Part shown: positions 1 through 64,000 of the stretch, piece after piece
Position numbering within the stretch: position 1 is the stretch's first letter
How the letters are laid out: each line of letters opens with the position of its first letter
Assembly: GCA_032821775.1 (NCBI GenBank)
Contig: JAVLRN010000002.1
Span: forward strand, 1,240,001 to 1,304,000
Source of the DNA: Sanguinoderma infundibulare
Lineage: Eukaryota; Basidiomycota; Agaricomycetes; Polyporales; Polyporaceae
Length of the DNA stretch: 64,000 bases
Direction: 5' to 3'
Translations under genes and position numbers: made by a program
The notes under the pieces: model-generated
Databases searched by the model: none
Told to the model about the DNA's origin: nothing
What the model saw: the letters and a program-made list of their open reading frames with translations, nothing else

Positions 1-398
1 CGAGCAAGTACTTAGCCTTTTTTGCGCGAACATGTGGCGGCCCGGCCATGACGGAGCTGTGGAGAGTCCTCAAATGACATCTTTCTATGCAAACTTTTGT
101 CGTGGACGGGCGCTTCGGTTACCAAAACGGGTGATCATGGACGTTCGCGCGCGTGCCACTCTGCCACTCGTCTTTCCCAACCACTATCACGAAGCTACGG
201 CAGAGGTATTGTTCTTTTCAGATATTCGATATGCACATCTAATTTTATGTTCTGTGATAAGCATATATTGGTCTTATCCTCTACCCTCCTCCAATTCGAA
301 CGCAGGGACCGGCAGAAGTTGCTGACGTCGCATGCCAGTGGTGAGTGAACGTTGGGTTGCCGTTTTCGGAGAGAGTTCTCATCAGAAAATAGGAAGGA
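1..398. other. 5' flank of first F-box gene, no gene seen
   Basis: Only short overlapping reading frames without family resemblance are visible. The stretch probably holds the promoter of the F-box gene starting at 399. An AT-rich segment around 225-275 is the only compositional feature. Confidence 0.4.
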
Positions 399-2199
399 AT
401 GCAGCGTGCCTCCCCCATCCTGCAGTGTCAAGATATCCTTGTTGAAATTTTGAACCACTTGGCACCCGAAAGACGATACCTCATACTAGACAAGCAGAGG
501 GTCATTCGCCGTGTGACAGTGTCGGATGTCGACGGGCCCTTGCGGCTTGCGCGACAGTCTCAAAAATGATGTCGCAGCATGCACTCAACCTGTTGTGGGC
601 AGATTTGGACGGCCTACATCCCGTCCTGCAACTCCTCCCTACTTCAAGTTACCAGCAGCGCGGCTCAACGCATGTGAGGTCCAGCAAAATCACTCCTTGC
701 GCTTGCTGACATTTCCCTCGAATATTCTTACAGACTATGCGTGGCAAGATATCACCTGAAGCTTGGTCACGACTCCAATCATACTCGAGCCGCGTCCGCA
801 CGCTCAACCTCTCGCCTGATGCCCCGATCCATCACTCGGTTTATTCGTTCTTGACATGCTATTGCGCCGGTGCCCCATTTTTCCCTCGCATATACGAGCT
901 GAATGCTCTCGACATCACAGAAGCTGAAGTCGCCCCACTCCTCATGGTCCTGTCTCCATCGCTGCGCGCGGTCGCAATATCATTCGAACAACGCTATCGT
1001 CACCATGACCGCCCGATTAGCGCTACGCTTCCTGACATTATGGGTTCTATCCTACAACGCCTTGCTCTAACCGCACCCCAACTGGACGTTCTCTGTGTGC
1101 TCGGCGACCACTCCCTGGAACGAGACACTCTCCTTTACCTCGGACGGTTCACCTCCGCCACAGAAATCAGCCTCAGCGATGAGTTCCACTTGGATGAAGC
1201 TGTGCTTCAATCGATTTCCAACATACACACCATCCAGACCCTCGCTGTCGGCATTCGCTTACAAGCGGTGGACAGGCTGGACTTCGGGGACGGCTTCCAT
1301 CGATTGCGTAGTCTCGACCTCAGGGGCAAGTTAACGGACGTCTCCAACGTTGTCCTCGGTATCTCGGCGCCCGCTCTCGAGTCCCTTGCGCTCGACTTCG
1401 ACGACTCGGTCAGCATGGACGCACTGGAGGGGCTGCTCACCGCTATCGCGGCACGTTTTCCCAACACGATCACGAAGTACAGCACTCGCTTCTATGGCGG
1501 TCTGACCCCGCCTCCGACGTCCCTTACGGTTCTCATCCGTCCCTTTCTATCATCCATGCCCAATGTCGTGTCCTTTGACCTCTTCTCCGACGTGCTCTCC
1601 CTCTCCGTAACCAACGACGACCTCATTCGGCTGGGCGACGCCTGGCCGAAGCTCGGCCATCTCAACGTCAGACAGTGGACCTATCGGTTCAACGCGCCGA
1701 GCGTGCGGCGGCCGAACGTATCGGGCCTGGCCGAGCTCGCGAAGCGCTGCCCGAAGCTCAACATGATCAGCCTCCCGGAGCTCGACGCGAGCAGGGACCC
1801 GGAGCCCAAGGCGATTCCCCTCCTCGACCACAAGCTGAAGCAGCTCCACTTCCAGAGCGTCACCGTCGTGCCGACGCGGGCCCAGCACGAGGTCGCCATC
1901 GCGATCGACATGATGTTCCCGGACCTCGACCTGCGCGAGATGCGACCGCATGGGCCCGCGAAAAGCACTCAGTGGATCAACATATTGAAGACGCTGGAGA
2001 CCATGCGCTGGGGCCGACGCTACCACATACTGCGAAGCACTGCCGTTATGTCTGCACCAGCGGAGGCACCGGAGACGCAGTCCGGTAGGGAAGATGACTC
2101 GGAGGTACGTTCAGGAATCATCGCGTTCGAAACGTTCCGGATTCATTCTAACGTCTCTTGCAATATATAATCCAGCTTTCAGACTCTGATAGCGACTGA
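399..2199 (+). CDS. F-box / leucine-rich-repeat-like protein, probable frameshift in exon 1
   Basis: This belongs to the large basidiomycete F-box family, whose members are presumed substrate adaptors of SCF ubiquitin ligases. The N-terminus from ATG 399 reads as an F-box start (CQDILVEILNHLAP), and further on the typical stretch ALNLLWADLDGLHPVLQLLP appears, but in another frame. The switch needs one base lost near 520-531, and no plausible intron repairs it. Intron 1 is 674-733 (GTGAGG...TACAG) and leads into SPEAWSRLQSYSSRVR, a hallmark of the family. A last intron, 2105-2175, gives a short acidic tail ending at 2199. The middle is a series of irregular leucine-rich strands. The gene is either a recent pseudogene or carries a sequence error. 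Family assignment is firm, intactness is not. Confidence 0.72.
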
Positions 2200-2374
2200 C
2201 GGGAGCCAACGTACCCCGCGCTTCACGGCATTCCCCACGGATGCTCATAATCTATGCAGCATACAGGGAATACGTATATTAATCGTTATTATATGATTCA
2301 GAAGCGACTTCCGGCATCTCGAGAGGCATGTCCGAAACTCGATCCCATTGCTCCGGATTGCTGGGGCGGAAGCG

Positions 2375-4150
2375 TTACAGTACACAGTACGTTAGCACAA
2401 GACGAACAATGGATCTCGGTCTTTCTAGACGGATGTGGTGCAGAGGAAGAGTACCAGTAGCCCTACTATAATATCTGTTCCTGTACTGTGATGTCATTGC
2501 GACAATAGGTAGCTCGACTTCGGAATCACGTGTCAGTATTGATGTTGAGGTATCGTTCTCGGCGAATTTCAACGAGGAGACGTGGCTCTCCGATGATGCT
2601 GTAGACAGATCTGAAACCGAATTTCTGTCCTCTCCGGCTCCTCTTACCGAAAAATTTTCCCACAGTTCTAAATATCCCCGTGAAACCAAGATTGCCGTCA
2701 ATCTGAGCAGGATGGTAAGATGGTCAGCGCATCGAGACGAGCAAGGAGCTACTGTACGGTATGTCAAGCTCCCCGATGAGCCAATTCAGCACTCCTGTCA
2801 GCGCAGAAATCGTCGTCAAGATATTCATCGCCGAAAGAATCCTATTTTCGTCGAATTAAGTTGTCGCCAAACATGAGAGCATTTCGGCCACCTTGGAGAA
2901 AGTGATACACTTACGAGACATCCATATATTCTGCAAATGCAGCGTCGATCAATACTGGCGTCAGCGAAGAAAAAAAAATGCTCTGACTGACCGTCGTGAA
3001 TCACCGCGTCCATCAGCCTGGTGAACCTGTCCCGGGGAGGGTATCGGCGCTTGTGCCCGGACCAAAACCGCCACACGAGAAGAACAACAGTGCAGTCCAA
3101 GACGATTGCAATGATATGGCTGCATACAAGTACTTCATTTTGTAGGGAATAGGTCAGGTGCATAAAACCGGAAGCATATCAGACTACGACCTACAACTGT
3201 GCAACCACGATTCTCAGTGTCCGAACCGGTTGGTAGGAAAGCTAATTGTGGCACGTACGAAGTGGAAACGCTCCGGGGCGCCAAGGTTCGTGAATCACAG
3301 TAGGCAGAAGTCGGGAAGTTGAAATCCGTGATCGTCGTGGTCCTGTCGTACATGTACTATTGTGGTTTGGGTATCATATAAGCATACTTGGTGGCACCGT
3401 GACAGTAACTGACTGACGATGTCTACAGCCGCTGGTAGCCACGCAGCAACAAGGACGATCACGGCGCACACGTTACGCGTGGTGAATGCTTTCGTTTGAA
3501 AGGCTGGAAAGACTAGAGAAGCACATAGAGATATATTGTCAGTGCGGGACTAGTTTGAGAAGAAGTATGACTACCCACTGCTCCATACGACGTAACTGAC
3601 AATACCCAACACTAGGAGTAGAGTCTGCGGTTGTTTGCAACTAGCAAATAAAAGGTAGTTGCCAATGGCATTCGGGCCTCTTAGAGCGAGTCAAGGGCTG
3701 GAAAATTTACACCCACTCCTGCATCATCGTGGGTCAGTTGTCTCGGATCAGAAGAACTCAAACTCACAAGGTCTGCCGGGGTCATGAAGTCTGCATACAG
3801 AACCACTATGCATCTCGTCCATTGTAGGCATTTATTGAGGAGCCACAGAAATCTGATAGTTGAGGCCCCCTGCAAGTTCGATATCAGGTATACCTCCGCC
3901 TCAAAATTCAAGAATTCCTCGTATAAGACAAGCGCTGAATGCAACAGATATCAGCATCGATCATCATCACTGGCAAAGGCGATAAATGAAAGCCTGACCA
4001 GCGATGGCAACGCCAACACGCGTTCGAATGACTCTAAGGGACGGGTCGTGACGGTCAGGGTCATGACCCATGCGATGACGGTGGCACTCACGATGAAGAG
4101 TAGTCGGAGATAGTGAAGGGCTCTGTGGTTGTGGCGTTGCCAGTGACCAT
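2375..4150 (-). CDS. DUF6533-type multi-pass membrane protein
   Basis: The family is a basidiomycete-specific group of predicted seven-helix membrane proteins of unknown function. ATG is at 4150, about 54 bp below a TATA box. Exon 1 is short (MVTGNATTTEPF...). The next exon holds the diagnostic motif ALVLYEEFLNFEAEVYLI followed by a tryptophan-rich linker. Later exons encode hydrophobic helices (TLLLVLGIVSYVVW; AVIVLVAAWLPAAVDI; IAIVLDCTVVLLVWRFW). The last membrane segment leads to TAILVSRGYLELWENF and a polar Ser/Thr-rich tail with stop at 2375. At least seven introns are needed, most with GT...AG ends; the small exons around 2930-3000 are uncertain. The gene is convergent with the upstream F-box gene (176 bp apart). 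Family call is fairly sure, exact exon boundaries are not. Confidence 0.62.
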
Positions 4151-4203
4151 TTTGAGAGACACGTCGTTGCTGAGAACGGACGGGGTGCCTGAGGACGCAC
4201 GTC

Positions 4204-4210
4204 TTATATA
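4204..4210 (-). promoter_or_regulatory. TATA box of the DUF6533 gene
   Basis: On the minus strand the sequence reads CTATATAAGAC, about 54 bp upstream of the proposed ATG at 4150. This is the expected distance for a short 5' leader and supports that start. Confidence 0.55.
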
Positions 4211-5019
4211 GGCAGAGCGGTCAAAGCATGGTCCTTCCAACTAACTGAACTAGACGGAAGCTGCGTAAATCGTTTTCATCGTGCACTGGATGCATCGCTC
4301 CCGAAGTCATTTTTGACATCGCTCCATCGCCTGCGGTCTTTCTCGCCGGTAATCGATAGCATATCTCGGACAAGATAGGATGTTCGGTAGCAGGCTTCGA
4401 GGAAGAGCGAGAAATGTGGTTGAACAGACCACAAAGCGATGGCTAACTGCACACCGGTCGGAAGGCGGGTTCGGCGAGAGAGGGGCCGGACGGAGCCATT
4501 CTGGCATATCAGAATTCCACGGCCAGCGCCAGCCAAGCTCGGCAGATTTCGAGAGGATGCCGCAGAGTCCATTCTGGAGTCAGCTTCTCCCACCAGGCCA
4601 TCGAGCGACATGCATGTCAGGGTTGAGCTCGACCAAACATGTGCAGGATCAATGAGTGCGTAGACTGGAGCCTTCAGAATGACGGGCACAACCAAAGAGG
4701 CAAAAGGATACGACCGTCCCATCTCCGCCGAGGGCGGGGCGGTACGCTATTTTTATCACGGAGAACATGAATACGGTCCCAATCAGACCACCTGCCAGTA
4801 CTGCTTCGCGGACAGATTCACCGCGCGCAGTATTCGGCCCTTGCGCGAACTCCGCGTGCCCGCCAGTCCATGGAACTTGGAAAACAACCCGCATAGCCAC
4901 GTCACTTACACAGGATGCAAGCATCATGGATACAACGTACCGAACGCGTACAGGTTCGACCCTCGACCTCCGGAAGCGGAGCCATTTCGAGACGAACCAA
5001 GCGTGACGTCACGACGGTC
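4211..5019. other. Unassigned stretch with possible minus-strand exons
   Basis: Two minus-strand open stretches (4276-4722, 148 codons; 4649-4927) overlap here. The second contains a hydrophobic segment (AVLAGGLIGTVFMFSVIKIA). I recognise no family and cannot join them into a convincing gene, so they may be chance frames in the promoter region of the DUF6533 gene or the 3' region of the Sld7-like gene. Confidence 0.3.
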
Positions 5020-7110
5020 TCACTCCGGCGCTTCGTTGACGTACATCTTTATATGCGCGTCCACAAAATGTTGAACCGTGGGTGCGTCCAGCGACCCCGT
5101 CGCCATTCGTCGTCGCTGTGGCCACCATTCTTCGTTAGGAAGAGATGAAAAGGGGGAGGAAGCGGAAAGGGGAGAAACTCACAAGCGCAAAACATACACC
5201 GTGGTACGCCATCCCATAGACGTCCTTGAACTCGGCATGCGTCTTGCCGACGCCTTCCCGCGCGAGCGCTCTTGTCACTGCGCGCTTCACGGTCTGCAAT
5301 CGCAAACATCAGCTTCGTCGAATCCGGTAAGGCGAAGATGAACGCACGTTCTTGTTCTCCCGTTCCAAGCCAGTCTCTTCCTTCGCCTTCTCCACCGCCT
5401 TCTCCTTCTCCTTACCCTTGCTCGTGCTCCCGCTTGTCCTCCCGAACACGTCCGCCTCGGAGCCCGTCCTCCCGGCGCGCACGGGCACGCTCGGCACCAT
5501 GAATCCGTCCTTGTCCCTCCTCACCCCGACACGCGCGTCCTTGCCCAGCGCCTTCGCTCCCGAGCTCAAGTCCATACCCATGCCGTCCATCGCGCGTCCC
5601 TTGCCCTTGGCGTCCTTTGCGCGCTTGACGTCCTGCGCGCCAGACAAGTCGAACGGAACCCCGGCACCAGACTCGCGCTTCCGTTTCGCCCCCGCTCCCG
5701 CCCCTGCTCCTGCGACCGGTGGCCGGCGCGGGGTGGGGTCGTCCGGGCGCGGGAGGCGGAGTGACGGCTGGGGCGGAGCACCCGGTAGTATTCGCGCGGC
5801 GAGGAGGTGCAGGGTCCGCGGCGGCGCATGCGAGGTCGATGCAACTGCTGGAGATGGTGACGATGGCGAGGTTGTGGGTGCGCTGGCGGATGGACGGGAG
5901 GGGCGGAGCTCGGCGTAGATGATGAGGTCGGGCGTCGCGGGGTCGTCTGCGGAGGGGACGTTGGATAAGCATTTGGAATGCAGCGACGGACGGGGAAGGA
6001 AAGAGGGAAGATCGTATTCGGGGTGGAACATACATTCGGTCAGCGCGAGGAGGGATGGGTATATGCGCGCCGTCATGCATGCAGGGCTAAGTGTATGCGC
6101 GCTCAAGGATAACGGGACTCGCATATACGGGGGTTCCGACTACGTCGCGGAGCCTTCGCGCGAGTTAAACGCGTTCACGAAAGATTGGGGTGGATGAGCT
6201 CGAGTTCCACCAGTACTGGATGTGAGTTGTCGAGCATCGCTCCGCACGAAATGCAAACCCCAGCGATTTTACACAGTGCGAAGGTTGCAATTGATGGAAC
6301 CAGTCGCTGTATCCCTGGCGCGCATGGCTTTTGCTCCGCAAGGTCCATTACGGGTAACCATTCAACCATGAGCCCACTGTTCGACGCGTTCGGAAGGTGC
6401 AGCAACTGTGCGCGAGAGGATTTGCAACAGGGGTAAGGGGGGTTGGGCCCATCCATCTGGAAGAGCTCCGCTCTGCAGACGTTGGGGACACATCCTCAAA
6501 GATCCCCTACCTTGTCGTTCCAGTTCCGGTTTTGAGTCCTGCAAGGACACCGGCGAGCACTCCCCTAGGAAGAATCCTGACGCGAGGTCGAACAATGCGC
6601 ACGACTCTCCCAAGTGGAGTGCCTATATATGTGACATCGGTTTGGTTGACTATAGAAACTTACTGTCGTCTGTGAGGCTGACACGGACGCCATATTCTGA
6701 CTTGCGGTCCGGCGATGTGATTGGGTGAAGACAAAAGAGGTTATCGAAGTAGAATCGTGTCAATGTCGCATCTGGGTGGATGTCGCTGCGGATGGATGAA
6801 TAAGATGATGGACATGGCTTTTGGGCTCAAGCAGAAGAGTCGGGACGCACATGGAGATGTCAGCTGGTGGTGGCTCGATCCATACATCCTTGACCTGGAC
6901 GGTGCCGATGAGGTGTAATGGGAGACCACGCAAACTTTCGAGGCTGAGTGCGACGGAGTTATGGAGCAGGTCAGGGTTGTTATTAATTTCGCCGGTCTTG
7001 ACGGTGAAGCTGAGACCGTCGAGGAGGAGGTGCGAATCGGGGAGGGAGAGAGAACCACGGTAGAGTAATCGGTGTGTAGATGGGACGGCTTTGGATGGGG
7101 TCGAGTCCAT
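5020..7110 (-). CDS. SLD7: Sld7-like DNA replication initiation protein
   Basis: In yeast Sld7 binds Sld3 and helps load Cdc45 at origins. The start at 7110 opens an N-terminal domain (LLYRGSLSLPDSHLLLDGL ... VQVKDVWIE). Intron 6786-6850 leads to exon 6664-6785 (IHPDATLTRFYFDNLF). A later exon ending at 5348 encodes PDLIIYAELRPS, PRTLHLLAARILPG and a low-complexity Lys/Arg/Gly linker. Exons 5183-5293 and 5020-5115 form the C-terminal domain (KTHAEFKDVYGMAYHG, then CFAL and PTVQHFVDAHIKMYV), which resembles the Sld7 C-terminal domain. The part between 6664 and about 6000 is unresolved: several frames look coding (for example RLKTGTGTT at 6511-6538 and PPLPLLQILSRTVAAP near 6400) but do not join cleanly. 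The assignment rests on motif memory and needs a profile search. Confidence 0.55.
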
Positions 7111-8042
7111 TTCTCCGTCGGTGGAGAGGGTGTACTACGACCCTGTGCACCGGCCGGAGTACGAGAGTGGTTACTGAGCTCGGACGAGGTCCGGATGGCG
7201 ATATGGATGTCGATGTAACCGAACTCGCTCAGCCACCCGCCACCGTGATTCGTTAGAAAACAGGAGTGACACGCGTCATGTGCCTGTGACACAACGCGTA
7301 TCATCGATAACCAGAGCCGAAGCGCCCAAGGGAAGTCCTACCCATCCCGTGATGTACTGAACGCCCCCACTACCCCTCTGCGAATTCCGTTACACCCTGA
7401 TCGAGAGAGCATTTGTCCGGACAGATCCTTATCCGATCACATTATCAAAGCTTGAGATTGTCGTAATTTTTGCAGGTAACCTATCGATCGCGACATGTGT
7501 CCCTCCAAACCTCTTCAAATCCGGATCCTCTCTTTCTCCGTCAAAACCCCACACCCATGGGTGCAGCCCCAGTGACCCAGGGGCAGATGATGCGACACAT
7601 CCTGATACCCTACGCCCTCCTCGACATCCTTCGCCCCGCGCGGGCGTTCCGCGCCTTCCCCGCTGGCCTCGTCCTCCTCATCCTCCTCCTCCTGGACCAA
7701 GCTTAGCAGACACATATCTCATGTCACAGGCTCGCGCTCTCATGACCAGACCTCCGCCTGCTCGCAACCGAGCTCCAGGAACGCGCGACGTCTCAACAGC
7801 GCATGCACAAGCACCGACGTGGCAGTCCCAAGTCCGCGCGGCCTCGCGGACGTCGCGCGATGCCGGCCGTCCCTGCCCATGTTCGCGCTCGACGTCCGAC
7901 TCAAATTTGGATATGAGCAATCAGACTGAATGCCATGCTGGAAGTGCGTTGCCGTCCTCTGTTCTTTTTGGTTATTTCGCCCTAGTGCTGTCCGGATACT
8001 GTCGGACTCAGGAACCCGAGTGCTAACCAATATGTGCACAGG
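7111..8042. other. Divergent intergenic region with a short hydrophobic frame
   Basis: Upstream of the Sld7-like gene. A plus-strand frame at 7470-7706 ends in a hydrophobic segment (FPAGLVLLILLLL) after a possible start at 7557. It may be a decayed exon of the membrane-protein relic that follows, but I cannot assign it. Confidence 0.3.
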
Positions 8043-8175
8043 ATGCGGGGGTGGATTGATCTGCTGCTGATGTCCCTCGCCTTCTTCCTGACCATCACCT
8101 GGAACGTCAAGATCTGAAGATCGGCACCGCGGTCGGCATCATCATCTCGCTCCTCCTCGTCATCCGCCACCATCC
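8043..8175 (+). pseudogene. Relic of a SulP-type (sulfate permease) transporter
   Basis: The frame from 8043 reads WIDLLLMSLAFFLTITWNV, and after a frame shift it continues IGTAVGIIISLLLVI. Together these match the last membrane helices before the STAS domain of fungal SulP transporters. The break coincides with a near-perfect 8-bp tandem duplication (AAGATCTG at 8109-8116, AAGATCGG at 8117-8124). Neither the rest of the transporter nor a STAS domain is visible nearby; hydrophobic frames at 7560-7706 and 8320-8490 may be further debris. The identification is from short similarity only. Confidence 0.4.
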
Positions 8176-10473
8176 TAGAACGCCTTTGGTCTTTCATCTC
8201 GCGGACGTGGACAGTATGAGTGTTTTCCTTCATGTTCTTTGCTTCCTCGAGTGCGCGCGACTGACGAATGTCTCTTCTCATCTTCCCCGTCTCTTCGCGC
8301 GCGACTACTGGATGGGGCGTGACGCTCATATTCATTTCGGCCGTATTAACGCGGTGTTTGGCGTGGTACTGCAGGGAGGCTCAGATCTTCTACAAGCCGG
8401 GGGATACGTACAAGTTGCGTTCTTCCTGTTCGCTCTCATCTCATGCGCCTGCGGCTTCGGGAAGTTGGCGGTGGGGCCTGGGACAGCATAGATCTGGCTG
8501 ATTGTGTTACCTTTTCACCAGTCTTTTCTACCAACATGGAACCGTGGAGTCTAGCTGTACATCACACCTCACGCCGGGGCCGCCCACGCAGTTCAAGACA
8601 ACGGGGATCGTGCGCATGCTGGGCGAGGAGCGTTCTGCAAGGACGTCCGGAGCTCCACGGCGATGCGTGAGCGCGCGCTGTGATTCGGCGTGGTGGGCTG
8701 TCGAGTCCTCTTGGGTTTGATTTGGGAGAGTTTCTGGATGTGTCTTGACGTGATCTACACATGTGCTTGTGCTTCTCACCCCGCTCGCGAAGGCATGCGT
8801 CCGCTCATCACACATCGTGCTTCCTCTACAGTACACACACACTACACACATCCACAGCGGCCACAGCCCGTATCCGCCTGGTATGGGCGACGTGTGTTTT
8901 ACGACGCACTTGACAGACAACTGACGTTGAGGAGCGAGTACTTATGTACAACGCCACATTATAACTACGCACTCACGTCTTGGACCTGAAGTGACCGCGC
9001 GGACTCCGCGCGAGCGGCGAGAAGGGCGGATCTGTCCAGAAGCTGTCAATGATACAATGATACGTACCTTTTCGCAACGGAGACCATCATGAGGTTGGTG
9101 GACATGCCATCAGTGTGGTCGTGTGTATACGACTGTGGATCCGCACTGAATGGCACTCGCACGCTGTTTTTCTAGAACGAAGATCGTTGTTCGAGAGACC
9201 TGGTCGGTCCGCGTGCCTTGACGCCTGGACCCTGATCATCATGACGCGTTCATCGAACATTCCTAGGCGGCATCTATAGTACATATGTATATAACTTTGC
9301 ATGTGGGAGAACGGCACATCCGCGCATTGAACGGTGGACATCGGTATTTACACAGCGGTGGACACGGCACGTCCCGCGACGCGTTCTCGAGACGTCCGAT
9401 GATGGGAAGGTACTGGCAGATGTGGGACGCGACTCGAGCGTGACGGACCTGGTCCGAACAGATCCTCCTGGCCTGCGCCACGCGGTACATGCATCGGACG
9501 GCGGGTTCGCGCGATCGGTGGTGATTGTGCAGGAAAGGATATCGAGATAGCCCCTCAAGAAGACCAGAAGGACGTTGGGCGTTGACGTGTGGAACCACCC
9601 CGGCCACCCACTGAAAGGTCAAGGAAGACAGATGTCGGACGCAATGTCTGGCCGTGGCAAGGAAGGGAACGTATCTGATTTGAACGTCGGCCTGTGGGGA
9701 GGAGAGGCGGCCACCATCAGATGCTGGCGCTCGACCGCAGAAGTTGCCAGCGCGTCGCAATGCCCGATGATGGGATTGCGGGTCGTGTGCCGCATCAAAG
9801 TCGCATGCCAGACTGAGCTCGGGGCGGACTTCGCCTGAGCTCATTTGAAAGGGCTGAAACTTGAACACGTGCACAGCGCAAACTGCAGGTGACGGTGCAG
9901 CACAAAGTTAGGCGACGTAAACGTATGCAGCCTACGCAAGCTCGCATGCGGCATCATACACACTAGTGTTTTAGGCATTGATGGTGATCGGGATGATAGG
10001 GAAGGGGAAGGGGATAGACGGCGGGAGGGGAGGGGGAGGGAACATGGAGTCGACGGCGGCTAATGTACACATGGCGGCGGGCGAGCCCGTCGGAAATAAA
10101 GTAATTGCGGTTTCAAAAGAATGACCAGCAGCGAATAAGATAAAAGAACATCGAAAGGCGAAACACAGCTGGGTTGAAGTTATGTTTGTTTGAGAAGCAG
10201 CGAATTAAGTAGCAGGAAAAATATACGGGTGGAGGGGTCCGAAGAAGGACGGATATCGAAAGCAAGTCGAAAAAGACGATGCAAGGGGGTGTGGATCGCG
10301 AGCCCGTGCTGAGCTGCGCGAGTCGAAAGAATCAAAGGGCTCAAATCCACCGAGCTTCCTTGAGGATGCAACGGTACGGAGAGCGATCGAAGGTCGAAGA
10401 GGAATCAACAAAAATGGCGCGAGCATGGAGAGGTGAGATTGCGTCGCCTGTTGCGAGCCCAAAGGCGGCGAGC
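8176..10473. other. Gene-poor stretch with a G-rich tract
   Basis: No convincing gene. A minus-strand open frame of 203 codons (9263-9874) is Cys/Arg/His-rich without helices or motifs and looks like chance. The tract 9999-10040 contains repeated GGG/GGGG runs. The part 10180-10470 is probably the 3' untranslated region of the minus-strand gene ending at 10474. Confidence 0.35.
9999..10040 (+). other. G-run tract, potential G-quadruplex
   Basis: At least six runs of three or more G lie within about 42 bp, separated by one to nine bases, satisfying the usual G3+N1-7 pattern for several four-run combinations. It lies about 430 bp downstream of the stop of the minus-strand gene at 10474. Confidence 0.5.
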
Positions 10474-11518
10474 TCAAGCAACTGACCGGACGGGTACGGG
10501 CGGCAATGGTCTTGGTCTCCTGAAGACAATCCCAGCGGATTTCGGCATCGGTGCGTAGCGCGACCTCTCAGGGAGCAGAGACTCCCATGAGATGGGCTCG
10601 AACGCGGTCATAGGCGCGACAGCGACCTGTGGCTCGGCGGACGTGCTCCTGGGGTGCGCCGCGTGCGCGTACTCGTCCTGCATGCTGCCGTCATCGAAGA
10701 AAGTCACCGAGATTGAGGGAGCGTTTGTCGCGTGCGATGGCGGCGAAGGCGGTGCCGACGAGTCTGTGGAAGACAGGGAGTCGATGGGGGATGAAGGAGA
10801 GGATGACGAGTCACTCTCGGAATCGGAGAGGTTGAAGGATCGCGTGCTTGGCGTTGTCGTGTACAAGTCGAAGATGTCAGTGGCAGCCGGGGAGTGCGGC
10901 GAACGAATGATGGCAGCAGTTGCGGACGCCGTCGAAGACATCGCTTGGATGTGGGCAGAGATAGACGCGGACATTGCTGTCGTCTTGGTGGGGGGCGGGG
11001 AGCCGGCCTCGAACTCGACCTCGTCGTCGCCCACGTCGCGCGGGACGGGGCTCGCGAAGAACCGCGCGCTCGCGGACGACGCCGGTCCTGATGAGTTCGA
11101 GCTCTCGAGGTCGCTGAAGACGAACCCGTCGCCTGTCGAGTCCCACTCTGCCGTAAACGTCCATGCGGTCCCGCGGGAAGATCCCGGCGGAGGGGGGCTG
11201 ACGATCGGGGAGCTCGGGAGGTTGAGGTGTACGCCGCTCAGAAGGGCAACCCGCCGTCGCATCTTCTTCACATTGCCAGCGCCGGAAGGCTGCGCACAGG
11301 AAACAGCCTGTACGACCGCACGACGGGTGAATACCTGCGCCCAATACCCTGCTCGCGCAATAGAAACATGTGGTACTCACCTTGCCCTTCACTGACACGG
11401 GGCTTGGGGGGCTCGACGTCAGGTCGAGGAAGTTCGACGCCGACGAACTCGTCCTGCTCCAGGCATTCTCCGCTCCGCCAGACGGGAGCACGGCGAGCCT
11501 TGGTCGCGCAGCGGCCAT
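10474..11518 (-). CDS. Ser/Pro-rich protein of unknown function, 309 residues
   Basis: Two exons: 11381-11518 (MAAARPRLAVLPSGG ... NFLDLTSSPPSP) and 10474-11265, joined in phase through intron 11266-11380 (GTGAGT...GAAG). After the junction comes a basic patch (KKMRRRVALL), then low-complexity Ser/Pro/Thr segments with an acidic serine stretch (DSESDSSSSPSSP). It ends with a conserved-looking proline tail (GIVFRRPRPLPPVPVRS) that could be an SH3-binding segment. No enzyme motif or membrane segment is present, and it is probably largely disordered. The start is chosen because upstream sequence has no better ATG and the intron is canonical. Function unknown. Confidence 0.6.
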
Positions 11519-13307
11519 GTTTTGCGAATCCGTTGAACCTAAACCTCGTCTCCCAGAGGCCAGACGCGCCGTGGGCGCGCAAGAAGGACGAGAAGCAGAA
11601 AAAGGAAAACGAAGAGGAAGCGGGAACGAAGGTGAAGCGGAGGGCACTTGAAGAGGAAAGAATATGTATGTCGTCGAAGAAAGGCCGTCATGGACCTGTC
11701 GAGCGCATGGACGGTGATGGACGCCGCTGCCGCCAATGATTGACGTGGTAGCGAAGGGAGAACGGCTCATCTCGTGCAGCGAACTTGACGGGGAGCGATC
11801 AGGACCGTGTCGGGCATCGGTATATGTATAGAGTCGAGACCAATCACTGCACGGCCTGCTTCGGCTCGCAGTTTGTGGCAAGTTGCCGCCGAACAGCCTT
11901 GCCTCAAGCGATCTGCGAGGGCATCAATCACGTTTTGGGATGTCAAACCGATTCTATCAATGCCGATGCGTATGGCTGGTCGGCGTACGGATCTGCAAGG
12001 GCATGCCCACGGTGCCAGGACCCTTGCTAGGTGAGAAGCAAGAAATCTCCCGCACTTGTCGGTCCATGCGATGGAGGAGAAGAAGCTTCTGCCGCTCGCA
12101 TCTGCTCATCATCAGGGACCTTGTTGGCTCCCCTGGCCAATCATACGATTGCGAGTAAATAATCTTCGATCAATCATCTGCAAAAGCTGGCAGGGATGAG
12201 TCCCGAATCAACGTGAGAGCGAAGCTGTAAGTATGCAGTACTCACAAGTCCTGTATCCCGTCATGTCTCGAGGAATGGATAGGCGTACAGCATGATGCGC
12301 CAACGGAGCGCAAAGTGGAGACAGTGGGAGATGAGGAGCACTGGGCCGCGGCGTCTGGGCGCCATGGGGACGAGGCAGCCGTCGATCAAATCGGGTCCAA
12401 CCCTTGATGGATCTCATCACCAGCCACTCGGACAAGTCCCGGAGATTGCAACATTGCCTGCGCGCTGACACTTTGAGCCCAGCTCGTACAACTGGAGAAG
12501 CTATAGTGCAGCTTCAGCCCCACTGACCGTCAAACCATCCATTCTATGGAATTCACAGACGTCAGAACTGACATGAAGGCCAACAGGGTCCAACAGCAAC
12601 ACGAACCGCCTTCGCATTCCCACTGACGAATGCGAGCAGATCCATGCATTACACCTAATCAAGGGCCCAGTGTATATTCCAGCCACCCAACAACCACCTG
12701 CCAGTACTTGGCCGAGGAGCCAAAACCACACCGCAACCCAACACCGGTATAACAGGCAGGACAGTCTACGAACAGATCAGGAGGATGCATACCCATTGCG
12801 TCACCTTTGGCGGGGATCTGGTCGTCAGCCTTACAGCTTACAGCAGGACTTGAGGAAATACCTCACCCGGATCGCCACACTGCACTGGCACGCGATACGA
12901 CAGGCTAAACATACCGCCTGCACAGCCATCCCGCTACCCATCGGATTCAGCGTCGGCGTCCGTGTCATACATGATCGACTCCGAATTCGTCCGACATAAG
13001 TGAATGTTTAAGTCGGTATTGAAGGTTCAAACATTGAACAGGACATCTGGCTCATCCCATCGCGGTCGCCACGGGCGTTTCTGACCTGAGGCGATGGTCA
13101 GTGCTCCACCCGCATCAAATGAAGTCCATCCTTGGGTAGCCAGGATGCGATCCTGCCACCAATCCCAGCGCTAAGATGCAACGGGTGGTACAAACGAAGT
13201 CTGACAGGTGTGGTAGGAGAACACAAATACAACACAACACCCCGATCCCGGGCCCGTAACCTGTCCCCCTCCGGACGCCCGGAAGGTCTGATGCACAGAC
13301 GCACCCA
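11519..13307. other. Gene-poor stretch, no supported gene
   Basis: Both strands contain only short frames without recognisable domains, for example 12670-12999 plus and 12208-12471 minus. I see no TATA-ATG pairing or intron chain that would define a gene. Confidence 0.4.
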
Positions 13308-14183
13308 TCAATAGCGCCGTCGGCGTTGTTGCTGCATCCTGCCCAAAGACAGTTCCCCAAAGCCCTCCGCCATCCCGATGAGCTCGTTCAGCAAATGCGA
13401 CGACCGGTCCGAAAAGGCGTCCTTGTCCCTCTGCTTCTGCGACTTGTTCTTTATCTTGACGGCTCCTGGCTTGTATGACGCATGGTCTGGGGGCAAGGTG
13501 CCGTCCCACACTCCGCCTGAGAGGCGGTAAGGCGATGGGTTGATGATGGCCCGGTTCGCGAACGCGATCCTGAACATGTTCCGGGTTACTTGATGCGGGA
13601 TGCCCCGCGCTACTGCGGAGCTATACAGCAGCGTCAGGGTGTTGTCCACTGAAGGCGCGGACGCCGACGCAAATTGGGACATTGCGCCGCATCCGCAGTA
13701 TCGACCGGGATTCGGGTACAGCGTGTCCAGCGAAGCATCCCATTTCAGCGACGTCGGGAATACGCGGCAGATGATTTCATGGTGATGATGATGCGGCCCA
13801 GTCAGCATTTCATATGCATACCCCGATAGCAGATATCACTTACTACGTCTATCCCATTCGCCCAGCCATTCCTTCATAGCGATTCGACGGACGGGAGAAG
13901 GGCGACTGCTCTGGTACTTTCTCATGTTTGACGCTGCGTGGACAAAGATTGGCCGCCAGAAGCTTCTCAGGGCCGATGTCGCAGCTGGTTGGGCAAGCAC
14001 CGCCGCGGCAGTGGTCCGAAGGAGGAGTCGGTAGAGAGTGTGGAAAGTCGACGGAATGGGTGACGACGGTGTTCCAGACTCTTCCTCAGAAGTGCTATAG
14101 GCGCGACTGCACGAAGACCCGCATCCTGCTGTGATGCGACTGGGGCAAGCGGGGTGAATTCGGGTCCGCAATGCTGCAAGCAT
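13308..14183 (-). CDS. Mitochondrial LYR-motif-like protein, 226 residues
   Basis: Exon 1 (13844-14183) begins with an Arg/Ser-rich, acid-free leader ending RAYSTSEEE, a typical mitochondrial targeting and cleavage context. HTLYRLLLR follows, with the Leu-Tyr-Arg triplet at residues 50-52. The intron 13649-13843 (GTAAGT...TTCAG) splits a Met codon, and exon 2 (13308-13648) continues DNTLTLLYSSAVARGIPHQV and ends in a basic tail. LYR proteins act as assembly factors or accessory subunits for respiratory complexes and Fe-S transfer. Here only the triplet and the leader support that, so the specific partner is unknown. The rest resembles a conserved Agaricomycete protein without an assigned role. 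Confidence 0.55.
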
Positions 14184-15304
14184 GAGTAGTCGTGTGGATC
14201 GACGGTGTCCTGGCGATCAGCTACTTGCTGTGAGGATGTTGAGCATACATACAAAAGATATTCAAGTAAAAAATATACACACATTCACTATGCCGCGCGG
14301 GGGGAGTGTGATGGTAGCACTCGGAGGAGATCTTTGCCTGCGTGCTATTCAGGCGTCATCAGTAGGTGCGCGGTCAAGAATCTGAGGGCAATTCTTACGG
14401 AGAGTCGGGTATACCGTCTGAATATCTTGGGCCTTGAGACTCTTGAGAAAAGAATCCGTTCAGAGAGACATTTACGGCAGAATGAGCCCAGCCAGCTCGT
14501 CAATGCGGCGGTGACGGTAAGAGGATGAGTGTGACGAATTCGGACCGCTGACGTGTGTCACGCTGAGAGGACCCCGAACACCCGCAGTGTCCATGTTCAG
14601 GCTCCTCTTCCCACTGCCCAGTACTCATTACGTTTGCTCGAAGCTCGACTCTATTTCCCTTCGCTTTCAAGTATGCAATCCAGGGTTTTACAAAGGCTCA
14701 GCATGAATCTGAATCATGATCGATTGATCCCGCTTATCGGACGGACTGCTACAAGTCTGGCTCTCGGCCGGGAGCCTGTGCACGTCGGACTAAAAATTGT
14801 GGCCACGGTTTGACCGGCGTCCCAGTAAGTCCTTACATGCTGACTTTCATGAAGCGGTATTTCCGTATATACTTTTCAGATATGCAGCCTCGTTTTTAAC
14901 AAAGCAACGCAAGATCCAAATTGGTGGCCGCGCTAGTGGCATCGGAGCGCGACACCTCCACGGACCACTTGTGAAATGACCTTGGCTGTAAATCCGCATT
15001 CTATCCTTTCTGAAGAGGAACTGAATATAGCTGCATAGGTTCCTCGAGTCTCGAAGACGCTCGTAAGTCACCTTGCCACTATAGCTGCCTCCGACGGGGT
15101 CGTGATTGGTGATGCGCATGGATAGGCCGGTGCGTACACAGTAATGTCATAATGATCGCGAAGCATCAACACAATAATACAGATAAGTTATGTGATGAAC
15201 GGGGATGAATGAAGGGTTTGTGGGGCGTTATAAAGACCCTTATTGCGGTTCGTCCTCCTGCTCGTTCTGACATCGCGTCAGACTTCCAATTCATTCCAGA
15301 CTGA
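14184..15304. other. Intergenic, no supported gene
   Basis: Short frames on both strands have no motif. A minus-strand frame at 14847-15119 is likely chance or a downstream exon of the small gene starting at 15475. Confidence 0.35.
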
Positions 15305-15475
15305 TCAAATGCTACTCACCTCTGCAGGAGTGACTGTCTCAGCGACATTCTCCACTGCGATTAGCCGCGCAGCGGCTACTTTCAGTGAGATGCGACGGGC
15401 TCGGATGATCTCGGCCTGCTCCGAGTCCCAGCTATCTTCGCGCGAGATTGGTACGGGTGTGGTGGGGGCTTGCAT
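15305..15475 (-). CDS. Small protein of about 56 residues, TATA-driven (hypothetical)
   Basis: ATG at 15475 lies about 43 bp below a strong TATA box. The product is charged and helical-looking (EIIRARRISLKVAAARLIAV), with no membrane segment or cysteines. Translation stops at 15305 if unspliced, but a GTGAGT donor at 15314-15319 would end the first exon after 52 codons and lead to an unidentified second exon. I do not recognise the sequence. The promoter geometry is the main support. Confidence 0.3.
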   Translation of the reverse strand: MQAPTTPVPISREDSWDSEQAEIIRARRISLKVAAARLIAVENVAETVTPAEVSSI

Positions 15476-15517
15476 CGTTTATGGTCGCTTGCTCCCCGCT
15501 GTACGGCGACAGCGAGG

Positions 15518-15525
15518 CTTTTATA
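15518..15525 (-). promoter_or_regulatory. TATA box upstream of the small minus-strand gene
   Basis: The minus strand reads GGGTATAAAAGCC, a textbook TATA element 43 bp before an ATG. Confidence 0.5.
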
Positions 15526-15896
15526 CCCGCTCTGTGGCCTCTTTTTTGTATGCGAAAGGAGTTGGCAAGAACAATGCAACAATTGAAATTTCGAGCGCAT
15601 GCACAGCATCTCGGTATGTAATGTTCGTCGACTTCACGGAACTTTAAGCGCTTCGCTGACGCTTTACCCCGTAGAACAATTCCTCTGATGAACATTATTG
15701 CAAGCGGACGGGACTTCGATGTCAACTCCTTTGATTCGACGCTCAAAGAATCGTTACGGCGCGCGACGTGGCCGAGTCGTCCAAAGCGTTGGCGGTGGGC
15801 GGCCATTGTGCAATGGCCAACGACTCAAGCGTTTGCGGAATCCAAAGCGTATGGTCAATGCACACTTACCCCGCGATAAGAGTGTAGGTTCCCAGG
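15526..15896. other. Divergent promoter region
   Basis: Lies between the minus-strand TATA at 15518 and the plus-strand TATA at 15897. Nothing coding is supported. Confidence 0.35.
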
Positions 15897-15903
15897 TATA
15901 TAA
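15897..15903 (+). promoter_or_regulatory. TATA box of the gene at 16003
   Basis: GGTATATAACTCC lies about 100 bp upstream of the ATG at 16003, and a pyrimidine-rich leader follows. Confidence 0.5.
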
Positions 15904-16002
15904 CTCCTTGAACTCGTTTCACTTGCCCTCAGCTACTCAGCCAGCCTTCCAATTATCACCACCAAAACTTCTTGCACTCCTCCCGTAGATATCTCTGTTA
16001 CA

Positions 16003-17127
16003 ATGGACGCTCAGCGGTTCGACCCGACACAGAAGAAGGTGTGTAACTTTTCCCATGTTACGCAGTATGCATCTGCTCACCAACGACTCCCAGCTGCGGC
16101 CCCCGCCGTTGAGCATTCCGCAGGAACCAGAGATGGGAGTGAAGACCGGAGGACAACAGGTTGTCCCCAGGACGCTTGAAGCAGGTGCCGATAACGAGGA
16201 ACGGTATGCTAAGGTGCTCCGGGTGCCTCCGCCCACTCCCGTTAGGGCGCGTCGCGACCGGTCTCGCGATGCCCGGCGTATCGACAAGGTATGTCGCCAG
16301 ATCACGTTCTGAGTACCATCTCAGAACACTCATGCTGCTCTTACCAGTCGATGATCGCGTCGCCTGTCACCTCCCCCGGAGTGCCCTTCCCCACTCCGAC
16401 CGTCCCCGGGTTTGCGACGACGGACGTGACGCTTCTTGACTCGGTGGCATACAAGTTCCCCTCTCCGACCGCCGGAGAGGAATACTCCCCTATGCCGTCC
16501 GCCGTCTCCGACGTGGGGACGCCTGACGGCGACCACGTCGACCGCAAGATCATCCGCCCCACGCGCAGCCGCCTGAGCCTCAAGCGGTCGTTCGGAAACC
16601 TCAAGAAGGCCTGCTCGACCACGAATCTGCGCAAGACGTCCGGCAGCACCGCCCACCTGCCCCCCGTGCCGCCGGTGCCCCCGATGCCCGGCTCCGCGAC
16701 GCTCGGCCTCGACACGTCCGTCTACTACTCGAGTTCCAACGACACCCTTGCCAGCGCGGTGACCTCAATCTCGCGCCTCCCCTCCCCCCGCACGCCCAAG
16801 GGGACCGCCTCCCTCTCGTCCCCGGTGGCGCTGCACGAGGTGTCGGAGACGCTGCGCAAGCTCGCGTCGCGCCTCGACCTCCGGGACTGCGCCAGGACCA
16901 CCGACCGGCACTTCGACGAGACCGTCGAGTATTACGAGCGCACCTGGGCGCGCGCGGAGACCGGCGAGGGCAGGATCGAGGTGTGCGTCAAGGAGACCAA
17001 GGAGACGGTCGTGGGCCCCCACCCCCACGCCCGCCCTCCGAGGGCGACGCGCCCGGACGGTGTTGGACTGTACGCCCAGCCGCGCTCGCGCAAGAACACG
17101 ATGCCCCGTGGGGATGTCAGGCAGTAA
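16003..17127 (+). CDS. Ser/Pro-rich protein of unknown function, about 335 residues
   Basis: Three exons join in phase: 16003-16038 (MDAQRFDPTQKK), 16094-16288 and 16348-17127, with introns GTGTGT...CCAG and GTATGT...CCAG. A basic motif (TPVRARRDRSRDARRIDK) is followed by Ser/Thr/Pro-rich sequence. After it come RSRLSLKRSFGNLKKACSTT, a proline string (HLPPVPPVPPMPG), and a more ordered C-terminal part (VSETLRKLASRLDLRDC) that may be helical. No catalytic motif is seen. The proline string and basic patches suggest a scaffold or signalling-adaptor type protein, but that is a guess. I do not recognise a family. Confidence 0.62.
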
Positions 17128-18209
17128 ACGCCGATCATCACTGTACTATTAACCACACTCATTCAACACAGCTCCTCTCGTTTCTTGGTTTTTTTCCCAT
17201 CACTTACACTAGCATCGCCTCCTGCATAATGACGGACTTATTTCAGAACCCCGGAATCCCTGCACCACTTATGTATCTATATGCACACCACTGTCCACTA
17301 CCAGCATGCCTTCCTTAGAATCCTTACCATGTTTAAGCGCAATCTGTATCTTACCTTCCGCACTAACTGAATATAATCGTTCCCCTCCACGCCGTACGGA
17401 AGTGCCTTCATGAAGTCTCCGAACGACTCGCAAAGTCAAAACCAACTCGCATCGGCCACACCACACCGGTCACCACGCGCGCGCCACGCCGAAACAAGAC
17501 GGCGCTGAGATCTCGAGGCGGCCAAAACGTACACACTTATATATTGCGATTCAGAGAGAAAGAACGAACGAAAGGCGGGAGGCGCGAGCGAGACCAATAT
17601 AATACCAAGTGATCGATCGACGGGAGCGACACGACGAATAACAATTTGCAGACGTCAGACGTGAGATGGATGTTCGGATGAGAGGTGCGAGAGAGGCGTT
17701 TGGAGACGAGCGAGGAGAGAGGAGAGAGAGGGAAGAGACAAGCCTGTCCGCTGCAGACCGAAGAGCGAGGGAGACATGAGAGAGAAAGAGAGAGAGGGAT
17801 GTCGATGTCGAGCTTGTGTGTGTGACGATGACGATGACGATGATGATGACGATGATGATGATGTATGTCTTGTATGTGTGGATGGATGTATGAACGAACA
17901 GGACAGAACAAAACATAACAGACAGGTGAGCGGAGCGAAAGAGGGGCGTACACATACGTTACGTACACTGCTCGGAGTGACAACGGAGAATCGCTAACTA
18001 CTACATACGGACAAGAAAATGCAATACAGAAAACCATGGCATGCGGAGATGTTAGTCGCCGCGCGAACGTCTACATAGGAAAAAGCGGCACGATGAGGGA
18101 AAGGATAAGCCTCACTCAGCCTGAAAGCGATCCAACGCGTTACGGTACAATCAGCCACGCCCTACATCGGGAAGCAACATAGCAGTCATTGCTCACCAAA
18201 CACCCAAGC
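17128..18209. other. 3' region with a GATGAC-type repeat
   Basis: Convergent intergenic space between two coding genes. It contains a GAY-rich simple repeat at 17824-17863 and purine-rich GAGA tracts around 17690-17800. No gene is supported. Confidence 0.4.
17824..17863 (+). repeat. (GATGAC/GATGAT) microsatellite
   Basis: About thirteen GAY triplets in tandem in a non-coding position, followed by ATGTATGTC. Likely length-polymorphic. Confidence 0.6.
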
Positions 18210-20252
18210 TCACTGCACGAGCGCACCGCCAGCGGGCTTGCCCTTCCCGTCATAAAATATCGACCCCGGTGGCGCGACGGGCACCTGCATCGCCATCCCG
18301 TACGGCATCGCCGTAGGCATCACGCCAAACGGCTGATACATCGGGTACATGCCCGGCTGGTACATCGGCCATGGCCCACGCGGCGCCTGGGGGTGATGGT
18401 GGTGGTGATGGTACTGCATCTGCGCCGCGTGCATGTACGCCGCCGGGTTCGGTGCGCCGTACGGCCCGGGGTATGCGCCGACTTGCGGATAGGGCGCTGG
18501 GCCTCCTGGTGCGCCGTGATAGAGCGGCGGCATGTGCGGCAGCTGTGCTGGGCCGGACGCAGGGGTGTGCGGGACGGTGAGGCTCATCGTGGAGGACGCG
18601 GGCGAGAAGGTGGAAGGGGGCGGATGGGACGCGTTGCTGCCGGACGATCGCTTGTGTCCATGACCGTGACCATGGCCGTGGCCGTGCTTGTTGGACTTCG
18701 GCTGCTGGTGCTGTTGGGGTGCTGAACCAGCAGGAGGCGGCGGCTGCTGTTGCGTCTGCGTCTGTGGAACCTGAATGATCCAACCTCCGTCAGTCACTAC
18801 CGAGCGAGACGATGAACCCTGGCGCACTACGCCTGAAATCCACCCATCTGTGCTCGTGCTCGCGTTCTCCTCCGTTGAATTCGCATTCGCAGCAGGAGAG
18901 GAGGCCGCGTCGAACTCCCCGTCCTTGCTGGACGAGGCCTGCCGCCTACTGCCGCTCGACTTCTTCGCCTTCCGGCCCGAACCCACGCTGCCCGAGGACC
19001 GGAGGCGGTCGACAATCTCACGCGTCTTCGAGTTACGCGAGCGCGAGGTGGGCGAGCCGTCCGTGAGGAATGCAGGCAAGAACGCGGCAGAGGGGCGGCG
19101 GGGAGTTGTGCTCCGCGTATTGCCCAGGCTCTGGGTGCCGGACGAGCCGGGCACGGTCTCCGCGTCGTCGGCGACCTCGATGTAGAACCCGCTCTCGTCC
19201 TTCTGGAGCGAGGGCGGTAGGGAACGAGACTCACGCCGGTCGGCGGGGGAGGTCGAGTTGAGGGACGGGAAGTGGAAGTTGTACGTGGGTGACGAGAATG
19301 GGGAGTCGGAGGAATTCGAAGAAGACGTCAAAGGTGGCGTGGTGGGTTCCCGTGATGATGCGCGGTTGGGGGTCGAGGGGATGAAGGTGAGTGCGGCCGC
19401 GCTCAGGAGTTTCGAGGGGAGGGGCGAAAGCACGGTTGGGGGCTCGGTCGAGACATCGCTGGAGACGATGCGAGCGTACGAGGCCTTGGCAGGCTTGGGC
19501 GTCGATGGCGGGGGATCAGACTCGACCGACGTTTCCGAATCCGTAAGATCAGCCGTGCCGGGAGAGCTCGGTGCGAGCGTTGGGCTTTCAAGGTTATTGA
19601 GATCCCAAAGCGGGACGTCTTGTGCTAGCGAATCGACGTCTGGGAGAGCGCCCTGCTCGAGGATACCACCCAGGAGCTCCCGGACCCTGTCGTCCCAAGC
19701 CCCGTCGGTATAGGGGGACTCGGGGGACGCAGATCGCTCGTGGGGCGCGGGCTGGGGGAGATCATCGGATGGGAGGATAGCAACTTCGAGCTCGTACCGC
19801 CTGAGAGCCTCCTCCGCCGCACGAACGCCACAAAGCGCAGTGTTCAAAACCACATCTCCGGCAGCACCTGCAGCGGCACGGTGAGCATCGCCCGCGATCC
19901 TCCTTCGTCTCCCGCGTGCGAGAAGGTCGTGATAATGGGGGGGCCGGGGGTGATCCGGCTTTGTCTTGTAGGCCCAGGAGATGGCCCGAAAGGTCGTCTT
20001 CCACCAGTCGTCCTGGAGGATCTCCCAGTCCCACATCTCCCGCGGCGGGTCGTGTGCGGGTCCGGCAGGGCCCATAGACGGATGGGAAGAAAGCGTGGAG
20101 GGTGATGCAGATGCAAAGCGAAAGTAAGGGCAGAAAGGGAGAAGAGGAGTCAGGGGAGTCCGCGGTGGCGACCGAGCTGCAACCGCTGGATGGGCCGACC
20201 CCCGCTCCCGGCTTTGAATGAATGGGGAAACAAAGGAGGTTATCGGCCTCAA
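18210..20252 (-). CDS. Low-complexity protein with a PAM2-like motif
   Basis: One uninterrupted frame of 680 codons from 20252; an internal Met at 20075 before GPAGPAHDPPREMWDWEILQ may be the true start, because the preceding 59 residues look like leader sequence. Residues 283-292 read LSAAALTFIP, which fits the PAM2 pattern L-N-x-x-A-x-x-F-x-P except for Ser in the second place. PAM2 motifs bind the MLLE domain of poly(A)-binding protein. The C-terminal 200 residues are rich in Pro, Gln, Gly, His, Tyr and Met, with (HG) repeats and a His run. That composition is common in RNA-granule proteins. No RNA-binding fold is visible. A role in mRNA metabolism is an inference. Confidence 0.6.
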   Translation of the reverse strand: MRPITSFVSPFIQSRERGSAHPAVAARSPPRTPLTPLLPFCPYFRFASASPSTLSSHPSMGPAGPAHDPPREMWDWEILQDDWWKTTFRAISWAYKTKPDHPRPPHYHDLLARGRRRRIAGDAHRAAAGAAGDVVLNTALCGVRAAEEALRRYELEVAILPSDDLPQPAPHERSASPESPYTDGAWDDRVRELLGGILEQGALPDVDSLAQDVPLWDLNNLESPTLAPSSPGTADLTDSETSVESDPPPSTPKPAKASYARIVSSDVSTEPPTVLSPLPSKLLSAAALTFIPSTPNRASSREPTTPPLTSSSNSSDSPFSSPTYNFHFPSLNSTSPADRRESRSLPPSLQKDESGFYIEVADDAETVPGSSGTQSLGNTRSTTPRRPSAAFLPAFLTDGSPTSRSRNSKTREIVDRLRSSGSVGSGRKAKKSSGSRRQASSSKDGEFDAASSPAANANSTEENASTSTDGWISGVVRQGSSSRSVVTDGGWIIQVPQTQTQQQPPPPAGSAPQQHQQPKSNKHGHGHGHGHGHKRSSGSNASHPPPSTFSPASSTMSLTVPHTPASGPAQLPHMPPLYHGAPGGPAPYPQVGAYPGPYGAPNPAAYMHAAQMQYHHHHHHPQAPRGPWPMYQPGMYPMYQPFGVMPTAMPYGMAMQVPVAPPGSIFYDGKGKPAGGALVQ

Positions 20253-21509
20253 TCACACATGCGCGGGCGTCGTGGATAAACGAGGGGAGCAGCACCTTGT
20301 CGTCGTCGTGAGGAGAGTTGCAATGCGGCGCTTAGTCACCCCTCCAGTCCCATATACCCACCCACAGCGCCTGAGCGAGTCCACCTCCTCCTCTTCCCCC
20401 TCGAACGTCCCAGAATTCGCTCAACCGTGCTACGTACATCCAGAGCCAGTCTTCCCTGTCGCCGTGATGGAGGTAAGCAGCAGTGCTGCACAGCGCAGCA
20501 ACAACCTCCACCCCACTGACAGGCCGCCCTCGTGCTGCAATAGGAGGTACAATCGCTGCCTACTTCAATCGCCACACTCCGTGCCACGCATGATCTGCAG
20601 CTCGATAAGCACAGATCCCACCGTGCGGCAAAACGCAAGTACGTTGTGCCACTCGCCCTCGCAAAAATCAGCGCGAGTGGCACAACAGCGAGCATCGCGG
20701 AAACAACACGACAATCTGGCCCTTTCTAGCTGTGGCCGCCCTGTTCCAAGGATTCCCTCCAGGACGCGCACAAAACACCGCTACGGTGATCCGATCCATA
20801 CATATTCGCACCAGGTGACGGGCTCGAGGCGTGTGCACCCACGTCAGGCAAGGTTCGTGGCCGAATTAACACTCTAGATGAAGCTACTTCGCACGCGTCC
20901 ATTCATCCCAGGACCGACCAAGGGACCATCTCAATTAAGACACGCTGGAGGGGTCGCGCTCATGACGTACCAATTGACCCTAGAATTGCGATAGGCTCAA
21001 CTGGTAAGTGATTTGCAAGCCCAAGTAGTCAGGTCCGGTCCTTCCAGTGACCTCGCTTTCTCCGGCGAACCTACTTGTGTAAACGTCGGCCCAAGACCAT
21101 GGCGCATACGAATTGTGAGCTCACGTTGTCCATCGTCATATTAGCTTGATCAGGATGCCTCAGGTCCCAAACAACCAAGGTATATGGCCCTGAGTCAAAG
21201 GTTAGGTTTTAACCTATCTACGCGGCGAGCATAAACGAACCTTGGCTAACCGGCGATTCCACGGAGCGACGGTGCTGCTCGGTGCATGAGGTCATCTTAC
21301 CACACTCGGAGCCGTTCCGTATTACGAAGGTGCATAGATTCATCCTCTACATACCATGTAACGTACAGCGGCCGGCTCATCGTGCGATAGTGCAAAGGGG
21401 TGTGACTATATGCAGCGAGAGATTATACACAAGCGAGACACGAGACGACAACAAAAACACAACCATGACCATTGTCCATATCCATCCTTGCCTAATCCAT
21501 GCTCACGAA
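20253..21509. other. Intergenic with a perfect 14-bp inverted repeat
   Basis: A plus-strand frame of 219 codons (20218-20877) overlaps the start of the minus-strand gene and has no motif; it is probably chance. The hairpin at 20643-20686 is the notable feature. Confidence 0.35.
20643..20686. repeat. Inverted repeat, 14-bp perfect arms
   Basis: GTTGTGCCACTCGC (20643-20656) and its exact complement (20673-20686) flank a 16-nt A-rich loop. No gene or terminal duplication is associated. Confidence 0.65.
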
Positions 21510-23244
21510 TCACGCGAACGTGGCGTTGTTGAAGATGAGCAGGTTCGGCGAACCCGAGGGGAGCTCAGTGAACACACCCTTGGTCGCAAGTGCGAGGAGC
21601 GCCTTCTTGAGCTGCGCGGGCGTGAGCGTCGGGTAGGGAGCAGGGACAGGAGCCATGACGGACTCCTGCATGAGCTCGGGCGGGGGAAGGAAAGTCGCGA
21701 CCCATGAGGGCATCGCCGAGTACGCGAACGCGTAAGCGTTCGAGAGCGACGACGGCGAGAAGTAGACCTTCTCCGACGCGAGGTCAGGTGCAAGGGCGGG
21801 GTTGAACGTCACAGAGGGGTAGAGCGAAAGGAGGTACGCGAGCAGGCCGGCGGTGTGGGGCGAGGCCATCGAAGTACCGGACATGGTCGTGATCGACGAG
21901 TTGCTCCCGATGTACGTCGAGAGGATGTTCAGGCCGGGCGCGAAGACGTCAACGCACGAGCCGTGGTTCGAGAAGTACGCGCGCTCATCACCGAGGGTAG
22001 ACGCACCAACGGTGACGGCCTTCTCGGCAGCCGCGGGGGAGTTGTTGCAAGCGTCCCTGTTGTCGTTGCCGGCGGCGACCGCGAAGTGCATGCCAGCATC
22101 GACAGCGCGGTTTACCGTGTCGTCGAGGGCGCGCGACTTGCCACCGCCGAGCGACATGTTGGCGACAGAGCCCTTGTGGGAAGTCTTGCCGGTGCGCATG
22201 AACTCCTCGAGGGCAGCCTTTGCCTTGTCAGCTGCAGTCTTGGCAGCCCAGGCGACGCCGCCGACGACATCCGACATGGTGCCGGAGCCGTTGCTGCCGA
22301 GCACCTTCACGGCGATGACGTTCGCCGCCTTGGCAACACCGTACTTGCGGGATGCGATGGTGCCCGCGCAGTGAGTGCCGTGACCGTTGCCGTCCTCATC
22401 AACGTCATTCTGGGGGATGGTCTTGCCCCATGCAGCACGACCCTCGAACTCGAGGTGCTTGGTGTTGATGCCGGTGTCGATGACGTAGACATCGACGCCA
22501 GATCCACCGTCGGCCTCGTACTCGTACTTGGTGAAGGTGCCGAAGGTGAGCTTCGCGCGGTGGCTGATACGCGCAAGACCCTAGAGGAACAGGATGTCAG
22601 CAAGCAAGCACGCAGGACGTGGTGACCAGGTAAAACGCGCTGCGTCAGCGACCTGAACGACAGGGGATCTATGCTTCACTCCCGCACATGTCTCCGTATG
22701 CGGACAAATTCCCCCTGCTGCCGCCCAGTCTGAGCCGAAGAAGGACGCGCGCCGGGACATATCGTGTGACCAGAAAACGCAACTCGCAACTCACCCAAGG
22801 AGCGCCCTTCTGGGTGGCATGCTTGGCCGTGTCGAAGTCTGCGTGCCTCTCGACCTCGAGCGTGCGCACGATCTGGTCCGCCTCGACATAGTCGACCTCG
22901 GGCATCATCCGGATGTGCTCGACGACGTTCCGGCTGAACCTGCCCGCGTACCCGCTGATGTGCCCGTCGTAGACGTGCGTAAGACCCGCAAACGCGTCTG
23001 CGTCTGCGTCGGCGGCGTGCACGTTCTGGACAAAGTTCATGTGGTTCGCCATGAGCGCGGGCGCGGTGCCGTGCTTGAGCATGACGATGTACGAGTTGTT
23101 GACCGTCCCGTGCGGGTGCTCGTCCACGTGGAGCGGGGCGACGGTCATGCCCGGGACGCGACGGGGCGAGTCATGGTAGGTCGAGAGGGGGGTGGCCGAC
23201 GCCAACGAGACGGCCAAGAGCGTTAGATAGAGAGAGCGGGCCAT
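21510..23244 (-). CDS. Secreted subtilisin-like serine protease (S8, proteinase K type)
   Basis: Two exons, 22795-23244 and 21510-22580, join in phase to give 506 residues. A signal peptide (MARSLYLTLLAVSLASA) is followed by an inhibitor I9 propeptide (NNSYIVMLKHGTAPALMANH ... YVEADQIV) and the catalytic domain. The triad is visible: Asp185 in IDTGI, His217 in GHGTHCAG and Ser387 in GTSMASP, with the oxyanion Asn322 in AAGNDN. After the catalytic domain the protein has a roughly 100-residue C-terminal extension ending in NLLIFNNATFA, as in related basidiomycete proteases. The intron (22581-22794, 214 bp) is longer than its neighbours. The product would be an extracellular endopeptidase for nutrient release or a vacuolar protease; the extension favours the secreted group. 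Confidence 0.9.
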
Positions 23245-23582
23245 GGTCGTCGTTGTGTCGTGAAGGAGTGGCAGGAGGATGGAGTCGGTCGCTCGACTGG
23301 GGAATGGACCTGATAACGGACTGCGCGGCCTGTTTGTCCCTGTGTACAAAGTGGCTGGCCCCACCCTCGGTCCAAGTGCTGTCATACTCGGACGAGCCTC
23401 CACAGAGCCAGACACCCAATAGAAGGGCATTACCTATGGAACATACTTTGATGACCAGCACTTTCATCAGTATACTTGTGCATCCACCTAGGCATCCCTA
23501 AGGTGGGCCAGCGTAGATTCGACTGCATCACGTGCGCATTATGTTAAAGCGCCTAACGACATTGGCGGGTAGCTAAAAAGAT
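23245..23582. other. Short intergenic region upstream of the protease
   Basis: Promoter space of the protease gene and 3' flank of the tRNA. No clear TATA box or gene is seen. Confidence 0.35.
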
Positions 23583-23686
23583 GATGAGAGTGGGATTCGA
23601 ACCCACGCCCTTTCGGACCAGATTTCGAAGGGGGTTCAGATCCCACCTCCTTAGTCTGGCGCCTTAGACCGCTCGGCCATCTCACC
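23583..23686 (-). tRNA. tRNA-Leu (anticodon AAG) with intron
   Basis: Acceptor arms GGTGAGA and TCTCATC pair with one G-U. The D arm is ATGGCCGAGCGGTC, the anticodon stem CCAGA/TCTGG frames a loop C-T-A-A-G-G, and an intron of about 25 nt follows position 37. A long variable region typical of class II tRNA-Leu precedes the T arm GTGGG-TTCGAAC-CCCAC. The internal A and B boxes are intact. CCA is not encoded, as expected for eukaryotes. Confidence 0.93.
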
Positions 23687-23913
23687 ATGTAAATGAAGAG
23701 GAGAGCCAACATTCTCAGCAGCAGAGGAGGATGCGGTACGAAGTGCATGATAAGTACCAAGGCTGGTTATTTATGTAACTTCGTGCCAATTGGTTACCAA
23801 TGACGTCAGCCTGATAAGTCGATGAAGCTTATCGAGAATGCTATCCCAAACCTTCAGCTGCACGAGTTAGCAGTTTTCACCATTCTATCGACTGCATGCG
23901 TCTACCCAAAGTC

Positions 23914-24352
23914 ATGGCATTCCACACCGTCGATTACCGTATCAAGGGCAGAGTACAAGGAGTGTTCTTCCGAGTCTTCGCGAAGAACACAGCGCAGGAA
24001 CATGGAGTGGTTGGCTGGGTGAAGAATGATCCAGTGAGCCAACTTCTCAATACGCACGAGAGTGCGGGAATGTATACTGATTAGAGGCGTTTTTGTCTCC
24101 AGTCTGGGGATGTGATCGGTACCGCGCAGGGTAGCGAAGAGGCATTGCAGAAATTGTACGACATTCTTCTCACCCTGGACTGGATTCACGGATGCGAATA
24201 TGACTGAATGGCTGTTCAGCAAAGAGGCCTTGAAAACGGGACCTGAACATGCAAACGTGACCGGTATTGAGTTCACCAACGAGGCGCCGCTGGAGAGACT
24301 ACAGTTCCAGGACTTTGAGAAAGTTCGCAACCCGAGGCCCGGGCGATCATGA
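23914..24352 (+). CDS. Acylphosphatase, 101 residues
   Basis: Hydrolyses acyl phosphates such as acetyl phosphate or 1,3-bisphosphoglycerate. Exons 23914-24033, 24103-24155 and 24220-24352 join in phase. The family signature GRVQGVFFR carries the phosphate-binding Arg20, and Asn38 in GWVKN is the catalytic Asn. [18 protein letters not shown] and the C-terminal [16 protein letters not shown] complete the usual fold. Length is normal for the family. The first ATG in a good context after the tRNA region was taken; another upstream ATG in a different frame is not needed. Confidence 0.9.
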
Positions 24353-24647
24353 AGGCGGCGGTGATGGAAGTGGCTCGCTAGTGGTGGAATGGGAACTGAT
24401 TTTTTAGGGGGAAACGCAAGTACTATCTCCACATTTACGCGTATGATTCGAGAGAGAGACTGTACATGAGAATGTTGGTGGTGTGGAGGCAAGCTTGGGT
24501 CGATGGCGGGAGGCCGAGGAGATAAGATTAGATGAGAATTCGTGTGGGCGCCCCAGCGGTCTCGCCGTGTCCATCGTGCCAGTGAACGTCGACGACAAAG
24601 TTGCTCCTACCAGCTCCCTCCAGCTCCCCCCATCTGAGGCCGCAGCG
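24353..24647. other. Spacer between acylphosphatase and COX14-like genes
   Basis: Tandem genes on the same strand, 295 bp apart. The spacer probably contains a terminator and promoter; no motif is decisive. Confidence 0.3.
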
Positions 24648-25129
24648 ATGGCTTTCAGGACTCGCCTCTCGATCAGCGACTTCCTCCACCGTGGTCTCGT
24701 TTGGTCGCTGCTCGGAGTGACCGTTTGGGGTACGGTCATGATTGGCGTCGTCCACCGGAATACGTTGGCTGCGGGCAGAGGTGCGTACTACAATCTGGGT
24801 TTCTGTCCGCTCGAGCTGACTGTTGGCATGCGTCATCATTAGAGGTGAGCCGATGAGAGATACGCCAATCTTGGTGCGGGCGCTCATGTGGTGCATCGGT
24901 AGGCACTCGCGAAGAAGCAGGCAGAAGCGCAAACCGCGGGCACGAGTCAGGTACGTACTTCTTGCTTCCCCGTTCTCCCCATGTATGAGGGCTTTGCGCG
25001 CATATATGCGTCTTTCGCAAGTTTCACACGACATGCGCTTATGTATGTTGTACTGTATAGGAGGAACAGAACGAGATTGCCCTCGCTGAAGCCGCATTGA
25101 AGGGCCGTTCGAGGCAACCGCCATCATGA
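24648..25129 (+). CDS. COX14: COX14-like cytochrome c oxidase assembly factor
   Basis: Cox14 is a small mitochondrial inner-membrane protein that binds newly made Cox1. The start reads MAFRTRLSISDFLHRG, followed by a single hydrophobic helix (VWSLLGVTVWGTVMIGVV) and a charged C-terminal helix. Coding exons are 24648-24780, 24903-24950 and 25061-25129. To keep the frame into ALAKKQAEAQ a 2-nt exon, AG at 24843-24844, is needed. It is bounded by an acceptor (ATTAG) and a donor (GTGAGC), and it splits the gap into two introns of 62 and 58 bp, both normal sizes. The product is then 83 residues. Family recognition is from the N-terminal half. Confidence 0.72.
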
Positions 25130-25677
25130 CCACCGTCCACAACTCACTGCGAACCGCGCCTCACGCTTTCAGACCTATATGGTGCGTGTCGACATATGCT
25201 TCTTTTACTTCACGCTCAACGAGATTCTAGTCCTTCCGTCTATGTATCGTACAGCTCTCGCATATATTTGCACCTTGCTCTCGCATCCTTCTTCCCTATG
25301 TATCTTGGTGGCAGGTTTTTCTTCTCCGGCTATTCCGAACATTCGCTGTGCATACGTTCAAGGCTTCAAAGGCTTTGGAGATATCCGTTCTGGTCGCGGA
25401 CGTCGCAAATTCCATCCAGATGCAAACATGTGCTGCGATCATGCGGCTCGGAGGTGCGGTTTACAACTATGCAGACAACCCCAACTTCAAAGTCACGACC
25501 CACTCTCGCGGTTCTGCACGCAAAGCAACCTTCTGCATCATCACTGTTCGCGTATATCGTACAAGACAGCTCGGTCAAGTGCGTACAGAAGAATCTGGCT
25601 CTTTATTCGTTCTAAACACGCACCACCTTTAGGTCCCTGTCAGAAGCGCCGGCGGAAAGAAAGCAACTCACCAGTCC
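25130..25677. other. Convergent intergenic region
   Basis: Short frames without motifs; probably the 3' regions of the COX14-like and macro-domain genes. Confidence 0.35.
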
Positions 25678-26467
25678 TCAATCCTCCCCCTCCCCAAGGG
25701 GGTTGATCGGCATGTCATAGATGTCCCTCCACCTCAGCGCGCGCCACTTCTCCGGTTTCGTCTTCGCCTCGTGGTAGTGCGCGAATGCGCGCGCCATCTG
25801 CTTCGCACACACCTCGGGCGACACCCTGCCCACGCCCGTCGCGAGCCCGGTCATCGCGACGGTCTCGATCATGTGCACGCCGTCTCGCGCCGCCTTGTCC
25901 GGGTCCGCCGCTACTTCGGCGTTGTGGTTGTCAACTGCGACGAGGAGGGACCAGACGCAGTTGTAGACGAGCTCCTTGTGCCAAGCGACGTTCTCCGGGG
26001 AGCGCATGGTGGGGCAGAGGGCGACGTGGCGGACGCCGAGCTTGTTGTGCTCGCACGGGGTGCGCGCGAGCGGGATCAGGGTGCAGGTGCCTGCGGGGGC
26101 GTAGCCGCGCCAGCGCGCGTAGAGGACGGCCTGGGCGGCGTGCGTGAGGGCGTCGTTGTCGCTTTCGGGCGCGAGTCAGTTGGAGAGGACTTGGTCGAAG
26201 CTGGGGAGTGAGGGGGTATTAGCCTCTAGGGGACATGAGCGCGAGGATGCGCCCTGCTGGAAGGCATGGCGCGTACCTGCCATCGAGGCGGCCGAAGCTG
26301 TTGGCGGGGGAGACGACGGTGTCGAAAGGTATGTTGAGGTCTTTCAAGGACGCTGCCTTGATCGTGATGTGTTGTAGTGCTTCTGGAGGGACCAGCTCTG
26401 GGAAGGATTCCTTCCAGGCCGCCACGAGGACGTCCCAGATGTCGAAGAGCACGAACTTGACGGCCAT
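25678..26467 (-). pseudogene. Macro-domain-like protein gene with in-frame stop
   Basis: Macro domains bind or hydrolyse ADP-ribose derivatives. Exon 1 (26277-26467) encodes MAVKFVLFDIWDVL ... DTVVSPANSFGRLDG; the VVSPANSFG segment is the phosphate-binding loop of the fold. Intron GTACGC...CCCAG leads to FDQVLSN, which is followed at once by TGA (26176-26178). The same frame then continues for 166 codons with conserved-looking sequence: AVLYARWRGYAPAG, VRHVALCPTMR and MTGLATGVGRVSPEVCAKQM, the glycine-rich macro-domain loop. No short intron removes the stop. The gene is therefore disrupted in this strain, or a sequence error is present. It otherwise looks intact to 25678. Confidence 0.68.
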
Positions 26468-27871
26468 CGTGCGCGTTGGAGATGGTTGGATTGTGTGGAG
26501 TGAGCCGCACACTGTTTACAATAACCGACAGCAACTGTAACCTGGGAAGTTACATATATATGGAGACCTGGCGAGTCGCCCATGCACAGGACCACGGCGC
26601 CAACGATCGACGCCACGCACACAACACGTTTCCTGAGTCGACAACACGCAGACCCCGGAGGCGCCTGGTTGAACAACTCACTTCTCTTTCTTTCCCGAAG
26701 GACGATCGAGGAGTATCAGCACCAGTGCCCAGTCAGTGCGTCGTCGCAGTTTTGGATCCAATCTTGAACACTAATGTTTTCAACACAGCCTTGGAATAAA
26801 GTCGTCTCCACTCAGGCGCAGTATCCTCCGGGACCACTCTCGGAACCTGTCCTTGAAACATTCAAGATATGCCAGTGGGTCCACATCAACCTCCTCCGAG
26901 TCCTCAGTGCAGTGACTGCCAGCGCCGCCCCGAACGCTAACCTGGCCGAGTCTTAGGCGATCATGCAGTAAAGTCTTGCATTTATAGTCTGTTTACTAGG
27001 AGCCTACTGACAATGTGGGCCCCCGTGTAGATTTGTGACGGATGGCCGTTTCTGTGTCGGATACCCAGTGCTGTGAAGGTTCTTGCAAGTTGTAGAGTAC
27101 TACGGTCGTTATTTATACCCAGGCACTGGCCGCCGCGGCGAAATCCAGGGCGCAATGAACTAATACGTTTCGACAGCTCCATCTTAAAGCATCGGCATCA
27201 TGAATGAGAGCTTTGCCAACCCCTTTGGCCGATCTCCATTTCATCATTGGACGACATACTCTGGTGACAAATTAAGTTGGAGAGCGAGGACGGAGCCTTA
27301 TATCAGCAGAACACTCGCAGACAATGCACGAACTCTTGAGGCAGCTAGGTCCTCTGTCGGCACGGAGCAGGTGACTTTAGCCGCCGTCTAGTGGTGACTG
27401 TTCAAGCGGCTGTGAGCAAGCATGCGATACTTGGCCACTTTTGACCCATTGGGAATTGATTAGATTTGCGCTCGTCAGGGTCACACCCATGACTGACGGA
27501 GACTACGATACACCTGGTGACGAGACCGGGCCACCGTCCTGGTCCGTGGTGAGCCCACGTAGATCATTATTACATAACGCGTTCAGTAACGTTCCGTCTC
27601 GGGCAATGCACTGATGCGCGTGTCCGGCCAATCTCTCCGGTGCGCATCGGCCAGAGTGTGAAGCGAAGAGGATCAAAGTTGTACCGTAAGCATGGTTAAA
27701 AATGTATGCGAAAAGTTGGTTTCTACCTACGTAAAACGCTACAGACGATATGTTCAGCTTTCATCCTGATTCATCCCAGCGACTTCTAGCGACTTGGGTA
27801 CGCGACAGAAACAGGTACAAACATACATCAGCGACTAGCATAAGGTACCAAGGTGGGCGGTCTTCTCACCG
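26468..27871. other. Gene-poor stretch
   Basis: Upstream of the macro-domain gene. A TATATAT stretch near 26550 could serve that gene. No supported coding region; frames at 26774-26956 and 27200-27391 are short and without motif. Confidence 0.35.
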
Positions 27872-28495
27872 CTAGTCGGATGAGAACGACCGCAGGATGC
27901 CGGCGATGCCTCTGGCGATCGCGGATTTCTTGGCACACTGATATCGGTTGCAAGGTCAGAGATATCAATGGTTTGGTGAGATTCAAGGACGTCTTACGTT
28001 AGGGCACATGTACGTTGTCTCGTAGCCTTCGCCGCCACAGGGAAGGTAGCGGTCGTTGGCACGGACGTCGTCATTGAGCTCGAGGAGGTCGCAGTACCGG
28101 CAACACCGCGCGAGCTGGTCTTCCTCCACGAGTAGCTCGACCTCGTGGGCCTCGCGCTCGCCGCCATCTTTGGCGGACATGCGCTGCGTGCGGCTCGTCG
28201 GACGAACGACCTGCGCGTCCGCGGCCTTGAGTGCCGCAAGGACTTCTCCTTCCGTGAAGCCGAGATTGAGACGCTCCATGTCGGGGTCGAGCCAGATCAA
28301 GGGGTGGCCAGCGGCCGAGATTGCGGGTACGGTGGAGCGAGGAGTAGAGGAGTTGAGCTTGATGTAGAAACGGGAAGCGGCCATGCCGGATGCACGAGGA
28401 AAGACGACGAAGTATGTGCCCGGGCTCTTGCGGGCGAGAGCGAGTTCGAGGCCGCCCTTGGCGACGCCGGGCGAAGAGAAGACGAGCATGGTCAT
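27872..28495 (-). CDS. Cys-rich protein of unknown function, about 187 residues
   Basis: Two exons, 27998-28495 and 27872-27937, join in phase through GTAAGA...TCAG. The N-terminal part (MTMLVFSSPGVAKGGLELA ... YFVVFPRASGMAASRFYIKL) looks like a small beta-rich domain. An acidic helix follows, and the C-terminus carries CRYC and CPNC pairs about 30 residues apart, consistent with a zinc-binding ribbon that is completed only after splicing. The spliced tail is basic. The initiator could also be the Met two codons later. I do not recognise the family. Confidence 0.58.
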
Positions 28496-29315
28496 GACGA
28501 TGTGTATCACTAGGGCGTGAGCTGCAGCGAAGACTTATGTGAGGGCTGAGAGATGCACTGCCCGGACGGCGAACATTGCAGTGCGTTTGCTGTGGCCGTG
28601 CCAGTGGAGGCTTTTCGTGATGGCGCTGGGACAACCGTAGGAAGAGGCGATGGACGATCCCTGTCGATCATCGGGCGCTCCGGCGTGTTCGGTGATCGCT
28701 GGCGCCTACGAAAGCATCCGCGAATCGTCGCCGCGTGTCGTCCTCTTGCCCAACCTTGCTCTCTGGCGAGTGTCGACTCGCCTCCCTACTCTTGCCCTGC
28801 TATGAGACACTCCACAGTATGCGCAACGAACTCACATCCTATACAGGTCGCAAAGCAGTGATTCAATTTACGTCTTTGCGGAGCTCGTGCGCCATGACGA
28901 CGTAGCGCCTCACCTTGATCAAGTTTGATGTACATACCTACCGAGCGCGCCCTCCAAACGCGTGCCTTTGGCACATTCAATGTTCCGGCGCTGGTAGTGC
29001 GATGCTCTCGGAGTCTTCACTTTGCCAGGCCGGATAAATGTTTCCGCACTCGACTCGAGCAGTATAAAAACCCTCCGTCCAGCATGCCAGTTCCCCAGCT
29101 CGCTTTTCCTTCGCTTCCGAGCCCCCTCTCCTTTTTTTCTTCGCCCAACTCCTTTCAGCTGGTACGCTCACCATCACCACGCTCTCCTCGTTGTTCTAAG
29201 ACTGACCCACCCCATGTAGCTGTGCGGCTTTTTCCTTCACGTTCACTAACGACCATACCACCTACACACCCATCGCTCCTTAACGCACATCTTCACGTCC
29301 CAGCGCACTTGCATT
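28496..29315. other. Divergent promoter region with TATA box
   Basis: Contains the plus-strand TATA box at 29063-29070 and a candidate 5' UTR intron (GTACGC at about 29162 to TGTAG at about 29220) of the following gene. No coding region is supported. Confidence 0.4.
29063..29070 (+). promoter_or_regulatory. TATA box of the secreted TTPK-repeat gene
   Basis: GCAGTATAAAAACCC lies about 250 bp before the ATG; the distance is explained by a probable leader intron. Confidence 0.5.
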
Positions 29316-30957
29316 ATGCCGTCCTTCAGCCGCCTTCTCATCCTCTCCGTCCTCAGCGTCTCGCTCGCCGTGCAGTCCGCGCCTGTCCGTGAGACGGCCG
29401 GTACTGACCTTGCTAATGTACGTGGGCTATAGACGCTGCAGTGGTTTTCTGTGCTGACGTGCTGATTATTCGTAGGCGATCGTGACCGAGCGCGATGTCA
29501 TCGCGGCGCCTGTCGACGAGTTCGATGAGGTCGACGAAGTCGACGACGTTGACGACGTCGAAGACGACCTCAGCGCGCGCGACCTGGACGAGGGCGACCT
29601 GGACGAAGGCGAAGAAGTCAACCATGCTGACGACGCTGACGACGACAACGACGATTCCGCCCTCGAGCGCCGGGCGGGTGCCAAGTCCTCTTCTAAGACC
29701 ACCAAGACGACAACTCCGAAGAAGACAACTCCGAAGATTACCACTCCGAAGAAGACCACTCCGAAGACTACCACTCCGAAGGTGACTACTCCCAAGAAGA
29801 CGACGCCCAAGACTACAACTCCCAAGAAGACGACGCCGAAGACCACCACCCCGAAGACGACGACGCCGAAGACGACTTCGCCTAAGAAGACAACTCCGAA
29901 GACGACTTCTCCCAAGACGACGACCCCCAAGGCGGTACGTGTTCATCTTGTCGATGACGCCCCGTGTCCTTCCGCAACTCATAACGTCATTGCACAGTGT
30001 CCCGTCAAGACAAAGACCGGGACGACAAAGACGGGGACGACAGCGAAGGGGTCGAAGACAACCAAGAAGGCTCGCCTCTTCGAACGCGCGATCGACTACG
30101 TCGCGCACCTTGTCGCACGCACCTCGCCCGAGTTCGTCGGCTGGCACGGTACCAACAGTGTACGTACCCTCCACTGGCTCCCCCCGTGTCACGTTTCTCA
30201 CATCACGAGCAGGACACGGCCGCCTTCTGGGTCTCGAAGGGTCAGCTCGAGAAGCCCACAAAGGCCGACGGCTTCTTCGACTTCATCGGTCTCGGCCCCA
30301 AGACCGCTGCGGGCACGAGCGGCGCTGACGCCGAGATCGGTCCCGGCGTGTACGTCACGGACGACAAGGATATGTATGTGCTCTCTGCCCTTGCATTCTC
30401 TTAGATGTGTGCTGACTGTCTTCCTCTTCTCCCTCCGCGCAGCGCCATCGCGTTCGCGAACAACAACGCAAAGGTGAACCCTGGCACGACCCCGCAGCTC
30501 TGCGCCATCTTCGCCAAGTCGACCTCCAACTGGCGCGTCGCACTCCGCAAGTCGTTCATCCCCGAGACGCTCGTCGGCGACTCGTCGGACGCCGCGAAGA
30601 AGGCCGCGCTCGAGAAGGCACGTATCGACCACGTCAAGCAGGCCGTCCCCGGCGTGAGTGCCGAGAGTGTCGTGAAGTTCTCGCTCCTCAACCGTAAGAG
30701 TACGTCCCCTCTCGCTTTTCCCGCATCCACACCTTGCGAACGTGCAGCTGACTGTCTGTGGCGGCGCGTTTCTAGCGAAGTCCGGCCAGATGGTCATCCC
30801 CGCGACGATCACGAACCAGTTCACGGCCCAGTGCGTCGACGTCTCTGGCACGGCCCCCTCTGGCTCGTCTTCGTTCCCCGCGTTTTCGTACAACGGTGCG
30901 ACGCTCCGCAGCGAGTGGGAAATCGCGGCCGAGGAGGCTGGCGAGGACTGCGCATGA
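29316..30957 (+). CDS. Secreted TTPK-repeat protein with ADP-ribosyltransferase-like C-terminal domain
   Basis: Six exons (29316-29417, 29476-29934, 29998-30159, 30213-30373, 30443-30699, 30776-30957) stay in phase and give 440 residues. A signal peptide is followed by an acidic region, then about 17 short Thr-Thr-Pro-Lys type repeats, likely an O-glycosylated stalk. The C-terminal domain contains GWHGTN (His237), GPGVYVTDD (Tyr288) and a later LCAIFAK strand. This layout resembles the His-Tyr-type ADP-ribosyltransferase fold, but I cannot place the third catalytic residue. A paralogous family of secreted basidiomycete proteins with this domain is plausible. Toxin-like activity is not established; the protein could be a catalytically inactive cell-wall protein. 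Confidence 0.55.
29691..29934 (+). repeat. TTPKK/TTPKT coding tandem repeat
   Basis: Repeating 12-15 bp units encode Thr-Thr-Pro-Lys blocks in exon 2 of the secreted protein, with one or two substitutions per unit. The units are similar enough for unequal crossing-over. Confidence 0.7.
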
Positions 30958-31755
30958 TGATGGATGGTATTGTTATGTGGTATTGTTTTGTGAAGGGATG
31001 CAGTAAAGCAGTTAAGGAGTTCATTAATACATTGGTATCGGAAGTTTCTCTTGAATGTTTGTCGTCGTGTGTTGGCTTGAACGGTTCAGTAAGAATTTGG
31101 GCTTGGAACGGGTGAGGTGGGAGGCGCCGGCGATCAAGGCAGGTCTGTTATTTCGTCCGCTCTCTCTGAAGACGTAATGTCGCAGCGGTTGGGCATTGCG
31201 TCGCTACGTTTTACTTAGTCGGTGACATATTGATCAACTTGAGGCGTTGAGTCAATGACTTGGTCCCGGCGTTTAGATTGCCAATCTGCGGTGAGATCCT
31301 AACATCATCGGGTGTTGAAATTGACCCCCCTTGCCCCCCTTCTGCTCTTTACCAATCGCTATCCTCCCTTGGCAATGGCTCATACTCCCTCATGCCGTTG
31401 ACCTACTCACTTCCCACGAGCCTTCAACCTCCAAGTATACCACTGTCCAACGGTCAATTTCCGTAGACCATCAATTCAAAGGTGTGCACAAAGCGCATAG
31501 GAACGCGAATGTGACCTCTCAACTGTCTGCAGTCTGCTTTTCTCCTACTAACGCTTAGCCGTTGGGTCCTGTTGCCACTAATTGCGGCTGTGTTATCGAC
31601 GCTTTGTCCAGGAGCACAACTTGAACAATGCATCAGCCCGGAGTTAAACAGTTGATCGCGCTTTGACCTCCGCATTGTTTGATTGCAACCATCCTGTATA
31701 TAAAGTCCCACTGTGCGGGGCGAGGAGATACCCTCACTATCCTCTGCACCCCAAC
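30958..31755. other. Intergenic with a TATA box at 31697-31704
   Basis: 3' region of the secreted-protein gene and promoter of the next F-box gene. CTGTATATAAAGTCC at 31697-31704 lies about 52 bp before the split start codon at 31756. Confidence 0.5.
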
Positions 31756-33263
31756 ATGTAAGTTTTCTCTCCATGAACTGAATGCTACGCATATGCTGAT
31801 GCAGGCCTAGGGAGTCGATGATCGCCTCTTCCAAACCCGTCCTTCCATTGGAATTGCACGCGGACATCATCGAGTGCTTGCACGATGACGAGCATGCTCT
31901 GCGGAACTGCTCGCTTGTCTGCGGCGCGTGGTTGCGATGCAGTCAAAGCCACCTGTGGAGGACGACTGGTCTGGTTCAAAAGGACGAGACCGGCATCGCC
32001 GAGAAACATCCCTCGGACGTACTGGCGGCCCGTTGGCTCTGGTTCTTTCGCGCCACGTCCATGGAAGATGCGATAACATTTTTCGCCACAAGCCTTCATG
32101 TCTCAAAGCTTGTCAAACGGCTCAGGGTCGACGGATTCACTGGGGTGTCGGTGGGTAGCCTCTCCTCCTTGCTCGCGGCGCTCCCTAGTTTGGACCACCT
32201 CGACGTGATTTACACCGAGATTCTACCTCTTCGCATCCCTATGACGGATATCGTCGAAGTCCGAGGGATCAATCCGGTGTATCCACGCCAGCTCGACTAC
32301 GTCCACTTGATCAGATGCAACGTCGCCGAGCGCGAGGTGGACACCCTCCTTCAGGTACTCGGCCTCTTCTCTTCCATCCTCAGCCTGTACATCCTGGGCG
32401 CTAGCAAGTGCATGACCAGCGCACATCACTCTGGGTGGAACTTCGACCCGACAGTCGATCTTCGTCAAGACGTGCCGCTGCCCCCTCTGCCAGAGGTCAT
32501 CTACCTCTCCGTGGAGATGATGCACCATTCCATCCTCGGCTACCTCTTCAACCAGACGACACTCTGTCGAATTCTCAAGAACCTCGTCCTGACGCCAGTC
32601 TTGGACTTCGAACACTTCGTCTACATGGCGGATACATTACTGCCCCCGATCAGCTCGACGTTAACCTCATTCCACCTCACGCCCGGCATCCCGACGGCGC
32701 GTCTCGACCCCGTGACTCCGGAAGTCGAGCTCGCTGTAGACACAGGTGAGTCCTCGCGCACGCATCGTCTGTCCGTGATCCTCGCTGACCCCAGAATCGC
32801 ACTCGCAGCATGCACGAGCATCGCCAACTCTTGCCGGTCCATGAAAGAGCTCGGCCTCCAGCTTATACATGACGTGACCCACTGCGTGACGGTGGAGCCG
32901 ATTGACCACACCCGTCTCTTCAACGGATACATCGCGATCCTCCAGCGCCTCCCTCACGACTGCGCTCTCGAGACGTTCTCTGTCTACCTGCTTGTCGCGG
33001 ACATGATGAGCGTCATACCACCGAGCACCGTGTCCCAGCTGGAGGTCCTGAAGCGGTACAACTGGGCCGGGCTGGAACAGGCCCTGATGGCCAAGCCGCT
33101 CCGAAACGTGAAGCTGCTGATCACGCTTGTGCTCTTCGCGCCTCTTCCGCCGTACGAGGCGAAGGGGGAGTTTTGCGCCCGCTTGCAGGAGACTATGCCC
33201 CGGCTTGATGCGCAGAAGAGGGTCCTGTTATGGATCAGAGAGATGCAAGAGCGCCCGCGTTAG
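31756..33263 (+). CDS. F-box protein with start codon split by an intron
   Basis: Presumed SCF adaptor. AT at 31756-31757 is followed by a donor GTAAGT and, after 47 bp, by GCAG and G (31805), so the ATG is assembled only by splicing. The frame then reads PRES and MIASSKPVLP. The F-box is LPLELHADIIECLHDDEHAL ... CSLVCGAWLRCSQSHLW, followed by irregular leucine-rich strands to residue ~480. A segment at 32746-32794 has perfect intron ends (GTGAGT...CCCCAG, 49 bp) but the frame is open across it and breaks if it is removed. The paralogue at 33734-35244 does appear to have an intron at the matching place. The TATA box supports the start. If the first intron is wrong, the Met at 31818 starts the protein. 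Confidence 0.75.
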
Positions 33264-33733
33264 ACGTTCGGTTCAAGTTGTGCGGCTAGGCTCTGCAGGG
33301 CATCGATTGCTCCCTCTTCAAGTTCCCATTCCCGCTCAAGCACTATCTTCACCCCGGCGATTCTCCTTGCGAACATGCATACTTAGACATGCATACTTAT
33401 CATCCCGGTAATAAAGCTTGTATCATGGCATTTTTTGCACTCTTCCCCGCACAAATCGAGCGTCTCACCGCCGGGCTACTGAGACCGTGGTTAATTCAAC
33501 GCTACTCTCTGGACGTATTGCGCGGGACTCTGTCACATTGTCCCGAGCATCTACGTAAGCTTACCGCCTGTATTCCCCGCTGGGAGCATTCGCCAAAAGT
33601 GGCTACAACGCCAACCTGTTTCCTACAATGGCTATAACACTATAAGATCTAGACAACTAAAATCCGTATCCTGTCACCCTAAACATGGTGTGAAAATAAC
33701 TAGTTCTACGAGACCTGGACCGCTGAACCCGCT
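33264..33733. other. Convergent spacer between two F-box paralogues
   Basis: No gene. Contains the 3' ends of both genes and AT-rich stretches. Confidence 0.4.
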
Positions 33734-35244
33734 CTAAACTGAGTCGTTCGCGGGTGGGTTGGTGTGCCGGTCCGCGAACGTGGTCACAAGAAACACCCTA
33801 CGATCGGGCAACAAGTGCGCAAAGGACTGCCTGAAGAATGTAATGAGATCCTTCTCCAAGTCCTCGCGAGACTCTACCTCGGGATAAATAATGAACTGCA
33901 AGTGCACCTCGATCCTCCGTCGGTACAACGGAGTCAACAGGGCCTCCAGCCTCGCACAATCGCACCCCTTGATGACCTCCAGTGGCGTCGCGGGCCCCGG
34001 CGAGTGGGGCGTCGTGGGGTGCGATACGACGAAGATGAGATGGAATACCTCAAGAGGAGAGTTTCGGGGGAGGCCTTCGAGGATGCGGCAGTACGTGTTG
34101 AACAGCGCGGAGTAGTCGAAGCTGACGCAGGGATCACCATACCGGTTTTCGCGTGTGTGGCTCGTGCCGAGGCAAAGCGACTTCAAGCTCGAGCACCGGG
34201 CGGCGTCGCGTACGGCTGTCGTCGCACGGATGTGGTCGGTTCCTCGTCTGGGATGATACGACATGAAAGAATGGACTCACCGACGTCCAGCAAGCCCGTG
34301 AGTTCCGCCGGGCACGCGTTCCCGAAACGTACCCCGGGAAAGAAGTCGAACGAGCGCAGGGTGGACGCGGCCGCCGACCGCGCCACCGTCGACCACATCA
34401 TCGCGAAGTCCGACCAGGTGTCGATGATCGACGGATATGACGGTCGGATCTCCAGTTCCTCCAGGCCCCTCGTCATCGCCGTCTCCTCGAAGATGTACTG
34501 GAGCAGCCGAGGGACGACCTCGTCAATCCAGAGCCCGCGAACCACCGGAAGCTTGAGCGACTTCGTTCCGGGCTTGAGGTCGACGTCGGGGTCAAATACC
34601 CACCCGTTCTTTTCGATCGAGTAGAGGTTCCACGTGACGCCTCGAAGGCACAGTGTCGGGACTTCGCGGTCGGCGAATAGGTTGAGGACGTGGAACAAGG
34701 TGTCGTAGTCCCTGAGTACGACACTGCACTGGATGAAGGATAGCTTGATTGGACGCAGGCGGTGACCCTCAGTCGGGGCCACAGGCTCCCTCGTGTGCAC
34801 AGCACCCTCAGGCTCAGGAGGCAGGACGGCGGAGCGGTGGAGCGAAAACCCCTCCAATGCTGGCATGGCAGAGACGAGGTGCGCGAGGGCGTCGAGGCTC
34901 AACCCGCCGTAACCGTCCAGATGGAGCACTCGCACAAGCTTGGCGAGGTGCGAGCGTGCGGAGAAGAACAAGGTTGCTTCTTCGACGGAGATTGTCCAGT
35001 GAGCGAATGTGATGTCCTTGTATTCGGGGTCGTCGGAGCCCTTGAGCGGGCGGCTGGACACGCTATCATGATCGGGATGGAGTCGGAGAGCGTGCATGTC
35101 CCGCCAGAGGTGGTTTCGGCTGTATTCCACCCAGGCCTTGCAGACAAGGGTGCAGCTGAGAAGGGCGAGCTTGTCGTCGTGCAAGAGATCGATGATCTCG
35201 TAACAGATCTCGAGAGGTACGTCAAGGAAGCGGTATGCGGTCAT
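33734..35244 (-). CDS. F-box protein, diverged paralogue in inverted position
   Basis: Exon 1 (34281-35244) starts MTAYRFLDVPLEICYEII and has the F-box pattern DLLHDDKLALLSCTLVCKAW ... NHLWRDM. Exon 2 (33734-34242) continues TDHIRATTAVRDAARCSSLK to a stop at 33734, giving about 490 residues. The intron begins GTGAGT and ends either at CGAG (38 bp, in frame) or at CCCAG, which would truncate the protein; the first is preferred because the downstream frame aligns with the plus-strand paralogue. The pair is convergent with 470 bp between stops, so it arose as an inverted duplication or was rearranged. Sequence identity is low, so it is not recent. Confidence 0.72.
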
Positions 35245-35759
35245 GGGGAGTTGAGTTGAGCGGGAGGTGCTCGTATTTGCGACACCTACCCTGCATTAAA
35301 TATATTCCTCTGTGCCTTAGCCAAAGCGTTGTGGTTTGTCGCACCTGTGCAAACCGACGAAGGAACGCTTTGGCCTGAATGCTCTTTGACTTATGTATTT
35401 CCTGGTGGACAATGGGTCAGCATGTATCAGCGCACGACAACACCAAAGCGTTCTTGGCAACATCGCATATTTGGCAGGGACGTCAGCGTATTGCTCGGAG
35501 GCATTGACGAACGACAAGCGACGCGTCCCTCTGCGGGGCGTGCGCGACCACCTGCTGAGGGGTCCGACGAGGCGTTTCACAAGCTCCGGATCAGAGTTCC
35601 ACGAAATGCCCGTAGTTTGTAAAACCGACGCACCGATTGTTGAGCTGTGATACGAGGTGAATATGTCTGCCAATAACAACATATCCCAAAGTGTCCCCCA
35701 GGAGGTATACAGAATATACACACAACGCTTTCTTAGGCTGATGTCTCAAAACTTGACAC
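35245..35759. other. Intergenic, no supported gene
   Basis: Promoter region of the minus-strand F-box gene (an AT-rich TATATTTAA stretch lies near 35300) and 3' flank of the transposon-hit gene. Small frames only. Confidence 0.35.
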
Positions 35760-37600
35760 TCACGCTGTCAACTCCACCGCCCCGTTCTCCGTCTCCAAGC
35801 TCACCCACGCATGAAAGTCACGCTCGAGGTCGTTCGGGCGCCGCCCCGCCAGACCTTCATGGTCCGCTCGATCAGAAACCACAATCGGCTCCGTCCTTTG
35901 TGCGCCGGATCGCTCGCGTGCATCTCGAGGTCGAACCCGACCGGGCCATCGTACCCGACCGGGCCGTCGTCGTCCCGATCTCGAACTGACCCTCGAACGC
36001 GGGGTGGAAGTGGACCGTCGCAGGCGAGTTGGTCGTGCGCGCGGAGAGCGTGAGGGTGCTGTCGACGGGCTGCTCAGGGAAGGAGAGGTCGAGCGTATCG
36101 TTCTCGGTGTGCGCGGAGATGGAGAAGGGGCTACCGGAGCGAGGGTGAGAAGTCGAGCGGAGGGAGATCGTGGAGTGGAGGAGGCTGCAGGGTTGTGAGA
36201 ATTACTTCCTGGCAGGGGTGATTTAGGGAGCCGTCTACACAGGCTTTTGCAAGTGCGCGGTTTATTATACCGGCCGCACTTGCAAGTGCGCGGGGAGATC
36301 CGGAAAGGGCTGGGCGGTGATGGCGGGCGGGGTAGACAGGGGCAACCGTCGCGCGATTGTCGGAGGCGTGCGATTGTCGGGCCGCGAAAGAAAAGACAAT
36401 GGCAAAACGGGGGCTCGAACCCCGAGCAATACAAGCCCTCTACACAGTTTAAACAATACTCCAATCCACTAGTCTACATACTCTTTGGGAGTAATGGTAT
36501 CATTTGCGCTATGTAGTGTGATGACTCAGCATGAACCTGCGCCTGATCCCCAGATGGAGGCGCCCTCATGCGATTGCACACTCTGGAAAGTGTTCAATGA
36601 GTTCTTGGTGCATATGCTCTCTATCAGATACCTTCCAGGGCTGAGCACTGCCGTGGACTTGTAAATATTGGGGCCAACTGCAAGTACTACCCCACTGGGA
36701 CTTCATGCGCTTATGGGCCACTCCCGGAGGACGCTTGCATCAGGGGTGAGACACTTGGCATCAGGGCGAGGCACTTCCATCAGATCGGCAGTCACTTGAA
36801 TCAGGCGGCGCAGTCACTTGCATCAGCGCGGACACGAGCATCGGGGCTATAAGTATGTGTTATATGTGTTCTCCCCACAACAGGTACAAAGAAGTAGTGG
36901 CGTAGTGGTAAAATATGTTGTTAGTGAGGTGTTCGGCGGTCCTTGGTTCAAGTCCGGATGGTGGTAAATTTTTGAAAATTAATCAATTACGATTGTATAC
37001 GAAAAGATGTACAAGATGCGCTTATAGCAGGGCCATAAATACAAACCAGAGGCCGGAGAAGAGGGGACAGGAGAAGGGAGGGGACGGGGACATGCAGGCC
37101 GCGCACTTGCAAGTGCGGTCGGTATAATAAACCGCGCACTTGCAAAGGCGTGTGTAGACTCTACATTTAGGAACATGGGACGTACGCGTTCGTGGTGTGC
37201 ATGATGAGGTTGGTGGACGCGTCGCCTTGGCTCACAGCTTTGTGGTCGAGGATGACTTCCGCGTGGATGGGCTTGTTAGACGTGCAGAGGTCGAGCGAGC
37301 GCGAGACGTGGAATTGGCCGTCTTTCCAGGCATTGGACGTGACGATCGTCGCGTTCTCAGCCTCAATGTACTGCATACACATGTGAGATCAGGTCAAGCA
37401 TACAAAGTAAAATAATAATAAACGTACGCCCCCGTGGATTAGCTTGTTCGCCGAGGACACTTTGAGCAAGCCGAACGAGACCTTGCTTTCGAGATCTGAG
37501 AAGGGGTCGAAGCCAGGAAACGCCTGTTCCCGAAAAGGGAAGTTCGAAGTTCCTTTGCGACGTGTTTTGGACCAAACACGCTCCTCACGCCGCTCTCAGA
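35760..37600 (-). CDS. Gene of unknown function with a transposon in its intron
   Basis: Exons run from about 37600 to 37428 (FPGFDPFSDLESKVSFGLLK), 37186-37370 (YIEA ... SLDLCTSNKPIHAEVILDH) and 36183 downward (FSISAHTENDTLDLSF, LTLSARTTNSPATVHFHPAF). The repeated motif of alternating strands with TTNA/TTNS suggests a beta-helix-like surface protein, but I cannot name the family. Intron 36184-37185 holds a 938-bp element; without it and one target copy the intron would be 57 bp. Downstream of 36000 the frame is broken around an 18-bp tandem duplication (35932-35949 and 35950-35967). The 5' end is not found and may lie beyond the Copia element at 37713. Probably no longer functional. Confidence 0.45.
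36227..36295 (+). repeat. Left terminal inverted repeat of element A
   Basis: Begins GAGCCGTCTACACAGGC and includes the internal palindrome GCACTTGCAAGTGC. It is complementary to 37096-37164 with few mismatches. Confidence 0.75.
36391..36485 (-). promoter_or_regulatory. tRNA-like Pol III module, left side of element A
   Basis: On the minus strand: A-box-like TAGACTAGTGG (36466-36476), a perfect B box GGTTCGAGCCC (36411-36421) and a T-run (36391-36394). Transcription would run toward the left end of the element. The fold is not a clean tRNA cloverleaf. Confidence 0.6.
36735..36830 (+). repeat. Spaced direct repeats inside element A
   Basis: Five copies of a unit close to CACTTGCATCAG, about 20 bp apart, each followed by a short G-rich spacer. 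Possible protein-binding array. Confidence 0.5.
36888..36973 (+). promoter_or_regulatory. tRNA-like Pol III module, right side of element A
   Basis: A box TGGCGTAGTGG (36898-36908), B box GGTTCAAGTCC (36945-36955) and a T5 terminator (36969-36973). It points to the right end. The A and B boxes match the tRNA consensus, though the stems pair poorly. Confidence 0.62.
37096..37164 (-). repeat. Right terminal inverted repeat of element A
   Basis: Read inward on the minus strand it starts GTAGAGTCTACACACGCC and then matches the left repeat. Confidence 0.75.
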
Positions 37601-37712
37601 CGACGCTCCCCAGCCATGCTCGGCCTGTCTACCTACCACCCCTACCCGGCTTGTCTTCTACACTCGCTGCAGGCTGACTCTACGCTTCTCGGCGCATATC
37701 CTGGTCAAACCG

Positions 37713-38043
37713 TATAGAAAGGATAACTCAGTACGCGTGTACGCGGGACTATAAATGTATTGTAGTACCTATAGAAAGGATAACTACATGTTTGTTAGTA
37801 TGTGTAGTAATCACTAGTAACCGGAATATATGCTCACCTCAGTACGCGTGTACGCGGGACTGAGGTGAGCTCTACATCATATCGAACTCTAAGTACTCAT
37901 AACAGACAAGAAACCGAGACATAAGGCCAAGACATACAACATCTAAGTGGACAAGACAGAAACCGGCACAATATACCGAAACGAGACAATCCGAGACCCC
38001 TCGGGCGCGCTCTTGCTTGCCCGGGGCACCCAAAATTCCAACA
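37713..38043 (-). repeat. 3' LTR of the Copia element
   Basis: On the minus strand the LTR begins TGTTGGAATTTTGGGTG and ends CCTTTCTATA. It contains the unit TATAGAAAGGATAACT twice and a hairpin with 12-bp arms around CTCACCTCAGT/ACTGAGGTGAG. Confidence 0.95.
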
Positions 38044-38055
38044 CTCCCCCTCAAG
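38044..38055 (-). other. Polypurine tract of the Copia element
   Basis: CTTGAGGGGGAG lies directly upstream of the 3' LTR on the minus strand, the expected primer for plus-strand DNA synthesis. Confidence 0.8.
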
Positions 38056-41000
38056 CGAGAGCAAGGCCGAGGGCGGAGGCGAAGTGCTTGACTTTGGTGG
38101 AGGGGAGCGCCTTCGTGAGGATGTCGGCCGTTTGGTCGTCGGTGGGGCAGTAGATGAGTCGAATCGAGCCGGCCTCGATGGAGTAGCGGATAAAGTGGTA
38201 CCGAATGTCGATGTGCTTCGTCCGAGCGTGGTAGGAGCCGTCCTTAGTGAGCGCGATGGCCGATTGGTTGTCACCGTGGAGAGTAGTCGGTTCGGAGAGT
38301 GGTTGGAAGACCTCGCCTATGAGGCGCCGCAGCCAGATGGCCTCCTTCGCGGCGTGTGTGGCGGCGACGTACTCGGATTCCGCGGTCGACAATGTGATGA
38401 GCTCCTGCTTTTTCGAAGCCCACGAAACCGCGCCACCATCAACGAGAAAAACGTACCCCGTGATGGCTCGCCTGTGCTCCTGCGAGGCCCCATCGGCGTC
38501 CACAAAACCCTCCAACCCCTCCGTCCTTCCACCGTAAACCAGCACCAGGTCTCTCGTCCCAGAGAGGTACCTAAAAACCCTCTTCACCGCCTCCCAATGC
38601 ACCCAGCCGGGGTTCTCCGAGTATTGCGCGAGTGTTGAGACCGTGAACGCGATGTCCGGTCGGGTTCCCATCGCCGCGTACATGAGGGCGCCGATCGCCT
38701 CTCTGTAGGGGACGCGCTTCATGCGGGCGACGTCGGTTGCACTCTCGGGGCACTGGGCCTTCGAAAGCTGCGCGTGGGGGTCCATGGGTGTCGAGATCGG
38801 CTTGAGGTCGTCGAAATTGAAGCGGGTGATGATGGCGTTGATATACGAGTGCTGAGAGAGCGAGAGCGTGTGTGCTTCAAAATCACGGGAGACCTTGATG
38901 CCGAGAATCCAGCTGATGGGTCCGAGGTCGGTGAGCTTGAACTTGCGCTCGATGCGCCGCTTGTAAGCGTTGTTGAGGGGGCCGGAGTCACCGGTGATGA
39001 GGCAATCGTCAACATGGACGGCCAGGATCACCAGGTGGTTGTCCTCGGATTTGAAGAAGACACCATAGTCGGCCTCGGCGCGTTTGAAGCCTAGGTCAGC
39101 AAGCGTGGAGCAGAGGGTCTCGTACCATTTGCGCCCGCCCTGCTTTAACCCGTAGAGTGCCTTGTTCAGCTTCAAAACGAACTTGCGGCGGTCGGCAAAC
39201 TCGTGGTCCGGCGGTTGCTCCAGGTAAACCTCCTCGTCCAGTGTTGAGTTGAGGTAAGCGCTAGTGAAATCGAACGCGTCGGCGGGCCAGCCGTTTCGAG
39301 CAGCGATAGCGAGAATGAGGCGGAAAGAGGAGAGCTTGGCGACAGGGGCAAAAGTTTCATAATAGTCGACGCCGTGGATCTGAGTAAAGCCGCGGGCAAC
39401 AAGCCGAGCCTTATACTTCTCGATTTCGCCAGCCGAGTTCTTCTTGATACGAAGGACCCACTTGCTGTCCACGACATTGCCCGAGGTCGGCCGTTCGACG
39501 AGTGTCCAAGTGTTGTTGGTGGTTAGCGAGTCGATTTCGGCTTGAATTGCGTCCTTCCACTTGGGCCAATCCGGGCGCTTCCGAGCTTCGGCGTACGTCG
39601 GCTCGATACACTCGGCGTCTCCCGAGGCAGCCGCCATCGCCAACTCAACCATCTCCCACTCCTCGCGTTCGTCCCCCGACACCACCACAAATCCTTCCTC
39701 GTCCTCAGCTTCCTCCACGGTCATCTTTCTTGCACTCTCGGACCCCTCTGGCATTCCTTTTGGCAGCAACTGGCTGCTCCTTCGTCCACCAACACTCCCC
39801 TCGCCGCTCCTCAACCTCCGCACATACTCGGACTCCTTCCGGATACGCTTCGGCCGGTCAACTGCAGCCTCAACAGGCTCGATGGCGGGTGGTGAGAGGT
39901 GTGGGGCCGAGGACTGAGGCACTGATGCCTCGGTCGGGGGGTCTTCGGGTGCAGTGGTGGGTGCAGTGGTGGTTAGGTCAGTGGCGGGTACGTTGGCGGG
40001 TGCAGTTTCCGGCAGCGCAGGTGCACACTCGCCCTGGTGAGTCTCGGCTTTGTTTCCGTCTCCCGCCCCGATACCATCCTGCTCCCCCTCGAGCGGCACC
40101 TCGACGTCGGCATCTGCCACGTTGAAGCGCACGCTGCGCTCGACCGTCACAGACCGGCGGTCGGGCCAGTAGATGCGGTGTGCGTCCGAGGGCTCGTCCC
40201 AGCCCACCCAGTGCCCCACTCGAGCCCGGTCGGCGAGCTTCGAGCCGCCGGGACTGTGTACCCGGACCTCGCACCCCCACGGATGCAGGTGGGACACATC
40301 GGGCTTCGTCCCCCAAAACACCTCGTGCGGCGTTGAGCCGGCGAGGGCGCGCGTTGGCGTGCGGTTCTTCGTGTAGACCGCGTAGTTGAGAGCTTCGCCC
40401 CACAGCGCTTTTGGCAGGCCGCTGTCGTGCAGCATGGCACGCACCTTCTCGAAGTGTGTGCGGTTTGCTCGCTCGCTCACGCCGTTGTACTCTGGCGTGT
40501 CGTGCGCCGTGAGTTTCCTCGTCGTCCCTTGGGTGTCGAGGTACTCGGAAAACGCTTGTGAGAGGTACTCGCCGCCGCGGTCCGTATGGAGGCATTTGAC
40601 TTGTGCGCCTTTCTGGGTACGATAGAAAGCTTCGAGCTTCTTGTACGAGTCGAATGTTTCCATTTTGGACCGCTGGACGTAGACAATGGTGAAGCGGCTG
40701 TGATCGTCGATGAACAGTGAGGTGTAGAGGCGATGACCGAGAGTCTCAGTGCGCGCGGGTCCCCAAACGTCAGAGTGGACCTCGTCGCCTATGGCAGCGG
40801 CGCGGGGCCGCACGCGCTCCTTTGCGATAGCCTTTCGTGTCATCTTCCCGGCCTCGCATGCGTCGCAGACTGTCGGTTGGCTTCCAGGGATCAGGCTGAC
40901 CCCCTTTACCAGGCCTCTCGAAATCGCGTCACGCGCCGCAGCGTAGGAGATATGTCCAAGCATACGGTGTGCCTCGTCCAGCGTGATCTCACGCGTTTCC

Positions 41001-41653
41001 ATCACCCTATCCTCCTCACGCTCCCCCCCAACCATAGCGGCCTCGCTCCGGTGCATTGTTGTCCTGTACAGGCCCCGTACAAGCGGTATACGAGCAACAA
41101 CGTCGCCCATATCGTTCGAGATCCGGCAGCCTTTGGCCCGAAACTCAACCGTGGACCCCGACCGCACAATGCGCCCAATGGACACAAGTGTGACGTCCAT
41201 CGTAGGTGCGTGAAGAACGTTTCGGAGGAGTACGCGGGTGGTCTCAGTGCCATCCACGTTGGTCGGGACAGTAATCCACATGTCGCCGCGGCCAACACCT
41301 CGAAAAGTATGGCTGTCGGCGGCGTGAATGGATTTAGGAGTTATCGGGCGGTAGCTGATGAAGTGGTGGAGGTGTGGGGACATGTGGCTGGTCGCGCCGG
41401 AGTCGAAGATAACCTCTTCGTCCTCGGTGGAAGGGTCGCCCGCGAGCATTGCGCCCGGGTGACTGGTAAAGTCTTCACCCTCGACGTCGTTGTCGGGGTC
41501 ATCACCGCCCTCGGACGTTGAGTCGGAGGTGGTCTGGAGGTCGGGCATGGAGTCGGCGTCGGAATCTTCTGCAATGCGCATGAACCACGCCTCGTCCCTC
41601 TCCTTCTCGGCGTAGGTATTCAGTAGTAGGGATGCATCCCTAGTGGTACTCAT
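38051..41653 (-). CDS. Copia Pol: protease, integrase, reverse transcriptase, RNase H
   Basis: 1,200 codons without a stop. In order: acidic linker, aspartic protease motif IFDSGATSHM (about residue 82-91), GAG-pre-integrase with HISYAAARDAI and the CDACEAGK zinc region, and the integrase core with DVWGP, LHTDRGGEY and the ANRTHFEKVRAMLHD helix. Then come the reverse transcriptase (KARLVARGFTQ, VHVDD) and RNase H (LSTAESEYVA, TADILTKALP). All key residues I can check are present. The first ten codons up to ASLLL derive from the nested element; the real Pol begins at 41625, where the sequence was once continuous with Gag. Confidence 0.95.
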   Translation of the reverse strand: MSTTRDASLLLNTYAEKERDEAWFMRIAEDSDADSMPDLQTTSDSTSEGGDDPDNDVEGEDFTSHPGAMLAGDPSTEDEEVIFDSGATSHMSPHLHHFISYRPITPKSIHAADSHTFRGVGRGDMWITVPTNVDGTETTRVLLRNVLHAPTMDVTLVSIGRIVRSGSTVEFRAKGCRISNDMGDVVARIPLVRGLYRTTMHRSEAAMVGGEREEDRVMETREITLDEAHRMLGHISYAAARDAISRGLVKGVSLIPGSQPTVCDACEAGKMTRKAIAKERVRPRAAAIGDEVHSDVWGPARTETLGHRLYTSLFIDDHSRFTIVYVQRSKMETFDSYKKLEAFYRTQKGAQVKCLHTDRGGEYLSQAFSEYLDTQGTTRKLTAHDTPEYNGVSERANRTHFEKVRAMLHDSGLPKALWGEALNYAVYTKNRTPTRALAGSTPHEVFWGTKPDVSHLHPWGCEVRVHSPGGSKLADRARVGHWVGWDEPSDAHRIYWPDRRSVTVERSVRFNVADADVEVPLEGEQDGIGAGDGNKAETHQGECAPALPETAPANVPATDLTTTAPTTAPEDPPTEASVPQSSAPHLSPPAIEPVEAAVDRPKRIRKESEYVRRLRSGEGSVGGRRSSQLLPKGMPEGSESARKMTVEEAEDEEGFVVVSGDEREEWEMVELAMAAASGDAECIEPTYAEARKRPDWPKWKDAIQAEIDSLTTNNTWTLVERPTSGNVVDSKWVLRIKKNSAGEIEKYKARLVARGFTQIHGVDYYETFAPVAKLSSFRLILAIAARNGWPADAFDFTSAYLNSTLDEEVYLEQPPDHEFADRRKFVLKLNKALYGLKQGGRKWYETLCSTLADLGFKRAEADYGVFFKSEDNHLVILAVHVDDCLITGDSGPLNNAYKRRIERKFKLTDLGPISWILGIKVSRDFEAHTLSLSQHSYINAIITRFNFDDLKPISTPMDPHAQLSKAQCPESATDVARMKRVPYREAIGALMYAAMGTRPDIAFTVSTLAQYSENPGWVHWEAVKRVFRYLSGTRDLVLVYGGRTEGLEGFVDADGASQEHRRAITGYVFLVDGGAVSWASKKQELITLSTAESEYVAATHAAKEAIWLRRLIGEVFQPLSEPTTLHGDNQSAIALTKDGSYHARTKHIDIRYHFIRYSIEAGSIRLIYCPTDDQTADILTKALPSTKVKHFASALGLALA

Positions 41654-41695
41654 CCACTCTAGGGATGCATCCGAACACGGATGATGGATGCATCC
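41626..41695 (+). repeat. Left TIR of element B
   Basis: Begins GTAGGGATGCATCCCTAG and aligns base for base, with few mismatches, to the complement of 43052-43121. Confidence 0.8.
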
Positions 41696-41850
41696 CTCCT
41701 ACACGACTTACTGTGCATAATGGATGCATCCAATGATACACGGTAAGTCGAGTAGAACAGATGCATCCAGACACAGCGCCAATCTGTATGCTTGCTCGCA
41801 TCACCACTGTTCGCCCGAGCGTGCAATTGCCCAATCAATTAATGGCTTTT

Positions 41851-41928
41851 AAAAAAGCAAACACAGGATTCAAACCCCTGCAGTCACACCAAACAGTCAC
41901 CACAAGTAACCACTGCGCCAACAAGACT
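41851..41928 (-). promoter_or_regulatory. tRNA-like Pol III module, left side of element B
   Basis: Minus strand: A box TGGCGCAGTGG (41910-41920), B box GGTTTGAATCC (41866-41876) and a T6 terminator (41851-41856). Points toward the left end. The A-box context GGCGCAGTGGTTA is very tRNA-like. Confidence 0.65.
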
Positions 41929-42498
41929 TTACATTGCTTGCGTTGGCTTACTCTATGTCATGAAATGCTGAGGGAAACATACGTTTTTAGAGCCCGGATG
42001 GCTGTATAGTGTCCAGGTAGCATTGCATTGGGTTGTGGCTGCCTAAAGCTAGCTCCTGCGCTCTGAAATCCATATCTTGGCAAGTTCCTGGTCGATCTTG
42101 GTCAATTTTGGCCTGTTTGAAAGCAGTATATTGCCTGCTTCTAATGGGGTATAGTACATGATGATTGGTAACCATTTGGGAGAGCTGTATGCGAAATATT
42201 AGGCACACAGGGGGGAGGAGAAAGGTACTGGAATACTGGCTGTTCTATCAATTTGACACAGGCGTTATGGGGCTCATTGGAAAGCCCTGAATCATGGCTT
42301 TCAGATGAGGTATAGAAATCCGAGGGGACGCAATGTGGGACAGAGATATCTTGGTGAGAATGAGATAAGCGCCGGAATACAGGACTCACCTTCCTGGAAT
42401 CCATACAGGTGACACAGCGACCGCAAATGGAGGTTCCCATGCTCTGAAGACATGTATATATTGGTAGCAACAAAAACGATGCAAATAGGAGGTCTCAA

Positions 42499-42622
42499 TC
42501 CCGAGATATGCCCACCTGTCCTCCTGGTAGGAGGAGAGGGTCAGCATATCTCGGGAACGGATGGACAGATTCCTACGGTCAAGGCCTCGTTGGAACCGCA
42601 TTACGAATGCGGTTCCAACGAG
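42499..42622. repeat. Nested hairpins in the middle of element B
   Basis: 13-bp arms (42499-42511 and 42544-42556) around CCCGAGATATGC enclose a smaller CTCCT/AGGAG stem. Next to it, a 17-bp perfect hairpin with a 3-nt loop lies at 42586-42622 (CTCGTTGGAACCGCATT and its complement). Confidence 0.75.
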
Positions 42623-42930
42623 CCCTTTCGCGAACAGATACGTGCAGAATTGATCGTGATACATACCATTCTTTACCTACTTGAGGCGATCATTGTATCC
42701 CTGATAACCCAGTCAATAGCTCACTTGATAATACGCTGTTGGACGCATTGGAAACACCTTAAAACCACGAACGAAAAAAGCCTAAAACAAATGAAATCAG
42801 ATTAGTATTGACCTCAGAACAATCCCAAGAACCTCTGCTACATAGTGACCTTGCCTATAGGGAAGAAACATGGTCGAAGTGTTGGTTGGCTGACTTACAG
42901 TCTATAGATTGATTGCTTACAATTGTGTAA

Positions 42931-43015
42931 AGGCATGTTAGTTCAACAGTTAGATGGGCTGATGCACTTGATGGATTGGTCGAGGTCGGTGGTTCAAACC
43001 CCGGCTAGTGCTTTT
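42931..43015 (+). promoter_or_regulatory. tRNA-like Pol III module, right side of element B
   Basis: A-box-like TAGTTCAACAG (42939-42949), B box GGTTCAAACCC (42991-43001) and a T4 run (43012-43015). Points toward the right end. Confidence 0.58.
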
Positions 43016-43051
43016 GGTCGAAATATTGGCTGTTTGATGGGCGCTTGCCAC

Positions 43052-43121
43052 AGATGCATCCGTCATCCGCATTCGGATGCATCCCTAGAGTGGATGAGCA
43101 CCGCTAGAGATGCATCCGCCC
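43052..43121 (-). repeat. Right TIR of element B
   Basis: Read inward it starts GGGCGGATGCATCTCTAG and then matches the left repeat. Confidence 0.8.
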
Positions 43122-44171
43122 TACTGAAGCTGCTCTCTCGGCTGCCTTTGAAGCCTTGTCCTTGGGCTTTGGGCCTTGGCCCTCCTTCCCGCCGCCGGGC
43201 GCCCAGCATTCAGACTTGTAGTGGCCGCGCCTCTTGCAGTTGAAGCATTCCACGTTCCGCTTGTTTCCGCCCTTCTTCCCCTTGTCATTTGCTGACAATG
43301 CGACGTCATTAGGGTCTCCGCCTCGACCAGGCTTGCTCCTCAAAGCGCGCCGGTCGTACTCGTCCGTGAGAGCGGCCATCAGCTGCTCCGGAGTCAAGAT
43401 GGTTCCGGTGATGGTCGACGTGGCGGTTAGGGAGGAAATGTAAGTTTCGAAAGTGGTTGGCATGGAACCGAGGATGATGGCATAGAAGTCGTCGTCCTCA
43501 GGGGTGTGGCCCATAGCGGCAAGGTCTTCGTACATCGTCCGTATCTTCGCAAAGTGGTCTCTGACGTTCGCTTTCTCCCCACAGCGCTGCTCCTGGAGCC
43601 TTCGACGCAGGTCAAGCGAAACCATGCGCGAACGGCGTTCGAATTCCGCCGCAAGTGCCAACCAGATCTCGCGCGCAGTGCCTTTGGCGCGGATCTTCAT
43701 AAACAGTGAGTCCGGGATCGTGCTCGCGATCAGTTGCTTAACGACCGCTTCGCCCTTCCTCCAGGTGGTCAATTCGGCCTGGTAGGCCGCCCGTGCGGGG
43801 TCCGGCGCCACGCCAGGACCCAGGTTACCGTCAGCGGGGGCAGCAGCCTCTGTCCCGCCACCACCGGCTTCTCCGGCAGCGGCAGCGTCTGCTCCCCCTC
43901 CAGCACCAGCGGTGGCTCCAGCTACACCTGCAACCGGGCCTCCCCCCTGGGCTGTGATGTTTCCCCCCGCCATAAGTGGCGGCACAACAGGCTGGGTGGA
44001 CGTACCGTCGAGATGCCCAGCGAGACCCTTTGCGTCCGCCGCCCAGAGGATGCGCTCCTTATAGAGCACCCAGTTCGTGCCGCCAGCTTCGAGCTTCGGC
44101 ACACGGACGTGATCTTCGCTGAGTTTGACGGAGGACATGTTGTACGTATGCTCGGTAAGCGCAGGGCTCAT
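43104..44171 (-). CDS. Copia Gag, truncated into the nested element
   Basis: 355 codons starting MSPALTEHTYNMSSVKL; the start codon lies inside the primer-binding site. A gag N-terminal region (GTNWVLYKERILWAADAKG) precedes a Gly/Ala-rich insert and the UBN2-type Gag core (LFMKIRAKGTAREIWLALAA, LRRRLQEQRCG). A zinc knuckle CFNCKRRGHYKSEC (C-x2-C-x4-H-x4-C) lies near residue 310. The last residues after KAAERAAS come from the TIR of element B and end in a stop. Before that insertion Gag and Pol formed one frame, as in Ty1-like single-frame Copia elements. Confidence 0.92.
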   Translation of the reverse strand: MSPALTEHTYNMSSVKLSEDHVRVPKLEAGGTNWVLYKERILWAADAKGLAGHLDGTSTQPVVPPLMAGGNITAQGGGPVAGVAGATAGAGGGADAAAAGEAGGGGTEAAAPADGNLGPGVAPDPARAAYQAELTTWRKGEAVVKQLIASTIPDSLFMKIRAKGTAREIWLALAAEFERRSRMVSLDLRRRLQEQRCGEKANVRDHFAKIRTMYEDLAAMGHTPEDDDFYAIILGSMPTTFETYISSLTATSTITGTILTPEQLMAALTDEYDRRALRSKPGRGGDPNDVALSANDKGKKGGNKRNVECFNCKRRGHYKSECWAPGGGKEGQGPKPKDKASKAAERAASVGRMHL

Positions 44172-44175
44172 AACC
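44164..44175 (-). other. Primer-binding site (half-tRNA-iMet type)
   Basis: GGTTATGAGCCC abuts the 5' LTR. It is the complement of GGGCTCATAACC, the anticodon-arm sequence of initiator tRNA-Met, rather than of a tRNA 3' end (which would start TGG). Drosophila copia uses a cleaved initiator tRNA in this manner. Confidence 0.75.
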
Positions 44176-44506
44176 TATAGAAAGGATAACTCAGTACGCG
44201 TGTACGCGGGACTATAAATGTATTGTAGTACCTATAGAAAGGATAACTACATGTTTGTTAGTATGTGTAGTAATCACTAGTAACCGGAATATATGCTCAC
44301 CTCAGTACGCGTGTACGCGGGACTGAGGTGAGCTCTACATCATATCGAACTCTAAGTACTCATAACAGACAAGAAACCGAGACATAAGGCCAAGACATAC
44401 AACATCTAAGTGGACAAGACAGAAACCGGCACAATATACCGAAACGAGACAATCCGAGACCCCTCGGGCGCGCTCTTGCTTGCCCGGGGCACCCAAAATT
44501 CCAACA
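44176..44506 (-). repeat. 5' LTR of the Copia element
   Basis: 331 bp, read as identical to the 3' LTR. Confidence 0.95.
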
Positions 44507-44775
44507 AACCGGCTCTCCGAACGATCTAAGACCTGCTGAGAGAGGAGTTGGAGGAGTTGGACAGGGTATTCGATAATCATGACACTATGGTGTGTACGAT
44601 GACCATGCGGTTCCTTCTCATCTGCATGTTGTCCGACGGGGGGAAGAGTAAGCGAAGGCTCCACTGTCATTGAACAAACAATACTCACATTGGGATCATA
44701 GGAAAGTAGGGAGACGAACTTCTTCAGATGGACAGCCTCGCGTACCTGTACGTCACGCAGAAAGTCGCAAGCATG

Positions 44776-45010
44776 AATATCAGGTGAACGCCGGTGGTGG
44801 AGATGATCTCGCTGATCTCGCCGACCTCGAGGGCCTACGTCGCTTCCTCGAAGTAGTGTTTGCTGCGCGACGTCGAGAGACGGACTTCTCAGTTGGACTG
44901 CAGCACGAGATCTGTGAGGCGCAGGAGACGGCGTGCAAGGTGTAGCTCCATACCATCCTGAACGAGTGGCCGGCGTGGGGGGTATATGACGATGGAGTTG
45001 GGGAGGAGGA
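44776..45010 (-). pseudogene. Internally deleted ESS1/PIN1 pseudogene
   Basis: The minus strand repeats the beginning of the ESS1 gene at 46.8 kb: leader, ATG at 44954-44956 directly followed by a GT intron, then [19 protein letters not shown]. The WW-domain Trp codon is TGA here. After KHYF it jumps to the last coding block (EEAT*ALEVGEISDIIST.. GVHLIF), so the middle of the PPIase domain is missing. The intron is retained, so it is a DNA-level copy and not a processed retrocopy. It lies between the Copia element and PUP2. Frames on either side (44512-44775, 45011-45251) have no recognisable function. Confidence 0.75.
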
Positions 45011-45251
45011 AGCCGGTGGTGGTCGATTGTAAATCAGGGTCGAGAACGGATAACTCATCTTAATAAACGCCGCCGCCTCGTCGACCTCGCGTTTTGCGAA
45101 GGACGTCGTCAACGAGTTCACCAACGCATGCAACTTCACAGGGTCTTTTGGGACGCCTCGAGAGAAGCAGGGACAGAGGATGTTTAAGCGTGCAACGAGA
45201 GAATTGCGTATTGGTACAGGTATGACAGCAAGAGTTTCCAAGTCCGGGTTT

Positions 45252-46314
45252 CTACATAACGTCAATGATCTCTTTTAGCCTTACTTCGTCCAGAATCTCA
45301 AAGCCGCTCGTTGGCGTAACCTGCGTGTGCGTGCTAGCGTGAGTGGGAGGCTCTAGGAGAGGGAATGCAGACGGCGCACCTGCGCGAGTTGCACGTTGTG
45401 GTGATCGAGCTTCTCCTCCATGACCTGCTTCAACACTCGCAGGACGAGTATCTGAGCTTCCTGCAACGTCATTTGCTGCGTGTTTCCAATGAGGATATGG
45501 GATGTACACAATGCGTGGAACAGGCAGACGTACCTTGTGCCATTTATCTTGCAGTTCACTCTGCGCCGCCTCCGAGCCGGAGCCGATCGCCTTGGCATCA
45601 TACCGGACAAATGTACCAGAGGGATCGGTGTGGAATCTTTGCGCAGAGGTTCGTCATGGAAGACGCGCAGGAAGGTGCGGGACGGAGCACTCACAATTGT
45701 GGCCCGAGCTCGTCGATCCCCGCAATCAAGAGCGCAACCCCGAACGGCCGACTCATCATCGCGTCCTCGTCGTGCACGCTCTCGCCAAACCGCAAGGCGA
45801 GGTCGCATACTGCCTGAGTGACGCTCTCGACCTTGATGTGCTCGTCGTAGGTGAATGCGTGGTTCTGAGCGGTGACTCGGGCGTGGTCGATCATGGTACG
45901 GGCGTCGGCGGTGAGGCCGGACATGGCGCAGCCGAGGTGACGGTCGATCTCCATGATCTTCTCGATGGAGGAGGACTCGAGGAGGGGGGACTGGACGCGC
46001 TTCTCGACGCCGAGGACGACTCCTGCGGGTGTGCGGACGCCGACGGTCGTGGAGCCGAGCTGAGCGAGCGCATAAGACATTGCAACAACAGTTTCCAGAG
46101 GATGCATACCTTGATAGCCTCAATTGCATACTCGACTGTAAGAATAGAGTGAGTGCTAAAGACAACCAGAGCGGATGGAAAGTACGTACCTTGGAAGAGA
46201 CGACCTTCCGGTGAAAAGGTGTTCACACCGCGATCTGATTTCGCATACGATGAGTACGAAGAAGTGACGTCAATCAAAGTACGGCATACCGTATTCTGAG
46301 CGGGTCAGGAACAT
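45252..46314 (-). CDS. PUP2: 20S proteasome subunit alpha-5
   Basis: A non-catalytic subunit of the outer alpha ring of the 20S core particle. The start at 46314 reads MFLTRSEY, then after an intron [24 protein letters not shown] and [60 protein letters not shown]. Later exons encode [30 protein letters not shown] and [18 protein letters not shown], and the end is [15 protein letters not shown]. About seven exons, all with GT...AG introns of 45-65 bp. The alpha-type N-terminal signature [12 protein letters not shown] is created across the first splice. Sequence conservation is very high, so the identification is secure. Confidence 0.96.
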
Positions 46315-46824
46315 GATTGGTGTGTAGAGAGAGGGCGGGGAAGAGGAGGAAGGATGAGAGGCTTGCGTTGAGCTTGCGTACCAGGTCGCGGACTGCCTTT
46401 GACGCTGAATGCGCGTACGCGTCCAGCGCGTGACACATTTGTGACTAAATCTCTGTCACGTTTGCTGCGAGCGCAACCTGCGGTTCCAAGTCCACCGTTG
46501 GATTTGCCGGGCTCGGAGTATAGACAGCGTCGGGAATTGGGATGGCAAGAATATGTGTGCGTACCTAGTCGTTGCCTCTGGATATGTTATCTACTACTTA
46601 CTGAACGATATCATGTCATATAAATCGTAACAAAATGGTTATGTACCACTTTAAGTACTTATCAGCAACGAACACTACGTCACCATTGGCGCTTGTTTGA
46701 GATGGGTCTGATACTATGTGCGCCTATCTAGATAACTCGACCATGCTTGCCGCAATCAGCCAGACCTCCTCCTCTTCGACCCCATCATCGTATACCCTCC
46801 CTCCACCCCGGCGACTCGTTCAGA
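46315..46824. other. Divergent promoter between PUP2 and ESS1
   Basis: No gene. The last 100 bp before the ESS1 ATG are duplicated beside the pseudogene at 44.95 kb. Confidence 0.45.
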
Positions 46825-47505
46825 ATGGTATAGGAATACACCTTTCACATCGTCTCATACATCTTACAGATCTTCTGTTGCAGTCCAACTGGGAAGTTCG
46901 TCTGTCGACCTCGCGGAACAAACACTACTTCTACAACACGGACACGAAGGAGTCTTCCTGGGAGGACCCTCCGGGGCTCACCGAAGACGAGATCAAAGCT
47001 CTTCCGGGTGCGAAGGAGTTCTTGAAGCGTCAGGTCCGCGCCAGCCATCTTCTTGTCAAGCACAAAGATAGCAGGCGGCCGAGCAGCTGGAAGGAGGTAC
47101 GCCCTTGCATCCTCGTCTTTCATACCCTTCCTTCTTCAACGTACACGGGGTGTGTGACACTGCAGCCGATCATCACGCGCACGAAGGAGGAGGCCATTGA
47201 GATCTTGAAGGGCTACGGCAGCGAGATCAACGGCTCGGCGGAGAAGTTCGCCGAGCTCGCGACCGCCCACAGCGACTGCAGCTCGCACTCGCACGGCGGC
47301 GACCTTGGTTCCTTCGGTCCGGTACGTCTACTCTTGCATCGTTGGAGTGGCTGGCTGGCTTTTCTGACACGCAACTCGACTATCCGGCCCGCAGGGCCAG
47401 ATGCAGAAGCCGTTCGAAGACGCGACATATGCCCTCGAGGTCGGCCAGATCAGCGACGTCATCTCTACCGACAGCGGCGTTCATCTCATCCTGCGCACGG
47501 CATGA
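46825..47505 (+). CDS. ESS1: Peptidyl-prolyl cis-trans isomerase, PIN1/ESS1 type
   Basis: Isomerises phospho-Ser/Thr-Pro bonds, notably in the RNA polymerase II tail. Coding exons are 46825-46827 (the ATG alone), 46884-47096, 47166-47321 and 47395-47505, giving 160 residues, close to human PIN1 (163). The WW domain runs from [17 protein letters not shown] to SSWEDPPGL. The parvulin domain begins [18 protein letters not shown] and contains the active-site Cys in [17 protein letters not shown]; it ends GVHLILRTA. The ATG-only exon is supported by the first intron's GT...TGCAG ends, by the lack of another start in phase, and by the same arrangement in the duplicated pseudogene. Confidence 0.93.
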
Positions 47506-48002
47506 TGCACGAGATGCGGGAAGAGTAAGCGAAGAAGTCTGTTGTGTATCTGTTGTAACATTTCCAGGGCACTGTTGTACAATGTGATCCTTAAGTGGAC
47601 GTCCCAGGAGGTTGGCGATTGGAAGTCTAGAAGATGGAATGGTGATCCAAAACACGACGAATGGTCGCTCGTGCTCGTCCTCTTGCGCTTGTTTTCCATC
47701 CTTGTTCTTACCCCACTGCTACCAGACCATGGTCCGATCGAGTGAACTTTTACATGTTCCCCGACGTTCTCACGGATACCACTCCAAGGGCTATCTATGC
47801 CGATATTCTCTACGGCAGTTGAGGCGCAGCACTAGATGCCGCCCTCACCGCTCCGAGGGAGACTACGTGGGGTCGCCGGGCACGAGTTCCGTCTTCGCTA
47901 CCCAGTCGCGACCCTCCGTGACGACATGGTGAGCCGCTCCATCCGTCAGTCTTGCTGTGATTATGGCTCGACTCATGCCCAATCTATGACCGCGTCAAGA
48001 AG
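47506..48002. other. Intergenic, possible gene debris
   Basis: 3' region of ESS1. A stretch around 47758-47830 (MFPDVLTDTTPRAIYADILY) looks coding but is soon interrupted by a stop; family not recognised. Confidence 0.3.
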
Positions 48003-48569
48003 GTAAACACCTGGGACGGTGGGCAGATCATGCTTCCGACGGTTCGGACAGTCGACATCCACGCCTGCACCGACAGATGTGTAACCGGGATCGTCAAGTT
48101 CATCCGCCACGCAACGTCCGCACGCCACGTCCGAGTTCTTTCGATCCGCTCCGTGCCTCCCCTAATGCATGAGTATGGCGGCGCTGCGATCCCTGAGGCT
48201 CTCGTTTCCGACATCAACCCCGGCCTGCGTGAATTCCGCATATCGAGCCTCTTGTGGAGGCCTGACCCGTTCATGGACGACCTCGTCCTGCGCACCCCCG
48301 AGCTGGAACGCCTCAAAGTCTTTCTCAGCGCGTTCACCGACAAGCTCCTCTTATGCCTCCCTGCGACTCTGAAATCCCTCACGGTGTCAGCCTCCTTCAC
48401 TTATCACTCTTTCCCCTACCAAGCCGGGCTGGAGCACTTGTTGGAGCGGGTGAGACAAGGCAAGCCCGCACTCACTGAGATGGCGTTCTGCCCCGGGACC
48501 CTTGCGATCAAGAACCAACCAACTGGTTGGATTCTCCGCCGCTTCCCGTGTCGCGTTCCGGTGCCATGA
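48003..48569 (+). pseudogene. Truncated copy of the F-box-like gene at 51972-53117
   Basis: From TTCGGACAGTCGACATC onward it parallels the 3' half of the downstream gene: TVRTVDIHACTDRCVTGIVK against TVRTVDIDARTDRCLTTIVK, and LPATLKSLTVSASFTYHSFP against LPATLKSLTMTSGITAESFP. The F-box and first half are missing, and the C-terminus diverges after AIKNQPTGW. An open frame remains from 48030, but there is no upstream domain or promoter. Confidence 0.7.
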
Positions 48570-48861
48570 CTGAGGTCACGGTTTTAGTGATTGCGCGTGC
48601 CTGGTGCTCTACGCCTTTGTCAATATCGATTAGATCGTGGTCATGTATATCCTCAATGCGCAGATTTGATGGCAATATATCACAGTATAAGCATACCGAT
48701 GTCTCCAGATTCTGTGAGAAGCAAACGAATTCATGACAAATTCACTGCAATCAGACTGCAAGTAAGTGGCGTAACACTGCAAGACAAGTGGTCACTGAGG
48801 CAGTGCTCGGATATCCGGGCCGAGCATGCGACCGTGACGATGCATCTTGTTCCCGACCACC

Positions 48862-50831
48862 ATGGCCGCCCCACTCCCACCGCCGGTACTCACTCTTATA
48901 TGCTGCTTTTGTAGTGCAGAAGCTCTCAGGAGCTTGGCGATAAGCAGTCGATCACTCTCCTCGGCGGCCTTACAGAAGATCTGGCATACACTTCCTTCGT
49001 TCGCGACATTCGTCTACACGCTGCCCCCGGAAGCCTGGACGTACAACGATAGCGAGGAAACATATCGGAGCTTGTTTTTTCACGGGACACGGACTTTTGT
49101 GAGTGTCAAAAACTCGGAAGTGGGTTATGTGTCACGACCGCGGTCATCTCTTTTCTCAACTTTTTTTTTTTTTTCATTTTTGCTTACCGGACTTTGCTGA
49201 CGACCACGGTCGATAATGCATGTGGAGCCTGGACAGCTCGGGATCGGATTTGATTACAGTTTGCCTCGGCTTCTCTACCCGTTTGACATCCAGTACTCAT
49301 ACTCTTTTGACAGATTCCCACCCGCGAACTCGTTGCAGATGACTTCACAAGATTCCATGTCTATGCTTCTTTGGTTAGAGTCATCAGCGAACCTTGGTTC
49401 CCCGGCCGAAAAGGTGTACTTTCGGCTCCGTTATGGGATGCATTCCAACGACATTGTGCAGGCGACCTCCCGAACTTACACACGCTAATCTGCCGCGAGC
49501 GAAGCTCAGAAGCCCAGCGCTTTGCGGATCCCTTCCATATATTCCTCGGGCCTTCCATCCGCAGCTTCGACTTAGCCATTTTCGGGTCCACGTACGACCT
49601 ATTGTACCTGTTCGATGCTGCAGCCCGTCCTCCCAAAGGAAACAAAGATAAGATCTTGCTGCAGGTGCTCAACCATCTTCGGCGACACTGTCCACAGATG
49701 CACAACTTCCAGCTCGACGCATCCCCTTTCTCATTCTATGTCGCAGATCCTCTCGCAGAGGCCATCTGTGGATGGAACCATTTGTGGTCTCTGCAAGCTC
49801 TCATGACTCCGCTCAAAGCAAGTGCTCTCAAGCACCTTGCCGCGCTTCCTTGCCTACGCCTGCTGAAAGCGAGTATCGACCTCCCAAGCGGGGCTCTCGA
49901 TGATGCACTCGCCGCGAATCCCCACGGTTCCCAGAGCTTTCCGGCCTTGCGCGAGCTCATGATCCACAGCAAACAACTGGATGCCTGCACCCAGATTGTC
50001 GCAACCATACAATCCCCATTCCTAGACGACGTCACCCTGTACGCAAGCGACCACGCCTCAGCGTCGACCGTCGGAGACTTGTGCATCGCGCTTTCTCGCC
50101 ATAGGACCCTCAAACGGTTGCTCATCGGACCCGGTATTGGCATCCGTGGACGGGCGCGCAGGCTGCGGCGCGAGTCCAACCCCCAGACCGCCTCGGAGTC
50201 CATCACTGACGTACCCGATCTCGAGCCGGTGCCGCTGCTCCTGGCTGTCCTCCAACCATTGCTCTCCCTTCACGCCCTCGAAGAAATCTCCCTTGATGGC
50301 ACCTGCTACGCCTCGCTCGACGACGACGCCATGGTCGCGCTTGCGCTCGCATGGCCCCAGCTGCGCCTCGCGACCCTCTGTCCAGCGGCCTCCCATCCGT
50401 TCCAGACCCGTGTCACCTTCGCGGGCCTCTTGGTTCTCGCCGCGCTGCGGAAGCTGGACACCGTCGAGATCGCGCTGTCCGACGTCGACACCGGTGCGGT
50501 CGAGGTCGCGTTCAGAATGAGGCCGCCTGCGGTCTCCCAGCCGCTCCGTGGCACCTGCCCCCTCCGGGTGCTGGGCGTCGGACGCGCGCGACTCGGCGAG
50601 ACGGATGTGGCGGGCGCGGCTGCGGCGTTGTCGGCGTGGTTCCCGAAGCTGCAACGGGTGGAGTGCCGGATAGACGTCGAATACACGACGGCGGAGCTGC
50701 ACAGGATAGGGTTCGGGCACGTCGACGAGACGGTCGACTTGCACTCGAGGTGGGCCACGGTCGGGAACATGGTTCAGGGGTTCGCGACGGTGCGGGAGCA
50801 GGAGCGGCGCTGGGGGATTGAGCGGAGGTAG
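48862..50831 (+). CDS. F-box / LRR-like protein, about 584 residues
   Basis: Exon 1 (48862-49098) encodes MAAPLPPPVLTLICCF ... ALRSLAISSRSLSSAALQKI and LPPEAWTYNDSEE, a degenerate F-box. Exon 2 (49314-50831) starts in phase with IPTRELVADDFTRFHVYASL and continues with VRVISEPWFPGRKGVLSAPL, then leucine-rich strands (SLHALEEISLDGTC, RKLDTVEIALSDVD). It ends FATVREQERRWGIERR. The layout matches basidiomycete F-box proteins with a C-terminal LRR-like solenoid. The 215-bp intron is long for this genome and holds a run of about 15 T; a small exon could be hidden in it. Confidence 0.75.
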
Positions 50832-51971
50832 AGCCACACAGGGCGATGAGGACAAGGACGGGGTGCGTCTTTCATTCGTGTTGGCATGAACATCGCTCAT
50901 GTGCGCTCATAACGTACATGGGTATAGCGATATCGTGAAATAGCGGTCTCATCGCTGCCTCAGCCCGAAGACGTCAGTTATACCATCAAACGTTTTCGTA
51001 TTTCCCATGCGAATTATATCTTCAGACACATTCCAACGATACCAGGAAGAGTATGCGCGCCTCGCTGCCAGCCAGCGTCCAGGGCTGCGCTACGTCGCTT
51101 TCGCGGCCCTGTGCAACATCTTTATTGATTGAAGGGAAGAGTACTCTGGGAGCCGCGCGCCATGGATGTGGTGGAAAGCGGACAGGAGCAATACCGGTAT
51201 AGGCGACGTAACGAACGTGAACGCGGAAACGGAGACGGAGTTCGTGTGCCAGAGGTTCCGGCATGGGAGGGGAGCAGGTGAGGGCGTATCTACGGGTGCT
51301 GACGTGCGGACAGTCCGAGATTTTGACGGTGAGAAGGTTTGATTATTCTAGACGTGGACCAGAGTAATAACCTGTGTCACAAGCAGAGAGATCTGTTGCC
51401 CTTCGCTGAGGAAGCGGGTTCACGGTGGGAAACGATAGACGGCGCCTCGTCTGCCAGCTTTCCTTCAAGCCGATCGCGGTCAACCAGAGATGCTAGATGG
51501 AGAAGCCGGCGTGCACTGGTTGATTGCGCCCTGAGTCGTTCTAGTTACTAGTATGTGGCTGCCGTGGTTTTTCTTTCGCAAGTGCCGTACTTCCTCGAGT
51601 ACTTACTAACGCCTGCTCTTCAACGGCGCGTGCACGATGGGCGACCCGCTCCGGGGCATGACAGAATCTAGAACCCAGCAGAACGTTGTCGTTCAGCATC
51701 AACATATCCGGGTCAGAAAAGGTATAAGTAGTAGGTATGAGCAAACAAAGGATTGTCATTGTTCAGAAACATTAAGCTCCGAGCTCATTGTTGACAGCGT
51801 CAAGCGCTCGAACCACTTATAAGTCCAACCACAGGGCGCTGAGAGCAGCCTGCAACTCATCTCCGAACGCTCATTCACTACACCACCGAACCAGGTATGT
51901 GAACCCATTGCATCGCGGGATATCATTCTACTTAGAAGTTAACCGTCATTCCTTCAGCTGGCTCTGCGACA
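50832..51971. other. Intergenic with TATA box and leader intron of the next gene
   Basis: A TATA-like CTTATAAG lies at about 51816-51823. A candidate leader intron runs from GTATGT at about 51895 to TTCAG just before the ATG at 51972. No coding gene is seen. Confidence 0.4.
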
Positions 51972-53117
51972 ATGCCCAGGCTATGCCACGACATCCTCCG
52001 TCTCATCTTCGAACTGGTGGATAAACAACCCGGCGAGTACATCAGACCTAAGGAAAAATCTGCAGCGGGAACATGGGCCTCCTCCGCCCTGGTCTGCCGC
52101 CAATGGACGACACCCGCCCAGCTCGTCCTGTACAGACGGGTCTTCATGACCATCAAGGCCAATCCCTCGCACAACACCCCGGCAATCCTGTTCGCCCGCA
52201 CCATGCACAGCTCACCCCATCTCCGCGTCCTGCTCTGCCACTTCTCGCTCACAGTCGAAGGCGTCGCTGACCTTCAGGCGGACCTCGTCGACTGGGTGCA
52301 TCACGTCCCCGTAGGTTCCCTCCTGAGCGTCGAGTCGTCATTGAAGCATCGCGAGCACCCTGCCCAACTCACCTTCTGTGGCGCCCCTGCCATCCGCCAC
52401 GTGAAGGAGCTCACTCTATGCGGACACCAACCACCGGAGTTCCTCGGTGCGATAGGCTCATTTCCGAACCTCGAAAAGTTGTCGATTCAATTCGACGACC
52501 TCGTCAACACCCGGGACGGTTTGGAGATCACGCTCCCGCCGACGGTTCGGACAGTCGACATCGATGCCCGTACCGACAGATGTCTAACCACGATCGTCAA
52601 GTTCATCCGTCACGCAGCCTCCGCACGGCACGTCCAAGCTCTTTCGCTGCGCCTCGCGTCCCCCAAAATGGGCGCTGCAGTCGCCGAGGCACTGGTCTCT
52701 GCCACTCATCCCGGCCTGCTGGAATTCCGCCTCTCGAGCTGGCCGTGGAAACCGGAAATCTCGTTTCTGGATGACCTCGTCCTCCGCACGCCCTCTCTGC
52801 AACGCCTCGAGGTCGTTGTCGGTGGCACGTGTACCGACCGGCTCTTCTCCCGCCTCCCTGCAACTCTGAAATCCCTCACGATGACGTCTGGTATCACGGC
52901 GGAATCTTTCCCGCACGAAGCCGGCGTCGCGCACCTGTTGGAGCGTGCGAGGAAAGGCAAGATAGCGCTTGCCGAGATAGAGTTCTTTGCCGCGAGGATT
53001 GCGGTCAAGAAGCAACTTGCTGATCTTCCCGCCGCTTGCGATGAGAGCGGTATCGCATTCCGGTGGATTGGACTCACTGAACTACAGAGGAAGTGGCCCG
53101 GAGCCGCGCGGGTTTGA
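51972..53117 (+). CDS. F-box-like protein, 381 residues
   Basis: Single exon. The N-terminus MPRLCHDILRLIFELVDKQ ... SALVCRQWTTPAQLVLYRRV is a recognisable F-box helix pattern. Leucine-rich strands follow (HVKELTLCGHQPPEFLGAIG, LEKLSIQFDDL, RLSSWPWKPEISFLDDLVLR, LQRLEVVVGG, LKSLTMTSG). The C-terminus FRWIGLTELQRKWPG is polar. A truncated relative lies 3.4 kb upstream, so the family has duplicated locally. The substrate is unknown. Confidence 0.78.
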   Translation: MPRLCHDILRLIFELVDKQPGEYIRPKEKSAAGTWASSALVCRQWTTPAQLVLYRRVFMTIKANPSHNTPAILFARTMHSSPHLRVLLCHFSLTVEGVADLQADLVDWVHHVPVGSLLSVESSLKHREHPAQLTFCGAPAIRHVKELTLCGHQPPEFLGAIGSFPNLEKLSIQFDDLVNTRDGLEITLPPTVRTVDIDARTDRCLTTIVKFIRHAASARHVQALSLRLASPKMGAAVAEALVSATHPGLLEFRLSSWPWKPEISFLDDLVLRTPSLQRLEVVVGGTCTDRLFSRLPATLKSLTMTSGITAESFPHEAGVAHLLERARKGKIALAEIEFFAARIAVKKQLADLPAACDESGIAFRWIGLTELQRKWPGAARV

Positions 53118-53329
53118 TGAGCCATGTCGATGTCGATGTCCGTACATCTGTTGTCCATGTGATGTTCGTCACAGACATATATGTAGACTACTGATCAATG
53201 TGGCCAATATGGTTGAAATGTGGCAGAGGAACACCCGTTACCGATCCGCCCTCTAACCCGCCCTCCGCGCCGACCTCCGGAGTCCGGACCGGTACGTATT
53301 ACTTAAGTAGGTATTGTGGCGGTGCTCAG
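53118..53329. other. 3' flank, no gene
   Basis: Includes a short repeat of GATGTC near 53125. Nothing else is supported. Confidence 0.3.
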
Positions 53330-53590
53330 ATCACCAGTATACATATCCTCTTGCTCTCATCATCGACCTCTCCCCATTCCATCCTAGCTAGCCACCTCTT
53401 CAACCAGACAACGCTCTGCCAAAATCTCAAGCAGCTCACGTCACCTCCCATGCGGGTCTTGCGAGCACCTCGTCTAACATGGCGCATACGTCACTGCTAG
53501 TCCAGGTCGGCCAGACGCTAACGTCGTTCCAACTTCGAATTCGCGCCCGGTCGCCTGATGGCACATCTCGACCCTCTGCCAGTGGACCTT
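53330..53590 (+). pseudogene. Fragment related to the F-box gene at 31756-33263
   Basis: CATTCCATCCTAGCTAGCCA to about 53590 parallels 32523-32705 of the other F-box gene: SHLFNQTTLCQNLKQL against GYLFNQTTLCRILKNL, followed by matching segments for the TLTSF and ARLDP motifs in shifted frames. About 180 bp of a much longer gene survive and are frame-broken. The parent locus is 21 kb away, in the same orientation. Confidence 0.68.
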
Positions 53591-54577
53591 CGCGCGTCGC
53601 GTAAACGGCGGATTCCTAGAATACCCGACGGCAGATCGAGAGTCAAACATGACATAAAGTAATCGCCGTGTAACCCTGCGTGTACCAAGCTTACAACTTA
53701 GAACACAGATACGAGGCGGGCCGATGGTCACGATCTGGCGTTGGCTGATCGCGCTGGCTTACCGTTTCGACGTGCGTAACGTATTTTACCTTATGGGACA
53801 ACCGAGCCATAACCGGTTTAACCCCTCAACCCCTCAATGTCCGAGCACGAGACGCGTAAGACGCAGACGTGTGCCGCCGTTTCGATCGAATGGACGAGTA
53901 CTTTACTTTATCGTTAACGAGGATACTCGTTTATTTGTTCCGAAAGTGACGCAACAATGGCCCATACGAATCTCAAGCATGAGGATCGGGATTCGTGACG
54001 GGGTTGACAAGATGATGGTACAACAACAGCGTGTGAGCGAGTGAGGTAAAGTATAGATGCGAGCAGACAATGACGGTGGGAGCATAGCTATGTGGTGGTG
54101 GTGGTGGTGGTACACGTGCATGGGGGAGGGTCGATTTCGAGAGATGGAGACGGAAACGAAGATAGAGGCCCAGGTGGGGATCATGGATGTACATATATGT
54201 ATAAGTAAAGAGGGGCGAGAACGGGGGTCGAAGAGAGATAACGCGTCCGTGGACCGTCGAAAACATAGTCAATAATAGGATAAAAGGACGCCGTATAGAT
54301 AGTACCCAACTGGCGGCTGGCGGCTTGCTCGCGCGAGAGGATTTCCCGAACGAAAAAGCAGCAGAAAAGTAGGAGGGAAAGGCAAGTAGTCACTCGGGCA
54401 GCAATCTAAGTGCGACAGCAAACATACGAATAACAATACACAAGACGTCGCAAGTGATTAGAACAGCGAACGTGTACGATGCAACTTTTGATACGGTCGG
54501 AAGTCCTAGTCAGACTCCGGGCAGGAGCCTCGCGTCTAATAGCATAGCGAGCAAAGTCGAGATCCACGAGCCAAGGC
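53591..54577. other. Intergenic with a GTG triplet run
   Basis: No gene. (GTG)n at about 54091-54110 and purine-rich stretches; probably the 3' region of the minus-strand gene. Confidence 0.35.
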
Positions 54578-54653
54578 TCACGCCCGGATCGCCCTCAGCC
54601 CGCGCTGGAACCACGTCCCACCGCCACTCAACGGCGTCGAGCTCCCGCTGTTA

Positions 54654-54688
<35 letters not shown>

Positions 54689-57039
54689 ACTATATCTTGA
54701 CGCCGGTGTGTCCGTCGAGATCCTGAGCGTTCCGGGCCTCCTCAGCTTCCCCTTACCTGCGCTCGCCGGCGGTGTCGAGGGGGGTGCTGCGGCAGGGAAG
54801 AAGTGCACGCTCTCGCCCGGCTTCGGCGGGGCCCCGAACAGGAACGCGAGCTGCGCCTGCGAGACCGCGGGCGAGGGCAGGAAGAGCGGCGGCGGCGACG
54901 CGGTCGCGCCCCGAAGCGCCGCCAGCTCGTCCGCTTCTGTCGTCCGCAATGACTGCAGCTGCGCTTGCGAGTGCGAGTATGACGGCGGGGATGCGGATGG
55001 CGGTGGGGGCGACGGCGACGGGGGTGGGAGGAGGGGCAGCGGCTTCGAGACGTTCGCGAGCGTCACCGTTGGTGAGATGGGCGAGGCGACGACCTGGCGC
55101 GGACGTCATCAGTAAGATGGATGATAATTGGGCTTGGGCTGTGTTGAAAGGAATCAAGGAACCCGCACGGGACGCACGAAGGAGAAGATTTTGGAGAGAC
55201 GTGGAGCCCGGAAAGGCAAGCACGGCAATGCGATGCCGGCACACGGCAGAAAGCGCACAGGAACATAATAACGAGCCCTTGGCAGGCGCGACCGAGGCCC
55301 CGTGCGCGGCGAGAGAAGGCGTTTGAGTTCGTTCTTAGTCAGAGTTTAAACTCTCAGGAACGAGATATGCCAAGTTATTGAGGGGCAGCAGAGCGGCTTT
55401 GTGCCGACGACGATGACCGCGCGCGGTGGCACATCCCCCCAAACCGCAAACTCTGCCCTCCATCCGCGATCACAATACACAAACAATGTGGCAGGAACGG
55501 GAGCGAGATGGACTCGGATGGCAGCACACATCACAGATTGCGGCCCCCTGCCTGCGACACATCTTCCCTTCCTATCATGATCCATCCGTAGCACTTCAAA
55601 ATTGAATGGGCGGATGAACTGTGAGAGGCAGAAAGGGTTCAGGGGGAAACCCCGCCTAGCCGCTCCAGCCCACACTGGACAGCTGAAACGCGAACCGTAA
55701 CCCCTCAAGCGTGAGGCGGCAATGGAATGGACGGGGCGCGCGGGAGGGGACAGAAACGCGGAACCGAGAACCGAGAAATGAAGGAGAGAAACTCACCTGG
55801 GACCCAAACCGTATCGACCCGTCGCTCTCGTGGTGGTAATGCCTCGGATGCGCCGGATAGTACGAGTTCCGCAGGGGGCTCGGGCTGTACACTCTCGGGC
55901 GCGTCTGCGCCCCGGCATGACGCTCGGGCGACGCCAGCTGCTCCTCTTCGACCGTCTCGTCTTCGCTCTCCTCCTCGGAACTCGAACTCGAATCATCGTC
56001 TTCAGACGGCTCAGGCTCCTCGTGGATGTCCGAGAACGGCGAGAGCGGACGCAGCCGCAGGCTCGAGAAGCATCGCCACGAGTAGCCTCCGGCGACCGTG
56101 GCGGCGGAGGCGGCGTCGTCGCCTGGGCGCTGAACGGCGCGCGCGTAGCACATGTCCGCGAACGCGTCTACGGGGGACTGCAGGAGCTGGTCGTCGAGCG
56201 CGGCGAGGGCGGCGGCGTCGACGTGCATGAACCACGGCGAGGCGCAGTCGAACGAGGACCCGCGCGAGTGCGTTCGTGCTTCCGGCGCACGCGATGGGTC
56301 TGCTTCGGGTTCAGGTGAGGAGCCCAGGGGAAGGGGAGACATGGCGGGCGAGACGGAGAAGGCGAATGAGGATGGGGAAGGGTTGAAGAACGGATCGATC
56401 GGCGAGGGGTCGTCCTGCTCTTCGTGCGCGTGCAACGTCTCCTCGTCGTCCTGCTCCTCGCGCTGCCACCTCCCTTTGTGCAGCTCTTCGCGCCCGTTCT
56501 CGTTGTCGTGATAAAAGAAAAAGCTGCTCGCGTCACTGCGCGGCGGCGCCTCGGGCGCTAGTAGCCTGTTCGAGCTGCGCGAACGTGGTGACAATCCCGG
56601 CTTGTTGAGTTGCTTGACTTGCACTCCCTCGGATGTTGACGATGATGATGATGATGAAGGGGAAGAGGATGAAGACGAGACAGACGCGACGCTGTCGCGA
56701 TGTTGGCTCCTGTGGCTCACGCTCTCCCTGAGGGTCGTCGCCGTCGGGACGTTTGGACTAACCGGGCTCGGAGGTAGAGAGACGCGCCAGAGGGTTGCGG
56801 GATAAGTCGTACAACGGAGGTCGTCGAAGGTGATCGGGCTCTCAGTGAGCCATTCGGGCGCGAGCTGCAGCATCATCTTTCAGTCCTCTGCATGCGAACG
56901 CGAAGCAATGCTCCCTCAAGCCCCCACCATCACAGCGGCCCTCGGCACGATCACGATTGCTCGGAAAGAGCAGTGGGGAAGACGTAGAGTTGGAACCGGT
57001 ACTCACCTCGAGCGGCTTGAAAGATCCTGACATGGGCAT
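54578..57039 (-). CDS. Ser-rich protein of unknown function, about 542 residues
   Basis: Three exons join in phase: 57007-57039 (MPMSGSFKPLE), 55797-56876 (MMLQLAPEWLTESPITFDDL ...) and 54578-55093 (VVASPISPTVTLANVSKPLP ...). A TATA-like GCATATATC lies about 50 bp above the start. The N-terminal 35 residues look ordered, and the rest is rich in Ser, Pro, Glu and Asp, with a Ser/Asn repeat near the C-terminus and a closing basic helix TWFQRGLRAIRA. The last intron (about 700 bp) is far longer than others here and may hide another exon. An open frame of about 370 codons continues in phase upstream of the start (to 58155), so a longer N-terminus cannot be excluded. Family not recognised. Confidence 0.55.
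54648..54687 (+). repeat. Coding microsatellite (TGTTGC)n
   Basis: Encodes (Ser-Asn)n on the minus strand in the last exon of the Ser-rich protein. Likely length-variable, and stays in frame because the unit is 6 bp. Confidence 0.75.
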
Positions 57040-60000
57040 CGCTGCTGTGTTACGGCCAGGCGTATAGCAGGGTTGGGGACGTAGATATATGCGCGGGCGG
57101 AAGGGACGGCGGACGAGGGGGAGGACGGAAGAATTAGAGAGACAGAGAGGGGCTCGTTCCGGTACCGCGCAATAAGTATCTGCAGCAGGCGATAGGAGGA
57201 ATGGAGCGATAAAGTGCAGGACGCGGTGCCAACCGATGCGATGCGGGTGCAGCGCTTGGACCGAACGCGCTTGGATTGGGTTCAGATGGCTGGATGACCG
57301 GCACGGGGGGTTCTTGGAGTTCGCCGGGCAGCAGGCTTTCTGGAACAGCAACTGGGCTGCAGGATGAATGGAGACCAACCTTACGCAGGTCGGGAGCTCT
57401 GAGGAGGCGCGGGTGGGTGCGGGGGTGTCCAGCAACCGTGGAACGAGCCGACGGAGGTGCCAACGGTTCTGTGTAGTCTGGGAAGACGCGTACGGCGTCG
57501 GGTCCGGAAGCGGAGAGGCAGAGTGCAGGACGAGGGGGAGGAATGTGGGGCTGGGGAGCGCAGCACCAGCGGGTCCGGGAGGGGGCAGGTTTATCAACGT
57601 CTCCGAGTCCGAGGAGTCAACCGTGCGTGGTCCGTGTCCGTGTCCGTGTCCGTGTGCGGTAGCGCTGTCAGTGGGGGAGTGTGTCCGGACAGGAGCGGGA
57701 AAGCTGGCTTGGGAAGCTCTCTGGCAGGCATGCTTTTTGTGTTTCGGAGCTGATGCAGCCACCCCATTCCCGTTCCTGTTCCCGGGCGCACGCGTGTGCG
57801 GTGCCCCATGGCATTCCGGCTCGTGCGTCGTGCGTCGTGCAGCGTGCATCATCATGGGCGACGGCTCGACAGCTAACCGCAACGGGTGCGAGGGGGGTCC
57901 ACGTAAAGCTTGGAGGATCAGATTCGAGATCTGGGAGGGGTGGACATAAGGCGGCCTGGCACCTCGAGGCGGGCGAGTCGAGGCATGAGGCACGGCGGTG
58001 GGAGAGCTGAGAGATGCGCAGACGATGACGCCGAGGAACCTCCCCCGCTCCTCGACGCCCGCCTGCGCCGTTCCAGGCACGTGTGGCCGCCCACCTCCAC
58101 CTCTCCGATATCGGCCCGCCCTACGATACCTCCTCGTGCGTTCGCCACCGGCCACCGAGCGTCGTGCTTATAGCTCGCTCAACGTTTGAAACGTTCCTCG
58201 CGCTGGACGTTCATCTCGCCCTCGAGCATGCTGAGCTGCCAGCAGAAACGGAGATGATTCAATGAGGGCTAGATGCAGTAAGTACTATCTAGCACGCCAC
58301 TCCATGACGCCCCCCTTCGGGTTTCGTAATGATGAGCTCGACACAGAAGCAGACGTAGACAAGACTTGGACTTGATAAGCTCCACTAGTTGAATCGTCCC
58401 CCAAGCTAAACCACTCCGGTCATCATGGCAACGGCGTACGTGTACATAACCTACGAGTAAGTATCATTTCCGCCCTCTTCCTGTCAGTGGTTCTAGCATG
58501 CTTCCAGTTCAGATGGAACGAGCGTTAGGGGGCTCATGCTCAGCTGTTAACGTGTTGACTTCGGGGGGATCGCCGTGCCCTCTTCTTTTCCTTCCAACTT
58601 GTGGCTTCTGACATCGATATCATCTAAGTGCTAGTGTACCCGACGCCTCAGGCGCTCACATGGACGAGAACGACCGACAGGCAGACAAAAGCGCAGACAA
58701 AAGAACAAGACTCTGGGGTGCGGCCCTCCGCGGCTAGGAGCGGTTCTGCACAGTCTAGGCCCGCCCCACCCCATCATCCTGCCTCTTCGCGCTGCGACGA
58801 CAGTGAGCAGGAAGTGGCGGACAGGGGGGATGCGATGGACGCGGGTGGCCGCAGACGGAGACAAGGAACGTGGATCGCGATGTTCACGTTATCGCACGGA
58901 ACCCTGGATGTTGCCATGCACCATAAGTAGAATACGCCAGTCAGGGCGACGTGGCCATCGCGCGCCGGGTTCGGGAGTGGGAGTGGGCGTGGTTTTAATA
59001 AAGACAGGTACGCGGGACGAGGGTTCGCGGTATCCTAGCGAACGTCGCGCCCTGTCGTGAATTCTTCAGTGCACGATCCGGGTTGCCAGTACACCAAGGG
59101 GGATCATATCGTGCATGGAAATGCCTCCGATTTCAGGACGCTTTCTGGGTCGTAAGAGGGCGTGAGTAGATAGCGTGTGTACTTGGCCTTTACGTGTGTG
59201 GTCCGATCCTGGAGAACATTCGACGGGAAACATCGACCGGCTGGAGGCGGTGTCCCATAATGGGCGCTCGGAAGAACGAATGGCGCCTGCCGTCTGATAA
59301 GCACGCTTAAGCAGGTCGCCTGAACGAACGCCCGGAGGATCATCGGCGAGAGTGCTGTGTGCAACTGCGAGGCCCCAGGAGGAATCCCCGCGGGCATCTA
59401 CATGACCACAGCCATACTCGTCAGTACTCTTCGTCGTTTTTGCGAGCGCCGCAGGAGCGACACGCCCCCGTCGACTGAGTCAAGTACACTCGACGTCCGT
59501 CGGCGACCGGCGATCAACCCAAGACGTGAAGATTGCGGGGGAGTGAAGACAGAAGACGAGCCTCGGGAGGTACCTCGGGTACCTAAACCAGCCGAGTGGC
59601 GGAGTGACACTGACAGCGGCGAAGGATCAGCTGGAGGCAGGCAGGCATGGAAGGTCGAGTCGTACTCGTTTGCTACTTGTTTACTGCCAGCGCAGCGCCG
59701 AGCTGGCTGATGCGCCACCGGGCGCCGAAAGTGCATGGGTCTACTGTATGTCTCTGTGGGCTTGGAAGCGACTGGTTCGGGTCGGATATGTCGGCGAGGG
59801 GCGTTGCTAGGGTCTAGAGCGAGCCGTGCGCAGGAGCGAGTGCTGCCGTATGTGGAAAAGAAAATGTGTCCGAAGACGATGCGCCGCAGCATGCACCAAG
59901 GGCGCGCGCAGGCGAGTGGTCCGACACATGCCCGAGAGATCCGCGCGAGGAGTCGCGGGAAGGGCCCTTGGACAGTGGATGAAGGGCTTTGGGCAGCCGA

Positions 60001-60713
60001 GGGCAGGTGCAGTGTTGGTGTCAGCGGCCCGGGCAAGACGATCCATGGGCACGTTGCGACTCGACGTGGGATTGAGACGAGGAGATGGGTGGCCAGCAGT
60101 ATGTCCTCACCATCGACGGGCTTCCTGAAGCGTAGTGAGCTGGACATCAGTCAGGCACTTGGGAGCGAAGGACGCACTTGGTTTGGGAGACTTGGGCTGC
60201 GCATGGTCCAGTGGATCCATGCACTGGGGCCCTAATTAGACGATGCGCCTGCATCGTAGAGATGGTGATTCCGACACACTGTATGAATATAGCTACCTGC
60301 AGTGAGCGGGGCAGAAGACAACTGAGATGATGGACGCGAAGAGGGAGTCGGACTCAGACGCGAAACGCGCGTTGTTTGGCCGTGTGTACGCGTCTTGACG
60401 CGCTCCGGTCACATCCGCCGCCGCTTTTGGAAGGGTGATGACGATGTAGGTCTTGGAGAGGAGCTCCACCACCACCAAGCCAATTTCGACTTAGTCTGCC
60501 TTTCAAAGTTTGCTATTCATGCGTCTGTCTTATCGTACCCTGGCCATGAGCTCAGCTGGTGTTCGTTCCATCACCATGCACTCGTGATCCATCGGCAATT
60601 TTCTCTTTCAGCTTCCGTCGTAGCTCCGCTGGGAATATACTTGGTCTTTCTCGCCTCTAAATCTAGCAGTCCCCCACGTTCGAGTTTTACTAACCCTGAC
60701 ATTCACAGGCAGA
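57040..60713. other. Large gene-poor region (3.7 kb)
   Basis: Long but unconvincing frames: 57040-58155 minus (in phase with the Ser-rich gene) and 59398-60147 minus (249 codons, Arg/Ser-rich). A GTCCGT-type repeat lies at about 57625-57655. No motif, TATA-ATG pairing or intron chain supports a gene. Confidence 0.35.
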
Positions 60714-63027
60714 ATGAGTCAAGGCCACCAGAGCCTGACCATCACGACTGTTCAGTCCACGTCGGTGGGGAGCTGGCAGGCGATCCTCACCCTCGTCCTC
60801 TTCTTCCTCTCCAGTCCGTCTCCATTCATTTCATTTCCCCATCCACCTACTGATGCACGGCATGCAACCCAGATCTAGCCGTCATTTTCTCCCTTCGCGT
60901 CCCCATTCCGACGTTCGTCTTGGAGACCGTCCGTCATGCTTTCATCGCCCTCCGAATCGCACCAGAGCCAGAAGGACACACCCCGCTCAAGAGACGGCAC
61001 CTCCACCTCAACTTCATCACCGTCCCCCTCATCTCCGTGCTCATCCTCATCGCGAGCGGCGCGTTCAACAGCCAGACCCTGCGCGATGGCATCCTCGGCA
61101 CAGGCGGGGTCCAGCCCCTCAACATTATGGCCTTATTCATCTCCTTGGTCCGTCTACACCTTACGGGTCCGGATTGCGAATACGTCCTAAACGGTTTCAG
61201 TAGGCATACATTTCCATATCTCTAGATGCGACCGGCCTCTTTAGGTTCCTCGCCTTTTGGGTCGCGAGCAAAGGCGGCTCGTCCGGCCGGAAACTATTCA
61301 CCTACCTCTACCTCTTCTTCCTCCTCTCCGGCGTCGTAGTCGGAAATGTGCGAAGTATCCGATATATTCCCTCCTCACCGTACTCACCAGCACCGTCGAT
61401 GCATTTCTAGGACCCGGTCATTCTCTCCGGCACCGCCTTCCTCGCGTACTTCACCAGAGTTGCGGGGTGGGTGTAGTATCAACTTGAAGAAGCCTTACAG
61501 CCACTTATGTACAAACTTCCTCCACCCATAACGCAGGATAAACCCGCCGACGGCATGGATCTTCTCCCAGTTCGCCGCCGCCAACATGGGTGAGCAGTCC
61601 CGTACCTGCAACCCTTTTTTGTGATCGAATGACCGACTCAGAACCCTCGCCCCTGCAGCCTCGGTCGTCCTCGTCTCCTCCAACCCCACGAACCTCGTCC
61701 TCTCCGGCGCCTTCTCCCTCTCCTTCCTCTCCTACGCCGCCCACGTCGTCCTCCCCTTCGCCGCCGCGGCGCTCGCCGTCTTCCCCCTCCTCCTCTTCGT
61801 CCTCTTCCGCGCCCGCCCCAACCCCAGCATAAGCGCGCAAAGCGAGAGGGAGGGGGAGGGGGAAAGAGGCAGAGAAAGCGAAAGAGAACGAGAGAGGGAG
61901 CTGATCCCGAAGCAGATCGAGATCGGGCTAAGCGCGGCCGAGGTGCGCGCGACCCTCGTCGACGCGCGCGGCGCGGTGTTTGGGAGCGTGTTGCTCGTGC
62001 TCACGCTCGGCGTGCTCGTCGGGCTGAGCACGGTCGGCGTGCCCGTGTGGGAGGTCACAGTTCCGCCCGCGCTGCTGATGCTCGCAAGGGACGCGTGGTA
62101 CGACCGGTCGACGACGACCGGGACGAAACAGAGAGCGACCGGCGGGGGCGGGTCCGCCGCCGGTGCGCGGACGGGTCGCGAGCACGGTGTCGGCGTCGGC
62201 GTTAGCGTCGACGTCGAAGGGGTGGCGCGCGAGCAGCACGAGCTGCGCGACCTCGCTCGCTCGCTCTCCTCCGCTCCCCTCAAGTCCTCCCCTGCACGTC
62301 CCCCTCTCACCCTCGCCGCGCTCCTCGCCACGCCCTTCACGAAGCTCGCCGCGGCCTTCCCGACGGTGACGCACGTCACAGAGCGCCTCCCGCTGCCGCT
62401 CCTCCCCTTCGCCCTCCTCATGTCCGTCCTCGTCCAGGGGCTCGCCTCCACAGGCTGGGTCGAGCTCTTCGCACGCTGGTGGGCCGCCTGGGTCCGCGCG
62501 ACGGGCGTGCTCGGCGCCGTCGGCGGGATGGGCCTCCTCGCGTGCGTGCTCTGCAATGTGTGTATCCCCATCCCCCTTCTCCGACTTCTCCCTTCCGCCC
62601 CCCTCTCTGTTACCCTTGTTTGTTTATGTGTACACGGAACTGACGCGTTTGCGCACAGTTCTGCGGGACGAACATCGGCGCGACGATCCTCCTCGCGCGC
62701 GTCCTCCAGCTCTGGTCCTCCTCCCCCTCCCCCTCCCCCGCCCTCTCCCCCTCCTCTGCCTCTGCCCTGCTCTCTGCAGGTGTGGACGTGCGCGAGCGAG
62801 ACGGCGCGCTCTACGCCCTTGCGCTCGGCTCCAACTTTGGCGCGTTCACGCTCACCTTCTCCGCCTCGCTCGCCGGCCTGCTCTGGCGCCAAATCCTCCG
62901 CCAGAAGAGCATTCACGTGCGCGGCCAGCAGTTCCTGCTGCTGAACCTCCCCATCTCCTTCGTCGCGATGCTCGTCGGGTGCACGGTGCTCGTCGGACAG
63001 TTGTATGTCGAGCATGGGCGGTGGTGA
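60714..63027 (+). CDS. ArsB/citrate-type ion transporter (IT superfamily), about 631 residues
   Basis: A multi-pass plasma- or organelle-membrane carrier related to arsenite pumps, citrate transporters and the P protein. Seven exons in phase: 60714-60813, 60873-61147, 61204-61347, 61411-61466, 61537-61589, 61659-62557 and 62659-63027. Family motifs in order: IFSLRVPIPTFVLETVR, NIMALFISLAYISISLDATG, SGVVVGNDPVILSGTAFLAY, VLVSSNPTNLVLSGAFSLSF, then a long charged cytosolic loop, then FCGTNIGATILLARVLQL and DGALYALALGSNFGAFTLTF. The paired NDP and SNPTN/GTNIGA hairpins are typical. The loop contains a Glu/Arg repeat. The Ser/Pro stretch after residue ~525 could be an unspliced intron (GTCCTC...TGCAG), but it is in frame. 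Substrate unknown. Confidence 0.82.
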
Positions 63028-63329
63028 GGAGGGTACTAGTACTAGATTCGGACACGGATGGACCCCGACGGGTTTAGGTTCGGTTTGGGTGATATACGAT
63101 TACTGTGATAACTTGGTTTTGGTGACGAGTTTACGTTCATGCACTGCTTATATCTAGACGGGGACCAAGGGGGAAAGCAAGCGCGAGCGGTGATGATGAC
63201 ATTACGAGCAGCGTCGACGAGCACAATACAGTACGTACACACACAAACAAGACAACAACATGCTAGACAAGTGCGATTAGCTAGAGCGTCAGGATTGCAA
63301 GACACACAATCAAAGCTGGATTTACAACA
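63028..63329. other. Convergent 3' regions
   Basis: 302 bp between the stop codons of the transporter and the SWR1 gene. No gene. Confidence 0.4.
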
Positions 63330-64000
63330 CTACACGTTCCAGTCCGCGAAGAATTCCGAGTCGGCGTTCACGAAGTCGATCATGTAGTCGTCGATCGTGC
63401 GGCCCCCCTCCTCTTCCCCTCCTTCCTCGGCCTCCTCTCCGACGGGTGCGGCATCACCGTCGTCGTCATCGGCGTCCACCGCCGCAGATACCTCCTTGGG
63501 AGGGGTCTCAACAACCGCAATCTGCGGCGCGATCCTCACCTCCGTCTGCCCCTCGGCCCCAAAGTCTTTGGCGTCTTCGTCCTCGAGCTCCATCTCCTCC
63601 ATCTCCGCGATCCGCGCCGCCTGCGCGTCCTCGACGTCCTCGAACTCCTCAAGCGCCCGTGTCATTGCGACGTCGCTCAGGGCGCCCTCCACGAACAGCG
63701 TCCGCCAGTCGAACTCCCCCTTCTGGATGACGATGTCGTCCAGGGAGCGCTTCTGGTTCGCCTTGCGGAGCAGGGCCTCCTCGACGGTGTGCTGCGATAT
63801 GAACCGGTAGATGTGAACATCGCGGATCTGGCCGATGCGATGCGCTCTGTTGGGTGTAGTGAATGGTCAGAAATGGTGTTTATCAACGGTAAAGATGTTG
63901 TAGAGACGAACCTGTCCTCGCATTGACGGTCCATCTGCGGGTTGAAGTCGCTGTCGTAGAAGATGACCGTGTCCGCGCCAGTCAAGCTGTGAAACTCAAA
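63330..64000 (-). CDS. SWR1: SWR1-type chromatin-remodelling ATPase, C-terminal part
   Basis: Catalytic subunit of the complex that exchanges H2A for H2A.Z. Only the end is in the window. The exon 63912-64000 encodes helicase motif sequence TGADTVIFYDSDFNPQMDRQ. Intron 63847-63911 is followed by exon 63330-63846 with AHRIGQIRDVHIYRFISQHT, VEEALLRKANQKRSLDDIVI and QKGEFDWRTLF, the block that separates SWR1 from INO80 and SNF2. The acidic tail ends DYMIDFVNADSEFFADWNV. The splice restores the Arg of the conserved DRAHRIGQ motif. Identification is strong; the N-terminal part lies beyond 64000. Confidence 0.93.

Follow-up and report, generated by a model that had tools for sequence, protein, structure and literature searches.

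Outward-facing tRNA-like modules near both ends of two non-coding elements, best filed as KDZ transposons, in Sanguinoderma infundibulare

Two elements with terminal inverted repeats (TIRs), A and B, lie in the window analysed here (a stretch of Sanguinoderma infundibulare DNA of 64,000 nucleotides), and each carries near both of its ends a module with an A-box-like sequence, a B box and a T-run. All four modules point outward, as had been described in an earlier reading made without database searches (hereafter the sequence-only reading). We favour, tentatively and at somewhat less than an even chance, the explanation that A and B are non-autonomous KDZ elements with selected outward Pol III promoters at their ends, where assembly of TFIIIC and Pol III would keep those ends open or fenced. 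The coordinates of both elements and of the Copia around B are:

36221..36227, left copy of the target site duplication (TSD) of element A, ATTTAGG
36228..37164, + strand, element A, filed as non-autonomous KDZ-type, 937 bp, ends GAGCCGTCTACACAG...TGTGTAGACTCTAC
36233-36293 / 37099-37159, inverted arms of element A
36404..36476, - strand, left module of A, type M2, outward; A box TAGACTAGTGG 36466-36476, B box GGTTCGAGCCC 36411-36421, TTTT 36404-36407
36898..36973, + strand, right module of A, type M1, outward; A box TGGCGTAGTGG 36898-36908, B box GGTTCAAGTCC 36945-36955, TTTTT 36969-36973
37165..37171, right copy of the TSD of element A, ATTTAGG
37705..44467, - strand, Copia-type LTR element, 300-bp LTRs 37705-38004 and 44168-44467, 99% alike (context only)
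41605..41611, left copy of the TSD of element B, TCTCGGC
41612..43135, + strand, element B, filed as non-autonomous KDZ-type, 1524 bp, ends GTAGGTATTCAGTA...TACTGAAGCTGCTC
41619-41694 / 43053-43128, inverted arms of element B
41630, 41663, 41686, 41722, 43075, five GGATGCATCC palindromes of element B, near its ends
41851..41920, - strand, left module of B, type M3, outward; A box TGGCGCAGTGG 41910-41920, B box GGTTTGAATCC 41866-41876, T6 41851-41856
42939..43015, + strand, right module of B, type M4, outward; A box TAGTTCAACAG 42939-42949, B box GGTTCAAACCC 42991-43001, TTTT 43012-43015
43136..43142, right copy of the TSD of element B, TCTCGGC

For element A, the end at 37164 and the 7-bp TSD stand as first read, and the start moves from 36227 to 36228. 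Element B had been placed at 41626-43121 with a TA duplication; its real bounds lie 14 bp further out on each side. In the close B copies homology extends 14-17 bp beyond those earlier ends and the 7-bp TSDs are found there, so that a TA-duplicating element is rejected, and the 'TA' repeat lies inside the element's own inverted ends. The insertion site is the gag region of the Copia-type LTR element, and among the collected B-type loci the window copy (L031) alone lies in this Copia. The dozen or so constant flanking bases are B's own ends, which tells against a site-specific insertion and against reading B as part of Copia itself. The A box of M4, TAGTTCAACAG, was placed via alignment to relatives with TAGTTCAGTGG, where the scan had chosen TTGTGTAAAGG, 68 bases 5' of the B box. 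A 64-nt inverted repeat at 44789-47476 was considered as another TIR element and rejected, as one arm belongs to a WW/PPIase gene.

The sequence-only reading took A and B to be unrelated, a view that does not survive: both have 7-bp TSDs, GTAG...GCTC termini and relatives of 21-23 kb with like ends that contain a KDZ transposase. The 21.1-kb element with A-type ends, flanked on both sides by GACCTGC, contains KDZ (6.9e-23) and CxC2 (1.9e-22) domains, which it has in common with KDZ transposons. A 23.3-kb element with B-type ends (TSD GCTCTTC) has a KDZ match inside, as does a second span of equal length, and the B-type ends of these 23.3-kb elements are 84-96% alike to those of B over 47-67 bases. 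No ORF of at least 120 aa (ATG, GTG or TTG start, introns not considered) lies wholly within A or B, which upholds their description as non-coding and leads us to reject autonomous KDZ elements. Given ends in common with elements that bear a KDZ transposase, and TSDs within the 7-8 bp of KDZ elements (59 of 65 elements match at 7/7), A and B are best filed, on sequence, as non-autonomous KDZ (Kyakuja-Dileera-Zisupton) elements. In the excerpted text of PMC12730594, Kyakuja of Agaricomycotina have 7-bp TSDs, as A and B do, but Kyakuja-1/2_LB have CA..TG termini without TIRs, whereas A and B have GTAG...GCTC termini with inverted arms of 61-76 nt, and Kyakuja is therefore rejected as their identity. 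Inverted repeats like those of A and B are described for Cryptococcus KDZ1-3 (extract of PMC12810828), and TSDs of 8 bp, as opposed to 7 bp, for Zisupton and a Dileera family (extracts of the KDZ literature). The terms 'tRNA' and 'polymerase III' are absent from the main text of PMC12730594 and PMC12810828.

Genomic copies were counted as end-defined elements, in which both ends are matched with at most three mismatches each and the TSD serves as tie-break. Among the 65 so defined, the 59 with a 7/7 TSD include one that lies in a run of C (L012); a further five match at 6/7, and none was found for L040 (TSD 2 of 7), which stays in the count despite a mis-called second end. Left out were L030, L046, L055, L059 and L060 (second cuts of listed elements), L066 (a further insertion with the 7-bp TSD TCTACGC, identical in sequence to L065) and L018, L019, L023, L069-L071, L076-L078, L080 and L082, with one or both ends absent from the cut. 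The 65 elements contain 116 modules (109 with a stricter scan), with the B box 100-400 bp from the nearer element end; 116 are outward and 0 inward. The paired outward layout, whose conservation the sequence-only reading had proposed to check, recurs in 22/22 A copies (L001-L022, window copy included), in 8/8 close B copies and in 23/24 more distant B-type elements. The M2 module is present in all 22 of these A copies and M3 and M4 each in all eight close B copies, while B-lineage ends mix module types (M3/M4, M4/M4, M3/M3) with constant polarity.

The layout is not uniform among relatives. M1 is found in 13/13 distant A elements, each limited to a single full module, and in the 21.1-kb KDZ-bearing element (L023), at one of its ends. 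For the distant A elements a second full module was rejected (none in 13), the loose-scan matches being weak and without a T-run; two of these, in L061 and L062, with 2+2 mismatches and 319 bp from the opposite end, are outward and others inward. L023 has no module in the ~430 bp read at its other end, and the 23.3-kb B relative has none at either end over the ~530 and ~565 bp read there, so modules are not universally required in cis. In a third KDZ family (family C) the modules point inward. The proposal that identical outward polarity in two lineages suggests selection thus holds in part: the polarity of all A- and B-type modules is constant and the boxes evolve as if selected, but the two lineages are not independent, and the common descent of M3 and M4, the one-module A relatives and the inward family C modules all weaken the argument.

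Conservation within the modules is concentrated on the promoter. Identity at the obligate A- and B-box letters is 0.91 (M1), 0.95 (M3) and 0.96 (M4), against 0.72, 0.65 and 0.76 for the rest of the module (p = 0.008, 0.0002 and 0.005, respectively, values that ignore relatedness); degenerate box letters reach 0.72, 0.77 and 0.82, and the T-run has an identity of 1.0 in all three. The representatives compared are box-scan finds; all 65 elements had at least one match, and the resulting exclusion is small, not zero. These data suggest that promoter letters and terminator have been kept by selection more than the tRNA fold. They also bear on a serious, if doubtful, alternative, namely that KDZ elements took up a tRNA or SINE fragment close to their ends early on and retain it only because transposase binds the terminal few hundred bases, the boxes being functionless. 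The A-lineage module does lie within a conserved terminal block (the terminal 300 bp or so are well conserved as a whole), the 23.3-kb B relative without modules near its ends fits equally, and tRNA ancestry is likely given an Rfam tRNA score of 24 bits (under the cut-off of 29) on one family-C module. Against such passive retention, the conservation in three module types is focused on obligate letters and T-run, with degenerate letters drifting nearly like the rest. Judged by their flanks, the B-lineage types M3 and M4 do share descent (one comparison gives 0/500 shuffles and another p 0.31), and common descent of A's and B's modules is unproven (M1 versus M3 3' flanks, p about 0.05-0.6 in five comparisons).

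The tRNA-like fold itself is unevenly retained. M4 has lost its T-stem, with 2 of 5 pairs in 7/7; in M1 the stem varies (1-5 of 5 pairs), and M3, whose fold has a T-arm and an outer stem, mostly keeps it (4 or 5 of 5 pairs in 7/9). The consensus folds of M1, M3 and M4 have -3.7, -7.7 and -22.0 kcal/mol and differ in shape. Because M3 keeps much of its T-stem and M4 forms a stable hairpin, we give some weight to the reading in which what counts is the Pol III transcript, as a small element-encoded RNA, although we judge it unlikely. The complete promoter and invariant T-run agree with it, as does a long anticodon-like stem seen by eye in family C modules; opposed to it are the lack of a fold common to M1, M3 and M4 and of any Rfam match above cut-off in the regions searched. 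MicroRNA-like Rfam matches, all under their cut-offs, were rejected and probably arise from palindromes.

Constant polarity is explained best of all by a polar replication-fork barrier, in which an outward Pol III gene would meet an incoming fork head-on, pause it at the element's ends and so couple transposition to replication, and forks are indeed paused by head-on tRNA transcription in yeast (extract of PMC7990762). We nevertheless consider such a barrier unlikely, as the inward modules of family C and the single full module of the distant A elements speak against it, and replication-coupled KDZ transposition is a supposition here.

A scan of the 64-kb window for an A box (at most one mismatch), a B box (at most one) and TTTT returns five matches: each of the four modules, plus a gene resembling tRNA-Leu at 23593(-). 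Over 30 dinucleotide shuffles the mean is 0.03 matches, and no shuffle has more than 1. Chance would thus rarely produce four ordered sets, as claimed, and the boxes pass the comparison with shuffled sequence that had been put forward as a possible refutation. Three genome-wide pattern searches matched 64, 41 and 17 times, and reversing the pattern left 1, 0 and 0 matches. Classed by eye, 36 of the 64 resemble tRNA genes, whether nuclear or organellar, 25 lie within elements of the A type, the B type or family C, and 3 are unassigned; the 41 are 18 close outward pairs and 5 others, and the 17 are 16 in B-type elements and one tRNA. That degenerate motifs have been mistaken for modules is, with these controls, hardly credible, even allowing for the shortness of the boxes, for one mismatch in the M4 A box of the copy in the window and for a looser scan (2 + 2 mismatches) that averages 3.4 matches per shuffled window. 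Intact tRNA genes are rejected, since ARAGORN reports no tRNA in the window or in 9 loci (it also misses the tRNA-Leu-like gene) and the Rfam tRNA model has no match at E<=5 within 36000-43400; the term 'tRNA-like' is apt for boxes and T-run but not for recognition by these programs. The modules possess the Pol III A and B boxes of SINEs, and free-standing SINE-like copies outside other elements did not appear in the three pattern searches. Modules there fall almost solely inside these elements or within likely tRNA genes, which makes the suggested recent capture of SINE-derived ends unlikely.

According to the explanation that we favour, selected outward promoters, A and B would be mobilised by KDZ transposase from the 21-23 kb relatives with like ends. 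TFIIIC, TFIIIB and Pol III would most likely assemble at a compact, presumably tRNA-derived promoter (A box, B box, T-run) facing outward near each end, and the short transcripts would stop before the inverted repeats. It is the assembled machinery, rather than the RNA, that would matter: it may keep the transposase-binding ends nucleosome-free, with a consequent effect on transposition, and may fence the ends off from silencing or from read-through from the flanks. A boundary or insulator role is the mechanism that we prefer, by analogy with yeast, in which tRNA genes are nucleosome-free and form A/B-box-dependent silencing barriers (extract of PMC7990762). The TFIIIC and tRNA-gene boundary elements described in the same extract resemble the modules in being A/B-box units, situated in yeasts at domain borders, but they are host loci, whereas the modules are transposon parts.

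Partial likenesses exist to several other systems. MITEs and other non-autonomous TIR elements are, like A and B, short, non-coding and multicopy, with inverted ends and a fixed TSD length, but no MITE with paired or single Pol III promoter modules is among the literature matches listed. tRNA-derived SINEs share the A box, B box and degenerate tRNA-like body of the modules, which are instead housed in DNA elements whose ends are inverted and whose TSDs measure 7 bp. The SINE V-domain in the MER6 DNA transposon is likewise SINE-derived sequence that spreads within a DNA transposon, but it is a mammalian SINE domain, and the extract of PMC6887750 does not mention paired outward Pol III promoters. 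Dada transposons combine 6-7 bp TSDs with a link to tRNA genes, but in the extract of PMC3706591 they insert into small-RNA genes and are without TIRs, whereas A and B carry the modules inside the element; Dada is rejected, as the TSDs differ among insertions. In agreement with the sequence-only reading, which knew of no named element type of this kind, no layout with paired outward Pol III modules in transposon ends is among the literature matches listed.

DNA transposons are usually described by their transposase and inverted repeats, and to our knowledge little has been said on what keeps short non-autonomous copies accessible where fungal chromatin is silenced. The present data suggest that at their ends the elements draw on the cell's machinery for small-RNA transcription, and selected Pol III promoters there would, if true, offer a concrete and testable answer to copy accessibility and a link to tRNA-gene boundaries. 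A broader proposal, which we think quite possible while leaning against it, is that the KDZ superfamily has made host Pol III machinery part of its ends, with TFIIIC/Pol III occupancy as part of mobility (by opening, fencing or pairing the ends, or by fork pausing), and that KDZ lineages have recruited tRNA-like modules repeatedly. Elements with selected Pol III promoters at their ends would also plant short Pol III or TFIIIC sites at each landing place, here within a Copia element.

Close copies of element B align out to 41609-41612 and 43135-43137, and in 8/8 of them, the window copy included, the ends matching 41612-43135 are flanked by a 7-bp target site duplication (TSD) of the copy's own, e.g. 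TTCGAGA or AAACCAG. The ends first assigned to B (41626-43121, with a TA duplication) were thus wrong, and the elements and a large relative are delimited as follows (coordinates beginning C2 to C7 lie elsewhere in the genome).

Element A: 36228-37164, TSD ATTTAGG
Element B: 41612-43135, 7-bp TSD TCTCGGC
21.1-kb relative: C6:393228-414326, A-type ends, TSD GACCTGC on both sides, KDZ and CxC2 domains inside

Read in the same orientation, A and B both start with GTAG and end with GCTC. B-type ends also bound two 23.3-kb spans, each with a KDZ match inside, and the one whose ends were read has the TSD GCTCTTC. Given the 7-bp TSDs, these termini and the large KDZ-bearing relatives with A-type and B-type ends, A and B, which the sequence-only reading had called unrelated, are best classified as non-autonomous elements of a single superfamily, Kyakuja-Dileera-Zisupton (KDZ), an identity that we regard as highly probable; the ends in common suggest that the large elements mobilise both. 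A KDZ fragment of the genome gave five protein matches, the only named one from Trametes sanguinea (53% identity over 65% of the query), which makes a polypore-like basidiomycete the likely source. The 21.1-kb element also contains reading frames whose SAC3/GANP and hemerythrin-like matches are weak and fall below Pfam cut-offs; these are possibly captured host genes. In the window, at 44789-47476, a 64-nt inverted repeat with one arm within a WW/PPIase-domain gene (46716-47528) is probably part of an inverted gene duplication.

Scanning the 64 kb for an A box and a B box (≤1 mismatch each) plus TTTT within 60 bases yielded five matches: the four reported modules (M2 and M1 at the left and right of A, M3 and M4 at the left and right of B) and one at 23593(-). 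The latter lies in a tRNA-Leu-like gene, intron-bearing when read by eye (~23,575-23,690, minus strand), which serves as a positive control and was missed by ARAGORN as run. Dinucleotide shuffles (n = 30) averaged 0.03 matches at these limits, and 3.4 when two mismatches were allowed in each box; the boxes are thus commoner than in shuffled sequence and the four modules are real at the strict limits. ARAGORN and Rfam called no tRNA in the A/B region. What all module types have in common is, by its sequence, a type-2 Pol III promoter with a terminator.

Genome-wide (48.9 Mb), three IUPAC module patterns gave 64, 41 and 17 matches; when the patterns were reversed, the numbers fell to 1, 0 and 0. 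Sorted by eye, 25 of the 64 fall in KDZ-type elements (4 A-type, 4 B-type and 17 of a third family, family C), 36 resemble tRNA genes of nuclear or organellar origin and 3 belong to neither class; 36 of the 41 make up 18 outward pairs (pointing to the nearer end) spaced 0.9-1.9 kb, besides 3 single matches. Since matches fall mostly in KDZ-type elements, outward pairs or tRNA-like genes, the modules do not look like free SINEs, which makes a recent SINE capture, as in the earlier suggestion of SINE-derived ends, unlikely. The other two of the 41 (C4:913241 and C4:990208), also outward, lie 77 kb apart in a 98% inverted repeat of >1 kb with a KDZ match between them; a TSD was looked for at this pair and not found, and C4:912965-990537 may represent a single very large element or the ends of two separate copies.

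Two outward modules at scan threshold are retained in all 22 near full-length A copies (85-100% identity, window copy included), in 8/8 close B copies and in 23/24 more distant B-type elements, the exception (locus L040) having one module and a mis-called end. This pairing does not extend to 13 distant A elements (760-1279 bp), which have one module each, outward; a loose scan of these found no second full module, only weak matches lacking the T-run, two of them outward and near the other end. The distant B-type elements include near-palindromic ones of 2.2-2.5 kb with M4 mirrored at both ends and others of 1.3-1.5 kb with M3 at each end. The near-palindromic 2.4-kb relatives (loci L042-L058 and L079) consist of the right half of B twice, head-to-head; L079 has ~1.6 kb extra between its arms, and L081 is a shorter variant. 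The middle of B (42500-42630) carries nested hairpins that its relatives share and that may explain a sub-threshold plant microRNA match in L081.

All 116 modules of 65 end-defined A- and B-type elements point outward and none inward. The distance from B box to nearer end is 100-400 bp (median 197), and 109 of the modules pass a stricter scan. The TSDs match at 7/7 positions in 59 elements (one within a C run), 6/7 in five and 2/7 in L040. The orientation counts are non-independent because copies are related by descent and M3 and M4 have a common 3' flank, alike beyond the T-run in one comparison (0/500 shuffles) and not in another (p 0.31); M1/M3 likeness there is doubtful (p about 0.05-0.6). 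The polarity that had been read as a sign of selection in two lineages is uniform, and we infer two to three independent module origins in the A and B lineages.

Family C has the opposite arrangement, six spans of 19.5-21.3 kb with KDZ matches inside being bounded by inward tRNA-like modules.

C2:295233-314690, family C span, inward modules
C3:3930072-3950641, family C span, inward modules
C4:424465-444979, family C span, inward modules
C4:570276-591578, family C span, inward modules
C4:3847999-3867648, family C span, inward modules
C7:898190-918710, family C span, inward modules

The family also has five unpaired modules, three ≤13 kb from a KDZ match. In one copy a long inverted repeat contains or adjoins three modules, two at the left and one at the right; its outer ends lie beyond the stretch read. 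Of the large relatives, the 23.3-kb B element whose ends were read lacks a module in the terminal ~530 and ~565 bp covered. The 21.1-kb A element carries a single outward M1 near one end, and the ~430 bp covered at its opposite end contain no module. Given these inward modules and module-poor ends, outward pairing is a strong tendency in the non-autonomous A and B lineages but not a general rule for KDZ elements.

Selection on the modules themselves was assessed by mean pairwise identity among 13, 9 and 7 representatives of M1, M3 and M4, respectively. Obligate box letters (0.91, 0.95, 0.96) and the T-run (1.0 in each) are conserved above the remainder of the module (0.72, 0.65, 0.76), with degenerate box letters at 0.72, 0.77 and 0.82 (Mann-Whitney p = 0.008, 0.0002 and 0.005, columns being non-independent and the tree ignored). 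In the A lineage, however, the whole terminal 300 bp is well conserved. When B-type sequences were compared, conservation placed the B box within the top 69 of 1089 windows and the A box at only an average position (rank 572). An RNA product is a less likely possibility. The T-stem required by a tRNA is kept unevenly: 4 or 5 of 5 pairs in seven of nine M3, 1-5 of 5 in M1 and 2 of 5 in all seven M4. The consensus folds are -3.7 kcal/mol for M1, -7.7 for M3 (with a T-arm and outer stem) and -22.0 for M4, a long hairpin unlike tRNA.

Literature searches on terminal inverted repeat or KDZ elements that have Pol III promoters, TFIIIC or tRNA-like sequence returned no such architecture among the matches listed (e.g. 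the best 12 of 2,723), which does not establish its absence from print. Repeats that are bound by TFIIIC and may derive from DNA transposons have reportedly been described in C. elegans. A partial precedent is the MER6 DNA transposon, which carries a SINE V-domain (PMC6887750). The main texts of PMC12730594 (KDZ and TET/JBP genes) and PMC12810828 (Cryptococcus KDZ1-3) contain neither 'tRNA' nor 'polymerase III'.

Going beyond the observed anatomy, TSDs, polarity and biased conservation, we propose that TFIIIC would bind the boxes, that Pol III transcripts would be short, ending at the T-run ahead of the inverted repeat, and that the occupied site would hold the element ends open and fenced; as a whole this mechanism is tentative, and we put it at slightly less than an even chance. 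That the T-run is invariant favours real transcription over TFIIIC binding alone. In yeast, tRNA genes are free of nucleosomes, depend on both boxes to act as barriers and pause replication forks arriving head-on (PMC7990762). By analogy, fork pausing would best explain the outward polarity, yet it fits family C badly. The core of the original observation stands and its interpretation is corrected: overall, these appear to be KDZ-type transposons with Pol III promoters under selection close to their ends, a more coherent account than the original one.
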